Assembly: GCF_900102915.1 (NCBI RefSeq)
Contig: NZ_FNGG01000002.1
Location: 1 to 64,000 of the forward strand
DNA length: 64,000 nucleotides
Origin: Salinimicrobium catena
GTDB taxonomy: Bacteria > Bacteroidota > Bacteroidia > Flavobacteriales > Flavobacteriaceae
Direction: 5' to 3'
The notes under the pieces were generated by a model. The model searched no databases. It saw only the letters and a program-made list of their open reading frames with translations, and was not told where the DNA came from. Of this stretch, positions 1 to 64,000 are shown piece by piece. Both the position numbers and the translations under genes were made by a program. Numbering within the stretch: position 1 is the first letter of the stretch; each line of letters opens with the position of its first letter.

Positions 1-1613
1 ACAGAAGCAGTATCCTCACATCCGTTCTCCCCTGTAATTGTAACCGAATAAGTGTCTGGTTCAGTTACTGTAATGGAAGGATCGGTAGATCCGTTACTCC
101 ACAGGTAAGTGAAGTTTCCATCTGCAGTTGAAGCGGAAGCATCCAGGGTCACTGAAGTCACATCACAGGTCAAAGTTTCATTTCCTGTTATGGTAGCCAC
201 CGCAGGAGTCATATTTTCTATTACTGTTACTGTAGCGGTATCACTACAGCCACTATTGGTATCGGTTACTGTTACAGAATAGTCACCGGCCGCTGTAACA
301 TTGATTGTCTGGGAAGTTGCTCCCGTACTCCAGGAGTAAGAAGCAGTACCCTGTACAGTTGATCCTCCTGCATCTAAAGTAATAGATGGATTTGCACAGG
401 TCAGTAGTTCGTTACCTGAAATATTTGCTGTAACGGTTGCAAGTTTATCTACGATGACTTCGGCCTGAGTAGAGCAACCTGTGGCATCGTTTACCGATAC
501 CGTATATGAGCCTTCGGACAAATCACTAAAATTCCCGTTGTCCTGGAAGTTAACGCCATCAATGCTATACTCATAAGGAGGAGTTCCGCTTCCATTGATT
601 CCGCTGGCTGTAGCGGTGAAAGAACCGCCGGTGCCGTCACAGGCTACCGGAGTTACGTTTGTGAATTGGACTTCAAGAGCTGTAACGGTAATATTAAAAG
701 AGCAGGTTTTTTGTTTAACTTCCCCACTGGGTGAGGTATATGTGGCTACATACTGCAGGTCATGTGATCCTACAGGGTAGAATCCTTGTTGTGGTGCCGT
801 AACTGTGAAATCTATACCGCCGGTACAGCCATCATCATAGAGCATCCCATTTACGGCAATAAGGGTGTCCCCTGTATTGGCATTAGAGGGTTTATCCTTT
901 AACGGATCGTAGGTGAACACATATTTCAGTCTGTAAATACCACTAGTAGTGTTAGGAGTATTAAAAATATATCGTTTTTGGTTTTCTGTAACGGTAATCG
1001 CATCTCCTGCTGAAATTTCATTTCCGTTTAGGTCTACCAGAAACAGTTCAATTGTATAACTATAGTCTTCATTTCCTTTTGGCGCCTTATAATTTAAATC
1101 AAAAGAAGTTTGTGAACCGGGATTGAGCATTAAAAATGGAGTAACTACTTTAGATTTCTGGTCACCGTCAGTATCTACTCCTGAAAATAATTTAATATGT
1201 CCTCCATTTCCTCCTACCCTGGAAATGAAATTAAATTCCCAGCATTCTTCTGTTAATAGTTGCTCATTAAGTTCAAACAGCATTTGGAAATTTCCTTCAC
1301 TCCCGTTGTTAGTACAGGTTTGGGTCACAACCGGGTTTTCCCAGGAAACATACGCACCCAAAACGCCATTTTCATCATAATTGTTGGCACAGACAATTTG
1401 ATCTCCCGGGCAACTGTCAAAAGTGATACAGTCATCTCCTTCAATAGTACCTGAAGTCTGTGCGTTCACAGCAAAAGAAGCTGTAAATAAGAAGCTCATC
1501 AGGATGCCAAATCCTGATGGTTTTGAATTTTCCCAAAGCTTCCCCGGGTGAAAAGTTGTTTTCACGTTTTTAAGGGGGAGGAAAATTTTAGCTAGAGTAG
1601 TTTTCCAAATCAT
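1..1613 (-). CDS. Large secreted repeat adhesin, HYR/SprB-like (C-terminal part outside window)
   Basis: Open reading frame on the minus strand from an ATG at 1613, running off the left edge without a stop; about 537 residues are visible. The N-terminus has a long positively charged leader and then a hydrophobic stretch ending in FAVNAQ near residue 52, a probable Sec signal peptide. Residues about 265-310 resemble a HYR domain (GFYPVGSHDLQYVAT). Residues about 310-385 resemble an SprB repeat (PPYEYSIDG, LSEGSYTVSVNDATGC). From 386 on there are two Ig/PKD-like units sharing the patterns LTC..., LDA..S and YSVT(V/I)T. Such proteins are usually type IX-secreted surface adhesins, but the C-terminal sorting domain cannot be seen. 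An internal ATG at 1499 is possible but would leave almost no n-region. Confidence 0.85.
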   Translation of the reverse strand, partial: MIWKTTLAKIFLPLKNVKTTFHPGKLWENSKPSGFGILMSFLFTASFAVNAQTSGTIEGDDCITFDSCPGDQIVCANNYDENGVLGAYVSWENPVVTQTCTNNGSEGNFQMLFELNEQLLTEECWEFNFISRVGGNGGHIKLFSGVDTDGDQKSKVVTPFLMLNPGSQTSFDLNYKAPKGNEDYSYTIELFLVDLNGNEISAGDAITVTENQKRYIFNTPNTTSGIYRLKYVFTYDPLKDKPSNANTGDTLIAVNGMLYDDGCTGGIDFTVTAPQQGFYPVGSHDLQYVATYTSPSGEVKQKTCSFNITVTALEVQFTNVTPVACDGTGGSFTATASGINGSGTPPYEYSIDGVNFQDNGNFSDLSEGSYTVSVNDATGCSTQAEVIVDKLATVTANISGNELLTCANPSITLDAGGSTVQGTASYSWSTGATSQTINVTAAGDYSVTVTDTNSGCSDTATVTVIENMTPAVATITGNETLTCDVTSVTLDASASTADGNFTYLWSNGSTDPSITVTEPDTYSVTITGENGCEDTAS

Positions 1614-2169
1614 AGTCGAAAATGTTTTGAATTACAATGACCTTCCTCAATTTTAAAAGGGAAAAAACATCAAAAGGTGACTGCTCAATTTTTTGTTGGT
1701 TTTTTGGTTAAGTTCATATTATCCGCAGGGAAGGATAATCTGAAGACATTCTTTGTTTTCTTACAAAATCCACTAGATATTTGGGGGGTAGTGGGGCAAT
1801 TCTGGCAAAGGTTTTTGAACCTTCTGCAAAGTAAAATTAGCGCTTAAATCTGTTAAAAAAAGAAAATTCAAATCTTTTAGATGTAGTGTGAGGTTTAACG
1901 GACAAAATACACATTAACAGTTCGTTAAGACTAGTATTTTGGCATAAAATTTTAGGTTTTTAACAATATTATAGACAGAAAATTTTGGGCTGTTTAGAAG
2001 GAATTCCTTACAGGATGTTGAGGGATCTTTAACTGATTCTTTACTGTTTTTTTGATGGGATACTGAGCCGAAATTGATTAACTGAAAAAATCAATTCTTA
2101 CAAATATTTTCAGCTCCTTATAGAGGTAATAAATTTCAGAAATTGTAAGAATTCCTGTAAATTGGCAAT
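1614..2169. other. Gene-free AT-rich intergenic region
   Basis: Divergent gap between the adhesin gene (minus) and pdxH (plus). I found no ORF of note, no convincing hairpin and no TAnnTTTG promoter element in either direction. Its length and AT content would suit regulation of the large adhesin gene, but nothing specific is visible. Confidence 0.5.
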
Positions 2170-2814
2170 ATGAAAAACAAGCTTCACGACTACAGAAAAT
2201 TGTACCAAAAGCACCAGTTGCTTGAGGACGAACTCCCCTCAGATCCGTTCGAACTTTTTCACTACTGGATAAGAGAAACTGAAACAAATAAAGAAGTAGA
2301 AGAGATCAACACCATGACTGTTTCCACAGTCGGTCTTGACGGATTTCCTAAATCAAGGGTGGTCCTTTTAAAGGAATATGATATGGAAGGCTTTGTCTTC
2401 TATACGAACTACCTTTCAGAAAAAGGAAAATCGATCTCTGAAAATCCTAAAGTTTGCCTTTCTTTCTTTTGGCCAACCTCAGAACGACAGGTGATCATAA
2501 AAGGAATAGCGCAAAAAACTTCCGAAGAAGAGGCTCAGGAATATTTTCAGTCCCGGCCCCGGGGCAGCCAGTTAGGAGCATGGGCTTCAGCTCAAAGCTC
2601 CATCATCCCATCCAGGGAATTCCTTAAAAAACGCCTGGAGAAATTGGAAGCTGAATATGAGGGAAAGGAGGTGCCCAAACCACCTTATTGGGGAGGTTAC
2701 AAGGTAATTCCCCTGGAATTCGAGTACTGGCAGGGCAGGCCTAACAGGCTTCACGACAGGATCTACTACAGCAAAGAAAATGATAATTGGAAGATGGACC
2801 GCTTAGCACCTTGA
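2170..2814 (+). CDS. pdxH: Pyridoxamine/pyridoxine 5'-phosphate oxidase
   Basis: Cytoplasmic FMN enzyme that oxidises pyridoxamine- or pyridoxine-5'-phosphate to pyridoxal 5'-phosphate (PLP), the last step of de novo synthesis and salvage. The 214 residues match the usual family length. Visible family signatures are SRVVLLKEY (62-70) and the C-terminal RLHDR (193-197) in the PLP/FMN site. The split-barrel start DPFELFHYWI is also typical. The stop lies 2 nt before sixA, so pdxH may be read together with the sixA-ppk1-ppx genes. PLP-dependent enzymes elsewhere in the window (threonine aldolase, cysteine-synthase-like and SPT-like genes) would use its product. Confidence 0.95.
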   Translation: MKNKLHDYRKLYQKHQLLEDELPSDPFELFHYWIRETETNKEVEEINTMTVSTVGLDGFPKSRVVLLKEYDMEGFVFYTNYLSEKGKSISENPKVCLSFFWPTSERQVIIKGIAQKTSEEEAQEYFQSRPRGSQLGAWASAQSSIIPSREFLKKRLEKLEAEYEGKEVPKPPYWGGYKVIPLEFEYWQGRPNRLHDRIYYSKENDNWKMDRLAP

Positions 2815-2816
2815 TC

Positions 2817-3302
2817 ATGAAAAGACTTATTTTAGTAAGACATGGAAAATCCTCCTGGAAAGAAAACCTGCCCGATGACCAGCGGCCCCTTAAAAAAAGA
2901 GGTTTTAAAGATGCTGATCTTGTGACAAAGGCTTACGTGGCTACCAGGGATGAACCTCTTATCCTTTGGAGCAGTTACGCGGTAAGGGCGCTAACCACTG
3001 CGAAGATCTTTAAAGATAAGCTCAACATTAGCGATGGTGATTTCCATGTCAAGAAAGAGCTTTACACCTTCAACGGCTCCCAATTGTTAAAGACCATCCA
3101 AACCTGTGATGATTCTGTTGAAAACCTGATGGTCTTTGGTCATAATCCAGCCATGACCAGTGTGGTTAATCATTTGGGAGATCAGGAATTTGATAATATC
3201 CCTACCACAGGTCTTACTGTTCTTGAATTTGAAACCGACTCCTGGAAAAACCTCAAAGACGGAAAAACAATCTTATATTTATTTCCGAAGAACTTAAGGT
3301 AA
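2817..3302 (+). CDS. sixA: SixA-like histidine phosphatase
   Basis: Phosphoglycerate-mutase-superfamily phosphatase of 161 residues. The catalytic RHG is at residues 8-10 (LVRHGKSSW) and a second histidine lies in FGHNPAMTS near residue 109. I chose ATG 2817 because the RHG motif then sits at the normal distance from the start; an upstream ATG at 2787 overlaps pdxH and adds residues outside the fold. SixA of E. coli dephosphorylates phosphohistidine proteins. Here it precedes ppk1 by 3 nt, so a link to phosphohistidine or phosphate metabolism is inferred from position only. Confidence 0.88.
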   Translation: MKRLILVRHGKSSWKENLPDDQRPLKKRGFKDADLVTKAYVATRDEPLILWSSYAVRALTTAKIFKDKLNISDGDFHVKKELYTFNGSQLLKTIQTCDDSVENLMVFGHNPAMTSVVNHLGDQEFDNIPTTGLTVLEFETDSWKNLKDGKTILYLFPKNLR

Positions 3303-3305
3303 TCT

Positions 3306-5402
3306 ATGGAAGAAAATCAGTATATCAACAGGGAACTAAGCTGGTTGCAATTTAATGCGCGTGTTTTACAGGAAGCTGCAGATAAGACCGTTCCGCTGAT
3401 AGAGCGACTGCGCTTTCTCGGGATCTTTTCCAATAACCTTGATGAGTTCTTTAAAGTACGATATGCCACGATCAAACGCATAGATCTCGCCGGAAAGGGA
3501 GGTAAAAGCGTCTTGGGGGGGATCAAGGCCAACAAACTGCTGGAGGAGATCACCCAGATAGTGATCGATCAGCAAAGCGAAAGTCTCAGCATCCTGGATT
3601 CCATTCAGAATAAACTGAAGGATCACAATATTTACATCATCAATGAAAAGCAGGTGCCTAAATCGCAGCAGGCATTTTTGAAGAACTTCTTTCTACAAAA
3701 GGTGAGTCCGGCCCTGGTGACCATTATCCTTAATGATCTTCCCGAAATTCCGAGGTTGAAAGACAGTGCGGCTTACCTGGCGGTGAAGATGATCATGAAA
3801 GAACCGGCTCCCAAAAAAGGAAATTCTCCGCTGGTCAACAAACCCCTGAAAGAGAAGAAATATGTGCTTATTGAGATACCAAGGAGCATAGAACGCTTTG
3901 TGGTGTTGCCAAAGGAAGGTGAAAAACAATATGTAATACTTCTGGATGATTTAATAAGGTTTCACCTGCATTCCATTTTCAATATTTTCGAGTACGAGAG
4001 CATTACAGCCCATATGATCAAGATAACCAGGGATGCAGAACTGGATATTGACAGTGACCTGAGCAAATCTTTCATTGAAAAGATCTCGGCGAGCGTTAAG
4101 GAAAGGATAGAGGGTGAACCGGTGCGGTTCGTGTATGACATGAACATTGAGCAGGATACGCTGCAGTACCTGATGCGTAAAATGGAAATCGACGCAACAG
4201 ACAGTATCATTCCGGGCGGGAGGTATCACAACCGCCGTGATTATATGAATTTTCCCAGTCTTGGGAGTGAAGAATTGCTGTACAAACCATACGAGCCCTT
4301 AGCGATGCCGGGGCTCGTACTACAGGGCAGCCTTTTCAAAGGCATAGCCGAAAAGGACTTTCTACTGCACACCCCTTACCAGTCCTTTTCCTATACCGTA
4401 AAATTTTTAAGGGAAGCAGCTCTTGATCCTGCAGTTAAGACTATAAAGATCACGATTTACCGTCTGGCCAAGATCTCCCACATAGCCAGCTCATTGATAA
4501 ATGCTGTCAAAAACGGCAAAAAAGTTACGGTGCAGATCGAACTAAGGGCACGCTTTGATGAAGTGGCCAATATTAACTATGCCGAACAGATGCAGCAAGA
4601 AGGCGTAAACCTTATTTTTGGAGTAAAAGGCCTAAAGGTGCATTGTAAAGCCTGCGTGGTAGAGCGGCTGGAACAGGGCAAGATCAAAAGATACGGATTC
4701 ATAAGCACCGGTAATTTCAATGAATCTACCGCCAGGGTGTATACAGATCTTACACTCTTTACCAGCGACCAGGAAATCCTAAAAGAGGTGAACAAGGTGT
4801 TTGACTTCTTTGAAGTTAACTACAAGGTTAGCAGGTATAAACATTTGATCGTTTCACCCCACTATACCCGAACCGCCTTGATCAAGCTCATTTCTACTGA
4901 AATTGAGAACGCCACAGCGGGAAAACCGGCAGGAATAAGATTGAAGCTGAACAGCCTTTCAGATTTTGCGCTTATTGATAAATTGTATGAAGCCAGCAGG
5001 GCAGGGGTGAAAATTAAGCTGATAGTTCGCGGAATATGTTGCCTTATACCGGGAGTGGAGGGCATGAGTGAAAATATCCAGATAATAAGTATCGTTGATA
5101 AATACCTGGAGCACCCCAGGATCTTTATTTTTGAAAATGCCGGGAAACCGAAGGTGTACATTTCTTCGGCAGACTGGATGACCCGTAATCTTGATTACCG
5201 GGTAGAAGTGAGTTGTCCTATTTACGACAGTGATATACAAAAAGAGATCATCGAGACCTTTGAGATCTGCTGGAGTGATAATGTAAAGGCCCGAGTATTG
5301 TCTATTAAACAGGACAATGCATACCGCAGGAACAACAAGCCTCAGTTAAGGTCCCAGTTCGCTCTATATGATTACTATTTAAAGAAACTTGAAAAAGAAT
5401 AA
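3306..5402 (+). CDS. ppk1: Polyphosphate kinase 1
   Basis: Makes inorganic polyphosphate from ATP through a phosphohistidine intermediate. The 698 residues match PPK1 length. The N-terminal domain begins with the characteristic YINRELSWLQFNARVLQEA. The two phospholipase-D-like catalytic parts carry KVHCKA, with the likely phosphorylated His near 446, and EHPRIFIFEN, with the second His near 603. ARFDE and STGNFNESTAR are further family motifs. It starts 3 nt after sixA and ends 3 nt before the Ppx/GppA gene, so synthesis and breakdown of polyP are encoded together. Confidence 0.96.
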   Translation: MEENQYINRELSWLQFNARVLQEAADKTVPLIERLRFLGIFSNNLDEFFKVRYATIKRIDLAGKGGKSVLGGIKANKLLEEITQIVIDQQSESLSILDSIQNKLKDHNIYIINEKQVPKSQQAFLKNFFLQKVSPALVTIILNDLPEIPRLKDSAAYLAVKMIMKEPAPKKGNSPLVNKPLKEKKYVLIEIPRSIERFVVLPKEGEKQYVILLDDLIRFHLHSIFNIFEYESITAHMIKITRDAELDIDSDLSKSFIEKISASVKERIEGEPVRFVYDMNIEQDTLQYLMRKMEIDATDSIIPGGRYHNRRDYMNFPSLGSEELLYKPYEPLAMPGLVLQGSLFKGIAEKDFLLHTPYQSFSYTVKFLREAALDPAVKTIKITIYRLAKISHIASSLINAVKNGKKVTVQIELRARFDEVANINYAEQMQQEGVNLIFGVKGLKVHCKACVVERLEQGKIKRYGFISTGNFNESTARVYTDLTLFTSDQEILKEVNKVFDFFEVNYKVSRYKHLIVSPHYTRTALIKLISTEIENATAGKPAGIRLKLNSLSDFALIDKLYEASRAGVKIKLIVRGICCLIPGVEGMSENIQIISIVDKYLEHPRIFIFENAGKPKVYISSADWMTRNLDYRVEVSCPIYDSDIQKEIIETFEICWSDNVKARVLSIKQDNAYRRNNKPQLRSQFALYDYYLKKLEKE

Positions 5403-5405
5403 GAT

Positions 5406-6314
5406 TTGATCGTTCAGAAGAAATATGCCGCCATAGATATAGGTTCCAATGCCGTGAGACTGCTCATTTCTACTATTACGGAACAGGAAGGTAGAGACCC
5501 GATGTTCAAGAAAACTTCTCTTGTGCGGGTGCCAATCAGGCTTGGGGCTGATGTTTTCCTATCAAAGGCGATTTCTGAAGAGAATATCAGGAGGATGATC
5601 GATACGATGCAGGCTTTTAAACTGTTGATGCGCTCCCATAAGATCGAAAAATTCAGGGCCTGTGCGACCTCGGCTATGAGGGAATCTGAAAACGGGGAAG
5701 CTGTAGCTCAAAAGATCAAAGAATTGACCGGTATCGAGATCGATATCATTGACGGAAAGGATGAGGCGGCCATTATCGCCGCGACCGACCTTCATGCTCT
5801 TATTCAGACAGATAAGACCTATCTCTATGTCGATGTAGGTGGTGGTAGTACAGAATTTACCCTGTACTCTAACGGCAAAACCATCACATCACGATCTTTT
5901 AAGCTGGGAACAGTTCGGCTGTTAAACAAGATGGTTCCTGAAAGTGTGTGGAATGAAGTGGAAGACTGGATCAAAAAGGTAACTAAAGAATACACGAAAA
6001 TTGACCTTATCGGGTCAGGTGGAAACATCAATAACATCTTTAAAAGCAGCGGAAAGGCAAATGGAAAACCTCTTAGCTTTCTGTACCTGAGTTCTTATTA
6101 TCAGTTACTACAATCCTTGACATACGAGGAACGGATCACAGAGCTCAACCTTAATCAGGACCGGGCCGATGTTATCGTGCCGGCCGCTAAGATCTATCTC
6201 TCTGCCATGAAATGGACCAGGGCCCGCAGAATATACGTGCCAAAGATCGGACTGTCAGATGGTATCATCAGGTCACTTTACCAGGAAAGCAAGGAAGAGG
6301 CTAGCCGTGCATAG
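5406..6314 (+). CDS. ppx: Ppx/GppA family exopolyphosphatase
   Basis: Actin-like ATPase-fold phosphatase expected to hydrolyse polyphosphate and/or pppGpp. Phosphate-binding motifs are visible: AIDIGSNAVRLLIS at the N-terminus, VDVGGGSTEF near residue 142 and IGSGGNINN near 203. At 302 residues it is the short two-domain form, without the C-terminal HD domain of E. coli Ppx. The start is TTG at 5406, because no ATG or GTG gives a complete first motif. It follows ppk1 directly. Its last 14 nt overlap the 3' end of the convergent miaE-like gene. Confidence 0.9.
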   Translation: MIVQKKYAAIDIGSNAVRLLISTITEQEGRDPMFKKTSLVRVPIRLGADVFLSKAISEENIRRMIDTMQAFKLLMRSHKIEKFRACATSAMRESENGEAVAQKIKELTGIEIDIIDGKDEAAIIAATDLHALIQTDKTYLYVDVGGGSTEFTLYSNGKTITSRSFKLGTVRLLNKMVPESVWNEVEDWIKKVTKEYTKIDLIGSGGNINNIFKSSGKANGKPLSFLYLSSYYQLLQSLTYEERITELNLNQDRADVIVPAAKIYLSAMKWTRARRIYVPKIGLSDGIIRSLYQESKEEASRA

Positions 6315-6882
6315 TCTCGGACTTCCCAAGGTCTTTCATGATCTCTGCTTCGAACTCCAGTAGGTCCTGCCATTTTTTATCCACCTCCTTACGGTCACCA
6401 TATTTTCGGGCGAAGTTGAGGAACATGGTGTAATGGTTGGCTTCACTCACCATCAGGCTTCGGTAAAAATTGGCCAGTTCCTTATCCTCCAGATTTTCTG
6501 AAAGCAGCCTGAACCTTTCGCAGCTTCTGGCTTCAATTAGCGCGGCGTAAAGTAACCGGTGAATAAGATTGGTGATCCTGCTGCCTCCTTTTGGGAAAAA
6601 GGTCATCAGTTTTACCACATAATCATCGCGCCTGTCTCTTCCAAGAGTGTAGCCCCTTGCCAGGATCTTGTCGTGCACCATTTTGAAATGGCTCATTTCT
6701 TCTTTGGCGAGAGCGGTCATTGCCGTGACCAGTTCAGAATATTCAGGATGGGTTACGATCAGTGAGATCGCCGTTGATGCTGCCTTTTGTTCACAGTAGG
6801 CATGATCTGTAAGGATCTCCTCAATGTTCTTTTCTACAATGTTCACCCATCTTGGGTCTGTCGGTAATTTTAGTCCAAGCAT
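6301..6882 (-). CDS. miaE: MiaE-like tRNA-(2-methylthio-N6-dimethylallyl)adenosine hydroxylase
   Basis: Ferritin-like diiron protein of 193 residues. Iron ligands are recognisable as E-x-x-H in KEEMSHF (near 82), E in EARSCERF and E-x-x-H in SEANHYTMF. MiaE hydroxylates the isopentenyl side chain of modified adenosine 37 in tRNAs that read codons starting with U. The family call rests on this helix pattern and on the opening LGLKLPTDPRWVNI. It lies 3 nt downstream of dnaX and is probably co-transcribed from the dnaX promoter. Confidence 0.85.
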   Translation of the reverse strand: MLGLKLPTDPRWVNIVEKNIEEILTDHAYCEQKAASTAISLIVTHPEYSELVTAMTALAKEEMSHFKMVHDKILARGYTLGRDRRDDYVVKLMTFFPKGGSRITNLIHRLLYAALIEARSCERFRLLSENLEDKELANFYRSLMVSEANHYTMFLNFARKYGDRKEVDKKWQDLLEFEAEIMKDLGKSETMHG

Positions 6883-6885
6883 GTC

Positions 6886-8739
6886 TTAAATATCTAGATC
6901 AAATGTGGCTCGTAGCTTTTCTAAAAGCGGATTTTTCTCCTGCAGTTTTTGAAATTTCTCAATGGGCGTAAAAGCGAATTTTTTCTCCGCCTTTTCATTT
7001 ACCTTTACCTTAAGCTGAATGTGAGTGTTCTGAAGTTTGTCCTTTAAGAATCCCATTAAATAATACTGTACCCGCTCCAGTTCTAATTTCATGGTCTCGT
7101 TTGGCAGTTCGATGCAAATATCCTTTCCCTTCAGCACCGGGGTATCTGTCTGCATGATCGAAGCGAGGATCTTTTCCCCTTTTTCGATCTGCTGGGCAGC
7201 GAATTCCTGCCAGGCCTCCTGCATTTCCTTCTCGGTGAACTCGCCGTTCTTTTCGATCACCTGTTCTTTTTGAGCCTCCCTTTTCTGTGCTTCCAGCTCT
7301 TTTTTCTTCTGAATGCTTTTTAGAGAAAGCCCGGAAACTTTCTTCTTGGTGATCCTGTTTTCCGTTTCTGCGGAAGGTCCACTTGTTTGCGTTACTTCTG
7401 AAGTTGGAGAGGAAGCCGGCTCTTTTTCCGCTTCAGGAGAAGGGGAAGATATATCAGGTTCCGGTTCTTTTACTGCCGTTTCCGGGGCGCAATTTTCTGA
7501 GGTCGCGCTGCCTTTTTGGGGAAGCTGGGCTTCCTGCGGCGGGGCCGAGGCTCCTTTTCCGTATTCATTACTGGTGATCACCTCCTTCTCCTTGGGTGAC
7601 AATTTCATAGCCGGGGTAGGTACCGGGGGCTGTGAAAAATGGGAGGGAGGGATTATGAACGAATTATCGTTTTTTTTTTCTCCGCCAAAAGTGACAGAGG
7701 CAAGCTGCATCAGGCATAGCTCCACCAATAGTCTTTGGTTGCGGCTGCTCTTGTACTGCAGGTCACATTCGTTGGCCAGCTCTATTCCCTTCAGTAGAAA
7801 TTGGGCCGAAGCCTTTTGGGCCTGCTCGTAATATTGGGCTTTGGTATTATCTCCCACTTCCAGCAGGTTGATGGTCTTCGGATTCTGGCAAACCAGCAGG
7901 TTCCTGAAGTGCGAGGCAAGGCCGGCAATAAAATGATGTCCGTCAAAGCCAAGTGACAGGATCTCATTGTACTGCAAAAGCAGCTGGGGAATGTCATTTT
8001 GGAGGATAAGATCGGTCGCGGTCAAATAAGTATCATAATCCAGCACGTTCAGGTTTTCGGTCACTGCCTGCCGGGTGAGCTCTTTTCCGCTGAAGCTCAC
8101 TACGCGGTCATAGATAGAGAGCGCGTCCCTCATCGCTCCATCGGCTTTCTGGGCTATGATATGCAGGGCGTCATCTTCTGCGCTCACACCTTCCTGTTGG
8201 GCGATATACGCAAGATATTCCTTTGCGTCTTGCACGGTGATCCTCTTGAAATCGAAGATCTGGCAACGACTCAAAATAGTAGGAATGATCTTGTGCTTCT
8301 CTGTAGTTGCAAGGATGAATATGGCATGTTTTGGCGGTTCCTCAAGGGTCTTTAAAAAAGCATTAAAGGCCGCCTGCGAGAGCATGTGCACCTCATCAAT
8401 GATATACACCTTATATTTTCCAACCTGCGGGGGTATCCTTACCTGGTCTATAAGATTCCTTATGTCATCAACAGAGTTGTTGGACGCGGCATCGAGTTCA
8501 AAAATATTGAACGCGAAATCCTCATTTGGATCCTGACTCTCTTCCTGGTTGATCTTCTTCGCCAGGATCCTGGCGCAGGTGGTCTTTCCAACCCCTCGAG
8601 GACCGGTAAAAAGAAGGGCCTGGGCAAGGTGGTTGTGTTCAATGGCATTTAGCAGCGTGTTGGTTATAGCTTGTTGGCCCACCACATCCTTAAAAGTCTG
8701 GGGGCGATACTTTCTGGCCGATACTACAAAATGTTCCAT
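6886..8739 (-). CDS. dnaX: DNA polymerase III subunit gamma/tau
   Basis: Clamp-loader ATPase of 617 residues. The Walker A motif is TGPRGVGKTT (near 45-54), Walker B is IIDEVHML and sensor 1 is ATTEKHKI. A Pro/Ser/Glu-rich linker (about 375-470) leads to a tau-type C-terminal domain. The segment between TTCARILAKK and FELDAASNNSVDDIR lacks the four-cysteine zinc module found in E. coli DnaX; the region is acidic instead and has no Cys. The gene reads into miaE. A TATATTTG element (CAAATATA on the plus strand, 8757-8764) gives a very short leader. Confidence 0.96.
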   Translation of the reverse strand: MEHFVVSARKYRPQTFKDVVGQQAITNTLLNAIEHNHLAQALLFTGPRGVGKTTCARILAKKINQEESQDPNEDFAFNIFELDAASNNSVDDIRNLIDQVRIPPQVGKYKVYIIDEVHMLSQAAFNAFLKTLEEPPKHAIFILATTEKHKIIPTILSRCQIFDFKRITVQDAKEYLAYIAQQEGVSAEDDALHIIAQKADGAMRDALSIYDRVVSFSGKELTRQAVTENLNVLDYDTYLTATDLILQNDIPQLLLQYNEILSLGFDGHHFIAGLASHFRNLLVCQNPKTINLLEVGDNTKAQYYEQAQKASAQFLLKGIELANECDLQYKSSRNQRLLVELCLMQLASVTFGGEKKNDNSFIIPPSHFSQPPVPTPAMKLSPKEKEVITSNEYGKGASAPPQEAQLPQKGSATSENCAPETAVKEPEPDISSPSPEAEKEPASSPTSEVTQTSGPSAETENRITKKKVSGLSLKSIQKKKELEAQKREAQKEQVIEKNGEFTEKEMQEAWQEFAAQQIEKGEKILASIMQTDTPVLKGKDICIELPNETMKLELERVQYYLMGFLKDKLQNTHIQLKVKVNEKAEKKFAFTPIEKFQKLQEKNPLLEKLRATFDLDI

Positions 8740-8756
8740 TGAGAAAATTTAAAAGA

Positions 8757-8764
8757 CAAATATA
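8757..8764 (-). promoter_or_regulatory. Promoter -7 element for dnaX
   Basis: Reads TATATTTG on the minus strand, matching the Bacteroidota -7 consensus TAnnTTTG. With the spacing seen at rnpB, transcription would start near 8751, leaving a leader of about 12 nt. No clear -33 TTTG was seen. Confidence 0.45.
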
Positions 8765-8886
8765 AAAATACAAAACCGAAAGGGGGAGGAATTCCTTCCT
8801 TTTTATCCACAGCTAAGTGTTCACATGTGGCATGGTTTTTAATCTGAATATTGATGAAAAAATAGAACAAAAGTACTTTTTCTAAG

Positions 8887-8894
8887 TACCTTTG
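8887..8894 (+). promoter_or_regulatory. Promoter -7 element of rnpB
   Basis: TACCTTTG, matching TAnnTTTG, ends 5 nt before the first base of the RNase P RNA helix P1. Because the RNA end is fixed by structure, this calibrates the element-to-start distance for the other promoters in the window. No clear -33 TTTG is present. Confidence 0.65.
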
Positions 8895-8899
8895 TCGGT

Positions 8900-9214
8900 A
8901 AGCAGACCGCCTTATCGCTCTGAATTATTTTGGAGAGGAAAGTCCGGACACCACAGGGCAGCATAGTGGGTAACACCCATCACCTCCTTTTGGGAGGGAG
9001 GACAAGTGCAACAGAAAGAATGTACAGGTAATGCTGTAGTGAAATCAGGTAAACTCTATGCGGTGCAATGCCATGTATACCGGCTGTTAAGGATCGCCCG
9101 TCCGTTGCCGGAGGGTAGGCAGCTAAAGGTCTTTGGTAACAAAGGCTTCAGATAAATGATAAGGGCTCTGGTCTTTCGGGATCAGAGAACAGAATCCGGC
9201 TTACAGGTCTGCTT
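8900..9214 (+). ncRNA. rnpB: RNase P RNA component (bacterial class A)
   Basis: Catalytic RNA that trims tRNA 5' leaders. Helix P1 is a perfect 9-bp pair, AAGCAGACC (8900-8908) with GGTCTGCTT (9206-9214). The conserved P4 strands are GAGGAAAGTCCGGAC (8935-8949) and ACAGAATCCGGCTTA (9189-9203). The J-region sequences GTAAACTCTATGCGG and AGATAAATGATA are present. The length of 315 nt fits a class A RNA. A short T-run follows P1 at 9213-9217. The gene has its own promoter and stands between dnaX (minus) and the P-type ATPase gene (plus). Confidence 0.96.
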
Positions 9215-9347
9215 TTTATTTTTCTTCTTAAAATTCCGTATCTTAAATATCCCTATCTAAGGCCTTTACTTTAAAATAATGATGATCTTAAAAGGTGATT
9301 TTTAAGCCTTTATTTCCCGATATCCTCCTGGTTCTTATAAAATTGAT

Positions 9348-12056
9348 ATGGAAATGCGAAAAGTGGAGTGGCATACTGTTACACCCGATCTGGTCGCCAG
9401 GGAACTGGATACCGATCTTAAAAAAGGGCTTTCTGATGCGGAGGTTACAACCCGATTAGAACGTTACGGCGAAAATCGGATTTCTACCAAAAAGCGCCAG
9501 AGCAGCCTGGTACGCTTTCTGCTTCAGTTTCACCAGCCGCTTATTTACATTTTACTGGCTGCCACCGGAGTTACCCTGTTGTTGGGCGAATACCTTGATG
9601 CTGCTGTGATCTTTGCCGTGGTGCTGATTAATTCCATAATAGGCTATATACAGGAGACAAAAGCATTAAAAGCTATAGACGCCCTCTCGAAAAGCATGAG
9701 CACTAACTCTACCGTTATACGCAACGGAAAACAGATGATGATAAACAGTGTTAAGTTAGTTCCGGGGGACATTGTGATGGTACAATCAGGAGATAAAATG
9801 CCGGCCGATCTGCGATTAATAAAAATCAAAGACCTGCAGGTTGATGAATCGGCACTTACCGGAGAATCGGTGGCTGTTGAAAAAAGCACTGAACTCGTTG
9901 ATGCTGAGGCCATCATCGGGGACCGTAAAAATCTTGGCTTTGCTACCACAATGGTTACCTATGGAACGGGAAAGGGTATTGTGGTAAGCACGGGAGATCG
10001 TACAGAGGTAGGAAAGATCAACCAGTCAATTGCCACTGCAGAGGAACTGGACACCCCGCTAACCTTAAAGATCAAAAATTTTAGCCGTGTACTGTTATGG
10101 GTGATCCTTAGCCTTGCCGGTTTGATCCTGGTCGTAGCCTATCTAAACGGAGAAAGTTTGGCCAATGCCTTTATGGTAGCCGTGGCTCTTATGGTAGGGG
10201 CCATACCCGAAGGTCTTCCGGCTGCTGTAACCATCATGCTTGCCATTGGAGTTGCCCAAATGGCTAAGAGACGGGCTATTATTCGTAAACTGGTGGCCGT
10301 GGAAACTCTAGGGAGCACCAACGTGATCTGTTCAGACAAAACGGGAACCCTTACTGAGAACCAAATGACTGTTCAAAAAATAATGGCCGGGGGAGAGTTG
10401 TTTGAAATTACAGGAATAGGTTACAAGCCTGAAGGCAAGGTGTTGTTTGAAGGGGAAGAGGTAAGAATGGACAATAAACCCGCTCTGCAGTCTGTTCTGC
10501 GAGGAGGAGTTCTTTGTAACGATAGCAGGATCAAAGAGGTGGAGGGTCGCTGGATTTCTGAAGGAGACCCTACAGAAGCTGCAATGATAAGTGCCGCAGA
10601 AAAGGCCGGTATAGAAGATCATTATATAGATCATTATTACCCCAGGATAGATGAGATTCCTTTTCAGTCAGAAAATCAGTACATGGCCACTCTTCATAAA
10701 CACGAAAAGAATATCCTGTTTATGAAAGGGTCTCTTGAGGCCGTATTGAAGGCCTGTTCTTATATGGCAGACAACACGGGGCAATCTGCGTCAATAGATA
10801 AAATCAAGGTGGAAAAAGCCGCCGAAGATATGGCCTCAGGCGGCCTTCGGGTCCTGGCTTTTGCTGTTAAGGAATTCGATCCCTCCAAAACCAGGGTTAG
10901 TCATGATGATGTAAAAGAAGGTATGATCTTTATTGGTCTCCAGGCCATGATCGATCCACCCAGGAAAGAAGCTATTAATGCTGTCAAGCTTTGTCAACAG
11001 GCAGGAATAGGAGTGAAAATGATCACCGGCGATCACGCCCTTACGGCCGCTACCATAGCTGCACAACTGGGATTAAGGGGCAAAACTGAAAATGGAAGAT
11101 TAAAATCTCTGACCGGTGTGGAACTACAAAAAATATCGGATGAGGAACTGCCCGGGGTAGCAGAAGAAGTGTCGGTTTTTGCTAGGGTGAGCCCTGATCA
11201 AAAACTTAGGTTGGTTAAGGCATTGCAGGCTAAGAATAAGGTAGTGGCAATGACCGGAGACGGGGTTAATGACGGGCCGGCACTTAAACAAGCCAACATT
11301 GGAATTGCTATGGGAATGGCAGGCACAGAAGTGGCTAAAGATGCGTCTGATATGATTCTTACCGATGATAATTTCGCTTCAATTGAAGCAGCTGTTGAGG
11401 AAGGGCGGGGAGTTTTGGATAATCTCACCAAGTTCATAGTCTGGACCCTGCCCACCAACCTGGGAGAGGCCCTGGTGATACTTGCCAGTATCATTTTTGC
11501 TACCCGGCTGCCTCTGGCTCCTGTACAAATCTTATGGATAAATATGACAACCGCAGTCCTGCTGGGACTCATGCTTACGTTTGAGCCTAAAGAACCAGGT
11601 ATCATGGATAGACCACCTACCCCGGTCAATAAGCCCATCCTCACTATTCCTTTGATTTTTAGAACACTGTTGGTAGGTACCTTGATCATGTTAGCGGCTT
11701 TTATTTTATTTCGGTATGAAATCTCAATAGGAGCCGACCTTCCCAAAGCTCAAACCGTCGCGACCACTGTTTTTATTGTTATGGAGGCTTTCTATCTTTT
11801 TAACTGTCGCTCTTTAAGAAGGTCAATTAAAGAGATTGGGTGGTTCTCTAACATGTGGGTGTACTATGGAGCGTTTGCAATGCTGGTACTACAGCTGATT
11901 TTTATTCATACATCCTTTATGAACAATCTCTTTCACTCAGCCCCCATAGGACTCAGTTCCTGGGTGAGAATAATGCTGGCTGGCCTAGCTCTATTTCTCA
12001 TAGTGTTTGTAGAAAAGATGATCAGAAGAAAATTTACAGGAACCGAAGAATTTTAA
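9348..12056 (+). CDS. P-type cation-transporting ATPase (P2, Pma1-like)
   Basis: Membrane pump of 902 residues in the order of a P2 ATPase: N-terminal cation ATPase domain, TGES actuator loop (171-174), PEGLP in TM4 (from about 287), phosphorylation motif DKTGTLT (D near 329), hinge TGDGVND (from about 636), then six C-terminal TM helices. TM4 keeps the ligand Glu of PEGLP, and TM5 keeps Asn and Glu (TNLGEAL). In TM6 the Asp of the Ca2+-ATPase motif N-x-x-T-D is Ala here (NMTTA, 732-736). Ca2+ specificity is therefore doubtful, and the ion is unknown. It is a single gene, with the next gene convergent. Confidence 0.9.
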   Translation: MEMRKVEWHTVTPDLVARELDTDLKKGLSDAEVTTRLERYGENRISTKKRQSSLVRFLLQFHQPLIYILLAATGVTLLLGEYLDAAVIFAVVLINSIIGYIQETKALKAIDALSKSMSTNSTVIRNGKQMMINSVKLVPGDIVMVQSGDKMPADLRLIKIKDLQVDESALTGESVAVEKSTELVDAEAIIGDRKNLGFATTMVTYGTGKGIVVSTGDRTEVGKINQSIATAEELDTPLTLKIKNFSRVLLWVILSLAGLILVVAYLNGESLANAFMVAVALMVGAIPEGLPAAVTIMLAIGVAQMAKRRAIIRKLVAVETLGSTNVICSDKTGTLTENQMTVQKIMAGGELFEITGIGYKPEGKVLFEGEEVRMDNKPALQSVLRGGVLCNDSRIKEVEGRWISEGDPTEAAMISAAEKAGIEDHYIDHYYPRIDEIPFQSENQYMATLHKHEKNILFMKGSLEAVLKACSYMADNTGQSASIDKIKVEKAAEDMASGGLRVLAFAVKEFDPSKTRVSHDDVKEGMIFIGLQAMIDPPRKEAINAVKLCQQAGIGVKMITGDHALTAATIAAQLGLRGKTENGRLKSLTGVELQKISDEELPGVAEEVSVFARVSPDQKLRLVKALQAKNKVVAMTGDGVNDGPALKQANIGIAMGMAGTEVAKDASDMILTDDNFASIEAAVEEGRGVLDNLTKFIVWTLPTNLGEALVILASIIFATRLPLAPVQILWINMTTAVLLGLMLTFEPKEPGIMDRPPTPVNKPILTIPLIFRTLLVGTLIMLAAFILFRYEISIGADLPKAQTVATTVFIVMEAFYLFNCRSLRRSIKEIGWFSNMWVYYGAFAMLVLQLIFIHTSFMNNLFHSAPIGLSSWVRIMLAGLALFLIVFVEKMIRRKFTGTEEF

Positions 12057-12104
12057 ATCACTCTTTATTCAAAAACAACAAAGGGTTAAGAATCACTTCT
12101 GCTG

Positions 12105-12488
12105 TCAGCGTCTTTCCTTCAGCATTTGTTTTGCCCATTTTTGCGCCTCTTTCAGATCTAAAAACACTTCAAAAGGCACTTTAGCGAAGTTCTTTTCAAA
12201 GGCCGCCATATTGAGCGCTGATGTCTTCTGGCTTACAATGGCGATTCCGCAGAGATGCCTGGCCTCTTCGAGCTTGAGATAAATGGTTGGATTGACATTG
12301 TAATTATGAACTCTTTGGGAAATGTACACAAAATGCCGATCCTCGAAGTAATGATTGCAAACTTCCACCAGTTCTTTGACCTGCGGGCGATCAAATACCA
12401 CATCTTCCCTTAGCCGTGAAACGACATAATAATCATAGAACTGAAGAACCGAGAAATCCAGTTCTACTGTGTGGTTTGGTTGGTCCAT
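12105..12488 (-). CDS. STAS/SpoIIAA-like protein (paralogue of 38142-38543)
   Basis: Small soluble protein of 127 residues, last gene of the operon 14491-12105, starting 8 nt after rsmD. It clearly resembles the product of 38142-38543: FVYISQRVHNYNVNP here against FGYISNRINSYAVDP there, and both end with a segment of the type PF(E/Q)(V/I)F..L.EA..W. The alternating strand/helix pattern and length suggest a SpoIIAA/STAS-type fold. No catalytic residues are recognised and the function is unknown. Confidence 0.75.
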   Translation of the reverse strand: MDQPNHTVELDFSVLQFYDYYVVSRLREDVVFDRPQVKELVEVCNHYFEDRHFVYISQRVHNYNVNPTIYLKLEEARHLCGIAIVSQKTSALNMAAFEKNFAKVPFEVFLDLKEAQKWAKQMLKERR

Positions 12489-12496
12489 ACCTTAAG

Positions 12497-13030
12497 TTAC
12501 TCAAAAAAACTGAAAACTGAATTACCGTATTTGCGGACTTCTGAAAAATGATCTAGCGAGGAAAGATCTATTTTCTTGTGGTGCTCAATGATAAGCGAAC
12601 CACCTTCAAGCAGCAGCTCTCTTGAGAAAACGGTTTCCACAATTTGCTGTAGGCTATCCTCTTCAAAATTGTAAGGCGGATCGGCAAAAATGATATGGGC
12701 CTTTTCTCCCGTAGCTTTAAGGTACTTAAAAACATCACTTTTGACCGTCCTTATGGGGAGATCTAGCTCCTGTGAGATCTTATTGATGAACTTTACGCAT
12801 TCAAAATGTCCGTCCACGGCGATAATCTCTTCTGCCCCTCGGGAAGCGAACTCATAGGAAATGTTTCCGGTGCCGCTAAAAAGGTCGATCACCTTTAAAG
12901 CTGAAAAATGGTACTGGTTGTTCAGGATGTTGAAAAGGGCTTCCTTGGCAAAATCGGTTGTAGGGCGTACGGGTAATTTTTTTGGTGCGATTATTCTCTT
13001 TCCCTTCAGGGTTCCTGAAACTATCCTCAT
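12497..13030 (-). CDS. rsmD: 16S rRNA (guanine-966-N2)-methyltransferase
   Basis: SAM-dependent methyltransferase of 177 residues acting on 16S rRNA G966. Visible motifs are the opening MRIVSGTLKGKRI, the KEALFNIL segment, the SAM-binding VIDLFSGTGNISYEFASRGA and the catalytic DPPY (FADPPYNF). Its start overlaps the end of the DUF3822 gene by 4 nt (ATGA type), so translation is probably coupled. Confidence 0.94.
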   Translation of the reverse strand: MRIVSGTLKGKRIIAPKKLPVRPTTDFAKEALFNILNNQYHFSALKVIDLFSGTGNISYEFASRGAEEIIAVDGHFECVKFINKISQELDLPIRTVKSDVFKYLKATGEKAHIIFADPPYNFEEDSLQQIVETVFSRELLLEGGSLIIEHHKKIDLSSLDHFSEVRKYGNSVFSFFE

Positions 13031-13857
13031 GAAAATGCTTTTAGTAGGGTGTAGTGCATATAGCCTTTAGGAGGCTCCTGGTCAACTGCAAAAATATAAC
13101 CAAAGCTGGTCTTGAGAAAACTTATATTTCTGATATAGCGGTAGGCGATCTGGTAATAATCTGAATTTGCCGTGATCTTTCCCACCAGAATAAGCTCAAA
13201 TTCATTAGGGTCCAGCTCAAGCTGTTCTGCAGTAAATAATAGGTAATATATGAAATCTTCTTTTGTGTGGCAGGTAAAGGAATTAGTGAGCAGCAGCTGT
13301 CCTTTTTTGACCACCACGATGTCGTATCCTCGGGGGTAGCAGTTTACGAACACTTTGGTTTTTTGGTTTTCGGAAGTGCTCTCCTTAATGAAATTTTCGG
13401 CCAGGGTGGTAATGCAGTGCCTGTACTCGAATTCCCCGTATTTCTCAAAAAAGAAATTATTGATATTGGTGTAGGGGATATACACATTAACTATCCCGGC
13501 AGGCTCTATAAGATCGTGTGCGACATAATCGGTTTCCAGTATGCGGGTATTGAACTTCAGATAGTCTGATGCGTTCTTTTCATCAAAGAATTTTTGTGGC
13601 ACCAGGGTATAAAGTTCATTAGAATACTGAACGATGACGTCAAAATCCCCGTCCTTTAGAAACTCCTCTTCGTAGTACAACTTCTCTATTTGCTGTAATA
13701 CTCCCGAAGGATTTAATTTTCTGGGGAAGCTGATCTCTTTGAAAAAGATGATCTTTTTTTCGGGAGATGATAAGGCACAAAAAGAAAGTCCATTCAGGCT
13801 AACCTGAATGGACAATTTTATTTTTTGTGTATTTGGTTCCTTATTCTGCGTCCCCAT
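13027..13857 (-). CDS. DUF3822 family protein
   Basis: 276-residue protein of the Bacteroidota family DUF3822, recognised from IQVSLNGLSFCALS near the N-terminus and its fixed place next to rsmD. The fold is probably actin/ASKHA-like; that is an inference from family knowledge, and no nucleotide-binding motif is clear. No signal peptide. It overlaps the upstream membrane-protein gene by 17 nt and rsmD by 4 nt, so these genes form one translation-coupled set. Confidence 0.8.
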   Translation of the reverse strand: MGTQNKEPNTQKIKLSIQVSLNGLSFCALSSPEKKIIFFKEISFPRKLNPSGVLQQIEKLYYEEEFLKDGDFDVIVQYSNELYTLVPQKFFDEKNASDYLKFNTRILETDYVAHDLIEPAGIVNVYIPYTNINNFFFEKYGEFEYRHCITTLAENFIKESTSENQKTKVFVNCYPRGYDIVVVKKGQLLLTNSFTCHTKEDFIYYLLFTAEQLELDPNEFELILVGKITANSDYYQIAYRYIRNISFLKTSFGYIFAVDQEPPKGYMHYTLLKAFS

Positions 13858-14491
13858 ACTTTAGTGGCCAGTTCCCGCTTGTATTGACCTCTTCCATAGA
13901 GCCAACGCTGATGAACGCTCCGTTCACATTATCAACAGATACCATTTCATTTTCTTGCAAGATCAGATCTCTGTCCTGGTCATTAAGAACTACAGCTTTG
14001 GCAACCTTGGCTTCAAAAACAGGAATTTGTGTACCGTTTTTGTCAATGGTGCCCGCGTCAAGTTCAAACTTGGCATTCACGCCTTTGATTGGAACATTCA
14101 TCATGGTCTTGTAGCGGTTGCTGTTTTTGAAAAGGGAATCCTTAACCGATCTGTACCCAAGGGTATCGGTGATCACGATCTCCTTGTACTTGTCAACCCC
14201 GTATGTCTTCACGTATTCTTCATCAAGAACGGTGGAGTCACGTCTTTGGGTTAGAGTGAACTGCGCTGTATCTATAAAAGCCACCAGGCTGTCCCAGTTT
14301 CCTTCAAATCTTCCTGTAATGGTACGGTGAGCCAACTCGGCATCTCTGATATCTTTAAGGTTCTCGATAACCTTGGCGTATCTCTTTTCTTTAACTTTAT
14401 TAAATTGAATTGGTTCGTAGATCGAATTAAATACCAGGTATCCCAGGAAAACAATCACAATCCAAAGAACTAACTGAATGACAAGTTTCAT
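13841..14491 (-). CDS. Conserved membrane-anchored protein of unknown function
   Basis: 216 residues starting MKLVIQLVLWIVIVFLGYLV, one N-terminal transmembrane segment followed by a soluble domain. I chose ATG 14491 rather than ATG 14527, because a promoter element (14525-14532) would place the transcript start near 14519, inside the longer version. The soluble part has a helical segment rich in charged residues (KEKRYAKVIENLKDIRDAEL) and a mixed strand region. It heads the operon with DUF3822, rsmD and the STAS-like gene. No function recognised. Confidence 0.72.
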   Translation of the reverse strand: MKLVIQLVLWIVIVFLGYLVFNSIYEPIQFNKVKEKRYAKVIENLKDIRDAELAHRTITGRFEGNWDSLVAFIDTAQFTLTQRRDSTVLDEEYVKTYGVDKYKEIVITDTLGYRSVKDSLFKNSNRYKTMMNVPIKGVNAKFELDAGTIDKNGTQIPVFEAKVAKAVVLNDQDRDLILQENEMVSVDNVNGAFISVGSMEEVNTSGNWPLKYGDAE

Positions 14492-14524
14492 GCGTTGCAG
14501 TTTAAGTTTATTAAGTGTTCCCCG

Positions 14525-14532
14525 CAAATCTA
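14525..14532 (-). promoter_or_regulatory. Promoter -7 element for the rsmD operon
   Basis: Reads TAGATTTG on the minus strand (TAnnTTTG). The predicted start near 14519 gives a 28-nt leader to ATG 14491 and rules against ATG 14527. Confidence 0.45.
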
Positions 14533-14577
14533 CAATTTTTTTTTATTCGTAAAAGTTTCTTCCGAAAAAAACCTTGC

Positions 14578-14585
14578 TATCTTTG
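14578..14585 (+). promoter_or_regulatory. Promoter -7 element for the RecD-like helicase gene
   Basis: TATCTTTG matches TAnnTTTG. The predicted start near 14591 gives a leader of about 15 nt before ATG 14606. Confidence 0.45.
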
Positions 14586-14605
14586 GGCTTTGAGGAATTT
14601 GGTAT

Positions 14606-16039
14606 ATGGAGAGAATGACCGTAAAGTCTTTTTACGACTTATTGCTTGAGGATCTGAAATTTGACGCAAAGTTGAAGCAGGATATCGCTTTGCAGCAACT
14701 TTCTTCCTTTGTGGTCGATGAAAAAAAAGATTCTATTTTTTTGCTGAAGGGATACGCCGGAACGGGAAAAACCACCATCATTAGTTCTCTTGTCAAGAAC
14801 CTTTGGAAAGTGAAAAAAAGCGGGGTGCTAATGGCTCCTACCGGAAGGGCTGCAAAGGTGATCTCCAACTATTCGGGCAGGGAAGCCTTTACCATTCATA
14901 AAAAGATCTATTTTCCGAAGAAAAAAGGAGGCGCGGGCGTGCAGTTCGTGTTGCAGCCCAACAAGCATCGTAACAGCATCTTTATAGTTGATGAAGCCTC
15001 CATGATCCCTGATGTGAACAACGACGCTAAAATGTTCGAGAACGGCTCTTTACTCGATGATCTAATTCAATATGTATATTCCGGTCATAAATGCCAGTTG
15101 GTGCTCATTGGAGATACCGCCCAGTTGCCGCCGGTCAAACTGGAAGTAAGCCCCGCGCTTGAAGAGCAAAAACTTCAGAACTCCTATTTAAAGGAGGTAA
15201 TGCACATTGAGCTGGATGAAGTGGTGCGGCAAAGCGAGGAAAGCGACATTCTGTTGAATGCCACGCTAATTCGGGAAGCCTTGCGGGAAGAATTCTATGA
15301 TTCGTTCAAATTTCAGCTTACTCAAAAGAAGGATGTGGTGAGGCTAATAGACGGTTATGAGATCATGGAAGCTATTGAAGATTCCTACCGCAACCTGGGG
15401 CACGAGGATACCACTATAATCGTAAGGTCCAATAAAAGGGCGAATTTGTATAACCAGCAAATACGTTCGCGGATTCTTTTTCAGGAGGAGGAGATATCGG
15501 CAGGCGATTACCTTATGGTTGTCAAAAACAACTATTTTTGGATTAAACCTAACAGTGAGGCCGGCTTCATTGCAAATGGCGATATTATAAAGGTGCTGGA
15601 GATCTTCGCGATAAAGGAGCTCTACGGTTTCAGGTTTGCCGAGATCAAAGCTCAGATGGTAGATTACCCGAATATGAACCCGATTGAGACAGTGGTGATG
15701 CTCGACACGCTGGAAAGCAACAATCCTTCCCTGACCTATGAAGAGTCGAACCAGCTTTATCAGGAAGTGATGAAAGATTACGAAGAGGAAAGGTCCAAAT
15801 ACAAGAAATTCCTGAAGGTGAAGAACAATAAGTATTTCAACGCCCTTCAAATCAAATTCTCTTACGCCATGACCTGTCATAAATCACAGGGTGGCCAATG
15901 GAACACGGTTTTTGTGGAACAGCCTTACCTGCCCAACGGCATTGACAAAGATTACCTGCGGTGGTTGTATACCGCGGTGACCCGGGCAAAAGATAAATTG
16001 TACCTGATAGGGTTCAAAGATGATTTTTTCGCCACCTGA
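14606..16039 (+). CDS. ATP-dependent RecD-like DNA helicase
   Basis: Superfamily 1 helicase of 477 residues. Motif I is GYAGTGKTT (49-57), motif Ia APTGRAAK, motif II IVDEASM, motif III LIGDTAQLPPV. The C-terminal UvrD/RecD domain carries MTCHKSQGGQW and motif VI-like YTAVTRAKDKLYLIGF. It is shorter than RecD2 and lacks the N-terminal extension, so it belongs to the short AAA_30/UvrD_C_2 group common in Bacteroidota. The role is probably DNA repair or recombination; the substrate is not known. kdsB follows after 18 nt. Confidence 0.9.
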   Translation: MERMTVKSFYDLLLEDLKFDAKLKQDIALQQLSSFVVDEKKDSIFLLKGYAGTGKTTIISSLVKNLWKVKKSGVLMAPTGRAAKVISNYSGREAFTIHKKIYFPKKKGGAGVQFVLQPNKHRNSIFIVDEASMIPDVNNDAKMFENGSLLDDLIQYVYSGHKCQLVLIGDTAQLPPVKLEVSPALEEQKLQNSYLKEVMHIELDEVVRQSEESDILLNATLIREALREEFYDSFKFQLTQKKDVVRLIDGYEIMEAIEDSYRNLGHEDTTIIVRSNKRANLYNQQIRSRILFQEEEISAGDYLMVVKNNYFWIKPNSEAGFIANGDIIKVLEIFAIKELYGFRFAEIKAQMVDYPNMNPIETVVMLDTLESNNPSLTYEESNQLYQEVMKDYEEERSKYKKFLKVKNNKYFNALQIKFSYAMTCHKSQGGQWNTVFVEQPYLPNGIDKDYLRWLYTAVTRAKDKLYLIGFKDDFFAT

Positions 16040-16057
16040 TCTTTCCTATTTCTAAAC

Positions 16058-16810
16058 ATGACATTTATGAATACTACTCCTTTAAAGATAATCGCCATGA
16101 TCCCGGCCCGATATGCCGCCACCCGTTTTCCCGCCAAGCTCATGCAGGACCTTAACGGAAAGACCGTTATTCTGCGCACCTATGAAGCGGCCAAAAACAC
16201 CGGATTATTTGAAGAAGTTTACGTAGTGACCGATAGCGATATCATCTATTCTGAGATTACTGAGAACGGGGGCAAAGCGATCATGAGCAAGAAGGAGCAC
16301 CAGTGCGGAAGTGACCGCATCGCCGAAGCAGTGGAAGACATGGATGTAGATATCGTGGTTAACGTGCAGGGCGATGAACCTATGATAGATATGGGAAGTC
16401 TTGAAAAAGTACTGGATGTTTTCCGCGGACAAGATGCCGAAAAGATCGACCTGGCCTCGCTGAAGGCGCCCATAAAAGAATGGAAGGACGTCGAAAACCC
16501 GAACCACGTAAAAGTGGTTACCAATAAAGAGGACTTTGCACTCTATTTTTCCCGTTCGCCTATACCTTATCCAAGAGAGAAGGAAGCCGGGGTGACCTGG
16601 TTTAAGCACATAGGTATCTACGCTTTCCGCAAGCAGGCTTTGCTAGATTTTCAGAGGCTGCCAATGCTGGGACTTGAAGCTGCTGAAAAGATCGAAGCCA
16701 TCAGGTATCTCGAATACGGGAAGAACATCAAAATGGTCGAAACCAATGTAAAAGGAGTGGGGATAGATACTCCTGAAGATCTTGAGCGGGCAAGACAGTT
16801 GTTTTCTTGA
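16058..16810 (+). CDS. kdsB: 3-deoxy-manno-octulosonate cytidylyltransferase
   Basis: Activates Kdo with CTP to CMP-Kdo for lipopolysaccharide inner-core synthesis. The 250 residues match the family. Seen are the nucleotide loop [39 protein letters not shown] and the C-terminal [12 protein letters not shown] second ATG at 16067 (MNTTPLK) is an equally good start. The Kdo-8-phosphate phosphatase gene kdsC is elsewhere in the window (24573-25082), so the two Kdo steps are in separate units. Confidence 0.95.
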
Positions 16811-16858
16811 TTTTTGACTCAGTCCTTTAAGAATCTAAAAATCTTTTGAATAATTATC

Positions 16859-16877
16859 TATATTTGGTTAAAACCAA
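16859..16877 (+). promoter_or_regulatory. -7 element with overlapping palindrome upstream of the DUF2911 gene
   Basis: TATATTTG (16859-16866) matches TAnnTTTG, giving a start near 16872 and a leader of about 17 nt. Its last three bases overlap the perfect inverted repeat TTGGTT-AA-AACCAA (16864-16877), which would cover the start site. This is a possible repressor site, by position only. Confidence 0.4.
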
Positions 16878-16888
16878 CTATAGATATT

Positions 16889-17734
16889 ATGAAAAACATT
16901 GCTTTCTTCTTTTTTGCAGCCCTCTTCTGTGTTACTGTTAGCGGGCAGATCCAAACTCCGGTGCCAAGCCCTGCTGCTACTGTTGAACAACAGGTTGGGT
17001 TAACCAACTTCACCCTTAAATATTCCCGCCCGGCAATGAGAGGCCGTACCATCTTTGGTGATCTTGTGCCTTATGGGCAAAAGTGGAGAACCGGGGCCAA
17101 CAACAATACCACCATTGCCTTTGATACAAAGGTTACGATCGCAGGTAAGGAACTAACAAAAGGGACTTATGCCATTTACACCATTCCCGACGAAAATGAA
17201 TGGGAAGTGATCTTTTACACCGATACCAACAACTGGGGGCTTCCTCAGAACTGGGATGAGACAAAGGTGGCTTTAAAAACCACGGCCAAAGTTCAGGAGG
17301 TGCCAATTGAAGTAGAGAACTTCACTATCCTGTTCGATGACCTGCAGAATGATTCTGCACAACTGATCTTCGCCTGGGGAAACACTGTCGCAAATCTCAA
17401 GATCGACCTGCCAACAGACGAGATAGCGATGAAAAGTATTGACAAGATAATGAAAGGTCCCTCGGCCGGCGATTATTTTGCTGCAGCTGTTTATTTTCAT
17501 GATGAGGAAAAAGACCTGCAAAAGGCTTATGAATGGATCACCAAAGCTGTAGAGATGGGTGATCCCGCAGCTTACTGGGTATTAAGGAGAAAATCTCTTA
17601 TTGAAGCAGAACTTGGGAAGAAGGAGGAAGCTATAGCGACGGCTAAGAAATCTCTTGCTGCTGCTGAAAAGGCCGGAAACCAGGATTACGTAAAAATGAA
17701 CAAAGAGTCCATTGAGGAGTGGGAAGGAAATTGA
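16889..17734 (+). CDS. Secreted DUF2911 family protein
   Basis: 281 residues with a signal peptide (MKNIAFFFFAALFCVTVSGQ). The DUF2911 domain covers about 25-175 and includes YSRPAMRGRTIFG, WRTGANNNTTI and GTYAIYTIP. The C-terminal 100 residues are helical with TPR-like spacing (YEWITKAVEMGDPAAYWVLRRKSLIEAELGKKEEA region). Probably periplasmic or exported; function unknown. It has its own promoter and a strong terminator just after the gene. Confidence 0.88.
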   Translation: MKNIAFFFFAALFCVTVSGQIQTPVPSPAATVEQQVGLTNFTLKYSRPAMRGRTIFGDLVPYGQKWRTGANNNTTIAFDTKVTIAGKELTKGTYAIYTIPDENEWEVIFYTDTNNWGLPQNWDETKVALKTTAKVQEVPIEVENFTILFDDLQNDSAQLIFAWGNTVANLKIDLPTDEIAMKSIDKIMKGPSAGDYFAAAVYFHDEEKDLQKAYEWITKAVEMGDPAAYWVLRRKSLIEAELGKKEEAIATAKKSLAAAEKAGNQDYVKMNKESIEEWEGN

Positions 17735-17751
17735 TCCTTCTAAAAACATTG

Positions 17752-17780
17752 AAAAAGCGGCTTTTTGGAGCCGCTTTTTT
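17752..17780 (+). terminator. Intrinsic terminator after the DUF2911 gene
   Basis: Perfect 11-bp stem AAAAAGCGGCT (17752-17762) / AGCCGCTTTTT (17769-17779) with a T-run. The symmetric A/T tails let it also end the convergent symporter gene, whose stop codon begins at 17782 and ends at 17780. Confidence 0.9.
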
Positions 17781-19480
17781 TATGGAGCTTTCCTTGTGGT
17801 CAGCAAATTATTTTCTGAAGACTGCAGGATAAGAGCGATAGCTATAACCAGGCTGCATCCGGTAACATTCAGCCACAGGTATGGCATGATCTCCATAAAA
17901 TAGATCCCAATTATGATCGCTTGCGTAATCAAAGCTGCAATGAACACTGCATGGCCTTTTACGTATTTTATGAAGAAGGCCAGCAAAAATATTCCCAGCA
18001 CGTTTCCGTAGAAAATGGAACCAATAATGTTGACCAGCTGTATAAGGTTGTCAAAAAGGTCGGCGATGCTGGCTACCGCAATGGCAATGATGCCCCAGCC
18101 TAAAGTGAACCATTTTGATGCTTTTACGAAATGTGCTTCGGTACGCGGCCCTACATTCCTTTTATATAGATCAATAACTGTGGTTGAAGCCAATGCGTTA
18201 AGTTCAGACGCGGTAGAGGACATGGCTGCTGAAAGGATCACTGCCAGTAACAGGCCTATCAATCCTCTTGGCAGGTTGTTCAGGATAAAGTGAATAAAAA
18301 CGTAATCCTTATCGTTCGTTTCCACGGTCTCATCGGCTTTGGAAATGATCTCCACAGCTTTTTCCCTGGTCTGGATCTCGGCATCGTTAAGGTCCAGCAT
18401 CTCTTTTTGGAATTCCTCCTGTTTTCCTGCTGAAAAATCTTCGGCCCGGGCATATAAGAGTGTTTTTTGCTGTTTTTCAGTCTGTATCTTTTCCAGGTCT
18501 GCTTCCAGTTCCCGGTAATCTGAAGCCAGTTCAGATTGTGATACGGCCCTGGTCGCTGCCGGATTAAAATTCAGCGGAGAGTCATTGAACTGGTAGAAAA
18601 CAAAGACCATTACTCCTACCAGTAAAATAAAGAACTGCATGGGTACTTTTAGGAGTCCGTTGAAAATGAGCCCCAACTGACTTTGCTGTACAGACCTTCC
18701 GGAGAGATAGCGCTGCACCTGGCTCTGGTCTGTCCCGAAGTAGGAAAGCGCCAGGAAAGTCCCGCCAATGATCCCGCTCCAAAAGGTGTACCTGTTGTCA
18801 AGATCCAGAGAGAAATCCAGGATGTCAAGCTTTCCGCTGCTTCCGGCGATCTCCAGTGCTTTTGTAAAACTTATCTCTTCAGGCAGATATTGGATAATGA
18901 GAATAAAAGCCGTGATCATTCCGAAGAAGATCACTGCCATTTGCTGTTTTTGGGTGACGTTCACAGCCTTTGTTCCACCTGAGACCGTGTATATGATCAC
19001 CAGCACCCCAATGATGATGTTGAGGGTGGTGAGGTCCCATCCAAGCACGGCCGAAAGGATGATTGCGGGGGCAAAAATCGTGATCCCGGCAGAGAGTCCG
19101 CGCTGGGTAAGGAACAACAGTGCGGTGAGAATGCGGGTTTTTCGGTCAAAACGGGATTCGAGGTATTCGTAGGCCGTATAAACATTCAGGCGGTAATAGA
19201 TGGGAATGAACACCAGGCAAATGATGATCATGGCAATGGGCAGTCCAAAATAGAACTGCACGAAGCCCATCCCGCTGTGAAAAGCCTGTCCCGGGGTGGA
19301 AAGGAAGGTGATGGCGCTTGCCTGCGTAGCCATTACTGATAGGCCTACAGTCCACCATTTTGCCTCATTTCCACCGCGGATATAATCCTGCACATCTTTG
19401 CTGCCACGGGTCTTGTATGCGCCGTAAGCAACTATAAAAACGAGGGTGCCTATAAGGACGATCCAGTCAATTAGCAGCAT
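17780..19480 (-). CDS. Sodium:solute symporter (SSS family)
   Basis: Inner-membrane transporter of 566 residues with about 13 hydrophobic segments. SSS features are WWTVGLSVMATQASAITFL near 42-60 and a C-terminal core with SSTASELNALAS. Unlike E. coli PutP it carries a charged, coiled-coil-like cytoplasmic insert at about 305-385 (ELEADLEKIQTEKQQK and following), seen in many Bacteroidota members. The substrate is unknown. Its ATG is 1 nt after the stop of the 35-codon ORF, which is itself coupled to the PIG-L gene, suggesting uptake of a sugar- or amide-type product related to that enzyme (inference). Confidence 0.9.
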   Translation of the reverse strand: MLLIDWIVLIGTLVFIVAYGAYKTRGSKDVQDYIRGGNEAKWWTVGLSVMATQASAITFLSTPGQAFHSGMGFVQFYFGLPIAMIIICLVFIPIYYRLNVYTAYEYLESRFDRKTRILTALLFLTQRGLSAGITIFAPAIILSAVLGWDLTTLNIIIGVLVIIYTVSGGTKAVNVTQKQQMAVIFFGMITAFILIIQYLPEEISFTKALEIAGSSGKLDILDFSLDLDNRYTFWSGIIGGTFLALSYFGTDQSQVQRYLSGRSVQQSQLGLIFNGLLKVPMQFFILLVGVMVFVFYQFNDSPLNFNPAATRAVSQSELASDYRELEADLEKIQTEKQQKTLLYARAEDFSAGKQEEFQKEMLDLNDAEIQTREKAVEIISKADETVETNDKDYVFIHFILNNLPRGLIGLLLAVILSAAMSSTASELNALASTTVIDLYKRNVGPRTEAHFVKASKWFTLGWGIIAIAVASIADLFDNLIQLVNIIGSIFYGNVLGIFLLAFFIKYVKGHAVFIAALITQAIIIGIYFMEIMPYLWLNVTGCSLVIAIALILQSSENNLLTTRKAP

Positions 19481-19481
19481 A

Positions 19482-19589
19482 TCAGGCGAAATAGGTCATT
19501 AGCAGGTAAAAAAGGAAAATATACCCCGCATTGGCAAGGAGCACTATGGTATAAGATTTTTTCCAATGGTATTTCTCCGGAAGGCTCAT
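19482..19589 (-). CDS. 35-residue single-span membrane protein between PIG-L and symporter genes
   Basis: Short ORF reading MSLPEKYHWKKSYT then a hydrophobic stretch (IVLLANAGYIFLFYLLMTYF). The start codon overlaps the PIG-L stop in a TAATG junction, and the stop leaves 1 nt before the symporter ATG, so it fills the gap exactly. A short charged/amphipathic N-terminus plus one TM helix resembles the small partner subunits known for some SSS transporters, but no homologue is recognised. Coding status is inferred from the junctions and the hydrophobic span. Confidence 0.7.
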   Translation of the reverse strand: MSLPEKYHWKKSYTIVLLANAGYIFLFYLLMTYFA

Positions 19590-22108
19590 TACTTCGAAGG
19601 TTTGGTTTGAGTTGCATTTTTAAGCGAAAGCATATTGGCGAAAAGCCTGAATGCTCCCGGTACCCCGGCAGGAAATTCCCTGAAAAAACTAAGGCCGGTG
19701 TAGATATAATTTCCTTTTCCATAAGGCGCGATCAAAAGACTGCCCTGTTTTGGAGCTTCACCCGTATCGTGCATGGAAAGCACCGGAGTGAACTCATACG
19801 ACCACTCATTTGGAAAATAAAGGCCACGCTCCTGTACCCAGCCTTCAAAATCTTCAGAAGTGATCTTATTCGGGAAATTCAGAACGGGGTGATCTTCATT
19901 CAAAAACTCCACTTTTGCATCTTCATTAGTGACCCTGTCGTGAGACAATTGTAGCGGATAAGGCGCCAGATCCTTGGTGACCAGTCCGCGGCTGGTGTTG
20001 TACTGTACGATCAGATTTCCGCCGTCATGGACGTATTTGAACAATTCCGCGTTTTTTTGCTGTAAGGCATCCACCACATTGAAGGCCCTTATTCCCAATA
20101 CAACCGCATCATACTTTTTCAAGGCGCCAGAAGAGATGTCTTGAGGAGTCAATAGATCTACGGTATATCCCATTTGCTCCAGGGCGCGGGGAACCGCGTC
20201 GCCGGCACCTTCAAGATAGCCTATTAATTTCCCATTTTTTTGAACATCCAGTTTTACCAGTTTGATTTCCGCAGGAAGAACTATCGTCTGCATTGGGATA
20301 TGCTCGTAATCCAGCCTAACCACCTCTTTGGAGAATTCTTCAGAATCAACAATTGCTACCGGCTGCAGCAGCGCAGAATTCTGAAAATCGGGCGCTGTGA
20401 CCTCAAAAGTGAAAGTTATTTCTTCTCCTTTTTGCAGTGGCCCAAAAGAGTAGGAGACAGGCTCGATCTTCCAGGATCTTAGCTGTTTTATTTTGAGGGT
20501 GCCCGTAACAGAGTCTTTCATCGCTCGCAGTCTTACCGGGACCATCTTGGGAGCGTGGTTTGCGAAGATGAGGACATCATCTGCAGTGGAGACAGATATT
20601 GGCGGCACGATCTCAAAAGGCTGGTAGGTCTCCCCTTTAACAGGATCATTCTTCTTGTACACAACATTTCTCCGGAAAGGTATATTTTGTCCATCTATTT
20701 GTACCTGAAATTCCACCTGCACTTGGCGCGGCGTTTCAGGGTGGCCGATAAGTTCAGGGGCTTCAACATGGTACATGCCCAGGCTTCCTTTTTTCTGAAG
20801 CCAGTAAGGGCTGGTGTATTCTGTTTCTTCCGGAATAACTGCGGAAACCTTTTCCAGCCAGGGCTCATTGTTCTGCAGAGGGTTTTTCAGCGCAACAGAC
20901 CTTCCTGCCGGCAGGATCTTTACTTCGGAAAGTTGCATGTTTAAATCGCTGCGGTTGATCGCTTCCAGGTTGAGGTTGATCTCTTCTCCAGGAGTGGCCA
21001 GGGATTCTTCGGAAACCGCTTCCAGGTATAGCCCTGCACAGGCAGCAATGATCTCCGTGATCTCTGCGGATTTTATTTTTTTCCAGTGGGCATCCTTCAG
21101 CTTTAAAATTAGCGAATACGCTTTTACTAATTGAGGAACGCTAGCCGAAGGATCTTTAAAGTCGTAGTTTTCTTCGACATTTTTCAGGATCTGCCCGATC
21201 TCCTCACCGCCTTCCACTCGGCTCCAGGTGGTGTTGATCCCGGCAAAAAGCGCTTCGGAACCTTCGGGATGCTGTCCGCCTATCAATTCTATATATTCGG
21301 GAGTTTCCCCTCTTGTGCCTGTACTTCCAAACCCCTGCGACTGGTGCTGACTGCGGCTAAGGGAAGCGATCTCTGTATTGGACATGCCCTTTAAAGGATA
21401 GTACACCCCGGTATCCATTTCAAGAAAGTTGGATTTATCGGCGGCTTCAAATGCCTCCTGAGAATCATAGAACCAGGGAGAGGTATTGAAAAACAGCTTT
21501 TTTGGTTGCCAGGTTCCAAGACTTTGCGCCAGTTGCGGAAAAGCTTCCGATTCCCCGGCCAGTTTGAAAGCGCGCTGACTCAAAATGGCTGAAGACGTGT
21601 GGTGGCCGTGAGTTTCTCCCGCAGAATTTGCCTTGAAACGGTTGATAACAATATCGGGTTTGAAACTTCTGATGGTCCTTACCACATCTTTCAGGATCTC
21701 CTCCTCGTTCCAGATCTGCAGCGTTTCTTCAGGATTTTTAGAATAGCCAAAATCGTTTGCCCGGGTAAAGAATTGTTCTCCGCCATCGATCTTTCGGGCG
21801 GCGAGCAGTTCCTGGGTACGAATAATGCCAAGCATTTCCCGAAGCTGCGGCCCTATTAGATTTTGTCCGCCATCACCTCGAGTGAGCGATAAATAGGCGG
21901 TGCGGGCGTTGAGTTCGTTACTAAGATAGGAGATGAGGCGGGTGTTCTCATCATCGGGATGTGCGGCCACATAAAGGACAGAACCCAGGAAGTTCAGCTT
22001 TTTGATCTCCTGGAAAATTTCAGAAGAATTCCATTTTTCAGGCTGTTGTGCCTGTAACTGTGAAAAAACAATAAAAAGAAGAAGGCTTAAAACCTTTCGC
22101 ATGATCAT
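19589..22108 (-). CDS. Secreted PIG-L/LmbE family deacetylase, large form
   Basis: 839 residues with a signal peptide ending near LQAQQ. The N-terminal LmbE domain carries the zinc motif AAHPDDE (about 50-56) and the second metal motif THGHHTSS, typical of Zn-dependent N-acetylglucosaminyl deacetylases. A long central beta-rich region precedes a C-terminal ThuA/glutamine-amidotransferase-like domain (KYDAVVLGIRAFNV, YVHDGGNLIVQYN). The protein is probably periplasmic or surface-bound and acts on an acetylated amino sugar or similar compound; substrate unknown. The first ATG (22108) and one 6 nt later are both possible. It has its own promoter element and leads the unit with the 35-residue ORF and the symporter. 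Confidence 0.88.
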   Translation of the reverse strand: MIMRKVLSLLLFIVFSQLQAQQPEKWNSSEIFQEIKKLNFLGSVLYVAAHPDDENTRLISYLSNELNARTAYLSLTRGDGGQNLIGPQLREMLGIIRTQELLAARKIDGGEQFFTRANDFGYSKNPEETLQIWNEEEILKDVVRTIRSFKPDIVINRFKANSAGETHGHHTSSAILSQRAFKLAGESEAFPQLAQSLGTWQPKKLFFNTSPWFYDSQEAFEAADKSNFLEMDTGVYYPLKGMSNTEIASLSRSQHQSQGFGSTGTRGETPEYIELIGGQHPEGSEALFAGINTTWSRVEGGEEIGQILKNVEENYDFKDPSASVPQLVKAYSLILKLKDAHWKKIKSAEITEIIAACAGLYLEAVSEESLATPGEEINLNLEAINRSDLNMQLSEVKILPAGRSVALKNPLQNNEPWLEKVSAVIPEETEYTSPYWLQKKGSLGMYHVEAPELIGHPETPRQVQVEFQVQIDGQNIPFRRNVVYKKNDPVKGETYQPFEIVPPISVSTADDVLIFANHAPKMVPVRLRAMKDSVTGTLKIKQLRSWKIEPVSYSFGPLQKGEEITFTFEVTAPDFQNSALLQPVAIVDSEEFSKEVVRLDYEHIPMQTIVLPAEIKLVKLDVQKNGKLIGYLEGAGDAVPRALEQMGYTVDLLTPQDISSGALKKYDAVVLGIRAFNVVDALQQKNAELFKYVHDGGNLIVQYNTSRGLVTKDLAPYPLQLSHDRVTNEDAKVEFLNEDHPVLNFPNKITSEDFEGWVQERGLYFPNEWSYEFTPVLSMHDTGEAPKQGSLLIAPYGKGNYIYTGLSFFREFPAGVPGAFRLFANMLSLKNATQTKPSK

Positions 22109-22124
22109 GGTCTTTGAAATCTCT

Positions 22125-22132
22125 CAAATATA
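22125..22132 (-). promoter_or_regulatory. Promoter -7 element for the PIG-L/symporter unit
   Basis: Reads TATATTTG on the minus strand. Predicted start near 22119, leader about 11-17 nt. It implies the PIG-L unit can be transcribed separately from mscS and maf upstream. Confidence 0.5.
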
Positions 22133-22157
22133 TAAAGATTCCCAATTTGAGCAGCCT

Positions 22158-22697
22158 TTATAGCGCATCTTTGCCTTCATCGGCCGAAGTCTCTTTGGCG
22201 ACAAGGGATACTGCCTTTTGTAAAATGAGGTTATTAGGATAGGTTATCAGCTCTCCGTCAAGTGTGCGCAGGTGCAGGTGAAACGCCCTAATATCTTCTA
22301 TGACCGCTTCAATAGGCAGGTCTTTATCATGTATCTTTATCCTGCTGCCTATTTTATACGGAAAAGAGAAAAAGAGGATGATCCCGGCCGTGATATTGCT
22401 CAAAATAGACCAGATAGCAAACATGGCCACCCCTATGATGGCAAAGACCGATGAAAATATCAAGGCGAGATCCTCTGCGCCGTAGCCCCAGGTGAGGGCC
22501 AGCAGGAAAATGGCGATGATGGTCACCAGAATGTTAATGTATTTGAACATCAACCTTATCCGGGTCACGTGAATCTCACTTTGCTTCCCAATGCGGTGTG
22601 CGGCCTTTTTCATGATGCTTTGAATGATCAACAGCACCAGGATTACTACGGCGGTATAAATGATCTGGTTGAGATTTTCCAGGAAGAGCTCTTTCAT
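22158..22697 (-). CDS. Small mechanosensitive channel (MscS family)
   Basis: 179 residues: two to three N-terminal membrane helices, then the pore-lining helix and beta domain (SNITAGIILFFSFPYKIGSRI, followed by ITYPNNLILQKAV). E. coli MscS has 286 residues; the C-terminal alpha/beta cage is missing here, as in many short Bacteroidota members. Expected to open on membrane stretch during hypo-osmotic shock. An upstream CAAAGATA (TATCTTTG on the minus strand, 22713-22720) suggests its own transcript start. Confidence 0.87.
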   Translation of the reverse strand: MKELFLENLNQIIYTAVVILVLLIIQSIMKKAAHRIGKQSEIHVTRIRLMFKYINILVTIIAIFLLALTWGYGAEDLALIFSSVFAIIGVAMFAIWSILSNITAGIILFFSFPYKIGSRIKIHDKDLPIEAVIEDIRAFHLHLRTLDGELITYPNNLILQKAVSLVAKETSADEGKDAL

Positions 22698-22712
22698 TTT
22701 CTAAACTTTAGG

Positions 22713-22720
22713 CAAAGATA
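22713..22720 (-). promoter_or_regulatory. Promoter -7 element for mscS
   Basis: Reads TATCTTTG on the minus strand. Predicted start near 22707 and a leader of about 10 nt. Confidence 0.45.
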
Positions 22721-22733
22721 TCAAAAGATGGTG

Positions 22734-23321
22734 CTATTCTGCGATCTCTAATAGGGTTTGATAGACCAGGTGGGTGGGCAGCCCAACAACATTAAAATAA
22801 CTGCCTTCAATATGTTCTACTCCAATTAGCCCTATCCATTCCTGTATCCCGTAAGCGCCTGCTTTGTCAAACGGCCGGTAGCGGTCTATATAATGCCTTA
22901 TTTCGTCCTCTTCCAGGTTGCTGAAGGTTACCTTCGTAACTGCATGAACCGTTCTGATCTTTTCGGGAGTTTTGAAACAAACTGAAGTAATGACTTCATG
23001 GGTCTTTCCGCAGAGGGCTTTGATCATCTCCAGCGCCTGCGCCGGATCCTTCGGTTTTTCCAGGGCTTTGTTCTCTTGCCATACAATCGTATCACTGGTG
23101 ATGAGGATGTCACCCGTATTAAGTTCCCCCTCAAAAGGAGCGGCCTTTAATTCAGCTAAGTAGTTGGTGATCTCTATTCCTTTAAGCTCTGAAGGGTATA
23201 CTTCCTCAACCGGCTTCAGCCTTATCTCAAAATCGATCTCCAGCTCTTTAAAGAATTGCTGGCGGCGCGGTGAGCCGGAAGCGAGGATGATATGATGGTC
23301 TTTCAGTTTTTCCTGTAACAT
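22734..23321 (-). CDS. maf: Maf-like nucleotide pyrophosphatase
   Basis: 195 residues. The N-terminal LASGSPRRQQFFKEL is the Maf phosphate-binding motif; SDTIVW and the GAYGIQEWIG segment are also characteristic. Maf proteins hydrolyse non-canonical or modified nucleoside triphosphates (dTTP/UTP or m7GTP types) and have been linked to septation. The gene begins 1 nt after the UbiA gene ends, in the run DUF2520-kdsC-SMR-ubiA-maf. Confidence 0.92.
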   Translation of the reverse strand: MLQEKLKDHHIILASGSPRRQQFFKELEIDFEIRLKPVEEVYPSELKGIEITNYLAELKAAPFEGELNTGDILITSDTIVWQENKALEKPKDPAQALEMIKALCGKTHEVITSVCFKTPEKIRTVHAVTKVTFSNLEEDEIRHYIDRYRPFDKAGAYGIQEWIGLIGVEHIEGSYFNVVGLPTHLVYQTLLEIAE

Positions 23322-23322
23322 A

Positions 23323-24243
23323 TTATAAGAGTATAAAGCGGTACAAGCCTACGGATATGAGTCCGGCGGCGAGTACCAGTTTTAACAGCAGGCTTAAATG
23401 ATGGTACTGTTTTTTGCTTTCAGCCGAGGTGATCTTCACCAGGAAGTACAGCAAAGGCCCCACCACAAAGAGCAGAGCATATAGCAACGCAAGCCTGTTG
23501 TCATTGAGATAATTGTAAATATAGTAAAGAGCCCCGGCAAGCGGAAGCAGGGCCACCAGAAATATGATCTTGTTGGTCCTTTCCCTTCCCAGGATCACCG
23601 GCAGGGTCTGGTATCCCGCATTGTAATCTCCCCTGATGTCTTCCTGGTCCTTGACCATTTCCCGGAGGAAGTTCAGGAGAAAGGCGAAAATGGCATAATC
23701 TATCAGGATCGAAAAAATGACCTTTTGGGTCAGCCTGTTTTCCGGAGTGATCGCCGGCACCAGGTCAAAAATGCCAACCATCACGATGATCATGGCGACC
23801 ATGATGCTTACTACCAGGTTGCCCACCAGCACGGTACTCTTTATCTGGGTCGCGTAAAAATAAAGAAAGGCAGAAGGCAAAATGAAAAGCGCGACAAATG
23901 AAGGCCTTCCTACCAGGTTTGCCAGGTAAAAACCAATTCCAACGCCAATAATATTAAATAAAAAGAACAGGTTGTAAGCTGTTTTTTCAGAAAAATGGGT
24001 GCCGATCACCAGTTTGTGAGGTTTATTGATCTTATCTGCCCTGCGATCGTAAAGGTCATTGATGATGTTTCCGGCGGCTGCCAGGCAGATCATGGATAAT
24101 ACCAGCAGACCGAAATCAAGGTCGCTCAGCGTCACATCTATTCCGAAGGGTTCAAAAAGATGATATTTTACCAGAGCTTGAGTGAGAATGATCATTATAA
24201 GGTTGGGGAACCTTATAAGCTGAAAGAAGGGCCTCCACTTCAT
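23323..24243 (-). CDS. UbiA-family prenyltransferase, digeranylgeranylglyceryl-phosphate synthase-like
   Basis: 306-residue integral membrane protein with eight to nine hydrophobic helices. The two Asp-rich motifs of the UbiA superfamily are NDLYDRRADKINKP and REMVKDQEDIRGDY. I chose ATG 24243 (MKWRPFFQLIRFPN); an upstream ATG at 24381 would overlap the SMR gene in another frame. Archaeal DGGGP synthase and UbiA/MenA relatives attach prenyl chains to glycerol phosphates or aromatic rings. Flavobacterial members are usually annotated as geranylgeranylglycerol-phosphate geranylgeranyltransferases, but the lipid product is unproven. Confidence 0.82.
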   Translation of the reverse strand: MKWRPFFQLIRFPNLIMIILTQALVKYHLFEPFGIDVTLSDLDFGLLVLSMICLAAAGNIINDLYDRRADKINKPHKLVIGTHFSEKTAYNLFFLFNIIGVGIGFYLANLVGRPSFVALFILPSAFLYFYATQIKSTVLVGNLVVSIMVAMIIVMVGIFDLVPAITPENRLTQKVIFSILIDYAIFAFLLNFLREMVKDQEDIRGDYNAGYQTLPVILGRERTNKIIFLVALLPLAGALYYIYNYLNDNRLALLYALLFVVGPLLYFLVKITSAESKKQYHHLSLLLKLVLAAGLISVGLYRFILL

Positions 24244-24245
24244 GC

Positions 24246-24572
24246 TCAGGAAGAAACGAATTTTAGCCCTATGATGGAAGCGATGAGCGTAAAAAGAAAG
24301 AACAGTCTCCAGAAATGAACCGGTTCTTTGAACACAAGGATCCCGATCAATACAGTACCAAAAGCCCCGATTCCCGTCCACACCGCGTAGGCTGTACCTA
24401 TAGGCAGGGCTTGAGTTACCTTGTAAAGCAGGGTCATGCTAATGGCGAGGCAAATAAAGAACCCGCCCATCCAGAGTATTGCTGTTGTTCCCGAAGTTTC
24501 CCGGGCTTTACCCAGACAGGTCGCGAATCCTACTTCAAAAAGTCCGGCGATTATGAGGAAAACCCAGTTCAT
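24246..24572 (-). CDS. SMR-family exporter, SugE/Gdx-like
   Basis: 108 residues, four transmembrane helices, with the membrane Glu in LFEVGFATCLGK (E13). The segment LPIGTAYAVWTGIGAFGTVLIGI matches the SugE/Gdx subgroup more closely than EmrE. Gdx proteins export guanidinium in exchange for protons; others in the family export quaternary ammonium compounds. No guanidine riboswitch is visible, and the gene sits inside an operon between kdsC (0 nt gap) and the UbiA gene (2 nt gap). Confidence 0.88.
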   Translation of the reverse strand: MNWVFLIIAGLFEVGFATCLGKARETSGTTAILWMGGFFICLAISMTLLYKVTQALPIGTAYAVWTGIGAFGTVLIGILVFKEPVHFWRLFFLFTLIASIIGLKFVSS

Positions 24573-25082
24573 CTAGTCCTCAAGCCATTTACCCTGGACT
24601 TTCATCACTTGCTCGATCACTTCCCTTACACAGCCTTTTCCCCCTTTTTTATGGGAGACATAGCGGGAAATTTCCTTGATCTCGGCAGCGGCATCCTGCG
24701 GGCAGCAGGGCAGTCCAACTTTTTGCATGGCATAGTAATCTGGAATATCGTCACCCATGTACAATACCTGCTCGGGCTTGATGTCGTAGATATCCAAAAA
24801 TTCCTCCATTTGTTCTACCTTATCGGGGCAGCCCAGATAGATGTCGGTAAGGCCAAGTCCTTTAAGGCGGTGGCGAACTCCTTCATTGTACCCGCCCGAG
24901 ATCACGCAGACCGTAAAACCCTGTTGCATGGCATGTTTCATGGCGAAGCCATCCTTGATGTTCATGGTCCTTAAAAGGTCACCATTGGTGCTTATTTGCA
25001 GGGAGCCGTCGGTGAGCACCCCGTCAACGTCAAAGATGAAAGTGGTGATCTGGGAGAGGAATTCTTTATAATTTTTTTCCAT
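24573..25082 (-). CDS. kdsC: Kdo-8-phosphate phosphatase (HAD superfamily)
   Basis: 169-residue HAD phosphatase without a cap domain. Motif I is FIFDVDGVLTDG, motif II VISGG, motif IV MGDDIPDYYAM. Removes phosphate from 3-deoxy-D-manno-octulosonate 8-phosphate on the way to CMP-Kdo. I used ATG 25082 (MEKNYKEF), which puts motif I at the usual distance; a longer version from 25139 would extend into the DUF2520 gene. The 5' end overlaps the DUF2520 gene by 17 nt. The C-terminal GGKGCVREVIE segment is typical of the family. Confidence 0.92.
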   Translation of the reverse strand: MEKNYKEFLSQITTFIFDVDGVLTDGSLQISTNGDLLRTMNIKDGFAMKHAMQQGFTVCVISGGYNEGVRHRLKGLGLTDIYLGCPDKVEQMEEFLDIYDIKPEQVLYMGDDIPDYYAMQKVGLPCCPQDAAAEIKEISRYVSHKKGGKGCVREVIEQVMKVQGKWLED

Positions 25083-25830
25083 AGAAATTTTGGATTGCAT
25101 GGGTAAGGGTTTGGTATATTTCTTTTTGATCAGGATCATTTAGTAACTCCAGGTGGGCTTCTATCGTAGAACCATCATGTCTTATGGCAGGACCCGTTTG
25201 CACTTCGGAAGGGGAGGAAGTCTTCACTTTATTCGCGGTTTCCTGAATGAGCGGTTGCAGGATCTCGAACGGCATCTCATTTTCCCGGCAAATATTCTCT
25301 CCAATAGTGTATAAATGGTTCGCAAAGTTGCAGACAAAAACTGCAGATAAATGCAGCTTTTTTCGCTGTGCCGAAGAGATCTCGTAAGCCTTGCCTGAAA
25401 TTTCCCCTGCCAGAATCTTCAGTAGATCAAGGTCTTTTTGATCTTTCGCCTCCAGGCAAAAAGGGATTTCGCAGTAGTTGAGCTCTTTTTGTTTGGAAAA
25501 AGTTTGCAGCGGATAAAACACTCCGGCCCTGGTACAGGCATCAAGAGCAGCTAAAGACACAGCCCCAGAGGTGTGGGCGATAAGCCCCTCACGGTCTTTT
25601 AAAGCCCGAGAGATCTGCGGAATGACATCATCCTTCAGGGCAAGCAGGTAAACATCGGCTTTAAAGATCTCATCAAGAGAAGTGGTCACCGGCGTTTCCT
25701 TTTCAAATTCCGCCAGGCCATTTTCTGAATGGTTATACACCTGTACCACCTGCACTTTTTCCGAAGCAGAAAAAGCTCTGTAGAGGTGTGTGGCCACGTT
25801 CCCTGATCCCAAAAGTACAAGGTTGATCAT
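25066..25830 (-). CDS. DUF2520 NAD(P)-binding Rossmann protein
   Basis: 254 residues with an N-terminal Rossmann motif (MINLVLLGSGNVATHL) and a C-terminal helical DUF2520 domain (LHLSAVFVCNFANHLY). The layout resembles pyrroline-5-carboxylate reductase or ketopantoate reductase, but the substrate is unknown. The glycine loop begins at residue 8, so the start is well fixed. It is the first gene of the kdsC operon. A TAnnTTTG element lies only 5 nt before the ATG, so the mRNA may be leaderless. Confidence 0.85.
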   Translation of the reverse strand: MINLVLLGSGNVATHLYRAFSASEKVQVVQVYNHSENGLAEFEKETPVTTSLDEIFKADVYLLALKDDVIPQISRALKDREGLIAHTSGAVSLAALDACTRAGVFYPLQTFSKQKELNYCEIPFCLEAKDQKDLDLLKILAGEISGKAYEISSAQRKKLHLSAVFVCNFANHLYTIGENICRENEMPFEILQPLIQETANKVKTSSPSEVQTGPAIRHDGSTIEAHLELLNDPDQKEIYQTLTHAIQNFYGKKL

Positions 25831-25834
25831 GCGG

Positions 25835-25842
25835 CAAAATTA
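25835..25842 (-). promoter_or_regulatory. Promoter -7 element abutting the DUF2520 start codon
   Basis: Reads TAATTTTG on the minus strand (TAnnTTTG) and ends 5 nt before the ATG at 25830. With the rnpB spacing, transcription would begin at about the A of the start codon. Confidence 0.4.
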
Positions 25843-25925
25843 TTAAAAAAAACCGGCACTCCTTCTGCTGCACCTTGTTTCCTGAAATTCCGGTCCTAAA
25901 AAAAACTTAAATCCTTAAAAATGCT

Positions 25926-25933
25926 TACTTTTG
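25926..25933 (+). promoter_or_regulatory. Promoter -7 element for the ResB/CcsA gene
   Basis: TACTTTTG matches TAnnTTTG. Predicted start near 25939, leader about 20 nt. No clear -33 TTTG. Confidence 0.45.
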
Positions 25934-25958
25934 CAAGCGTTTTTAAACACAACTTTTC

Positions 25959-28900
25959 ATGCAAAAAAGAATTGCCTCCATTCTCTTTTCCACCCGCTTA
26001 ATGGCTGTTTTATTTGTGGTTTTTGCCGTAGCGCTGGGATTGGGAACGTTCATAGAAAGCTGGTACAGTACAGAAACCGCGAAGGTGTGGATCTACAATG
26101 CGCTGTGGTTCGAGGTCATCATGGCCTTTTTCGTGATCAACTTTGCCGGAAACATTAAACGCTACCAGCTTTATAAAAGAGAAAAATGGTCATCTCTTCT
26201 GTTGCACCTTGCCTTCCTGTTGATCTTGATAGGGGCTTTTGTGACACGTTACATTAGTTATGAAGGAATGATGCCAATTAGGGAAGGCGCTACAGAGAAT
26301 ACCTTCCTTTCAGAAAAGACCTTTTTAACCACTTACATGGATGGAGAGATCAATGGCCAGCCTCGAAGAAGAGTGGTAGAGAATGAGGTTCTGCTCGCTC
26401 CCGGGGCTTCGAACGAATTTGAATTCAACACAGATTATAACGGACAACCGGTAAAACTCGAGATCCTGGACTATATCCACGGGGCCGAGGAAGGTCTTGT
26501 AGAGGACCCTGAAGGTGAAAACTACCTGAAGATCGTGGAAGCCGGCGGGGGTGACCGTCATGATCATTACATTAAGGAAGGAGAAGTAACCAGTATCCAC
26601 AATGTACTGTTCGCACTGAACAAACCTACTGAAGGTGCCATTAATATTATTTACGAAGATGGCGAGTATTCCATCTCCTCTCCGTTCGAAGGAACTTATA
26701 TGCGCATGGCCGATCAGTTACAAGGAGAGGTCAAAAAAGATACTACCCAAACCCTGATGCTGCGTTCTCTTTATAACATGGCCGGGATGCAGTTCGTATT
26801 GCCCGATCCTGTAGTTAAAGGAGTTTATGACATCATTCCAACCGAAGAAAAGACAGACGGGCAGCAGGATGCAGCCATAGTACGGGTGACGACCAAAGGT
26901 GAGTCTGAGACCGTTAAATTACTGGGCGGCCAGGGAAGGATCAATGATTTTGAAAAACTGGAACTCGGCGGACTCGAGCTCTACGTGCGTTACGGATCCA
27001 AAGCATATGAGCTTCCTTTTGCCATTAAGCTGAACGATTTCATCGCTGCAAAATATCCGGGAACAGAGAAAAGCTATTCTTCCTTCAAAAGTAAAGTTAC
27101 GGTGATCGATGAGGCCAAGACCTTTGATTACGAGATCTTCATGAACCATGTGCTAGACCACAAAGGATATCGTTTTTTCCAGGCTTCTTTTGATCCCGAT
27201 GAGAAAGGGACCGTGCTTTCGGTTAACCATGATTTCTGGGGAACCTGGATCACTTACATTGGTTACACCTTATTATACATTGGGCTGATCTGGATTCTTT
27301 TTGACCGCGGTTCGCGCTTTGGACAACTTGGAAAAATGCTTAAAAAAGTGAAGAAAAAGAAAGCAAAACTTGCTGCCCTTGTGGTGGTGTTCTTTATTTC
27401 TGCTTCAGGTTTTGCACAGTACGCACCGGCAGGACAGGAGCAAGAGACAGAAACTCATTCCCAGGACGACGGGCATGATCATGCTTCCGAAGAAGAAGCA
27501 CATGAACATGAAAATGCTTCCTTCACCATTCCAAAGCAACGTATTGATTCCATCATTAAGGCCAATGTGGTCACTAAGGAGCATGCGGCCAAGTTCGGGG
27601 AACTGGTTGTACAGGATGCCGGAGGTAGAATGAAGCCTGTGAACACGTATTCATCGGAATTGCTTCGGAAGCTGAGCAAAAGTGCCGAATACGAAGGGCT
27701 GTCTCCAGACCAGGTCATCATTTCCATGACCGAGAATCCTACCATGTGGTACAACGTGCCGCTCATCAATGTGAAGCGTGGCAACGACAGTATCAGGCAT
27801 ATTGCGGGAGTGCCCGAAGATCAGAAATATATCGCGCTTACCAGCTTTTTTGATACCAGCGGGAACTACAAACTAAGTCCTTACCTGGAAAGCGCTTATC
27901 AGGCAGCTGTTCCAAACCAGTTTCAGAAGGACTTTATAGAGACAGATCGACGGGTAAACCTGTTGTACAATGCGCTGCAGGGGAAGATCTTGAGAATTTT
28001 CCCTATTCCGGAGCATGAGAACAATAAATGGGTTTCTTTCCCTGAAGCTGCCGAAGCCGGTTTCAAAGGAATGGATTCTGTATACACCAGGCAGATCCTG
28101 CCCATGTACTTTGGTGCGCTGCGTACGGCCAAGGAAACCGGAGATTATGCCCAGGCAAATGAGTTGCTGGAAAGCATCAAAGGTTTCCAGAGAAAGTTCG
28201 GGAGCGAAGTAATTCCGTCAAAACAAAAGATACGTACAGAGATCCTGTACAATAAATACGATATTTTCAGGAACCTGTTCTGGATGTACATGCTGGCAGG
28301 GGTGCTCATGCTCATCTTTGTGCTCTTCCAGATATTCAAGGACAACAAGATCATTGGTTCTTTAATAAAGGTGAGTAAAATAGCTATCATAGTTCTGTTC
28401 TTGCTTCATACCGCCGGTCTTATTGCCCGCTGGTATATTTCGGGACACGCCCCCTGGAGTGATGCCTATGAATCCATGATTTATGTGGCCTGGGCTACTA
28501 TGCTGTTCGGGATCTTCTTCGGAAGAAAGAGTGATCTTACCCTGGCCTCGACAGCCTTTGTAACTTCAATGATCCTGATGATCTCCCACTGGAACTGGAT
28601 GGATCCTTCTATTGCGAACCTGCAGCCTGTATTGGACTCCTACTGGCTGATGATCCACGTTTCCATCATTGTGGGAAGTTATGGGCCGTTCACCCTGGGA
28701 ATGATCCTGGGAGCCGTGGCCTTGATCCTCATGATCCTTACCACCAAGAAGAACAAGAAGAAGATGGATCTTACCATCAAGGAGATCACCATCATTACCG
28801 AAATGGCATTGACAGTAGGATTGGTAATGCTTACCATCGGGAACTTCCTTGGAGGGCAGTGGGCCAATGAAAGCTGGGGACGTTACTGGGGCTGGGATCC

Positions 28901-29249
28901 TAAAGAAACCTGGGCTTTGGTAAGTATCATGGTTTACGCCTTCGTGATCCATATGAGGCTCGTACCCGGTTTGCGCAGCCGATGGTTGTTCAACTTCATG
29001 GCCGTAGTTTCTTTCGCGAGTATTATGATGACCTATTTTGGAGTGAATTTCTACCTTTCCGGATTGCATTCATACGCCAGCGGAGATAAGGTGATCACCC
29101 CGGACTTTGTTTACTATTCCGTGGCAATAGTGGCACTTTTAGGACTGATCTCTTATTTAAGATTTACCAAATATTACAAAAAGGGAAACCGAAACAGGCT
29201 TACCGATAAGTTTCTGCAGAAGAAACCCAAAAAGAAGAATAAAGTATAA
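25959..29249 (+). CDS. Cytochrome c biogenesis fusion protein, ResB-like plus CcsA
   Basis: 1096-residue membrane protein of System II cytochrome c maturation, which carries haem across the membrane and ligates it to apocytochrome c. The N-terminal half has the ResB pattern: membrane helices near 10-100, a large periplasmic region, and another helix near 430-450. The C-terminal CcsA half has about eight helices and the haem-binding WWD motif (GGQWANESWGRYWGWDPKE, from about 965). A second signal-like hydrophobic stretch (LAALVVVFFISASGFAQYAPA) is followed by a His/Asp/Glu-rich stretch near 498-521. It ends in a bidirectional terminator. Confidence 0.93.
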   Translation: MQKRIASILFSTRLMAVLFVVFAVALGLGTFIESWYSTETAKVWIYNALWFEVIMAFFVINFAGNIKRYQLYKREKWSSLLLHLAFLLILIGAFVTRYISYEGMMPIREGATENTFLSEKTFLTTYMDGEINGQPRRRVVENEVLLAPGASNEFEFNTDYNGQPVKLEILDYIHGAEEGLVEDPEGENYLKIVEAGGGDRHDHYIKEGEVTSIHNVLFALNKPTEGAINIIYEDGEYSISSPFEGTYMRMADQLQGEVKKDTTQTLMLRSLYNMAGMQFVLPDPVVKGVYDIIPTEEKTDGQQDAAIVRVTTKGESETVKLLGGQGRINDFEKLELGGLELYVRYGSKAYELPFAIKLNDFIAAKYPGTEKSYSSFKSKVTVIDEAKTFDYEIFMNHVLDHKGYRFFQASFDPDEKGTVLSVNHDFWGTWITYIGYTLLYIGLIWILFDRGSRFGQLGKMLKKVKKKKAKLAALVVVFFISASGFAQYAPAGQEQETETHSQDDGHDHASEEEAHEHENASFTIPKQRIDSIIKANVVTKEHAAKFGELVVQDAGGRMKPVNTYSSELLRKLSKSAEYEGLSPDQVIISMTENPTMWYNVPLINVKRGNDSIRHIAGVPEDQKYIALTSFFDTSGNYKLSPYLESAYQAAVPNQFQKDFIETDRRVNLLYNALQGKILRIFPIPEHENNKWVSFPEAAEAGFKGMDSVYTRQILPMYFGALRTAKETGDYAQANELLESIKGFQRKFGSEVIPSKQKIRTEILYNKYDIFRNLFWMYMLAGVLMLIFVLFQIFKDNKIIGSLIKVSKIAIIVLFLLHTAGLIARWYISGHAPWSDAYESMIYVAWATMLFGIFFGRKSDLTLASTAFVTSMILMISHWNWMDPSIANLQPVLDSYWLMIHVSIIVGSYGPFTLGMILGAVALILMILTTKKNKKKMDLTIKEITIITEMALTVGLVMLTIGNFLGGQWANESWGRYWGWDPKETWALVSIMVYAFVIHMRLVPGLRSRWLFNFMAVVSFASIMMTYFGVNFYLSGLHSYASGDKVITPDFVYYSVAIVALLGLISYLRFTKYYKKGNRNRLTDKFLQKKPKKKNKV

Positions 29250-29256
29250 AATAGAG

Positions 29257-29283
29257 ATCCTGCCTTTTTAGGCAGGATTTTTT
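29257..29283. terminator. Bidirectional intrinsic terminator
   Basis: Perfect 8-bp stem ATCCTGCC (29257-29264) / GGCAGGAT (29271-29278) followed by T-rich sequence. It separates the convergent ResB/CcsA and pirin genes. Confidence 0.88.
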
Positions 29284-30137
29284 TAATGGTTAGGATCTCC
29301 CATCTTTCCCTGGTGGTAATCCTCGTATGCCTGATTGATCTCTTCCATGGTGTTCATCACAAAAGGCCCCTGGGCTACCACTGGTTCGTTGAAAGGTTCT
29401 GCGTGTCCGAAGAGTACCACGCTTTCTGAAAGTGCTTCTAAGCGAAGGTTTTTATCATCATTATTGAATTCTGCCAGGTGCAGGGCCTGTATGATCTCTC
29501 CGTTGACCTTGATCTCGCCCTTGATCACGTAACACAGAATATTGTGCGTAACCGGAACTTCAGTTTTAAAAACTCCTTCAGGTTTAAAAAAGAGCGTGCT
29601 TAGGTGAACTTCGGTTAGGGTGTTGAAGGCGCCTTTTGTGCCGTTCAATTCTCCCGAAATGACCTGAGCCTTTACCTTGTCATCATCTGTTGAGAGCTGA
29701 GGTATTTCCTCTTTTTTCAAGCCGCGGTATTCGGGTTTGGTCATTTTTAGCCTTGCCGGTAAATTCACCCATAACTGAAGGATCTCCAGCGGGCCTCCCT
29801 CTGTTTTGAATTTTTCTGAAGACACTTCAGAATGAATTAAGCCGCTGCCCGCGGTCATCCACTGTACGCCACCGCTTTCAATAACGCTGTCATTGCCACC
29901 CGAATCTTTATGGGCAATATCCCCTTCCAGAATAAAGGTGACGGTCTCCATTCCCCGGTGCGGGTGCGGCCCGAATGGCAATCCGTTGTTCCCGGGCTCG
30001 TATTTTTGAGGACCGTGATGGTTCAGGAACAAAAACGGGTCTATCCTCCTTACACTTCTGGTAGGCATGGGAGAGTAGGTGATAAGATCGGCGATTGGCC
30101 GATATTCAGCCTTGTGAATATTCTTTATAGTCCTCAT
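29283..30137 (-). CDS. Pirin family protein
   Basis: Bicupin of 284 residues. The metal-binding HPHRGMETVTFILEG and the paired HSEVSSE segment are in the N-terminal cupin; residues 180-284 form the C-terminal Pirin_C domain. Bacterial pirins (YhhW-like) include quercetin 2,3-dioxygenases and redox-sensitive regulators; which applies here is not shown. No signal peptide. The 3' end touches the terminator shared with the ResB/CcsA gene. The upstream NYN gene ends 11 nt before this start, so the two may be co-transcribed. Confidence 0.92.
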   Translation of the reverse strand: MRTIKNIHKAEYRPIADLITYSPMPTRSVRRIDPFLFLNHHGPQKYEPGNNGLPFGPHPHRGMETVTFILEGDIAHKDSGGNDSVIESGGVQWMTAGSGLIHSEVSSEKFKTEGGPLEILQLWVNLPARLKMTKPEYRGLKKEEIPQLSTDDDKVKAQVISGELNGTKGAFNTLTEVHLSTLFFKPEGVFKTEVPVTHNILCYVIKGEIKVNGEIIQALHLAEFNNDDKNLRLEALSESVVLFGHAEPFNEPVVAQGPFVMNTMEEINQAYEDYHQGKMGDPNH

Positions 30138-30148
30138 AGTAAATTCCT

Positions 30149-30874
30149 TTAATCTTTATTCCTCACGTATATGAGCTTGTATTTTCCGCGTTGGTTTTCC
30201 CTTGACTCGATCTCGAACTTATCGATGGAATTGATCATGGGGGTAAGTTTCTGATACCCATAATTCCGGGAATCGAAATTCGGTTGTTTTTTCTGAAGCA
30301 AACTTCCCACATCTCCCAGAAATGCCCAGCCGTCATCATCGGCAACATCAGAGATGGTAGATGCTATCAGCTTAACCACCTTTGGAGTGATCTTGTCGTA
30401 TTCGTTCTTTTTGGTCTCTTTTTCCTTACTGCTCTCTTTGGCCTGGTTCTTCAGGATCTCAATGTAAATGAACCTGTCGCAGGCCACGATGAATGGATCC
30501 GGAGTCTTTTTCTCGCCAATACCTATTACGTTCATGCCTGCTTCCCGTAGGCGGGTTGCCAGCCTGGTAAAATCACTGTCGCTGGAAACAAGGCAAAATC
30601 CGTTTACTTTTCCCGAGTAGAGTATGTCCATGGCATCGATGATCATGGCAGAATCTGTTGCGTTCTTTCCCTGAGTGTAGCCGTACTGCTGAATAGGGGT
30701 TACTGCATTTTCCAGCAGTACGTTCTTCCATTTTGCGAGATGCGGCTTGGTCCAGTCCCCATAAATTCGTTTTATGGTGGGGTTTCCATATTTTGCGATC
30801 TCTTCCATCATTTCCTTCACATAAGCTGAAGGAATATTATCTCCGTCGATTAGAACGGCTAATTTTACGTCCAT
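30149..30874 (-). CDS. NYN-domain nuclease-like protein with LOTUS/OST-HTH domain
   Basis: 241 residues. The N-terminal NYN (PIN-like) domain has conserved acidic residues at LIDGDNI (D9, D11), NATDSAMIIDAMD and SSDSDF, which would hold the catalytic metal. A C-terminal segment (about 165-240, KVVKLIASTISDVADDDGW to KFEIESREN) fits an OST-HTH/LOTUS RNA-binding winged helix. The family is expected to act on RNA as a nuclease. Targets are unknown. It starts downstream of, and on the same strand as, the CDF transporter gene. Confidence 0.85.
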   Translation of the reverse strand: MDVKLAVLIDGDNIPSAYVKEMMEEIAKYGNPTIKRIYGDWTKPHLAKWKNVLLENAVTPIQQYGYTQGKNATDSAMIIDAMDILYSGKVNGFCLVSSDSDFTRLATRLREAGMNVIGIGEKKTPDPFIVACDRFIYIEILKNQAKESSKEKETKKNEYDKITPKVVKLIASTISDVADDDGWAFLGDVGSLLQKKQPNFDSRNYGYQKLTPMINSIDKFEIESRENQRGKYKLIYVRNKD

Positions 30875-30967
30875 TAAATTCTTATTCTTAATTCTTTTTA
30901 AAGATAGAAAATTGGCGCGGCCCTGGAGAAAAGCCCCTGCAGATTATCATTTTTTTATGAAATGGGG

Positions 30968-31864
30968 CTAGTCTTTCCTGGTCTCTTCCAGGTTGTGCGG
31001 TTCTACGTGGATCAGAATATCGGCGATATCAGGAAGTTCCTCCAGTAAGGTGTTCTTCAGGTCATGAGCAATCTCGTGGCCTTTGTTCACGGTAAGCTCC
31101 CCGTCCACTACCACGTGCAGGTCTACATGAAAAGTCATCCCGGTCTTGCGTACAAAACATTTTTCGGTTTCTATCACGCCGGGAACCCGTTTTGAGATCT
31201 CCCTGATTTCTTCAATTAGATCATCATATAAATGCTCGTCCATGATCTCTCCCAGGGCGGGCCGCATGATGAGGTAAGCGTTAAAAAGGATGAAGCCCGA
31301 AGCGAAAAGGGCTGCCCAGTCATCGGCTGTTTCATAGCCTTTACCCATTACCAGCGCTATTGAAATTCCAACGAAGGCCAAAAGTGAAGTAATGGCATCA
31401 CTGCGATGGTGCCAGGCATCGGCTTTTAAAGAAGTGCTTTTTGTCTCGTCACTTTTTTTATTGATGAACCTATAGAAAACTTCCTTGATGATGATGATCG
31501 CTCCCAATACGAGTAAAGTGTAGGGCTTGGGAACTTTGTGTGGCGTCTGGATATTTTCTATGCTCTCTATAACAATTATTGTAGCCGAAACTACAAGAAA
31601 TCCTACGACGGCAAAGGTGACCAGCGGCTCCACCCGGCCATGGCCGTATGGGTGGTTCTCATCTGCAGGCCGGGCAGAATATCTCAATCCCAGAAGCACC
31701 AGGAGGCTGGCAAAAACATCGGTGGTAGATTCAATGGCATCTGCGATAAGCGCATAAGAATTTCCGAAAAAACCCGTGACTCCCTTGACAATAGCCAGGG
31801 CGGCATTGCCAAAAATGCTGAAATAAGACGCCTTTATGGCACTTTGGTGTTTTTCGTTCTGCAT
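30968..31864 (-). CDS. Cation diffusion facilitator transporter
   Basis: 298-residue inner-membrane metal/proton antiporter. Six TM helices in the first 205 residues contain the metal-site motifs DAIESTTDVF (TM2) and HHRSDAITS (TM5), and the loop HPYGHGRVEPL follows TM2. The C-terminal cytoplasmic domain (about 210-298) has the ferredoxin-like fold with HVDLHVVVDG and ILIHVEPH. The HD/D pattern suits Zn2+ or Fe2+/Mn2+ export, but specificity cannot be assigned. A single gene, with a terminator upstream separating it from yebC. Confidence 0.9.
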   Translation of the reverse strand: MQNEKHQSAIKASYFSIFGNAALAIVKGVTGFFGNSYALIADAIESTTDVFASLLVLLGLRYSARPADENHPYGHGRVEPLVTFAVVGFLVVSATIIVIESIENIQTPHKVPKPYTLLVLGAIIIIKEVFYRFINKKSDETKSTSLKADAWHHRSDAITSLLAFVGISIALVMGKGYETADDWAALFASGFILFNAYLIMRPALGEIMDEHLYDDLIEEIREISKRVPGVIETEKCFVRKTGMTFHVDLHVVVDGELTVNKGHEIAHDLKNTLLEELPDIADILIHVEPHNLEETRKD

Positions 31865-31873
31865 TAGAAAATT

Positions 31874-31896
31874 AAAGGCCGGTTTTGCCGGCCTTT
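31874..31896 (-). terminator. Terminator-like hairpin after the YebC gene
   Basis: Perfect 9-bp stem AAAGGCCGG (31874-31882) / CCGGCCTTT (31888-31896). On the minus strand it is followed by a short T-rich tail before the CDF start codon. Confidence 0.65.
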
Positions 31897-31902
31897 GTTG
31901 TT

Positions 31903-32622
31903 TTATTCTTCTGTTTCTTCCATGGTGTGATATACATTCTGTACATCATCGTCTTCTTCAAGTTTTTCCAGGAGCTTCTCCACATCGGCCGCATCCTCGG
32001 GAGATAGTTTTTTGGTCACCTGCGGAATACGCTCAAATCCTGAAGAGATGATCTCTATACCGCGGCTTTCCAGTTCTTTCTGAAGCGCTCCGAAAGCTTC
32101 GAATGGGGCATAGATCAAAATGCCATCTTCGTCCTCAAAAACCTCTTCGGCTCCAAAATCAATGAGTTCCAGTTCCAGTTCTTCGGCGTCAACGCCTTCT
32201 GAAGCTATTCTGAAATTACAGGTATGGTCAAACATGAATTCCACAGAGCCTGAAGTTCCCAGGTTTCCGTCACATTTGTTGAAGTAGGAACGAATGTTTG
32301 CCACGGTGCGGTTGTTATTATCTGTAGCTGTTTCTACCAGCACAGCGATCCCGTGCGGAGCGTATCCTTCAAACAGCACGACTTTGTACTCTCCCTGGCT
32401 TTTATCTGAAGCTCTTTTTATGGCCCGCTCGATATTATCTTTGGGCATGTTGACACTCTTGGCGTTTTGTATCACAGCCCGAAGCCTTGCATTGGTGTCG
32501 GGATCTGGTCCGCCTTCCTTGACGGCCATTACAATATCTTTTCCTATGCGGGTAAAAGCCTTGGCCATAGCCGACCAACGCTTCATTTTACGCGCTTTTC
32601 TGAATTCGAATGCTCTTCCCAT
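31903..32622 (-). CDS. YebC/PmpR family protein
   Basis: 239-residue three-domain protein with the family start MGRAFEFRKARKMKRWSAMAKAFTRIGKD, then GPDPDTNARLRAVIQNAKS and NMPKDNIERAIKRA. YebC proteins were first described as transcription regulators; recent work ties the family to relief of ribosome stalling at proline-rich stretches. Which role holds here is not shown. A hairpin follows the stop. Confidence 0.94.
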   Translation of the reverse strand: MGRAFEFRKARKMKRWSAMAKAFTRIGKDIVMAVKEGGPDPDTNARLRAVIQNAKSVNMPKDNIERAIKRASDKSQGEYKVVLFEGYAPHGIAVLVETATDNNNRTVANIRSYFNKCDGNLGTSGSVEFMFDHTCNFRIASEGVDAEELELELIDFGAEEVFEDEDGILIYAPFEAFGALQKELESRGIEIISSGFERIPQVTKKLSPEDAADVEKLLEKLEEDDDVQNVYHTMEETEE

Positions 32623-32687
32623 TAGCTTGATTTAAATGTAGCGTAAAAATAGAAAAAACATCCATTCTCAAAAGCAGGAAAAACAGA

Positions 32688-32984
32688 TTATTCTTCGTTT
32701 CCCACGATCTTCTCAATAGAATGGGCCAGGGTAAAATCTTTTTCGGTTACCCCACCGGCATCGTGGGTAGAAAGGGAAATTTGCAATTGATCGTAGACAT
32801 TGAACCATTCCGGGTGATGTTGCTGGGCTTCAGCTTCAAAAGCGATGCGCGTCATAACAGAGAATGCTTCTTTGAAATCCTCGAACCTGAAGCTGGTGTG
32901 AATGGCCTCATCTTTAAATTCCCAGTCCTGCAGATCTTCCAGTTTTTTGTAGATCTCTTCTTCGGTTAGTTTTTTCATCTTCAT
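32688..32984 (-). CDS. phhB: 4a-hydroxytetrahydrobiopterin dehydratase (PCD/DCoH)
   Basis: 98 residues. The active-site motif is QQHHPEWFNVYDQL, with the paired histidines followed by H-P and W, and the C-terminal LTHS-type segment is STHDAGGVTEKDFTLA. The enzyme dehydrates 4a-carbinolamine pterin made by aromatic amino acid hydroxylases, or takes part in molybdopterin metabolism. No hydroxylase gene is next to it. ATG 32978 (MKKLTEEE) is an alternative start. Confidence 0.92.
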   Translation of the reverse strand: MKMKKLTEEEIYKKLEDLQDWEFKDEAIHTSFRFEDFKEAFSVMTRIAFEAEAQQHHPEWFNVYDQLQISLSTHDAGGVTEKDFTLAHSIEKIVGNEE

Positions 32985-33059
32985 AAGGTTTTCTACTTAA
33001 AGTTAAGAAAGCCAACTAAGAGAAGATCGGGGGTGATCGTTTTTAGTAGAAGATTAACA

Positions 33060-33878
33060 TCAGCTCACCATGCTGCTGGTCACTACCTCATGTACAGAGA
33101 TCTGCAGATTCTTGGGCAGGAGGTTATCCTTGGGAATGACCGCGAGAAAACGGTCAAAATTAGAATCATACACATTCATCAATAATGGTTTTTTCTCTCC
33201 CAGCGCCTCGCAGATCTCGGTTACCAGATCATTATGATGAATAAGGTCTTTGCTGCCCAGGTGAAAAACTCCCTGCCGGTTGCGATTTATGATATAATGC
33301 AACTGCTGGGTAAGTTTTGCTTCGGTGGTCGCGTTAACCACCACGTTAGAAAATACTTCAATGGCTTCCTTTTCCTGCAGTTGTTTTTTGATCTCCTGTA
33401 CCCGTGGGGAATTGGCGCCGTAGACCATCGGGAGTCGGGCTATGACATACTTTGTATTGGGTAACCGAAGCAGGGCGTTCTCTATCTTGATCTTGAACCT
33501 TCCGTAGACGCTTTGAGAAAGTGTCTTGTCATATTCATATGAAGGATAATTGGTGAAAGCATCAAAAACGTTAGCTGAAGAAAGAAAAATGAGCTTGGTA
33601 TTTTTATTTTGAAGCAGGTAATTTATGATCTCAAAATGGGCATGCACCTGCGCATCAAAATTTCCGCGCAAGGCAGAAATGATGATGTTGGGGCGCAGAT
33701 TTTCCAACAGAACGCTAATACTTTCCCGCTCCACATCGTATTGATGGAACTTATGGTTCTTTTGGTAGAAAGCATTGTCTGTGAAATAGGTGCCGTGCGT
33801 GTCAAAATAAGGGTATAGCTCTTTATACAAGGCATTGCCGATAAAGCCGCTTGCTCCTAAGATCAATATTTTTTTCAA
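33060..33878 (-). CDS. NAD-dependent sugar-nucleotide reductase/epimerase-like protein
   Basis: 272-residue extended short-chain dehydrogenase. The Rossmann loop is ILGASGFIGNALY (6-18); the S/Y/K active-site elements appear as FLSSANVFDA and YEYDKTLSQSVYGRFKIK. It resembles RmlD-type dTDP-4-dehydrorhamnose reductases in length and order, but no dTDP-rhamnose genes are near, so the substrate stays open. It starts 5 nt after the gcvT stop and is probably in the gcvT operon. Confidence 0.8.
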   Translation of the reverse strand: MKKILILGASGFIGNALYKELYPYFDTHGTYFTDNAFYQKNHKFHQYDVERESISVLLENLRPNIIISALRGNFDAQVHAHFEIINYLLQNKNTKLIFLSSANVFDAFTNYPSYEYDKTLSQSVYGRFKIKIENALLRLPNTKYVIARLPMVYGANSPRVQEIKKQLQEKEAIEVFSNVVVNATTEAKLTQQLHYIINRNRQGVFHLGSKDLIHHNDLVTEICEALGEKKPLLMNVYDSNFDRFLAVIPKDNLLPKNLQISVHEVVTSSMVS

Positions 33879-33883
33879 AAAAC

Positions 33884-34966
33884 TTATCCTTTATAAAATG
33901 GTAACTTTACCACCGTCGCAGGAAGAGCTTTTTTACGTACCTGAATGTTTATCTTACTTCCCGGGGCGGCAACTTCTGTAGGAACATATCCTAAACCTAT
34001 CCCTTTTTCAAGAGAAGGACTCATAGTTCCCGATGTTACCACGCCAATAACCTTGCCATTGTCGTCTACAATGTCATAGCCCTGGCGAGGAATTCCGCGT
34101 TCATCCAGTTCAAAACCAACCAGTTTCCTTTTAGGTCCCTGTTCTTTTTGCTCTTTGAGAGCTTCAGAGTTGATGAAGTCTTTTGTGAATTTCGTGATCC
34201 AGCCAAGGCCGGCTTCTATAGGAGAAGTAGTGTCATCTATGTCATTTCCGTAGAGACAATAGCCCATTTCCAGCCTTAATGTATCACGGGCTGCTAAACC
34301 TATTGGCTTTATCCCGAAGTCAGCACCTGCTTCAAAGACCTTATCCCAGATCTTTTGTGCATCTTCATTTTTGCAGTATATTTCAAAACCGCCGCTACCG
34401 GTATATCCGGTTGCTGAAATAATGACATTTTCCACTCCGGCGAAAGGCGCCACCTCAAAAGTGTAGAATTTAATGGCGGAAAGATCCACATCGGTAAGAG
34501 ACTGCATGGCTTCCGCTGCCTTTGGTCCCTGAATGGCCAGGAGCGAATATTCATCAGAAAGATCGCGCATGGTGGCGTTCATCGTGTTGTGCTGAGAGAT
34601 CCAATTCCAGTCCTTTTCGATATTTGACGCGTTCACCACCAGCAAATATTTTTCTTCATTGAACCTGTAGATGATAAGGTCATCTACGATCCCGCCGTTA
34701 TTGTTGGGCATACAGCTGTATTGAGCTTTCCCGTCAACCAGTTTTGAGGCATCGTTAGAACTGATCTTCTGAATAAGTTCAAGAGCATGCTCTCCGGTGA
34801 TAAGGAATTCTCCCATATGGGAAACATCAAATACTCCCACACTTTTGCGTACAGTTTCATGTTCGGCGTTTACGCCTTCGTAAGATACTGGCATATTGTA
34901 TCCTGCAAAAGGAACCATTTTAGCATTAAGTGCAATATGGGTAGAAGAAAGGGCTGTATTTTTCAT
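33884..34966 (-). CDS. gcvT: Glycine cleavage system aminomethyltransferase (T protein)
   Basis: 360 residues. Transfers the aminomethyl carbon from lipoyl-H protein to tetrahydrofolate with release of ammonia. Visible motifs are [12 protein letters not shown] near the N-terminus, [11 protein letters not shown] and [12 protein letters not shown] in the folate site, and GLGARDTLR-type [20 protein letters not shown] chose ATG 34966 ([17 protein letters not shown]); an upstream ATG at 34987 would lie at the promoter element. The other glycine cleavage genes are not in the window. Confidence 0.95.
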
Positions 34967-34984
34967 TTTTGAATTTAATTTGAG

Positions 34985-34992
34985 CAAATTTA
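34985..34992 (-). promoter_or_regulatory. Promoter -7 element for gcvT
   Basis: Reads TAAATTTG on the minus strand. Predicted start near 34979, leader about 13 nt to ATG 34966, which also argues against ATG 34987. Confidence 0.5.
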
Positions 34993-35074
34993 TTAAATTC
35001 AGGAGTGATAACGCCTTTTGAGAAGAATTTTTCGAAGAATTTCCTCAACCGGGAGCAGGGCATGAAGGAAATTC

Positions 35075-35082
35075 TATATTTG
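35075..35082 (+). promoter_or_regulatory. Promoter -7 element for nnr
   Basis: TATATTTG matches TAnnTTTG. Predicted start near 35088, leader about 21 nt. No clear -33 TTTG. Confidence 0.5.
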
Positions 35083-35108
35083 TAAAACTTTAAAAGGTTA
35101 CCAGGAGC

Positions 35109-36638
35109 ATGAAGATCTTTTCGGCCAATCAACTTCGAGAGGCAGACCGCCTAACCATTGAGAAACAGCAGATATCCTCTAATGATCTCATGGAAAGAGC
35201 GGCGACCCTGGTGTTCGAGGAGATCCATAAACGTTTGGAAGGTGCCGATATTCCCGTGAAGATATTCTGCGGAATAGGAAATAACGGAGGAGACGGCCTG
35301 GTCATAGGAAGGCTGCTGCTGGAGCAGGGTTACGATGTCACCATTTACATAGTGAACTACAGCGACCAGCGATCAAAGGATTTTCTGATCAATTACGACC
35401 GGGTCAAGAACATGACTAAAAAGTGGCCCGTGCTGCTGAAGTCTGAAGATGACTTTCCAGAGATCAACGTTGGAGATTTTGTCCTGGATGCCATTTTTGG
35501 AGTAGGCCTTAACCGGCCCCTGGTGGACTGGGTGGAAAACCTGGTACGGCACATTAACGATTCCGGCGCTTTCGTGCTGGCCGTTGATATGCCTTCGGGC
35601 TTAATGGCCGATGAACCTATGCCGTCCAAAAGTGTCATTATCAAGGCAAATTATACGATCAGCTTTCAGTCAGCCAAACTCTCTTTTTTTCTTCCCGATA
35701 CTGCGGAAAATATAGGTGAGCTGCAGATCCTGGATATAGGTCTTGATAGGGAATACCTGCAAAAGACTGATGGGGTGGCCCAGCTTATAGGGAAACAGGA
35801 GGCAAAAGCTCTTTACAGACCCCGTAATAAATTCTCCCATAAAGGAACCTTCGGCCATGCATTAATGGTAGGAGGAAGTTATGGTAAAATAGGCAGCATT
35901 TGTCTCGCAAGTACAGCAGCTTTAAAAGCAGGTGCCGGAATGGTCACCATTTTTGCTCCTGCCTGCGGATATGAGATCTTGCAAACTGCACTGCCGGAAG
36001 CAATGGTGATCACAGATCCCGACGACAAAATCCTGACCGATATTCAGTATGAGCTGGAACCCGCCGCCACTGGATTTGGAGTAGGCGTGGGAACAGATCA
36101 GCAGACGGAGAAAGCGATGGAGCAATTGCTTCGGAAAAATAAGAAACCCATTGTCATTGATGCCGATGGCCTAAACATACTTTCGCGAAATAAAGAACTT
36201 TTTGAATTGTTGCCGGAAGGAAGCATACTCACGCCACACCCAAAAGAACTGGAACGTCTTATTGGGGAATGGTCCAATGATTTTGAAAAACTGGAGAGAT
36301 CGCGACAGCTTTGCAAAAAGCACAATTTGATCCTGGTCATTAAAGGTGCTTACACCCTTACGCTTACTGCTGAAGAAACTTTCATCAACACCTCAGGGAA
36401 TCCCGGGATGGCTACAGCAGGCAGCGGGGATGTGCTAACCGGAATTCTTACGGCCATGCTTTGCCAGGGCTACAGTCCGCTGAGCGCGGCTATTCTGGGA
36501 GTCTACCTTCACGGAAGATCGGGAGACCTGGCTGCCGAAAAATTTAGTTATGAAGGGGTAGTGGCCGGCGATATCGCCGCACGTACAGGAGCGGCCATAC
36601 TCGACCTCTTTCAAACCCAAAAGAACAATAAAAATTAA
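35109..36638 (+). CDS. nnr: Bifunctional NAD(P)H-hydrate epimerase / ADP-dependent dehydratase
   Basis: 509-residue metabolite-repair enzyme. The N-terminal YjeF_N domain (1-215) has GIGNNGGDGLVIGRLL and DAIFGVGLNRPL; the C-terminal ribokinase-like dehydratase (about 225-505) has KGTFGHALMVGGSYGK, LTPHPKELERL and NPGMATAGSGDVLTG. Together they return damaged R/S-NAD(P)HX to NAD(P)H. hutH begins 28 nt later and may share the transcript. Confidence 0.95.
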   Translation: MKIFSANQLREADRLTIEKQQISSNDLMERAATLVFEEIHKRLEGADIPVKIFCGIGNNGGDGLVIGRLLLEQGYDVTIYIVNYSDQRSKDFLINYDRVKNMTKKWPVLLKSEDDFPEINVGDFVLDAIFGVGLNRPLVDWVENLVRHINDSGAFVLAVDMPSGLMADEPMPSKSVIIKANYTISFQSAKLSFFLPDTAENIGELQILDIGLDREYLQKTDGVAQLIGKQEAKALYRPRNKFSHKGTFGHALMVGGSYGKIGSICLASTAALKAGAGMVTIFAPACGYEILQTALPEAMVITDPDDKILTDIQYELEPAATGFGVGVGTDQQTEKAMEQLLRKNKKPIVIDADGLNILSRNKELFELLPEGSILTPHPKELERLIGEWSNDFEKLERSRQLCKKHNLILVIKGAYTLTLTAEETFINTSGNPGMATAGSGDVLTGILTAMLCQGYSPLSAAILGVYLHGRSGDLAAEKFSYEGVVAGDIAARTGAAILDLFQTQKNNKN

Positions 36639-36666
36639 CCTACACCATAAATACCCAATTTACTAA

Positions 36667-38172
36667 ATGAAAGATCATCATTACATAAGTTCTTCGGTCA
36701 TAGACCTGGAGGAGATCAAAGACATTATCGATAATAAAAAGAAACTGGCTCTTAGCGACGAGGCGGTGCTGAACATTGAAAAAGCCCGAAAGTATCTCGA
36801 TGATAAGATGAAAGAGAACAAAACCCCTATCTACGGGATCAACACCGGGTTCGGTTCTTTGTGCAATGTCAAAATCACTTCAGAAAACCTTACCCGTCTT
36901 CAGGAAAACCTTGTGAAATCTCATGCCTGCGGAACAGGGGAGAAGATCTCCAAACCGGTGATAAAGCTTATGCTCCTGCTGAAGATACAGTCCCTTAGTT
37001 ACGGGCATTCGGGAGCTTCACTGGAAACGGTGCAAAGGCTTATTGACTTCTTCAACGAAGATGTGTTGCCAGTGGTTTATTCACAGGGATCTTTAGGAGC
37101 TTCGGGAGACCTGGCGCCACTCGCACATTTATCGCTTCCGCTTATAGGAAAAGGTGAAGTTTACTACGAGGACAAAATAGTTCCTTCCGAAGAAATTTTG
37201 AAGAAATTTAACTGGGAGCCGGTAAAACTCCAGTCTAAAGAAGGCCTGGCGCTGCTGAACGGTACCCAGTTCATGAGCGCACACGGAATTTACGCGCTTC
37301 TTCAGTCTTACCGTCTATCCATGTGGGCAGATGTCATAGGTGCATTGTCTGTAGACGCTTATGATTGTAACATGTCACCCTTTGATGAGCTGGTACACCT
37401 GGTAAGGCCTCACAGGGGACAGGTAAAAACAGCTGAAAGGTTCAGGAATTTGCTGGAGGGAAGTGAGATCGGCCGACAGAGCAAAAAAAATGTCCAGGAC
37501 CCTTATTCTTTCAGGTGTATTCCGCAGGTACACGGAGCGACAAAAGATACCCTGAGCTTTGTACACAAATGCTTCAAGACCGAGATCAATTCGGTGACCG
37601 ATAATCCAAATATCTTCGTGGATGCTGATAAGATCATTTCCGCGGGGAATTTCCATGGACAACCTCTGGCATTGTCACTGGATTACCTGGCGATCGCAAT
37701 GGCGGAACTTGCCAACATTTCTGAAAGGAGGATCTATCAACTGGTTTCGGGATTAAGAGGACCGGCATTTTTGGTGGACGCTCCCGGACTTAACAGTGGG
37801 TTCATGATCCCGCAGTATACTGCTGCAAGTATTGTAAGCCAAAACAAGCAGCTTTGTTCTCCCGCAAGTGTGGATTCAATAGTGTCTTCGAACGGGCAGG
37901 AGGATCATGTGAGCATGGGTGCCAATGCGGCTACTAAATTGCTGAAGGTGCTTGATAACGTGTCTACCGTACTGGCTATTGAATTGTTCAATGCCTCACA
38001 GGCGCTTTCTTACCGCCAACCTCATAAAACTTCGGAATTCCTTGAGAAAATGGTGGCAGAGTTCAGAGCAGAAGTTCCCCTTGTGAGGGAGGATGTTGTC
38101 ATGGCTCCCTTCATTAAAAAGTCAAAAGAATTTTTAGAGAACTACCAGTTGGCCGATTCCTTTTTGGATTGA
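36667..38172 (+). CDS. hutH: Histidine ammonia-lyase
   Basis: 501 residues. Deaminates L-histidine to urocanate. The Ala-Ser-Gly triad that forms the MIO cofactor is at 145-147 (GSLGASGDLAPLAHL), and YGINTGFGSLCN and the QPLALSLDYLA segment fit the HAL family. Other hut genes are not beside it, so full histidine breakdown depends on genes outside the window. The last 31 nt overlap the convergent STAS-like gene. Confidence 0.92.
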   Translation: MKDHHYISSSVIDLEEIKDIIDNKKKLALSDEAVLNIEKARKYLDDKMKENKTPIYGINTGFGSLCNVKITSENLTRLQENLVKSHACGTGEKISKPVIKLMLLLKIQSLSYGHSGASLETVQRLIDFFNEDVLPVVYSQGSLGASGDLAPLAHLSLPLIGKGEVYYEDKIVPSEEILKKFNWEPVKLQSKEGLALLNGTQFMSAHGIYALLQSYRLSMWADVIGALSVDAYDCNMSPFDELVHLVRPHRGQVKTAERFRNLLEGSEIGRQSKKNVQDPYSFRCIPQVHGATKDTLSFVHKCFKTEINSVTDNPNIFVDADKIISAGNFHGQPLALSLDYLAIAMAELANISERRIYQLVSGLRGPAFLVDAPGLNSGFMIPQYTAASIVSQNKQLCSPASVDSIVSSNGQEDHVSMGANAATKLLKVLDNVSTVLAIELFNASQALSYRQPHKTSEFLEKMVAEFRAEVPLVREDVVMAPFIKKSKEFLENYQLADSFLD

Positions 38173-38543
38173 TGGGCCATGATCTCCCTTATCCAGATCT
38201 TAGCTTCTTCTAAGGAGCTAAAGATCTGGAAAGGATTCTTATTGGTGTAGAACTGCTTTTCCAGTTTGGCGCTGCTGCGTGCCAGTTCATTTTCAGAAAC
38301 AACGGCTATTGCTTTAAGTTGAGGATGAGCAGCTGCTTCCCTGTATACCATGGGATCTACAGCATATGAATTGATGCGGTTGGAGATATATCCAAAAGCT
38401 TCATTGTTGAATACCTCGCCGGCGAGTTCCAGCACCTTGCGGTTCTTTGGTACGTCCAGGAGGACTCCTTCATTGCATTCGGTTACTATAAGGTTTTCGT
38501 AAATTCTGATAGTGGCGAATTCCAGCTCTATTGTGTTGATCAT
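38142..38543 (-). CDS. STAS/SpoIIAA-like protein (paralogue of 12105-12488)
   Basis: 133 residues from ATG 38543 (MINTIELEFATIRIYENL); an upstream ATG at 38621 adds a stretch unlike the paralogue. It aligns along its length with the product of 12105-12488 (FGYISNRINSYAVDP; PFQIFSSLEEAKIW). The paralogue also begins with a strand of the type HTVELDFSVLQFYD. No function recognised. It overlaps the 3' end of hutH by 31 nt, and fumC lies upstream behind a terminator. Confidence 0.75.
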   Translation of the reverse strand: MINTIELEFATIRIYENLIVTECNEGVLLDVPKNRKVLELAGEVFNNEAFGYISNRINSYAVDPMVYREAAAHPQLKAIAVVSENELARSSAKLEKQFYTNKNPFQIFSSLEEAKIWIREIMAHQSKKESANW

Positions 38544-38604
38544 TGTTTGTAAGGGAATAGGTGGTGAAAATAGGAGAATTAATTTGAACCTGAAAAGGGA
38601 ATCC

Positions 38605-38649
38605 AAAAAAATAACCCTCAAAAATTGTTTTTTCGAGGGTTATTTTTTT
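38605..38649. terminator. Bidirectional terminator between fumC and the STAS-like gene
   Basis: Perfect 10-bp stem AATAACCCTC (38610-38619) / GAGGGTTATT (38635-38644), flanked by A6 and T7 runs. It ends fumC on the minus strand. Confidence 0.85.
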
Positions 38650-38670
38650 ATAAAGATGATGTTATCTATC

Positions 38671-40068
38671 CTATTTGAGGCCTCCAACCATATCTTTTGG
38701 ATTTACCCATTCGTCAAACTCTTCGGCAGTCACATAGCCAAGGTTAACTGCTTCTTCTTTTAAGGTCGTTCCGTTATTATGTGCCGTGTTGGCTATTTCG
38801 GCAGCTTTGTAGTAACCAATCTTCGTGTTCAATGCTGTTACCAGCATCAGGGAATTGTTTAGTAGCTCCTGGATCCTTGGGTGATTAGGTTCGATCCCCG
38901 CGGCACAGTGTTCTTCAAAAGATACGCAGGCATCTCCTAAAAGCTGGGCGCTCTGCAGAATGTTGGCAGCCATCACCGGTTTGAAAACATTCAGCTCAAA
39001 TTGTCCCTGCATACCACCCACATTGATAGTCACATCGTTCCCAATCACCTGGGCACAAACCATAGTAAGCGCTTCCACCTGAGTAGGGTTTACTTTTCCG
39101 GGCATGATAGAAGAGCCCGGTTCGTTCGCAGGAATAATGATCTCTCCGATCCCGCTTCTTGGCCCCGAAGCCAACATCCTGATATCGTTCGCGATCTTGT
39201 TCAAAGATACGGCCAGGGTTTTAAGCGCTCCGTGGGTTTCAACAAAAGCATCATGCGCAGCAAGGGCCTCAAATTTATTAGGGGCAGAGATGAACGGAAG
39301 TTCGGTGAACTTCGCGATGAATTCTGCTACCCTTTTGGAATATCCTTTTGGAGTGTTCAACCCGGTTCCTACAGCTGTTCCTCCTAGTGCCAGTTCAGAA
39401 AGGTGCGGAAGGGTATTTTCCAGGGCGTTCAGTCCGTGGTCAAGCTGAGAAACATAACCGCTGAATTCCTGGCCAAGGGTGAGGGGAGTGGCATCCATGA
39501 AATGGGTACGCCCTATTTTTACCACATCCTTGTATTGGTCAGCCTTTTTCTTCAGGGTATTTCTTAGTTGTTTAATTCCCGGAATGGTCACTTCCACGAT
39601 CTTCTTGTAAACCGCAATGTGCATCCCTGTTGGGAAGGTGTCATTTGAAGATTGCGATTTGTTCACATCATCATTGGGAGCCAGGGTCTTTTCGCCTTCC
39701 CCAATTTTTTTCCCGGCCAGTTGATGAGCACGGTTAGCGATCACCTCGTTCACATTCATATTGCTTTGAGTTCCGCTTCCTGTTTGCCAGATGACCAATG
39801 GGAACTGGTCGTCATGCTTGCCTTCAAGGATCTCATCGCAAACTTTAGCGATGTAGTCACGCTTGTCTACGGTAAGGGCTCCTAATTCACAGTTGGTAAA
39901 AGCCGCAGCTTTTTTAAGATAGGCAAACCCGTAAATGATCTCCAGCGGCATGCTTGCCGGGGCACCAATTTTAAAGTTATTCCTGGAGCGCTCGGTTTGT
40001 GCTCCCCAAAGTTTATCGGCAGGGACTTTGACTTCCCCCATGGTATCTTTTTCGATTCTGTAGTCCAT
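38671..40068 (-). CDS. fumC: Class II fumarate hydratase
   Basis: 465 residues. Interconverts fumarate and malate in the TCA cycle without an iron-sulphur cluster. The fumarase/aspartase signature is [11 protein letters not shown], and [18 protein letters not shown] and [16 protein letters not shown] are also present. The start [16 protein letters not shown] is typical of FumC. It has its own promoter element and terminator, a single-gene unit. Confidence 0.96.
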
Positions 40069-40087
40069 AACGGTTAATTATTTGATA

Positions 40088-40095
40088 CAAATTTA
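40088..40095 (-). promoter_or_regulatory. Promoter -7 element for fumC
   Basis: Reads TAAATTTG on the minus strand. Predicted start near 40082, leader about 14 nt. Confidence 0.5.
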
Positions 40096-40207
40096 CAGTT
40101 TCAGGAAAATTTCAGGGAGAAATTTGCCATAAAATTAATGGCTTTCAAGCTATTATTTTAAAAAGCTGAAGATCACGGGAGGCTTGTGAAAAATAAAATA
40201 AAAACTG

Positions 40208-40238
40208 TTGTGATAACTTGGCAGAGTTTCTATCTTTG
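40208..40238 (+). promoter_or_regulatory. Two-part promoter of the 57-residue membrane protein gene
   Basis: TTG (40208-40210), 20-nt spacer, TATCTTTG (40231-40238): both halves of the Bacteroidota promoter at consensus spacing, with the -33 part one base short of TTTG. Predicted start near 40244, leader about 21 nt. Confidence 0.65.
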
Positions 40239-40264
40239 GCAAAGATTCAAAAATCAAGGAAATC

Positions 40265-40438
40265 ATGTTTGAATTTGATCAATATCTGGGGTTTTTAGCC
40301 TTCATCATCATCTTACTCATCGGGTTTTGGGTAATGTTGTTCCTAACTGCAATCATTCCTTACTGGATTGGAGGGGCGGTTAAAGAAATGATGGATGAGC
40401 GTAAAGAGAAGAAACGCCTGGAGAATGAAAAAGCATAA
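40265..40438 (+). CDS. 57-residue membrane protein with charged tail
   Basis: ORF of 57 codons: N-terminal MFEFDQYLGFL, a hydrophobic core to about residue 36 (one long or two short TM segments, FIIILLIGFWVMLFLTAI), then a tail of basic and acidic residues (KEMMDERKEKKRLENEKA), probably cytoplasmic. It has a two-part promoter 21 nt upstream of its predicted leader and an intrinsic terminator directly after the stop, so it is a complete single-gene unit. No homologue recognised; function unknown. Confidence 0.82.
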   Translation: MFEFDQYLGFLAFIIILLIGFWVMLFLTAIIPYWIGGAVKEMMDERKEKKRLENEKA

Positions 40439-40440
40439 AG

Positions 40441-40469
40441 AAAAGGACTTGAAAAAGTCCTTTTTTTTT
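40441..40469 (+). terminator. Intrinsic terminator after the 57-residue gene
   Basis: Stem AAAAGGACTT / AAGTCCTTTT with loop GAAA and a T9 run (40461-40469), 2 nt after the stop codon. Confidence 0.9.
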
Positions 40470-40495
40470 GTGCCCTGTTCAAAATCGAGAAAAAG

Positions 40496-40523
40496 AAAAA
40501 GCCGTCAATAACGACGGCTTTTT
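40496..40523 (-). terminator. Intrinsic terminator of the TonB-type receptor gene
   Basis: Perfect 11-bp stem AAAAAGCCGTC (40496-40506) / GACGGCTTTTT (40513-40523), 26 nt past the receptor stop on the minus strand, with a T-rich tail. Confidence 0.88.
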
Positions 40524-40549
40524 CAGAGCTAACCAACAACATTAACTAA

Positions 40550-43096
40550 TTAAAATTCTCCTTCTCCTCCTTCCATATCTTCGTTTCCGTTCTCTCCTCT
40601 TCTTCTTTCCCTTTCGTTTCTTTGCTGATTGAACCTGTAGGTAAAAGAGAGGGTGATACTTCTTTGTCTCCACTGGAATTCGCTGTTCCTTTCAAAGCTT
40701 TTGGTAAGGGTATAAGCGTCTCTTTTTCTCGAATTCAACAGGTCTCGCACGTTAAGGGTCAAAGAGGCTTTGTCATTGAACAATTCCTTGCTCATGGCCA
40801 TGTCTATCATGAAAATACCCTGTCTTTCGGTTTGTGCTCCTTCCGAAGCTCCGCGATAGAAAGCATTTGTTTGCCAGTCTATCTTTGCTGGCAGTGTTAC
40901 TTTTGAACTGAATCTTCCATACCAGCTGGTATTTTTGGCACTATAGTCCACTCCATTGTATTCTCCTTCGGTATCGAACTGGAAGAAGTTCACGCTTCCG
41001 TTCAAACGCAGCCATTTCGCCGGGTTATAGAGTAAACCTGCTTCAGCCCCCACCCGCTGGTTGGTTGCCAGGTTAATTGGAATGGTCCTGATAACTTCAT
41101 TGTTATTTCCTTCATCATCTTCAACAGTCGATATTTGTTCGACCCTTTCGAAGGAATCGGTTTCGTACTGGTAATAAACTGAAGAGGTCAAAGTGAGTTT
41201 TTTCCATCTCTTCAAATACCCCAGATCAAAGGCATCTGAATAAGCGGGTTGCAGATTTGGATTCCCCTGGAAAATGTTAGTTCTACTGGCTCTCGACGGA
41301 AATGGATTAATGAACCAGCCACGAGGCCTGTTGATCCTCCTGTTATACCCCAAAGTAACGTTTTCCTGCTCTCCCAATTCGTAGATAAGATTCACTGTAG
41401 GAAATAACCCTAGGTAGTTATTGTCAAAATCGGTATCAATAGGTATCCCGAATTCTTCCTGCAGTTCTTCTTCGGTAAGTTCAGATTCAATCTTTCCTTT
41501 CAGCTGAGTGTTTTCAAGTCTTAACCCCAAAAGGAATGAAAATTCTCCAAATTTATTTCCATATTGAGAATAAAGGGAATTCACGTTCTCGGTGTAAGTA
41601 AATATATTTGTCAGAGGGCTTAACTCAAGATCTCCAGTCTGTCTGTTTTCTAACAGCAGCTGGTAATCTGTAATCTCTTCTTCAAAGTTTCCGCGGTATC
41701 CGGCTTCAAACTGCGCGTCTTCCCCAATAGGTTTAACGTAGTCTGTTTGGATTAGGATCTCATTCTGAGATTCCTCCGTGTAAGTTCTTTCAAGAGGGTA
41801 GAAGGGGGCAGGCTCTGAAGTGGTGTTGGAAAGGATGACCTCATTGATGTTCGCATTTTGGGTTTCTTCGTCTCTTTCGTACTGAAGGTCGGCCGTAAGC
41901 TGGTGTCCGCTGTCATTGAATTTATTGATGTAATTCAGGGCGATCTGGTAACTGTTATCGTCTTCTATCTGGTTTTCCTTTCTCAGGGTCTCCAGCATAC
42001 CGTCCTTAAATGCCAAACTGTTATTTGTAGTAAGGTCTTCGTCCTCGCCATACCTGTAGAAACCGGTCGCGGTAATAGAAGATCTGTCGGTGAGATAATA
42101 CTCCATTCCCAGGCTGGTATAGAAATTTCTATTCAGCCTATCCATTTGCCTGTCCTCAATAAGCCGGTCAAAAGAAGGAGTGACCAGCTCTCCATCAGCA
42201 TCGGTGTATTCAAAATAACGGGTATCGGAATATGCCATACCCGGGGCGTCGAAATAGCGGAATCCGGTAGTGTTGAAAAGGTTGAATTTATTGGTCCTGT
42301 AGTTGACATTTGCTGAAAGTCCAACCTGGTCTGGGTGTCCTACTCGTGCTGAAACTGAGCCGTTAAAGCCAAGGGTTTTCTCTTTTTTGAGGATAATGTT
42401 TAGTATACCGGCGGTACCTTCGGCGTCATATCTTGCTGAAGGGGAAGTGATCACCTCTACACGTTCAATAGCTTCGGCCGGAAGCTGTGACAGCACATCG
42501 GTATTACCGAAGCCTGCCATTGCCGAAGGTTTTCCATTGATAAGGATTCGAACGTTCTCATTTCCACGAAGGCTGATGCCTCCTTCTATATCTACAGAAA
42601 CCGATGGTACGTTGTTCAGGGCGTCGGCCACGGTTCCCCCGGCTGTGGTGAGGTCTTTCCCAATGTTATATATTTTCTTGTCCAACCTGACCTCTACCTG
42701 AGTGGTTTCGGCTGTTACCACGACCTCATCCAGCTCCCCGGCGGCCATTCCTAAAACGATGGTGCCCATGTCCAGGTCAGAATTTATCTGACGGTTTGCG
42801 AAATTCTTGGGTTCAAAAGAAATGAATTCAATGTTGATGTTATAAGTGCCCCTGGGTACCTCTATTGCAAAATTTCCCTGCGGATCTGTAATCCCTCCGG
42901 TAAGTTGTTCCGGATTCCTGGTACTTTGAAATGAAATGGTCGCATATTCCAAAGGAATGCCGCCTTCATCTGTAACTTTTCCCGTTACCGTGTAGCGAGG
43001 CATTTCGGAAGTCTGCTGCGCAAGAAGATTAAAAGAAGAAAATAATAGAAAAATAAAGGCGCTACACCATAGCTGCCAGGGTCGATTCGTGATCAT
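40550..43096 (-). CDS. TonB-dependent-receptor-like outer membrane beta-barrel protein
   Basis: 848 residues with a signal peptide (to LLAQQ). A carboxypeptidase-regulatory-like domain follows (about 35-120, VTGKVTDEGGIPLEYATISF, GTYNINIEFISFEP), then a plug domain (about 125-230, VADALNNVPSVSVDIEGGIS, RGNENVRILINGKPSA, IERVEVITSPSARYDAEGTA) and a beta-barrel to the C-terminus with the closing aromatic SITLSFTYRF, followed by an acidic/Arg-rich tail. It belongs to the OMP_b-brl_3 type rather than SusC, and no SusD is adjacent. The ligand is unknown. Confidence 0.92.
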   Translation of the reverse strand: MITNRPWQLWCSAFIFLLFSSFNLLAQQTSEMPRYTVTGKVTDEGGIPLEYATISFQSTRNPEQLTGGITDPQGNFAIEVPRGTYNINIEFISFEPKNFANRQINSDLDMGTIVLGMAAGELDEVVVTAETTQVEVRLDKKIYNIGKDLTTAGGTVADALNNVPSVSVDIEGGISLRGNENVRILINGKPSAMAGFGNTDVLSQLPAEAIERVEVITSPSARYDAEGTAGILNIILKKEKTLGFNGSVSARVGHPDQVGLSANVNYRTNKFNLFNTTGFRYFDAPGMAYSDTRYFEYTDADGELVTPSFDRLIEDRQMDRLNRNFYTSLGMEYYLTDRSSITATGFYRYGEDEDLTTNNSLAFKDGMLETLRKENQIEDDNSYQIALNYINKFNDSGHQLTADLQYERDEETQNANINEVILSNTTSEPAPFYPLERTYTEESQNEILIQTDYVKPIGEDAQFEAGYRGNFEEEITDYQLLLENRQTGDLELSPLTNIFTYTENVNSLYSQYGNKFGEFSFLLGLRLENTQLKGKIESELTEEELQEEFGIPIDTDFDNNYLGLFPTVNLIYELGEQENVTLGYNRRINRPRGWFINPFPSRASRTNIFQGNPNLQPAYSDAFDLGYLKRWKKLTLTSSVYYQYETDSFERVEQISTVEDDEGNNNEVIRTIPINLATNQRVGAEAGLLYNPAKWLRLNGSVNFFQFDTEGEYNGVDYSAKNTSWYGRFSSKVTLPAKIDWQTNAFYRGASEGAQTERQGIFMIDMAMSKELFNDKASLTLNVRDLLNSRKRDAYTLTKSFERNSEFQWRQRSITLSFTYRFNQQRNERERRRGENGNEDMEGGEGEF

Positions 43097-43104
43097 ACTG
43101 GTTT

Positions 43105-43132
43105 TTTGTTCTTGGACAAGAAAAAGAACAAA
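43105..43132. repeat. Inverted repeat in the leader of the receptor gene
   Basis: TTTGTTCTT (43105-43113) and AAGAACAAA (43124-43132) are perfect inverted repeats just upstream of the receptor start codon (43096). There is no T-run on the 3' side in either direction, so it is not a standard terminator. It could be a protein site or an mRNA hairpin. Confidence 0.4.
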
Positions 43133-43168
43133 GGGTTTAAACCGGGATCATGAAAATTCAACAAAAAT

Positions 43169-43555
43169 TTAGTGTCTCCTGTTCTGTTTGCGGATGCGTT
43201 CTTTGGAAAGGGAGAGGTACCGCTCGTATTGAGGGCCGGTGAGAATGTCTCTCATGTCTTTGTACTCAAGCTCCTGCAGCCGGCGTAAACGTTTCGTTTT
43301 GGCCTCTTCCCGCATTTTAGACTGGATGAGCTTGTTCTTTTTAATGGCGAATTCAATGATCTTCTTTTCCATCAAATTGGCCTGTTTGGCAGTAAGGCTT
43401 AATTCTTTTTCCCAGTACTGCGTAGCTTCCCGGGCAGCTTCCCTTAGCTGTTTGTCAGGATCATGTTGAGTGATGTTCTGGGCTACCACAGCGGCAGTTG
43501 CCATAAAAGAAATGGTAAAGACGATCAATAACCGGTATTTCCTGTTCAATCTCAT
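43169..43555 (-). CDS. Small periplasmic Spy/LTXXQ-like protein
   Basis: 128 residues with a signal peptide (to AAVVAQ) and a very basic, helical mature part. It has LSLTAKQANLMEKKIIEF, where LT-x-x-Q recalls the LTXXQ motif of CpxP/Spy chaperones, and ends in a basic tail (RIRKQNRRH). Such proteins act in envelope stress or metal responses, but the likeness is only moderate. It lies 72 nt upstream of the receptor gene on the same strand. Confidence 0.68.
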   Translation of the reverse strand: MRLNRKYRLLIVFTISFMATAAVVAQNITQHDPDKQLREAAREATQYWEKELSLTAKQANLMEKKIIEFAIKKNKLIQSKMREEAKTKRLRRLQELEYKDMRDILTGPQYERYLSLSKERIRKQNRRH

Positions 43556-43643
43556 GTTAGATACTTTGGTTAAAAGTAAATAAGATAGGGAATTGAGCAG
43601 GTTAATCCAAGGTTAAATCTTCCTTTTTCTGTGTAAAAACTTG

Positions 43644-43988
43644 TTAACCAAGCAAATCTGAAATTTTAGTAGCCGGCCTGCCTACTACAGCCTTATTTTC
43701 CTTGACCACTATAGGCCGCTGGATCAATTTTGGATGTTGAACCATCACTCTAACCAGTTCGTCATCGCTGAGGTCTTTCCCTTTGTAGTTCTCTTTCCAG
43801 ATCTTTTCATCGGTTCTCACCAGCTCTATGGGAGCCATTCCCAACTGCTCCAGAAGTTCTGAAAGTTCCTCTTCAGTGACAGGTTCTTTTAAATATTCAC
43901 GTACTTCAAAATCTTGCCCTGATTCTTTTACCAGTTCAAAACCTTCTCTTGATTTTTTACAACGCGGATTGTGATAGATAGTTAGCAT
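43644..43988 (-). CDS. arsC: ArsC-family arsenate reductase (glutaredoxin type)
   Basis: 114 residues, thioredoxin fold. The catalytic cysteine is in YHNPRCKKSREG (C10), and the C-terminal arginine pair typical of ArsC is near LIQRPIVVKENKAVVGRP. Reduces arsenate with glutathione/glutaredoxin, or is a Spx/YffB-like relative; no ars operon is present, so arsenic detoxification is not certain. A hairpin separates it from prfB. Confidence 0.85.
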   Translation of the reverse strand: MLTIYHNPRCKKSREGFELVKESGQDFEVREYLKEPVTEEELSELLEQLGMAPIELVRTDEKIWKENYKGKDLSDDELVRVMVQHPKLIQRPIVVKENKAVVGRPATKISDLLG

Positions 43989-44012
43989 TTATCTCGTATT
44001 TATATTTTCAAA

Positions 44013-44033
44013 GGGCCGGAGAATTTCCGGCCC
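44013..44033 (-). terminator. Terminator-like hairpin after prfB
   Basis: GGGCCGGA (44013-44020) pairs with TCCGGCCC (44026-44033). On the minus strand the stem is followed by TTTGAAAATAT, a weak T-tract, so termination may be partial before arsC. Confidence 0.55.
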
Positions 44034-44045
44034 CTGAATTTACAA

Positions 44046-45144
44046 TTATTCTTCAACTTTTTGACCCATCATCATGAGATAGGATTTAAGGAAACTGTCA
44101 ATGTCACCGTCCATGACGCTGTCCACATTCCCGGTTTCTTCTCCCGTTCTCACATCTTTGACCAGTTTATATGGGTGCATTACGTAGTTCCTGATCTGGG
44201 AGCCCCATTCGATCTTCATTTTTGAATCTTCGATCTCTCTTCGCTGTGCCTGTTGCTTCTGAAGTTCGATCTCGTACAGCTGACTTTTCAACAACTGCAT
44301 GGCTTTGGTCTTGTTGTCCAGCTGTGAGCGGGTCTCCGAATTTTCTATGACGATCCCTGAAGGGGCGTGCCTCAATCGTACGGCGGTTTCCACTTTATTG
44401 ACGTTCTGACCTCCCGCACCCGATGAACGCATGGTCTCCCAGGAAATATCGGCAGGGTTGATCTCTATCTCTATGGATTCGTCGGCCAGCGGATATACAT
44501 AGACCGAAGCAAAAGAAGTGTGTCGTTTAGCGTTGCTATCGAAAGGGGAGATGCGCACCAGTCGATGCACTCCGTTCTCGCCTTTGAGCCATCCAAAAGC
44601 ATATTCCCCTTCTATTTCCAGGGTCACGGTTTTGACTCCGGCTACCTCACCTTCCTGGAAGTTCAGTTCCCGTACTTTAAAACCTCTTTTTTCGGCCCAC
44701 CTTAAGTACATGCGCATCAGCATTTCGGCCCAGTCACAGCTTTCTGTTCCCCCGGCACCGGCGGTTACCTGTAGAACGGCGCTAAGGCTGTCTCCTTCTT
44801 CAGAAAGCATGTTCTTGAATTCCAGATCTTCGATGAGCTGCAACGACTTTTCATGGCGTTCATCAACATCTTCCTGGGTGGCTTCTCCTTCTTTGTAGAA
44901 TTCATAAATGACTTCAAGGTCATCTACAAGCGTGACTGCCTTTTCATAATCATCGACCCACTTCTTTTCAGCGTTGAGCTCTTTAACAAGAATTTCGGCT
45001 TTTTTTGGGTCGTTCCAGAAATCGGGAGCAAGGGTCTTCTCCTGCAGGTTGGTTATCTCTATTTTTTTGGCATCAACGTCAAAGATACCTCCTTAACGCA
45101 ACCAGGCGATCCTTGAGGTTCTTAATAGTGTCTGTATTGACCAT
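44046..45144 (-). CDS. prfB: Peptide chain release factor 2 with programmed +1 frameshift
   Basis: 365 residues after frameshifting. Releases peptides at UGA and UAA. Frame 1 begins at ATG 45144 and meets an in-frame TGA as codon 22 (45081-45079) right after CTT; skipping one T continues as GAC in the frame that ends at 44046. The site reads AGG-AGG-TAT-CTT-TGA-C, the known RF2 signal with an internal Shine-Dalgarno. The body has [19 protein letters not shown] with the catalytic GGQ, and the mid-domain [14 protein letters not shown]. The stop-codon recognition segment is normal in length. This is autoregulation, not a pseudogene. Confidence 0.95.
45074..45093 (-). promoter_or_regulatory. prfB programmed frameshift site
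   Basis: On the minus strand: AGGAGG (45093-45088), TAT, slippery CTT, then TGA (45081-45079) and C. When RF2 is scarce, ribosomes pause at UGA and slip from CUU to UUU, making full-length RF2. Confidence 0.93.
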
Positions 45145-45159
45145 AGGTAAGATTTTAAG

Positions 45160-45167
45160 CAAAAATA
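45160..45167 (-). promoter_or_regulatory. Promoter -7 element for prfB
   Basis: Reads TATTTTTG on the minus strand (TAnnTTTG). Predicted start near 45154, leader about 10 nt. Confidence 0.42.
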
Positions 45168-45238
45168 GAATTTCGGGGGTTTCCTGAAAACTATTTTACG
45201 AATATTTTATAGTTTTAGCTTTCCTTAAAATCCGTCCC

Positions 45239-47638
45239 ATGAAGCTACATTTTTACCTTCTTTTTACTTTTTTCATTTCTTTTAGCCTCCACGCTCAAAT
45301 CACAGATAAGGAGGATCTGGAAAAATATAAAGGTTTCTTCGATTTTTACTACGACGGTTCAGAAGACAAGATATATCTGGAAGTAAAAGACCTGAACGAG
45401 CCGTTCCTGTACACCCATTTTCTTACCACCGGCGTGGGCTCTAACGATGTCGGATTGGACAGGGGGCAGTTGGGCGACGGAGTGATTGTGGAATTCAGGA
45501 AAGCAGGCAACAAACTGCTTTTGGTGCAGCCCAATCAAAAATACAGGGCGCTAACAGATAATTTACAGGAGAAAAAAAGCGTGGAGGAAGCTTTCTCGTT
45601 TTCAGTGCTTTACGGATTTGAGATCAAGGAAAAGAAGGTTAATACCTATATTATTGATCTAACCCCCTTCCTGCTGCAGGATGCCCATGGGGTATCTCAA
45701 AAGATAAGCCGTGGCAAGCATGGAAACTTCAGCCTGGATAAAACCAGAAGCGCGCTTTCCCTGGAGCGCACAGAGGCTTTTCCCGAAAATGTTGAATTTG
45801 AAGCCCTGCTGACTTTTAGCGGGGAAGCCAAAAGTTCGACCTTAAGAGAAGTTTTGCCGGACCGCAGCAGCCTTTCTGTACTACAGCATCATTCCTTTGT
45901 GAAACTACCTGATGACAATTACCAAAAGAGGATCTTCGATCCTCGCAGCGGGGCTATTCCTATTGCGTATTACGATTATGCAGCTCCTGTTCACGAACCT
46001 ATTTTAAAAAGGTTTGCCATTCGCCACAGGCTTGAGAAGAAAGATCCAGGTGCAGCTGTGAGCGAACCGGTAGAGCCTATTGTTTACTACCTTGATCCGG
46101 GAACCCCAGAACCGGTGCGATCGGCATTATTGGATGGAGCCCGCTGGTGGAATGAGGCCTTTGAGAATATTGGTTATAAAAATGCCTTCCAGGTGAAGAT
46201 CTTGCCCAAAGACGCCGATCCGCTTGATGTTCGCTACAATGTCATCCAGTGGGTTCACCGTTCAACCAGGGGATGGAGTTATGGAGCAAGTGTGGTAGAT
46301 CCGCGAACGGGCGAGATCATAAAAGGCCATGTAAGCCTGGGAAGTCTGCGCATTCGGCAGGATTTCTTGATCGCCCAGGCTCTCATAAACAAACCTTTTG
46401 AAGAAAATGATGAGAACCATGAAAAGATGCTGGAGATGGCCCTGGCCAGGATCAGGCAGCTTTCTGCCCACGAGGTAGGTCATACCCTTGGCTTTGCCCA
46501 CAATTTCGCGGCCAGTGTGAATGCCCGTGCCTCAGTGATGGATTATCCTCACCCTCAGTTTAGATTGAAAGATGGAAAAATCGATATGACTGAAGCTTAC
46601 GATACCGGCATTGGAGAGTGGGACAAGGTGACGGTGAAATACAGCTACGCTGATGTTCCTGAAAATATTTCGGAAAGGGCATTTTTGAACAAGGTTATTT
46701 CCGAAGCAACAGCGAATGGATTGCAATTCATTACAGATAGTGATGCCCGTGCTTCGGGAGGAGCGCATGTCAATGCCCATTTATGGGATAACGGAAAAAG
46801 CGCAGTTGAGGAGCTGGAAGATGTTTTGGAAGTGAGAAAAGTGGCTATTCAGAATTTTTCCGAAGATAATATTAGGACCAATGAGCCTTTCTCTGTGCTG
46901 GAAGATGTTTTTGTTCCATTGTATTTCCTGCACCGGTATCAAACTGAAGCGGCTGTTAAGTTAATTGGCGGGCTGGATTATAATTATGCCGTAAAAGGAG
47001 GGGAGGAAGATACTTTTCAGGTGCTGGAAAAGCGGCTTCAAAAAGAGGCTTTAGAGGAGGTGTTGCACACGCTTTCTGCGGAAGTGCTGGCCATTCCAAA
47101 AGAAAAACTTGATCTTTTCCCGCCGCGTGCCTACCGATACGCTAGAAGTAGGGAATCTTTTCAATCAAATACAGGAGTGGCCTTTGATGCCCTGGGCGCA
47201 GCGGCTACAGCCAGTGAATTTACCCTAAGTTTGCTTTTGCATCCCGAAAGGGCTGCCAGGCTGGTGCAGCAAAATGCGATCTATCCTGATCAACCCGGCC
47301 TGAGGGAAGTACTTGAAAAGCTGGTTTCAGGAACCATTCAGAAAACAAAAAAAGATGAATACCTTCAAAAAGTGCAGAACAGCATCAATTTTAATGTGCT
47401 GCAGCATTTGATGGCCCTGGCCGTCAATGATAATTCCATTCCGCAGGTAAAGGCTGAAACCAATAAGGTGATCAACGACCTGGAGGCTTGGCTTGAAAGA
47501 AATCCCAATGTGATCCACCAGCAGATGTTGCTGGAGATAGAGAACTTCCGCAGAGATCCTGCTGCCTATAAAGTACAACCCATAGCACCTAAAATTCCTG
47601 ATGGTTCGCCGATTGGAAGCATTATGTGTGAGGGATAA
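45239..47638 (+). CDS. Secreted zinc-dependent metalloprotease (DUF5117/DUF5118 type)
   Basis: 799 residues with a signal peptide (to SLHAQ). The zinc site is HEVGHTLGFAH near 411-421, the metzincin-like HEXXHxxGxxH form, followed by SVMDYPHPQ in the place of a Met-turn. N-terminal parts (VEFRKAGNKLLLVQPN, ARWWNEAFENIGYKNAFQVK) match the DUF5117 and protease regions of large Bacteroidota zinc peptidases. Likely periplasmic or outer-membrane associated; substrates unknown. The threonine aldolase gene follows after 16 nt. Confidence 0.9.
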   Translation: MKLHFYLLFTFFISFSLHAQITDKEDLEKYKGFFDFYYDGSEDKIYLEVKDLNEPFLYTHFLTTGVGSNDVGLDRGQLGDGVIVEFRKAGNKLLLVQPNQKYRALTDNLQEKKSVEEAFSFSVLYGFEIKEKKVNTYIIDLTPFLLQDAHGVSQKISRGKHGNFSLDKTRSALSLERTEAFPENVEFEALLTFSGEAKSSTLREVLPDRSSLSVLQHHSFVKLPDDNYQKRIFDPRSGAIPIAYYDYAAPVHEPILKRFAIRHRLEKKDPGAAVSEPVEPIVYYLDPGTPEPVRSALLDGARWWNEAFENIGYKNAFQVKILPKDADPLDVRYNVIQWVHRSTRGWSYGASVVDPRTGEIIKGHVSLGSLRIRQDFLIAQALINKPFEENDENHEKMLEMALARIRQLSAHEVGHTLGFAHNFAASVNARASVMDYPHPQFRLKDGKIDMTEAYDTGIGEWDKVTVKYSYADVPENISERAFLNKVISEATANGLQFITDSDARASGGAHVNAHLWDNGKSAVEELEDVLEVRKVAIQNFSEDNIRTNEPFSVLEDVFVPLYFLHRYQTEAAVKLIGGLDYNYAVKGGEEDTFQVLEKRLQKEALEEVLHTLSAEVLAIPKEKLDLFPPRAYRYARSRESFQSNTGVAFDALGAAATASEFTLSLLLHPERAARLVQQNAIYPDQPGLREVLEKLVSGTIQKTKKDEYLQKVQNSINFNVLQHLMALAVNDNSIPQVKAETNKVINDLEAWLERNPNVIHQQMLLEIENFRRDPAAYKVQPIAPKIPDGSPIGSIMCEG

Positions 47639-47654
47639 TTTAAATAAAATCAAT

Positions 47655-48683
47655 ATGAAAGAAATAGATCTAAGAAGTGATACGGTGACCAAACCTACCA
47701 CTGGCATGCTGCAGGCCATTATGAGCGCAGAGGTGGGAGACGACGTATATAAAGAGGACCCGACGGTAAATGAACTGGAGCAGAAACTGGCAAAAATGTT
47801 CGGGATGGATGAGGCTCTGTTCTTCCCGACCGGAAGCATGGCTAACCAGGCCGCCATTAAGTTGCACACTCAGCCGGCAGAACAGCTTATCTGCGATAAA
47901 TGGGCGCATGTGTTCAATTACGAAGGCGGCGGAGCCTCCTTCAACAGCGGGGTTTCCTGTAAACTTGTAGACGGGGACCGCGGAATGATCACTGCCGAAC
48001 AGGTGGAGGAAAATATCAATCCACCCGATTTTTACCATAGCCCGCTGACGACTCTCGTTTGCCTGGAAAATACTACCAATAAAGGCGGGGGAGCCTGTTA
48101 TGACCTGAAGGAGATCAAAAAGATCAAAAAGGTATGTGATAAGCATAACCTGGGATTGCACCTGGATGGGGCCCGACTTTTCAATGCTTTGGTGGCAAAG
48201 AAAGAAGATCCAAGAGATTACGGGAAGATATTCGATACCATCTCTGTGTGTTTGTCAAAAGGCCTGGGGACGCCCATGGGATCTGTGCTTATTGGGAATA
48301 AAAAGGTCATGAAAAATGCCATGCGGGTAAGAAAAGTTCTGGGTGGCGGTATGCGGCAGATAGGGTTTATGGCTGCGGCAGGGATCTATGCCCTGGATAA
48401 TCACGTGGAGCGATTGGCACAGGACCACAAAAGAGCTTCAGAGATCGGAGAGGTCCTGCGGGGACAGGCTTACGTGAACGAAGTGGAGCCGGTAGAAACC
48501 AATATCGTAATATTTTACCTGCAGAATGCTTCAGATGAAGCTAAGTTCATGAAAAAGCTTCAGGAAGAAAAGATAAGGATCAGCAACATGGGGCAGGGTA
48601 AATTAAGGATCGTGACCCATTTAGACTATTCCGAAGAAATGCACCAGAGATTTCTTGAAGTGCTGCGATCGGTAAAGCTGTAA
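47655..48683 (+). CDS. ltaE: Low-specificity L-threonine aldolase
   Basis: 342 residues, fold-type I PLP enzyme cleaving L-threonine/allo-threonine to glycine and acetaldehyde. Seen are the start DLRSDTVTKPT, HLDGARLFNALVA and the Schiff-base lysine in CLSKGLGTPMGS (K near 202). I used ATG 47655 (MKEIDLRSD), which gives the standard start; ATG 47601 overlaps the protease gene. A bidirectional terminator follows. Confidence 0.93.
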   Translation: MKEIDLRSDTVTKPTTGMLQAIMSAEVGDDVYKEDPTVNELEQKLAKMFGMDEALFFPTGSMANQAAIKLHTQPAEQLICDKWAHVFNYEGGGASFNSGVSCKLVDGDRGMITAEQVEENINPPDFYHSPLTTLVCLENTTNKGGGACYDLKEIKKIKKVCDKHNLGLHLDGARLFNALVAKKEDPRDYGKIFDTISVCLSKGLGTPMGSVLIGNKKVMKNAMRVRKVLGGGMRQIGFMAAAGIYALDNHVERLAQDHKRASEIGEVLRGQAYVNEVEPVETNIVIFYLQNASDEAKFMKKLQEEKIRISNMGQGKLRIVTHLDYSEEMHQRFLEVLRSVKL

Positions 48684-48694
48684 CAGCAGAAAAC

Positions 48695-48742
48695 AAAAAA
48701 AGGCCGGTCAAAAATGCAGTTTTTTGACCGACCTTTTTTTTT
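48695..48742. terminator. Bidirectional terminator between ltaE and the YbaB gene
   Basis: Long stem with one mismatch: A-run plus GGCCGGTCAAAAA (from 48695) pairs with TTTTTTGACCGACC plus T-run (to 48742), loop TGCAG. Serves the two convergent genes. Confidence 0.88.
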
Positions 48743-48753
48743 GGGCTGATAAA

Positions 48754-49080
48754 TTACTTCAGCATATCGTTCATTCCCGGAATGTCGGGCATGCCTTCCT
48801 TTGCAACGGCAGCCAGTTCGGCTTCGTTCACTTCGGTGGCTTTCTTAACGGCTTTGTTAAGGGTAAGGATCAGGTAATCTTCCAGCTGCTCCTTGTCTTC
48901 CAACAGTTCGTCTGCAATGTTGATGCTCTTGATCTCCCTGTTGGCGGTGATGGTGACCTTTAGCAAACCGTCGCTGGACTGCTCGTCAAGAAGGACGGTA
49001 TTTAATCGTTCTTTGGTTTCCTCAACTTTCTTTTGGGTCTCTTTGATCTTATTCATCATGCCCATCATATCTCCAAACAT
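48754..49080 (-). CDS. YbaB/EbfC family nucleoid-associated protein
   Basis: 108 residues. The start [21 protein letters not shown], the strand segment [17 protein letters not shown] and the C-terminal DIPGMNDML are typical of YbaB. Dimeric DNA-binding protein. In many bacteria the gene sits beside dnaX and recR, but here it is alone, between convergent ltaE and a divergent S9 peptidase gene. Confidence 0.92.
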
Positions 49081-49106
49081 AGTATTCTTTTTAAATTGTA
49101 ATACAA

Positions 49107-49114
49107 CAAAAATA
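49107..49114 (-). promoter_or_regulatory. Promoter -7 element for the YbaB gene
   Basis: Reads TATTTTTG on the minus strand. Predicted start near 49101, leader about 21 nt. Confidence 0.42.
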
Positions 49115-49175
49115 CCAAAATAGACCTTACGCTTAACCGATGTGCCGTGTTTTAAGTTTTCTTTATTAGAAATCT

Positions 49176-49183
49176 TACCTTTG
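49176..49183 (+). promoter_or_regulatory. Promoter -7 element for the S9 peptidase gene
   Basis: TACCTTTG, the same octamer as at rnpB. Predicted start near 49189, leader about 17 nt. Confidence 0.5.
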
Positions 49184-49205
49184 TCGCTGGTTAAAAATTG
49201 AGAAA

Positions 49206-51275
49206 ATGAAAGTTGCCGAAAAAGAGATCATTCCCCCAAAAGCCAAAAAATCACCCGTAAAGCTTGAGAAGCATGGAGATGGAAGGATAGATAATTATTT
49301 CTGGCTAAGGGAAAGGGACAATCCTGAAGTGATCGATTACCTGAACCGGGAAAATTACTATAACGAAAAAATGACCGCCCATACAAAGGGCCTTCAGGAG
49401 AACCTTTTTGAGGAAATGAAAGGGCGCATCAAGGAAGATGATTCTTCTGTTCCTTATAAACTCAATGGTTACTGGTATATCACCCGCTATGAAACCGGGA
49501 AGGATTACCCGATATACTCCCGGAAAAAGGAAACTTTAGATGCCCCCGAAGAGATCCTTTTTGACGTAAACGAGATGGCAAAAGGTTATGATTATTACCG
49601 TCTTGGCGGCCTCAATGTTAGTCCCGACAACAAGCTCATTGCCTTTGCCGTGGATACCGTGAGCCGCAGAAAATATACCATACAGATCAAGAACCTCGAA
49701 ACCGGGGAGATACTTCCGGTGAAGATCAAGACCACTACCGGCGGGTCTACCTGGGCAAATGACAATAAAACCCTTTTTTACGCCCGTAAAGATGAGGAAA
49801 CGCTTAGGAGTGATAAGATCTATAAACACAGGCTTGGAACAGACCCAAAGCAGGATGAGCTGGTTTTCTTTGAGGAAGATGAGGCTTTTCATACGTATGT
49901 GTATAAATCAAAATCTGACAAATACCTCATTATAGGATCTGATAGTACGCTTACCTCTGAATACCGGTTCCTTGATGCCGATGATCCCGATGGAACCTTC
50001 AGGGTGGTACAGCCCAGGATAAGGGGAGTGGAATACAGTATCTCGCATTACCAGGATCATTTTTATATACTTACCAATAAAGACGGGGCTACAAACTTTA
50101 AGCTGATGAAAACTCCTGTGACGGCAACCGGCCAGGAGAATTGGGTTGATGTGATCGCCCAACGTGACGAAGTGCTGCTGGAGGACATAGACCTTTTTAA
50201 GGAATACCTGGTAGTGAGCGAAAGAAGTGATGGTCTTAACAAGATCTACATAAGCAGATGGGATGGTTCTGACGGCTATTTCCTTCCCTTTGATAACGAA
50301 ACCTACACCGCCTATACCGGAACCAATCCTGATTTTGACACAGACATCCTTCGCTATACCTATAATTCCCTTACCACTCCCACGCAGGTTGTAGATTTCA
50401 ACATGAAGACCCGGGAAAAGGAGGTGAAAAAGGAGCAGGAAGTGCTTGGAGGGAAATTCAGAAAAGAGAATTACGTTTCTGAACGCATCTGGGCTACAGC
50501 CCGTGATGGAGAGAAAATTCCAATGACCCTGGTGCACAGGAAAGGTCTGAAGAAGGATGGAACAAATCCGGTGTTGCAATATGCCTATGGTTCTTATGGT
50601 TCTACCATAGACCCTTATTTTTCCACGGCCAGATTAAGTCTTCTGGACAGGGGGTTCATCTTTGTGCTCGCCCACATTAGGGGAGGAGAGTACATGGGCA
50701 GGAACTGGTATGAGGAAGGAAAGCTGCTGAAAAAGAAAAACACCTTCACCGATTTTGTGGACTGCTCAAAACACTTGATCAGTGAAAAATATACTTCTCC
50801 AGAGCATCTTTATGCCAGCGGAGGTTCTGCAGGGGGGATGCTGATGGGCGTGGTTGCGAACATTGCCCCGCAACTTTATAACGGGATCATCGCTGCTGTG
50901 CCCTTTGTTGATGTGGTGACCACTATGCTTGATGAGACCATTCCTCTTACCACGGGCGAATATGACGAGTGGGGAAATCCAAATATTCCGGAATATTATG
51001 AATACATGAAATCCTACTCCCCATACGATAACGTGGTGGCGCAGGATTATCCCAACATGCTGGTCACTACCGGGCTTCATGATTCGCAGGTGCAATACTG
51101 GGAACCTGCCAAATGGGTGGCCAAGTTAAGAGAGCTTAAAACAGATGACAATAAGTTGCTGTTCCACACCAATATGGAGGCAGGACACGGAGGTGCATCC
51201 GGGCGTTTTGAGGCACTCAAAGAGGTCGCCGAAGAGTATGCTTTTCTGCTGGATTTGGAAGGAATTGACCAATAA
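49206..51275 (+). CDS. S9 family oligopeptidase (oligopeptidase B-like)
   Basis: 689 residues with an N-terminal beta-propeller (about 80-410) and a C-terminal alpha/beta-hydrolase domain. The active-site serine is in GGSAGG (S near 541), preceded by [13 protein letters not shown] and [17 protein letters not shown]; the catalytic His is in [11 protein letters not shown]. This layout and the opening [20 protein letters not shown] fit oligopeptidase B (protease II), which cleaves short peptides after basic residues. No signal peptide is visible, so probably cytoplasmic. It appears to be a single gene. Confidence 0.92.
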
Positions 51276-51290
51276 TTAAAATATTTGACT

Positions 51291-51298
51291 TAAATTTG
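51291..51298 (+). promoter_or_regulatory. Promoter -7 element for the cysteine-synthase-like gene
   Basis: TAAATTTG matches TAnnTTTG. Predicted start near 51304 gives a leader of about 60 nt, longer than most in this window. Confidence 0.42.
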
Positions 51299-51363
51299 CT
51301 GCGTTTTGTAATCGTGTTTGGTGATTTCCTAACAAGCAGGATTATTGTAGATAACTTCAATTT

Positions 51364-52404
51364 ATGAGAGAGGATTTACAGGTATTCGATAACGTGTTGC
51401 AGTTAATAGGTAACACCCCCCTTATCAAGTTAAACAGGATCACTCAGGATTTCAAAGGTGATTTCTTCGCCAAAGTAGAAGCCTTTAATCCCGGACACTC
51501 CACCAAAGATAGAATTGCACTTTACATTATAGAAGAAGCCGAGAAAAAAGGCATTCTTAAACCCGGGGATACCATTATTGAAACCACTTCAGGTAATACT
51601 GGTTTTAGTATCGCAATGGTGAGCATCATAAAAGGTTATGACTGCATCCTTGCGGTAAGCTCCAAGTCCTCACAAGATAAGATAGATATGCTGCGCTCAA
51701 TGGGAGCAAAGGTTTATGTTTGTCCGGCGCACGTGTCGGCAGATGATCCTCGTTCATATTATCAGGTTGCAAAGAGAATGCACGACGAGATAAAGGGTTC
51801 GGTATATATCAACCAATACTTCAATGAGCTTAATATCGAAGCTCATATCAAATCTACAGGACCTGAGATCTGGAAACAGACCGAAGGAAAGATCACTCAC
51901 CTTGTAGCCTGTAGCGGAACCGGCGGAACCATTTCTGGAACTGCGAAATACCTGAAGGAACAGAATCCCGATATCCGAATTATTGGAATTGACGCTTATG
52001 GTTCTGTGCTGAAGAAATACCATGAAACCGGGGAGTTCGATTCTGCGGAGATCTATCCGTACAGGATAGAAGGCCTTGGAAAAAACCTTATCCCAACCGC
52101 CACAGATTTTGAAAGCATAGACAAATTCATCAAGGTGACCGATGAGGACAGTGCCCATACTGCACGGGAAATCGCCAAGACCGAAGGTCTTTTTGTAGGG
52201 TACACCAGCGGTGCTGCCGTACAGGGGGTGAAGCAACTTGCCGAAGAAGGAGAGTTTGACGAAAACAGTCGGGTGGTTGTTATCTTCCCAGACCATGGTT
52301 CGCGCTACATGAGCAAGGTCTACAGTGACGAGTGGATGAACGAACAGGGCTTCTTTGACAGCAAACACGAAAAGACCACCAACAGGATCGAATTCGTAAA
52401 ATAG
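51364..52404 (+). CDS. Cysteine synthase-like PLP enzyme; candidate cysteate synthase
   Basis: 346-residue fold-type II PLP enzyme of the CysK/CBS family. Visible are the start [14 protein letters not shown], the Schiff-base lysine K48 in [11 protein letters not shown], the substrate loop [12 protein letters not shown] and the phosphate loop [13 protein letters not shown]. The lysine motif differs from the common GGSVKDR, and there are no C-terminal CBS domains. Alone it could be cysteine synthase or cystathionine beta-synthase. The next gene on the strand is SPT-like, which makes a role in cysteate synthesis for capnine lipids attractive (inference). PLP would come from the pdxH pathway. Confidence 0.88.
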
Positions 52405-52597
52405 CTTTCTTCAGCTTACATTACCTCTCCAAGTTTTTTTGGCACTGCTTATGCGGGAATAGTTTCTTAAATTTTTCCCTTTTAAGTAGATCTTTCTGCC
52501 CTGATTTCTGAAAAAGGATTTAGTGTTAAATTATGTATGAAGAGGTGTTTTTCAGCGTTCTGAGGGAAAACAAATTATGAGGTTGTTATTAATTTAT

Positions 52598-52605
52598 TAC
52601 TTTTG
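52598..52605 (+). promoter_or_regulatory. Promoter -7 element for the SPT-like gene
   Basis: TACTTTTG matches TAnnTTTG. Predicted start near 52611, leader about 18 nt. It implies the SPT-like gene can be transcribed apart from its upstream partner. Confidence 0.5.
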
Positions 52606-52628
52606 CAGTAAGTTAAAAAAATTATAAA

Positions 52629-53888
52629 ATGGCAGATTTATTTGACAAGATATACAAGGATAAAGGACCATTAGGAAAATGGGCAGAACAGGCCGAAGGC
52701 TACTTCGTTTTCCCAAAACTGGAAGGTCCTATTTCTAACCGAATGAAGTTTAGAGGTCAGGATGTCATTACCTGGAGTATCAATGACTACCTGGGATTGG
52801 CTAACCATCCGGAAGTGCGAAAGGTGGATGCCGAAGCTGCCGCAAAATACGGTTCAGCCTATCCAATGGGAGCCAGGATGATGAGCGGGCATACAGATCT
52901 GCACGAGAAACTTCAGGATGAATTGGCATCATTTGTAAGTAAAGAAGCTGCTTATTTGCTGAACTTTGGGTACCAGGGGATGGTTTCTACCATTGATGCC
53001 CTTGTTTCAAAGAAGGATGTTATTGTTTATGACGTAGATGCGCACGCTTGTATCATTGACGGGGTGCGTCTTCACCTGGGGCAAAGATTCACCTATAAGC
53101 ATAATGACCTGGAGAGTATTGAAAAGAACCTGCAAAGAGCAGAGAAGATCGTAGAGCAGACCGGGGGAGGTATCCTGGTGATCTCTGAAGGGGTTTTCGG
53201 AATGCGTGGAGAGCAGGGGAAACTTAAAGAGATCGTAGCGCTTAAGGAAAAGTACGATTTCCGTCTGTTCGTTGATGACGCTCACGGATTTGGAACTCTT
53301 GGAGCTACCGGTGCTGGAGCAGGAGAGGAGCAGGGAGTTCAGGATGGAATAGATGTGTACTTTGCTACTTTTGCCAAATCTTTGGCGAGTACGGGAGCTT
53401 TTATTGCAGCCGATAAGGAGATCATTGACTACTTGAAATACAATTTGCGTTCCCAAATGTTTGCGAAATCCCTTCAAATGCAATTGGTTGTTGGAGCATT
53501 GAAACGTCTGGAGATGCTTCGTACCATGCCAGAGCTTAAAGAGAAGCTATGGGAGAACGTGAATGCCCTTCAAAGGGGACTTAAAGAAAGAGGTTTTGAT
53601 ATTGGAACTACCCAAAGTTGTGTGACTCCGGTTTACCTTAAAGGAAGTATTCCTGAAGCTATGGCTTTAGTAAAGGACCTAAGGGAAAATCACGGAATCT
53701 TCTGTTCAATCGTGGTGTACCCGGTAATTCCGAAGGGACTTATCTTGCTTAGATTGATCCCAACCGCAACTCACACCCTTGAAGACGTGGAGGAAACACT
53801 TAGAGCATTTGCCGCAATACGCGAGCGTCTTGAAAATGGTACTTACAAAAGACTTTCTGCAGGCGTAGCTGCTGCAATGGAAAAATAA
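52629..53888 (+). CDS. Alpha-oxoamine synthase, SPT-like; candidate cysteate fatty-acyltransferase
   Basis: 419-residue fold-type I PLP enzyme that should join an amino acid to an acyl thioester with loss of CO2. Seen are INDYLGLANHPEV, ARMMSGHTDLHEKLQ, VYDVDAHACIIDG, FVDDAHGFGTLG and the lysine motif TFAKSLAS (K250). The lysine motif resembles serine palmitoyltransferase more than 2-amino-3-ketobutyrate CoA ligase (usually TLGKALGG). In Flavobacterium and relatives an enzyme of this class makes 3-ketocapnine from cysteate. The upstream cysteine-synthase-like gene supports that role. Sphingolipid synthesis from serine remains an alternative. A strong terminator follows. Confidence 0.9.
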   Translation: MADLFDKIYKDKGPLGKWAEQAEGYFVFPKLEGPISNRMKFRGQDVITWSINDYLGLANHPEVRKVDAEAAAKYGSAYPMGARMMSGHTDLHEKLQDELASFVSKEAAYLLNFGYQGMVSTIDALVSKKDVIVYDVDAHACIIDGVRLHLGQRFTYKHNDLESIEKNLQRAEKIVEQTGGGILVISEGVFGMRGEQGKLKEIVALKEKYDFRLFVDDAHGFGTLGATGAGAGEEQGVQDGIDVYFATFAKSLASTGAFIAADKEIIDYLKYNLRSQMFAKSLQMQLVVGALKRLEMLRTMPELKEKLWENVNALQRGLKERGFDIGTTQSCVTPVYLKGSIPEAMALVKDLRENHGIFCSIVVYPVIPKGLILLRLIPTATHTLEDVEETLRAFAAIRERLENGTYKRLSAGVAAAMEK

Positions 53889-53910
53889 GATCTGAAAATG
53901 ATTTTAAAGA

Positions 53911-53937
53911 GTCCCCGAGAGATCGGGGATTTTTTTT
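53911..53937 (+). terminator. Intrinsic terminator after the SPT-like gene
   Basis: Perfect 7-bp stem TCCCCGA (53912-53918) / TCGGGGA (53923-53929), loop GAGA, then T8. Confidence 0.9.
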
Positions 53938-54044
53938 GCTCTTTTCAGAAAGGAGGGTTATCCAGGTTTATAATAAGTTTAATAAAATTTACCTCAGTGA
54001 ATCGTAATTTATAATAGCAGAAATCAGCATAAAATCAAACAGTT

Positions 54045-54653
54045 ATGAAAGATGTAAAACTTGTAGTTATTTATTACAGTTCAACAGGAATCAATCATCA
54101 ACTGGCTCAGTGGGCGGTTGAAGCAGCCAAGGAAGCCGGCGTAGGGGAGGTGCGGTTGCGAAAGGTCAAAGAGACCGCTCCCAAAGAAGCAATAGCGGAA
54201 AACGAAGATTGGAAAAAACATGTAGAAGAAACCAAAGACGTGGAGGAAGCCACTATGGATGACCTGGAGTGGGCAAATGCTTATATTTTCAGCGCACCTA
54301 CTCGTTATGGAAATCTACCATCCCAGTTCAAACAATTCCTGGATATGACAGGAGGTTTGTGGTCGTCGGGCAAACTGGCTAATAAAGTGGTTTCAGGAAT
54401 GACCAGTGCAGCCAATCTTCATGGTGGACAAGAGTCTACACTCCTTTCGTTATACAAGACAATGTTTCACTGGGGAGCTTTAGTCGTAACCCCGGGTTAT
54501 ACAGATGAAGTCATGTTCAAAGCCGGTGGTAATCCTTATGGAGTTAGTGTGACCGCAGGGAAAAATCACCTTAATGAACAGATCAAGGCGGCAGTCAATC
54601 ATCAGGTAAAAAGAACCCTTCAGATCGCAGACCTTATTATCAAAAGGAAATAA
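54045..54653 (+). CDS. wrbA: WrbA-like NAD(P)H:quinone oxidoreductase
   Basis: 202-residue flavodoxin-like protein. FMN phosphate loop YYSSTGINHQLAQWA (11-25), FSAPTRYGNLPSQFKQFLD with the conserved Tyr-Gly-Asn, and HGGQESTLLSLYKTMFHWG are WrbA features. Reduces quinones by two electrons and so avoids semiquinone radicals. It lies 76 nt upstream of the MarR gene and 608 nt upstream of yceI on the same strand. No MarR-type palindrome is visible at its own 5' side. Confidence 0.9.
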   Translation: MKDVKLVVIYYSSTGINHQLAQWAVEAAKEAGVGEVRLRKVKETAPKEAIAENEDWKKHVEETKDVEEATMDDLEWANAYIFSAPTRYGNLPSQFKQFLDMTGGLWSSGKLANKVVSGMTSAANLHGGQESTLLSLYKTMFHWGALVVTPGYTDEVMFKAGGNPYGVSVTAGKNHLNEQIKAAVNHQVKRTLQIADLIIKRK

Positions 54654-54671
54654 AATTTTTTCCTGAAATTA

Positions 54672-54703
54672 TTTGTGGAATTAAGTTTACAATAATATAT
54701 TTG
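54672..54703 (+). promoter_or_regulatory. Full consensus promoter of the MarR gene
   Basis: TTTG (54672-54675), 20-nt spacer, TATATTTG (54696-54703): an exact match to both halves of the Bacteroidota promoter. Predicted start near 54709. Confidence 0.75.
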
Positions 54704-54713
54704 TACATACAAA
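54700..54713. promoter_or_regulatory. Candidate MarR operator on its own promoter
   Basis: Perfect inverted repeat TTTGTA-CA-TACAAA, overlapping the last four bases of the -7 element and covering the predicted start, a position suited to autorepression. It matches the left half of the site upstream of yceI at 11 of 14 positions. Confidence 0.6.
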
Positions 54714-54729
54714 TGTTGTAATTACAGCA

Positions 54730-55173
54730 ATGGGAGCGATGGAAAATAAAGATCAATCACTTTTAACGCGTACGGCGGTCATTGAAATGATCCTAAGCGG
54801 CACGTGGGTGCAGGACCATCTTTCTGAAGCTCTTAAGCCTTATAAGCTTTCAATAGCGCAATTCAACGTGTTGCGTATCCTGCGGGGGCAGAAGGGGAAG
54901 CCTGCTTCCTTGGCCTGTGTCAATGATAAGATGATACACAAGATGAGCAATACGACCAGGCTGGTAGACAAACTGCTGAAAAAAGGCCTGGTGGATAGGA
55001 TCATTTGTCCCAACAACAGGAGAATGATCGAATTGACGATTACTTCGGAGGGATTGGAGCTGCTTAAGGAACTTGACGTGGTTATAGACAAAACAGAAGA
55101 ACAATTGATGAGCAATCTGACCCCCAACGAAGTGAATGCTTTAGTAGAGCTTTTACAAAAATTGAAAGAATAA
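54730..55173 (+). CDS. MarR family transcriptional regulator
   Basis: 147 residues (139 to 147 depending on start; ATG 54739, MENKDQSLL, is also possible). Winged-helix domain with SIAQFNVLRILRG, the recognition region NDKMIHKMSNTTRLVDKLLKKG and wing RIICPNNRRMIELTIT. The order helix-wing-long C-terminal dimer helix is typical of MarR. It lies between wrbA and yceI, with palindromes in front of itself and of yceI, so it probably represses both itself and yceI. The effector is unknown; quinones or oxidants are suggested by the neighbours only. Confidence 0.92.
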   Translation: MGAMENKDQSLLTRTAVIEMILSGTWVQDHLSEALKPYKLSIAQFNVLRILRGQKGKPASLACVNDKMIHKMSNTTRLVDKLLKKGLVDRIICPNNRRMIELTITSEGLELLKELDVVIDKTEEQLMSNLTPNEVNALVELLQKLKE

Positions 55174-55189
55174 AAAATTTTACGATAAC

Positions 55190-55220
55190 ATTTGTCTATA
55201 CAACTAATGTATAGACGAAT
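55190..55220. promoter_or_regulatory. Candidate MarR operator upstream of yceI
   Basis: ATTTGTCTATACA (55190-55202) and TGTATAGACGAAT (55208-55220) form a 13-bp inverted repeat with one mismatch and a 5-nt spacer. TTTGTCTATACAAC (55191-55204) resembles the palindrome at the MarR promoter. No exact TAnnTTTG element is present here; TAACATTTG has one base too many. Confidence 0.58.
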
Positions 55221-55260
55221 ACTAGATAGAAACCAAAATTAACTTTAAAATCAGAGAAAA

Positions 55261-55833
55261 ATGAAAAACAGATTAATGAGCGCAGCAGCCCCGGTTCTTA
55301 TTTTTACAACCCTTTCATTCACTACCATTAAAAAGCAGGTAGACGTAGAGGCAAGCACGATAGAGTGGACAGGTAAGAAGATCACCGGTGCGACGCACAC
55401 AGGAAACATTCAGCTGAAGGAGGGATTCTTAAACCTTACAGAAGAAGGTCAGCTGGCGGGGGGAGAATTCGTAATGGATATGAACACTATCGTGGTGACC
55501 GATCTCACAGGAGAATACAAGACCAAGCTTGAAAATCACCTTAACGATGACGATTTCTTCGGAGTGAACAAATTCTCCACTTCAAAACTGGTGATCACTG
55601 AAGTTAAGCCGTTAGAGGGTGATGAGTATGAGGTGACAGGAGACCTTACCATTAAAGGAAAGACAGAGCCGGTGACTTTTAACATGCAGGTGGAAGAAGG
55701 TACTGCTACCGCAAAGGTGGTGATAGACAGGACCAAGTATGGTATCCGTTACGGTTCCGGAAGTTTCTTCTCAAATCTTGGGGACAACACCATTAATAAC
55801 AACTTTGTATTAGATGTGAATCTCAAGTTTTAA
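55261..55833 (+). CDS. YceI family periplasmic protein
   Basis: 190 residues with an N-terminal signal segment (to about residue 25). The lipocalin-like YceI domain shows STIEWTGKKITGATHTG, GEFVMDMNTIVVTDL, TGDLTIKGKTEPVTFNM and DRTKYGIRYGSGSFF. YceI proteins bind isoprenoid-type molecules and are found beside redox and quinone genes. It is 87 nt downstream of the MarR gene, with an inverted repeat between, and ends at a terminator. Confidence 0.92.
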   Translation: MKNRLMSAAAPVLIFTTLSFTTIKKQVDVEASTIEWTGKKITGATHTGNIQLKEGFLNLTEEGQLAGGEFVMDMNTIVVTDLTGEYKTKLENHLNDDDFFGVNKFSTSKLVITEVKPLEGDEYEVTGDLTIKGKTEPVTFNMQVEEGTATAKVVIDRTKYGIRYGSGSFFSNLGDNTINNNFVLDVNLKF

Positions 55834-55854
55834 TAAAGAAAAATTGCTATGAAT

Positions 55855-55887
55855 TAGAAAGGGCCGGAAATTTTCCGGCCCTTTCTA
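55855..55887. terminator. Bidirectional terminator between yceI and icd
   Basis: Perfect 16-bp stem TAGAAAGGGCCGGAAA (55855-55870) / TTTCCGGCCCTTTCTA (55872-55887) around a single central T in the DNA. The GGGCCGG core also occurs in the hairpin at 44013-44033. Confidence 0.85.
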
Positions 55888-55904
55888 TTTTAATAAAGTA
55901 AAAG

Positions 55905-58148
<2,244 letters not shown>

Positions 58149-58237
58149 TTATAATAAGGTCGTGCAATTTACCATTTTTAAAGCTTTTTTCATAGGTGCA
58201 AGGCCGAAGAAGCACCTAAAAACTACTGTTTCTGGCA

Positions 58238-58279
58238 TAAAAAAAGCCATTTCACTATAACATTATAATGAAATGGCTT
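58238..58279 (-). terminator. Orphan intrinsic terminator, minus strand
   Basis: Perfect 11-bp stem AAGCCATTTCA (58244-58254) / TGAAATGGCTT (58269-58279). Read on the minus strand the stem is followed at once by T7. The nearest gene upstream on that strand, rplS, already has its own terminator, so this one should serve another transcript. Confidence 0.75.
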
Positions 58280-58431
58280 CCTAATGAAATAACAATGGTT
58301 GCTGAACTTTTTACATTCTGTTTGAGACTTTTCATCATCTCAAGGCAAGTTGTTATTTCATCTGAAACAATTTACATGTCCCAAAAGAGTGTGTGTAAAT
58401 TGCTTCTAAACGTTTTTACCAATTAAACTTA
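58238..58431 (-). ncRNA. Candidate structured non-coding RNA, possibly 6S-like
   Basis: A minus-strand transcript of about 194 nt is suggested by three things: a near-promoter TATCTTTTG (58437-58445, one extra base in TAnnTTTG), strong stems and a terminal T7 terminator. Stems are GAAGCAATTTACA/TGTAAATTGTTTC (58394-58406 with 58364-58376, one G-T type mismatch) and the 12-bp ATGAAATAACAA/TTGTTATTTCAT (58350-58361 with 58284-58295). The latter encloses a bubble and an inner TTGAGA/TCTCAA hairpin. A closing stem, open bubble and inner stem resemble 6S RNA, and a 6S-Flavo family is known. I cannot confirm the match. Confidence 0.42.
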
Positions 58432-58622
58432 TGGTTCAAAAGATAAAAACCTATGTAAAGATCGTTACTCTACATGAACTTTAAAAGAGAATTCCTTGCG
58501 ACATTCCTAATCTTTTAAAATTCACTTATAAATATACGAAGAAAGATTCGTTGACGCAAGTGCTTGGCGCTCAAGTAATTCCTAAATTTAAGCTAAAATT
58601 GTCCCGCAGAATGTTGAGCAAT

Positions 58623-58648
58623 AAAAAAGCCCCATAACTGGGGCTTTT
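58623..58648 (-). terminator. Intrinsic terminator of rplS
   Basis: Perfect 9-bp stem AAAAGCCCC (58625-58633) / GGGGCTTTT (58640-58648), loop ATAACT, followed by T6 on the minus strand. Confidence 0.9.
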
Positions 58649-58669
58649 AAGGAATATCTTTGAAGGATA

Positions 58670-59020
58670 TTATCTTCTTCTTTCTTTGATACGAGCTTTC
58701 TTACCGGTAAGTTCTCTAAAGTAGTAGATTCTTGCTCTACGAACTTTACCACGCTTGTTGATCTCGATCTTTTGAAGCGCCGGAAGGTTCAATGGGAAGA
58801 TACGCTCAACTCCTACAGTACCGCTCATCTTACGAATGGTAAAGGTTTGGGAAGCTCCGGTTCCTCTCTTCTGAATTACAACTCCGCGGAAGAACTGAGT
58901 ACGGGTCTTTGCGCCCTCAGTAATTTCGTAATAAACAGTGATGGTATCTCCGGCTGAAAATTCAGGGAAATCCTTTTTTGTTACAAATTCGTCCTGTACA
59001 AATTTAACTAACGATTCCAT
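58670..59020 (-). CDS. rplS: 50S ribosomal protein L19
   Basis: 116 residues. Sits at the 30S-50S interface. The family patterns FSAGDTITVYYEITEGAKTR, FRGVVIQKRGTGASQTFTIR and the C-terminal VRRARIYYFRELTGKKARIK are clear. In E. coli rplS follows trmD in the rpsP operon; here trmD is also upstream, but a promoter-like element (59095-59102) and a 69-nt leader precede rplS, and a terminator follows it. Confidence 0.97.
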   Translation of the reverse strand: MESLVKFVQDEFVTKKDFPEFSAGDTITVYYEITEGAKTRTQFFRGVVIQKRGTGASQTFTIRKMSGTVGVERIFPLNLPALQKIEINKRGKVRRARIYYFRELTGKKARIKERRR

Positions 59021-59102
59021 TTCTAATATGGTTTAAAAGTAAAGTCCAAAACAACATTCACGGTTTTCGCCAGAGGTTGGTTCGGAAACGAGTGCAAAAT
59101 TA
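59021..59102 (-). promoter_or_regulatory. Promoter -7 element and leader of rplS
   Basis: TAATTTTG on the minus strand (59095-59102) would start transcription near 59089, leaving a 69-nt leader, the longest with a clear -7 element apart from that of the coiled-coil gene at 59896. A CAAC/GTTG-bounded segment (within about 59048-59082) could form a weak hairpin. A leader for L19 autoregulation in Flavobacteria has been proposed; I cannot confirm its fold here. Confidence 0.35.
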
Positions 59103-59144
59103 TGAAAATATTTTTATCTGCCGATGCCTGGATCGGAATTTATT

Positions 59145-59825
59145 TTACTCATCCTTTAATAGATCGGGCCGTAGTTTCTTAGTACGTTCATAAGCCTGTT
59201 CTTCCCGCCATTCCTCGATCTTCGGAAAGTTACCGGATGTCAGGATTTCAGGAACTTTCCATCCTTTATAATCGGCAGGGCGGGTGTAAATGGGCGGAGC
59301 CAGTAAATTATCCTGAAAAGAATCGGTAAGGGCAGAGGTTTCATTCCCCAAAACTCCCGGCAGCAACCTTATGACCGCATCACACAACACCGCGGCTCCC
59401 AGTTCTCCTCCGGATAATACAAAATCTCCCACAGAGATCTCCCGGGTCACAAAATGCTCCCGTACTCGCTGGTCTACTCCTTTATAATGTCCGCAAAGGA
59501 TAATGAGATTCTCTTTTAGTGACAGTTCGTTAGCCATTCCCTGCTTCAGGGTCTCCCCATCGGGCGTCATGTAGATCACTTCATCATAGTTTCTTTCGGC
59601 CTTTAGCGCAGAGATACATTTGTCAATGGGCTCAATCATCATTACCATCCCGGCGCCTCCGCCAAACTGGTAGTCATCGATCTGCTTATAATTGTCGGTC
59701 ACGTAGTCCCTAAGATTGTGAAGGTGGATCTCCACCAATCCTTTTTCTATGGCCCGCTTTAGAATAGAGGCTTCAAAAGGGCTTTTCAGAATATCGGGAA
59801 CAACAGTGATTATATCAATTCGCAT
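59145..59825 (-). CDS. trmD: tRNA (guanine-37-N1)-methyltransferase
   Basis: 226 residues. SPOUT-class methyltransferase that methylates G37 of tRNAs reading CNN codons and so prevents frameshifting. Visible: start [43 protein letters not shown] and [17 protein letters not shown] forming the trefoil knot. rplS is next downstream. Confidence 0.97.
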
Positions 59826-59851
59826 GGCAAAGGAGGCTTTTGGCTAAAATG

Positions 59852-59859
59852 CAAAAATA
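59852..59859 (-). promoter_or_regulatory. Promoter -7 element for trmD
   Basis: Reads TATTTTTG on the minus strand. Predicted start near 59846, leader about 21 nt. Confidence 0.42.
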
Positions 59860-59895
59860 CGCAGAGCGGGAATTTCAATTACAGCTTTTTCCTAA

Positions 59896-60480
59896 TTATT
59901 TTGCCAGTTTCATTTGTTTGTTCTTCTCATCCTGTAGCAAACGACCTAAACGCTGCTCTTTCTCAAGGGCTTTTGCGCGGTAAGAATCAAATTCTTTTTC
60001 CAGTTCAGCAAGGTTCTTTTTAGCCTCTTTAGTGTCTACATTGCTTTTTTTGAAGCGTACGATGAAAAGAGCCAGCGCAAGAATTAAGATCCCGACTATT
60101 CCCCACATAGTGCTTTTATATGAGGTCTTGCTAAAAGGGAAACCAAGAAAGGTGATCGCATCTTTTTCGGCAGTAACCTGGTTCAATTTTGCCTCAAGAG
60201 CTTCCATATCGGTATTTTGCTTCGCGATCTTCTGCTTATAAGCGAGACTGGCTTCTTTTGAAGCAGCGATCTCTTCTTTTAATTCGGCGATCCTTTTAGA
60301 GGTAAGGTTCTGTAAGGTGGTAAGTTCACCTGTGTCTACTACTTTGTATCCTTTAAAGTTGTTGGAATTCTCGATGAGTTCAGCGAATTTCTCATCAATG
60401 GTAGTTTCGGTCGAGACCTGGGCAGTTCCGTAAGCGGTCAGGAAGAGGGCACAAATGGAGGAGAATAATAGTTTTTTCAT
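59896..60480 (-). CDS. Exported coiled-coil membrane protein of unknown function
   Basis: 194 residues: signal peptide (to YGTAQ), a periplasmic coiled coil (about 55-105, rich in Lys/Glu/Ala heptads), one transmembrane helix (about 125-145, MWGIVGILILALALFIV), then a second cytoplasmic coiled coil (about 150-190, AKKNLAELEKEFDSYRAKALEKEQRLGRL). Function unknown. It precedes trmD on the same strand and is sometimes labelled a methyltransferase by neighbourhood, which nothing in the sequence supports. A TAGTTTTG element (60609-60616) suggests a leader of about 120 nt. Confidence 0.8.
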   Translation of the reverse strand: MKKLLFSSICALFLTAYGTAQVSTETTIDEKFAELIENSNNFKGYKVVDTGELTTLQNLTSKRIAELKEEIAASKEASLAYKQKIAKQNTDMEALEAKLNQVTAEKDAITFLGFPFSKTSYKSTMWGIVGILILALALFIVRFKKSNVDTKEAKKNLAELEKEFDSYRAKALEKEQRLGRLLQDEKNKQMKLAK

Positions 60481-60608
60481 AGGGTTTGGGGTTTAATTTT
60501 TTATCACTATCAGAACGAGAGAGGTAAGGGCTTATTGTAGAAAAATTTCACTTTTTTTTCACACCTAACTGCCTGGCTTTCATCATGCGCTCGATCAAAT
60601 TGTGGGTG

Positions 60609-60616
60609 CAAAACTA
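60609..60616 (-). promoter_or_regulatory. Possible promoter -7 element for the coiled-coil protein gene
   Basis: Reads TAGTTTTG on the minus strand (TAnnTTTG). Predicted start near 60603, leader about 123 nt, unusually long for this window. Confidence 0.3.
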
Positions 60617-60668
60617 AGAAGAAAATGATCTTTTTGCACAGTTGAAAATCATAAAATTTTAAGAGAAT

Positions 60669-61742
60669 TTAATCCCCTTCTTTTGATTCTTTGACGGCCT
60701 CTTGATAGTTGATGTCTTTATCAACGTCTGTAGTAAAGGCGCTGATCCAGGCATTCTTAAAAATGTTGAGTATAGTTGATAAAACTCCGGTGTCGATGTT
60801 GTTCAGATCTCCTTCTAATGGCGCTTTGGTGGCCAGGGTATCGGTCCCCTGGTTTTTGAAGAGAAACTTGAAAACCCCTACAAAGCCTTCCCAGATCTTT
60901 TCAAAGAACCCCTGGTCTTCTTCCCCTATCAATTCGGTGTTGATGAACATTGGTTTTAAATAGCCCTTTAGGTAACCATCGGCAATAGCCATTTCTGAAT
61001 ACAGTTCGAAAGTTCCGCTGGCAAAATCAACACCCACTGCGTTTATTGACATTTCATTAAGGGCTGTGACATCGGCCTTTTTAAGCGCAAATTCCACATC
61101 CATGTCGGGGATCTTCTTCATAACATTGATCCTTCCGTCAAGTGAGGCCTTTCCCCCTCCAAACGAAGTGGCTGTAGCATTGATGGTAGAAGGGAGGATG
61201 GTATCGGTGCGGCGCACGTTCTGAAGGTTAGTGGCATACAGGAATATGTTGTCGAATACCAGGTCGATATTGGGATCGGCAGAAAACTGCACAAAATTGA
61301 TCTTTCCGTCGTGGGCTTCCAGGTGGTTTATCTTAATGGGAACCAGATCAGTAAGTGCATCGGTCCAGTCTCCTACATCTGGTTTGCCTTCGGGAGTGGT
61401 TTTTTTCTGATCTTCAAAGATGTAATTCATCTCGGGCGAATGCAGCACGATCTCGCTCACTATTCGCCCTTTGAACAGGGACTTCCATTCGATAGAAATA
61501 TCAGATTTCGGAAAATTCAGAAGAGGAGCATCAAGGGTAGCATTTTCCTTGTCCAGCCAAAGATCTTCAATCACATAGGCACCGCGATAGAGGGCGACAT
61601 CAATATCTGAAACTCCGCCTTCATAACCCGGAATATCGTTTAAGGTCTTATTGACGTACTTTTCCAGGAAGTAAGGCAGCAAAAGCCTTGCTATGATTAA
61701 TAAAATAGCAATTCCAAGCAGGATTTTCCATTTCTTTTTCAA
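60669..61742 (-). CDS. AsmA-like DUF748 protein
   Basis: 357 residues with one N-terminal transmembrane anchor (WKILLGIAILLIIARLLLPYFL) and a periplasmic beta-rich body. The DUF748/AsmA pattern is seen in VNKTLNDIPGYEGGVSDIDVALYRGAYVIEDLWL and LEAHDGKINFVQFSADPNIDLVFDNIFLYATNL (quoted in parts by position about 30-65 and 135-170). AsmA-like proteins are bridge-type lipid-transfer or envelope proteins. No partner genes are near. The C-terminus is charged (EAVKESKEGD). Confidence 0.8.
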   Translation of the reverse strand: MKKKWKILLGIAILLIIARLLLPYFLEKYVNKTLNDIPGYEGGVSDIDVALYRGAYVIEDLWLDKENATLDAPLLNFPKSDISIEWKSLFKGRIVSEIVLHSPEMNYIFEDQKKTTPEGKPDVGDWTDALTDLVPIKINHLEAHDGKINFVQFSADPNIDLVFDNIFLYATNLQNVRRTDTILPSTINATATSFGGGKASLDGRINVMKKIPDMDVEFALKKADVTALNEMSINAVGVDFASGTFELYSEMAIADGYLKGYLKPMFINTELIGEEDQGFFEKIWEGFVGVFKFLFKNQGTDTLATKAPLEGDLNNIDTGVLSTILNIFKNAWISAFTTDVDKDINYQEAVKESKEGD

Positions 61743-61806
61743 AACAGGCAGCTTTGGAATAATAAAAATCGCACTTTCTCCTGTCTCGGGGAGTTAAGGA
61801 AGTAAT

Positions 61807-61837
61807 AAAAAACCCATCCGAATCGGGATGGGTTTTT
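61807..61837 (-). terminator. Intrinsic terminator of gap
   Basis: Stem AAAAACCCATCC (61808-61819) / GGATGGGTTTTT (61826-61837), followed by T-rich sequence on the minus strand, 21 nt past the gap stop. Confidence 0.9.
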
Positions 61838-61858
61838 AAGGTTTTAATAAGCGTGATA

Positions 61859-63307
61859 TTAATAATAGGTGAACCTTCTCACTTTTGCGATATACTTTGC
61901 CAGCCTTATAACCTGGTGGCTGTACCCGTATTCATTGTCATACCATACATAAAGCACTACATTTTTCCCGTCTTCGGTTACAATGGTCGCATTGCTGTCA
62001 TAAATAGACGGTTGCGCAGAACCTACAATGTCAGTAGAAACCAGTTCATTGTCCATTGAATATTTGATCTGTTCTACAAGGTCACCCTCTAAAGCATAAT
62101 GTTTGATGATATCGTTGATACCTTCTTTTGAAGTAGGAGTTTCTACCGCGAGATTCAGGATCGCAAGAGAGCCGTTAGGAACCGGTACGCGTATGGCGTT
62201 GGAAGTCAGTTTGCCTTCAAAAACAGGTAGGGCCTTGGAAACCGCTTTTCCGGCGCCGGTTTCGGTAATTACCATGTTAAGGGCAGCCGCACGGCCTCTT
62301 CTGTATTTCTTATGCATGTTGTCAACCAGGTTCTGGTCATTGGTGTAGGCGTGAATGGTTTCCAAATGTCCGTGATCTACACCCAAAGAATCCTCAACGG
62401 CTTTAAGAACCGGAGTGATAGCGTTGGTAGTACAGGAAGCTGCCGAAAAGATGGAAACTTCATCAGGATTGTATTCTAGATGATTTACCCCGTGTACTAT
62501 ATTAGGCACTCCTTTTCCGGGAGCGGTAAGTAACACTTTACTTGCTCCTTTTGAAGTTAAATGCCTGCTAAGGGCTTCCTCATCTCTGAAAGCGCCGGTA
62601 TTGTCGATGATCAAAGCATCCTGGATACCATATTCTGTATAATCGATCTCTTCAGGATTGTTGGCGCTGATCATGTGAACGGTGGTGCCATTGATCACCA
62701 GGCACTTCTTTTCAGCATTATAGGAAACCGTTCCTGAAAAATCTCCGTGAACTGAATCGTTCTTAAGTAAAGAGGCTCTTTTCTCAAGAACAGTATCGTC
62801 TATATTCCCACGGGTTACAATGGCACGAAGACGCAGCTGACTTCCTTTTCCGGTACGAGTCATGAGCTCTCTGGCCAATAGTCTCCCAATTCTTCCGAAG
62901 CCATAGAGCACCACATCTTTTGGCGTGATCTCTTCTGATTTTTTAGCATCCTTCAGTTTATCGGAAACAAAAGCAGTGGCGTTAGCATATTTTTGATCCT
63001 CTAAGTGATATTCATAGGTAAGCTTTCCAATGTCCAGCTTGGCAGATGGAAAATCAAGGGTCTTAATAGCCTCTGCGATCTCTACGGAATCAAAAATTGA
63101 AATTGGTTTCTGAACGAACTCTCCCGCATATTCGTGCAAATCAAGAATGTCACTGACGTTGCGGTCTATCAATTGATTTCTGAACAGTACCAGCTCAATT
63201 GATTTGTCGTACCACAGGTCACTAACAGTTTTGATGAACTGTACGGCTGCACGGCGACGATCTGCCTGAAAGGCCAATTCCTTTTCGTAAACTTCGATTG
63301 AATTCAT
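61859..63307 (-). CDS. gap: Glyceraldehyde-3-phosphate dehydrogenase, long form
   Basis: 482 residues against about 335 for ordinary GAPDH. Residues 1-130 are an extra helical N-terminal region of unknown role; the dehydrogenase follows with VLYGFGRIGRLLAREL, the catalytic cysteine in SAASCTTNAITP (C near 292) and the C-terminal WYDNEYGYSHQVIRL. I set the start at ATG 63307 (MNSIEVYEKEL), because an upstream ATG at 63448 would span the promoter element at 63340-63347. Catalyses the NAD(P)-linked step between GAP and 1,3-bisphosphoglycerate. Confidence 0.92.
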   Translation of the reverse strand: MNSIEVYEKELAFQADRRRAAVQFIKTVSDLWYDKSIELVLFRNQLIDRNVSDILDLHEYAGEFVQKPISIFDSVEIAEAIKTLDFPSAKLDIGKLTYEYHLEDQKYANATAFVSDKLKDAKKSEEITPKDVVLYGFGRIGRLLARELMTRTGKGSQLRLRAIVTRGNIDDTVLEKRASLLKNDSVHGDFSGTVSYNAEKKCLVINGTTVHMISANNPEEIDYTEYGIQDALIIDNTGAFRDEEALSRHLTSKGASKVLLTAPGKGVPNIVHGVNHLEYNPDEVSIFSAASCTTNAITPVLKAVEDSLGVDHGHLETIHAYTNDQNLVDNMHKKYRRGRAAALNMVITETGAGKAVSKALPVFEGKLTSNAIRVPVPNGSLAILNLAVETPTSKEGINDIIKHYALEGDLVEQIKYSMDNELVSTDIVGSAQPSIYDSNATIVTEDGKNVVLYVWYDNEYGYSHQVIRLAKYIAKVRRFTYY

Positions 63308-63339
63308 TTTACAAGTTGTGTTGTATGTTAAAATCGCAG

Positions 63340-63347
63340 CAAAAATA
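63340..63347 (-). promoter_or_regulatory. Promoter -7 element for gap
   Basis: Reads TATTTTTG on the minus strand (TAnnTTTG). Predicted start near 63334, leader about 27 nt. Confidence 0.42.
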
Positions 63348-63387
63348 TATATTTCAAACGTTTTCGTAAAGGTATTTACATAAAAAA

Positions 63388-63411
63388 ATCCCACCCAGTT
63401 CTGGGCGGGAT
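63388..63411 (-). terminator. Intrinsic terminator of the Deg/HtrA gene
   Basis: Stem ATCCCACCCAG (63388-63398) / CTGGGCGGGAT (63401-63411), one mismatch, followed by T7 on the minus strand. Confidence 0.88.
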
Positions 63412-63438
63412 CTTTTGCGTTTTTCCGAACGGAAATAT

Positions 63439-64000
63439 TTATCTCCAAACGTATTTTTGCTTCTCCCCATTAGGCGCTACAAAGGTCACGCTAATTGGAT
63501 CTGAAGAGTTTCTTCTGGCCATCACTTCCTTTACATCATCAATATCCTCTACAGGGATATTGTCAATGGCGGTTATGAGGGTGCCGGTGAGTCGCTCACT
63601 TTGCATTTGCGGAGTAAGACCACGGGTGATCTTAACCCCGTTCTTTACCTTGTTCCTGGCAAGATCTTCAGAAGACGCGTTGGTCACTTCGAGCCCAATG
63701 GCTTTGATCTGGTAAACCTCATATTTGGTAAGTTTTACCCGAAGGGTTTTTTCTTCCCCGTCGCGAAGCACCTTCACCTGCACTACATCATTCGGTCTTT
63801 TTGAACCTATATAACCTTTAAGATCTGAGAATTTCCTGATCTCAACATTGTCGATCTGGTTAATGATGTCGCCTTCTCTAATTCCACCTTTATCTGCACC
63901 GCTTCCTTGCTCTACCTCGGCAACATAGACCCCTTCGGTAGTGTTTACTTCTATTTCAGCCGGAAGTCTCGAAACCTGGCTTCCTCGTATTCCCAGGATT
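63439..64000 (-). CDS. Deg/HtrA-type serine protease, C-terminal part (5' end outside window)
   Basis: The frame is open to the right edge; 186 C-terminal residues are visible. They begin in the linker LGIRGSQVSRLPAEI and include a PDZ1-type domain (GVYVAEVEQGSGADKGGIREGD, INQIDNVEIRKFSDLKGYIG, quoted by parts) and a second, shorter PDZ (LTGTLITAIDNIPVEDIDDV). This order, with two PDZ domains after the protease, is that of DegP/DegQ. Catalytic residues lie outside. The protein is expected to act in periplasmic protein quality control. A GTG at 63783 is internal, not the start. A terminator follows. Confidence 0.88.
   Translation of the reverse strand, partial: ILGIRGSQVSRLPAEIEVNTTEGVYVAEVEQGSGADKGGIREGDIINQIDNVEIRKFSDLKGYIGSKRPNDVVQVKVLRDGEEKTLRVKLTKYEVYQIKAIGLEVTNASSEDLARNKVKNGVKITRGLTPQMQSERLTGTLITAIDNIPVEDIDDVKEVMARRNSSDPISVTFVAPNGEKQKYVWR

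Follow-up and report, generated by a model that had tools for sequence, protein, structure and literature searches.

Few large structured bacterial RNAs are conserved throughout a family, and among those known several have proved to be RNA particles or global regulators. OLE, ROOL and GOLLD are large ornate RNAs of bacteria; OLE is about 600 nt long, and OLE and GOLLD dimerise through symmetric kissing loops (PMC12286853). In Flavobacterium psychrophilum, the structured and conserved sRNA Rfp18 alters the levels of protease mRNAs (PMC9723704). Two further kinds of element serve for comparison: the icd and icd-II riboswitch candidates of Proteobacteria are linked to icd and form three-stem junctions (PMC8632094), and the L17 downstream element (L17DE) provides a precedent for a downstream element of a ribosomal-protein gene (PMC7247131).

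Here we describe a structured RNA locus between rplS and icd in Salinimicrobium catena. The window is the whole 64,000-nt stretch of DNA that was analysed (contig NZ_FNGG01000002.1, positions 1 to 64,000). A sequence-only reading had proposed that positions 58238-58431 hold an orphan transcription unit with strong RNA structure and its own terminator, possibly a 6S-like RNA. The first part of this proposal is supported by synteny throughout the family, by covariation, and by the conservation of both the promoter and the terminator.

The RNA gene and its signals

The features of the region are listed in Table 1. In the congener alignment, the rplS-icd gap was conserved almost without break up to about 58526. 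The unit had been thought to begin near 58431, behind a near-promoter; its predicted start lies approximately 95 nt further 5', at about 58524, and in individual folds the added segment formed two more hairpins and the 5' arm of a third. The near-promoter lost its support because the window species carries a 24-nt deletion there, in H3, relative to its congeners (the segment is kept in 10/10 congeneric homologues), and because the sequence lies inside a conserved hairpin.

Table 1. Predicted features of the rplS-icd region, in positions of the window
Feature	Positions	Strand	Remarks
RNA gene, structured noncoding	58239..58526	minus	predicted start ~58524, end 58239-58241, ~285 nt; from alignment of the window with 10 congeners, covariance model R1 and family search
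Promoter, TTG-N20-TATATTTA, Bacteroidetes sigma-A type (-33/-7)	58529..58559	minus	predicted start 58524
H1, 5' hairpin with conserved GUC-GCAA-GGA tip	58474..58525	minus	folds in 11/11 genus sequences; compensatory changes in 5/7 modelled pairs
H2, AUGUAGAG-UAACGAU-CUUUACAU hairpin	58453..58475	minus	counterpart of the long-form AAAG-UAACGUU-CUUU hairpin
H3, GUUUUUAUC/GGUAAAAAC stem	58412..58450	minus	counterpart of the long-form UUGUUUUUU/AAAAACAA stem that closes the large central domain
H4, 13-bp hairpin	58364..58406	minus	compensatory changes at every outer modelled pair
H5, 13-bp stem closing a three-way junction with two hairpins	58283..58362	minus	present in every form of the RNA
Intrinsic terminator of the RNA, GCCAUnUCA...UGAnAUGGC stem and T7	58239..58282	minus	sequence nearly invariant across the family
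rplS terminator	58625..58648	minus	separates rplS from the RNA unit
icd promoter (probable, own), TATG-N19-TAAATTGC	58164..58194	minus	3' of the RNA terminator; conserved block GGTAAATTGCA in congeners, counterpart TTTTTGTATATTCGCA in long-form genomes
rplS (bL19)	58670..59020	minus	upstream neighbour
icd (monomeric NADP isocitrate dehydrogenase)	55905..58130	minus	downstream neighbour

The flavobacterial sigma-A motif has been described as TAnnTTTG at -12 to -5 (PMC9723704), and the promoter of the RNA agrees with it in box type and in spacing to the start. A matching element was present at the same place in 9/9 congeners checked. Among the long forms described below, TAnnTT was found in 44/44, and the complete TTG-N17-21-TAnnTT arrangement in 37/44, compared with 7% in shuffled sequence.

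The hairpins first seen within 58238-58431 are real: the 194-nt minus strand folded at -61.4 kcal/mol (z = -7.7), and 0/200 dinucleotide shuffles folded as well. Some details have changed. The terminator and its T7 were confirmed, but the stem, given as 11 bp, is longer, with up to 19 pairs when the inner part is counted; the 13-bp stem stands, but the 12-bp stem with a bubble and an inner hairpin is really a stem of 13 pairs closing a junction with two inner hairpins. The separate terminator that had been assigned to rplS was found as well. With regard to the flanking genes, the nearest named match of the window icd, at 80%, was the icd of Salegentibacter, and an L19-Flavobacteria ribosomal protein leader (RF03130) lies upstream of rplS (window 59052-59079, minus strand) and is conserved in most of the homologous loci.

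Distribution across the Flavobacteriaceae

Homologues of the RNA occupied the same place, in the order trmD-rplS-RNA-icd, across the Flavobacteriaceae. Blast searches identified it in 10/11 sampled congeners, the exception being a genome that is 74% complete. Plain DNA Blast from the window reached the genus only, and the wider family was seen only through a covariance model and then through profiles built from distant forms. When the full-length covariance model R1 was run against 300 family genomes, other genera were matched nearly always between rplS and icd and on the same strand, even at weak scores. Among 126 icd-upstream regions fetched from many genera (a few from the same genome), 100 matched the family sequence profiles at E <= 1e-3 on the icd strand, and 0 matched on the other strand only. 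Among the named carriers that the profiles or the covariance model picked up are Salegentibacter, Winogradskyella, Psychroserpens, Algibacter, Lacinutrix, Maribacter, Flagellimonas, Aequorivita, Tenacibaculum, Polaribacter, Aquimarina and Marinirhabdus.

At loci with adjacent rplS and icd, a profile or covariance-model match to the RNA was present in 92/96 gaps longer than 400 nt and in 0/7 gaps of 172-282 nt; the distribution is a clean pattern of presence and absence. Seven genera lack the RNA at this same locus, and it is therefore not essential to the family. One genome of genus g146, which is probably Flavobacterium, has an rplS-icd gap of 282 nt without the RNA, and the remaining g146 genomes gave no credible match in the long-form search. 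This species-rich genus thus seems to lack the RNA, which may be why work on Flavobacterium is silent on it. Outside the family, a long-form query against 246 genomes of the order returned no credible match, and the RNA was not found at the icd loci of Cyclobacterium, Belliella, Anditalea, Kangiella and Crocinitomicaceae. The 3' hairpin motif occurred once per genome, at the RNA locus, in the window genome and in the carrier congeners; a mobile or repeated element was rejected because each genome has a single copy of the RNA and because the terminator motif is found nowhere else in the window genome.

Length variation and common frame

The RNA occurs in a compact form of approximately 285-315 nt (the window genus, Salegentibacter and allies), a long form of approximately 560 nt in most genera, 44 of which were aligned, and an intermediate form in some genera. 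A profile built from long forms recovered members of the window genus at E <= 1e-4, over the 3' third, which indicates that the long and compact forms are homologous. Common to the forms are the promoter, H2, the closing stem, H5 with its three-way junction, and the terminator. The long and intermediate forms share the AAAG-UAACGUU-CUUU version of H2, and its palindromic AACGUU loop was found in 40/44 long and 8/8 intermediate forms, while most compact forms lack it. The forms differ mainly in the central domain, which is large and multi-branched in the long forms and reduced to simple hairpins in the compact ones. In addition, the CUCUUUUGGGA loop of the compact form has been lost even inside the genus, in genome G003.

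Selective constraint on the structure

Folding gave z = -9.3 for the 288-nt segment of the window and z values from -6.0 to -9.6 for the ten homologues from congeners. In the compact alignment, 96.3% of the cells were paired, changes on both sides were observed in 47/90 pairs compared with 12-18 in controls with partners slid, and covariation was 0.355 compared with 0.05-0.07; the fitting of this alignment to the model works in favour of the pairing, but the slid controls were run on the same alignment. In the long alignment (A4, 44 long forms from 44 genera), which was made without structure and to which two helices were added by hand after inspection, 94.4% of the cells were paired, compensatory changes were found in 61/96 pairs compared with 33-38 in the controls, and covariation was 0.372 compared with at most 0.081. 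Covariation in aligned homologues was one of the checks that the sequence-only reading had named, and it is clear. On the minus strand, cells with G-U far outnumbered those with A-C (137 vs 14 in the compact and 409 vs 56 in the long alignment), which fixes the strand of the RNA.

It had been noted that the segment holds no open reading frame. No conserved ORF was found among the long forms or among the congeners, so a protein-coding gene was ruled out. At the 3' end, the terminator stem GCCAUnUCA...UGAnAUGGC was retained in 42/44 long forms (A4 columns 670-716; window 58241-58282). That this hairpin keeps its sequence, and not just its pairing, suggests a sequence-specific role and would be odd for a mere terminator. 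Our results establish the RNA as a highly structured, strand-specific, single-copy, noncoding and vertically kept unit that has its own signals and is independent of both neighbouring genes.

Comparison with 6S RNA and other Rfam families

The proposal that the RNA is of the 6S type and imitates an open promoter drew on a stem with an internal loop, and the length of the compact form is also in its favour. Three observations make it extremely improbable. First, the true 6S-Flavo RNA (RF01685) lies elsewhere as a single copy (window contig 702289-702396, minus strand, E 1e-19), and one is present in every genome of the genus. Second, neither RF01685 nor RF00013 matched at the locus, no 6S model matched any homologue tested, and RF00013 (6S) had no match in the whole genome at E <= 10. 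Third, the consensus consists of separate hairpins and a 3' three-way junction, not of a single rod with a central bubble. Membership in the 6S family was therefore rejected.

No family of Rfam 15 (4227 families, including tmRNA, RNase P, SRP, OLE, ROOL and GOLLD) reached threshold at the locus. Likewise, none did so on the RNA part of 33 homologous loci (17 compact or other and 16 mostly long-form); the only Rfam matches at these loci were to neighbouring elements, namely the L19 leader and Flavo-1, or were weak and below the gathering score. A search of all Rfam families had been a second suggested check, and the lack of a match was to count against the unit; the outcome was indeed no match, but the covariation contradicts that refutation. 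tmRNA, SRP RNA and RNase P were also rejected, since each was located elsewhere in the genome: RNase P RNA class A (RF00010, E 4e-62) at window 8899-9219 on the plus strand, SRP RNA at 126585-126683 of the window contig, and tmRNA at 100507-100906 of contig C21.

Relationship to rplS and icd

Two rival readings, in which the RNA is an icd leader or an rplS tail, are unlikely but have to be taken seriously in view of the icd and icd-II candidates and the L17 downstream element. As a cis-regulatory leader of icd, a riboswitch or attenuator, the RNA would end transcription at 58282-58239 unless a metabolite binds. The RNA and icd are same-strand neighbours in most genomes, with a median distance of 182 nt from the terminator to the icd start, and the icd and icd-II candidates are a precedent (PMC8632094). 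However, several genomes separate the RNA from icd. G158 and G073 have the RNA after rplS, followed by a large glycosyltransferase gene in convergent orientation, and icd at a distance of more than 5 kb; G140 has other genes, including efflux-type ones, between the RNA and icd, which lie approximately 6 kb apart. Furthermore, a conserved promoter-like element lies between the RNA terminator and icd, at up to 560 nt the RNA would be a very long riboswitch, and no conserved antiterminator was found. A possible alternative pairing between H5 and the terminator, through a shared AUUUCAUUA, would suit a strand switch in the window genus, but the repeat does not occur in the long forms or elsewhere outside that genus. 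We consider a leader of icd improbable.

Lower still is the probability that the RNA belongs to rplS, as a downstream element that L19 binds or that is processed from the rplS transcript. Its position after rplS, the L17DE precedent (PMC7247131) and the L19-Flavobacteria leader of rplS (RF03130) speak for such an element. Against it, rplS ends in a terminator of its own, the RNA has a separate promoter, and no resemblance to the L19 leader motif was detected within the RNA. The two are also separated in three genomes: an insert of approximately 1.6 kb with an S8-type secreted protease gene lies between rplS and the RNA in G003 (locus L040), and no rplS occurs within 1.5 kb of the RNA in G290 and G299. 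Because of the genomes in which the RNA and its neighbours come apart, it is unlikely to be either the leader of icd or the tail of rplS.

Two side observations concern these loci. The insertions between the RNA and icd in G158 (locus L211) and G073 (locus L212) consist of the opposite-strand glycosyltransferase gene (~1250 codons) and a 444-codon neighbour, apparently at the same place in two genera. At locus L108, a Flavo-1 RNA (RF01705, above the gathering score; 1659-1725, minus strand) lies between trmD and the rplS leader as a second structured RNA nearby; a weaker Flavo-1 match was found at 556-627 of locus L107.

Function of the RNA

We propose, with a probability of about 0.62, that the locus encodes an independently transcribed, noncoding, trans-acting structural RNA of the ribonucleoprotein type. 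From the promoter, the terminator and the covariation, we infer that the RNA is transcribed; action in trans and a ribonucleoprotein or oligomeric state are likewise inferred. A housekeeping-type promoter would start transcription of the RNA and its own terminator would stop it. The product would then act in trans as a folded RNA, either as a scaffold for a ribonucleoprotein or as a self-assembling RNA, with a constant frame (the 5' hairpins, the closing stem, the 3' three-way junction and the near-invariant 3' hairpin) around a variable central domain. Several points count against such a structural RNA: its usual same-strand neighbour icd also fits a leader, seven genera do without the RNA at the same locus, and the compact and long forms do not share the central domain.

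A different possibility, to which we give a minor share, is a trans-acting sRNA that base-pairs with mRNAs, as in the case of Rfp18, its hairpins serving to stabilise and present a seed. The size of the compact form, the RNA's own promoter and terminator, its orphan position and the Rfp18 precedent (PMC9723704) are in line with this possibility. On the other hand, conservation extends over stems, junctions and internal loops and is not concentrated in one exposed seed, the exposed CUCUUUUGGGA loop is not kept within the genus (it is lost in G003), and most family members are multi-branched RNAs of approximately 560 nt, with an OLE-like size and complexity. These features argue for action through the fold, as expected of a structural RNA, rather than through one seed.

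The structural RNA may be more specific in kind: a large multi-branched RNA machine or particle (a ribonucleoprotein, a kissing-loop dimer or a ribozyme), present in most Flavobacteriaceae, comparable to OLE, ROOL and GOLLD and naturally minimised in the window genus. We put this forward tentatively, by analogy. The RNA does have a long, complex and covarying structure without a conserved ORF (44 genera, 61/96 pairs), and the analogy with OLE, ROOL and GOLLD is functional only. The difference in the central domain between the compact and long forms weakens the case for one shared elaborate machine. As a lead only, the near-invariant palindromic loop UAACGUU of the long form could be a dimerising kissing loop.

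The Flavobacteriaceae are a major family of marine polysaccharide degraders. The fixed genomic address of the RNA makes it easy to delete, and the existence of ~560-nt forms beside naturally minimised ~285-nt forms means that the essential core can be read from nature.

Comparison with known systems

No description of the RNA was found in the literature searched, which did not cover many subscription journals and supplementary tables. What is new is the RNA family, which has no relatives in Rfam 15 or the searched literature; we claim no new mechanism. The novelty is limited to the family, since the broad kind, the large structured bacterial RNA of unknown function, is already known.

Like the icd and icd-II motifs (PMC8632094), which form three-stem junctions, the RNA lies upstream of an isocitrate dehydrogenase gene; unlike them, it is much longer, has its own promoter and terminator, and is separable from icd in several genomes. 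With 6S-Flavo (RF01685) and 6S (RF00013) it shares the character of an independent structured RNA of the same bacteria with its own promoter and terminator, but it is a row of hairpins with a three-way junction, multi-branched and ~560 nt long in relatives, with no sequence or model match to either. Rfp18 and the other sRNAs of F. psychrophilum (PMC9723704) are orphan structured RNAs of the same bacterial family; however, the probable Flavobacterium genome has the 282-nt rplS-icd gap without the present RNA, and Rfp18 was compared by description only. Flavo-1 (RF01705) is also an sRNA family of these bacteria, with a member nearby at L108, but it has another place and another model, of 76 nt, which does not match the present RNA. 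From OLE, ROOL and GOLLD, the RNA differs in lineage and neighbours, in having no Rfam match, and in the window form of just ~285 nt. What it has in common with them is a large, elaborate, covarying structure encoded by an independent gene, a long form near the ~600 nt of OLE, and a conserved palindromic loop, AACGUU, that resembles their kissing loops.
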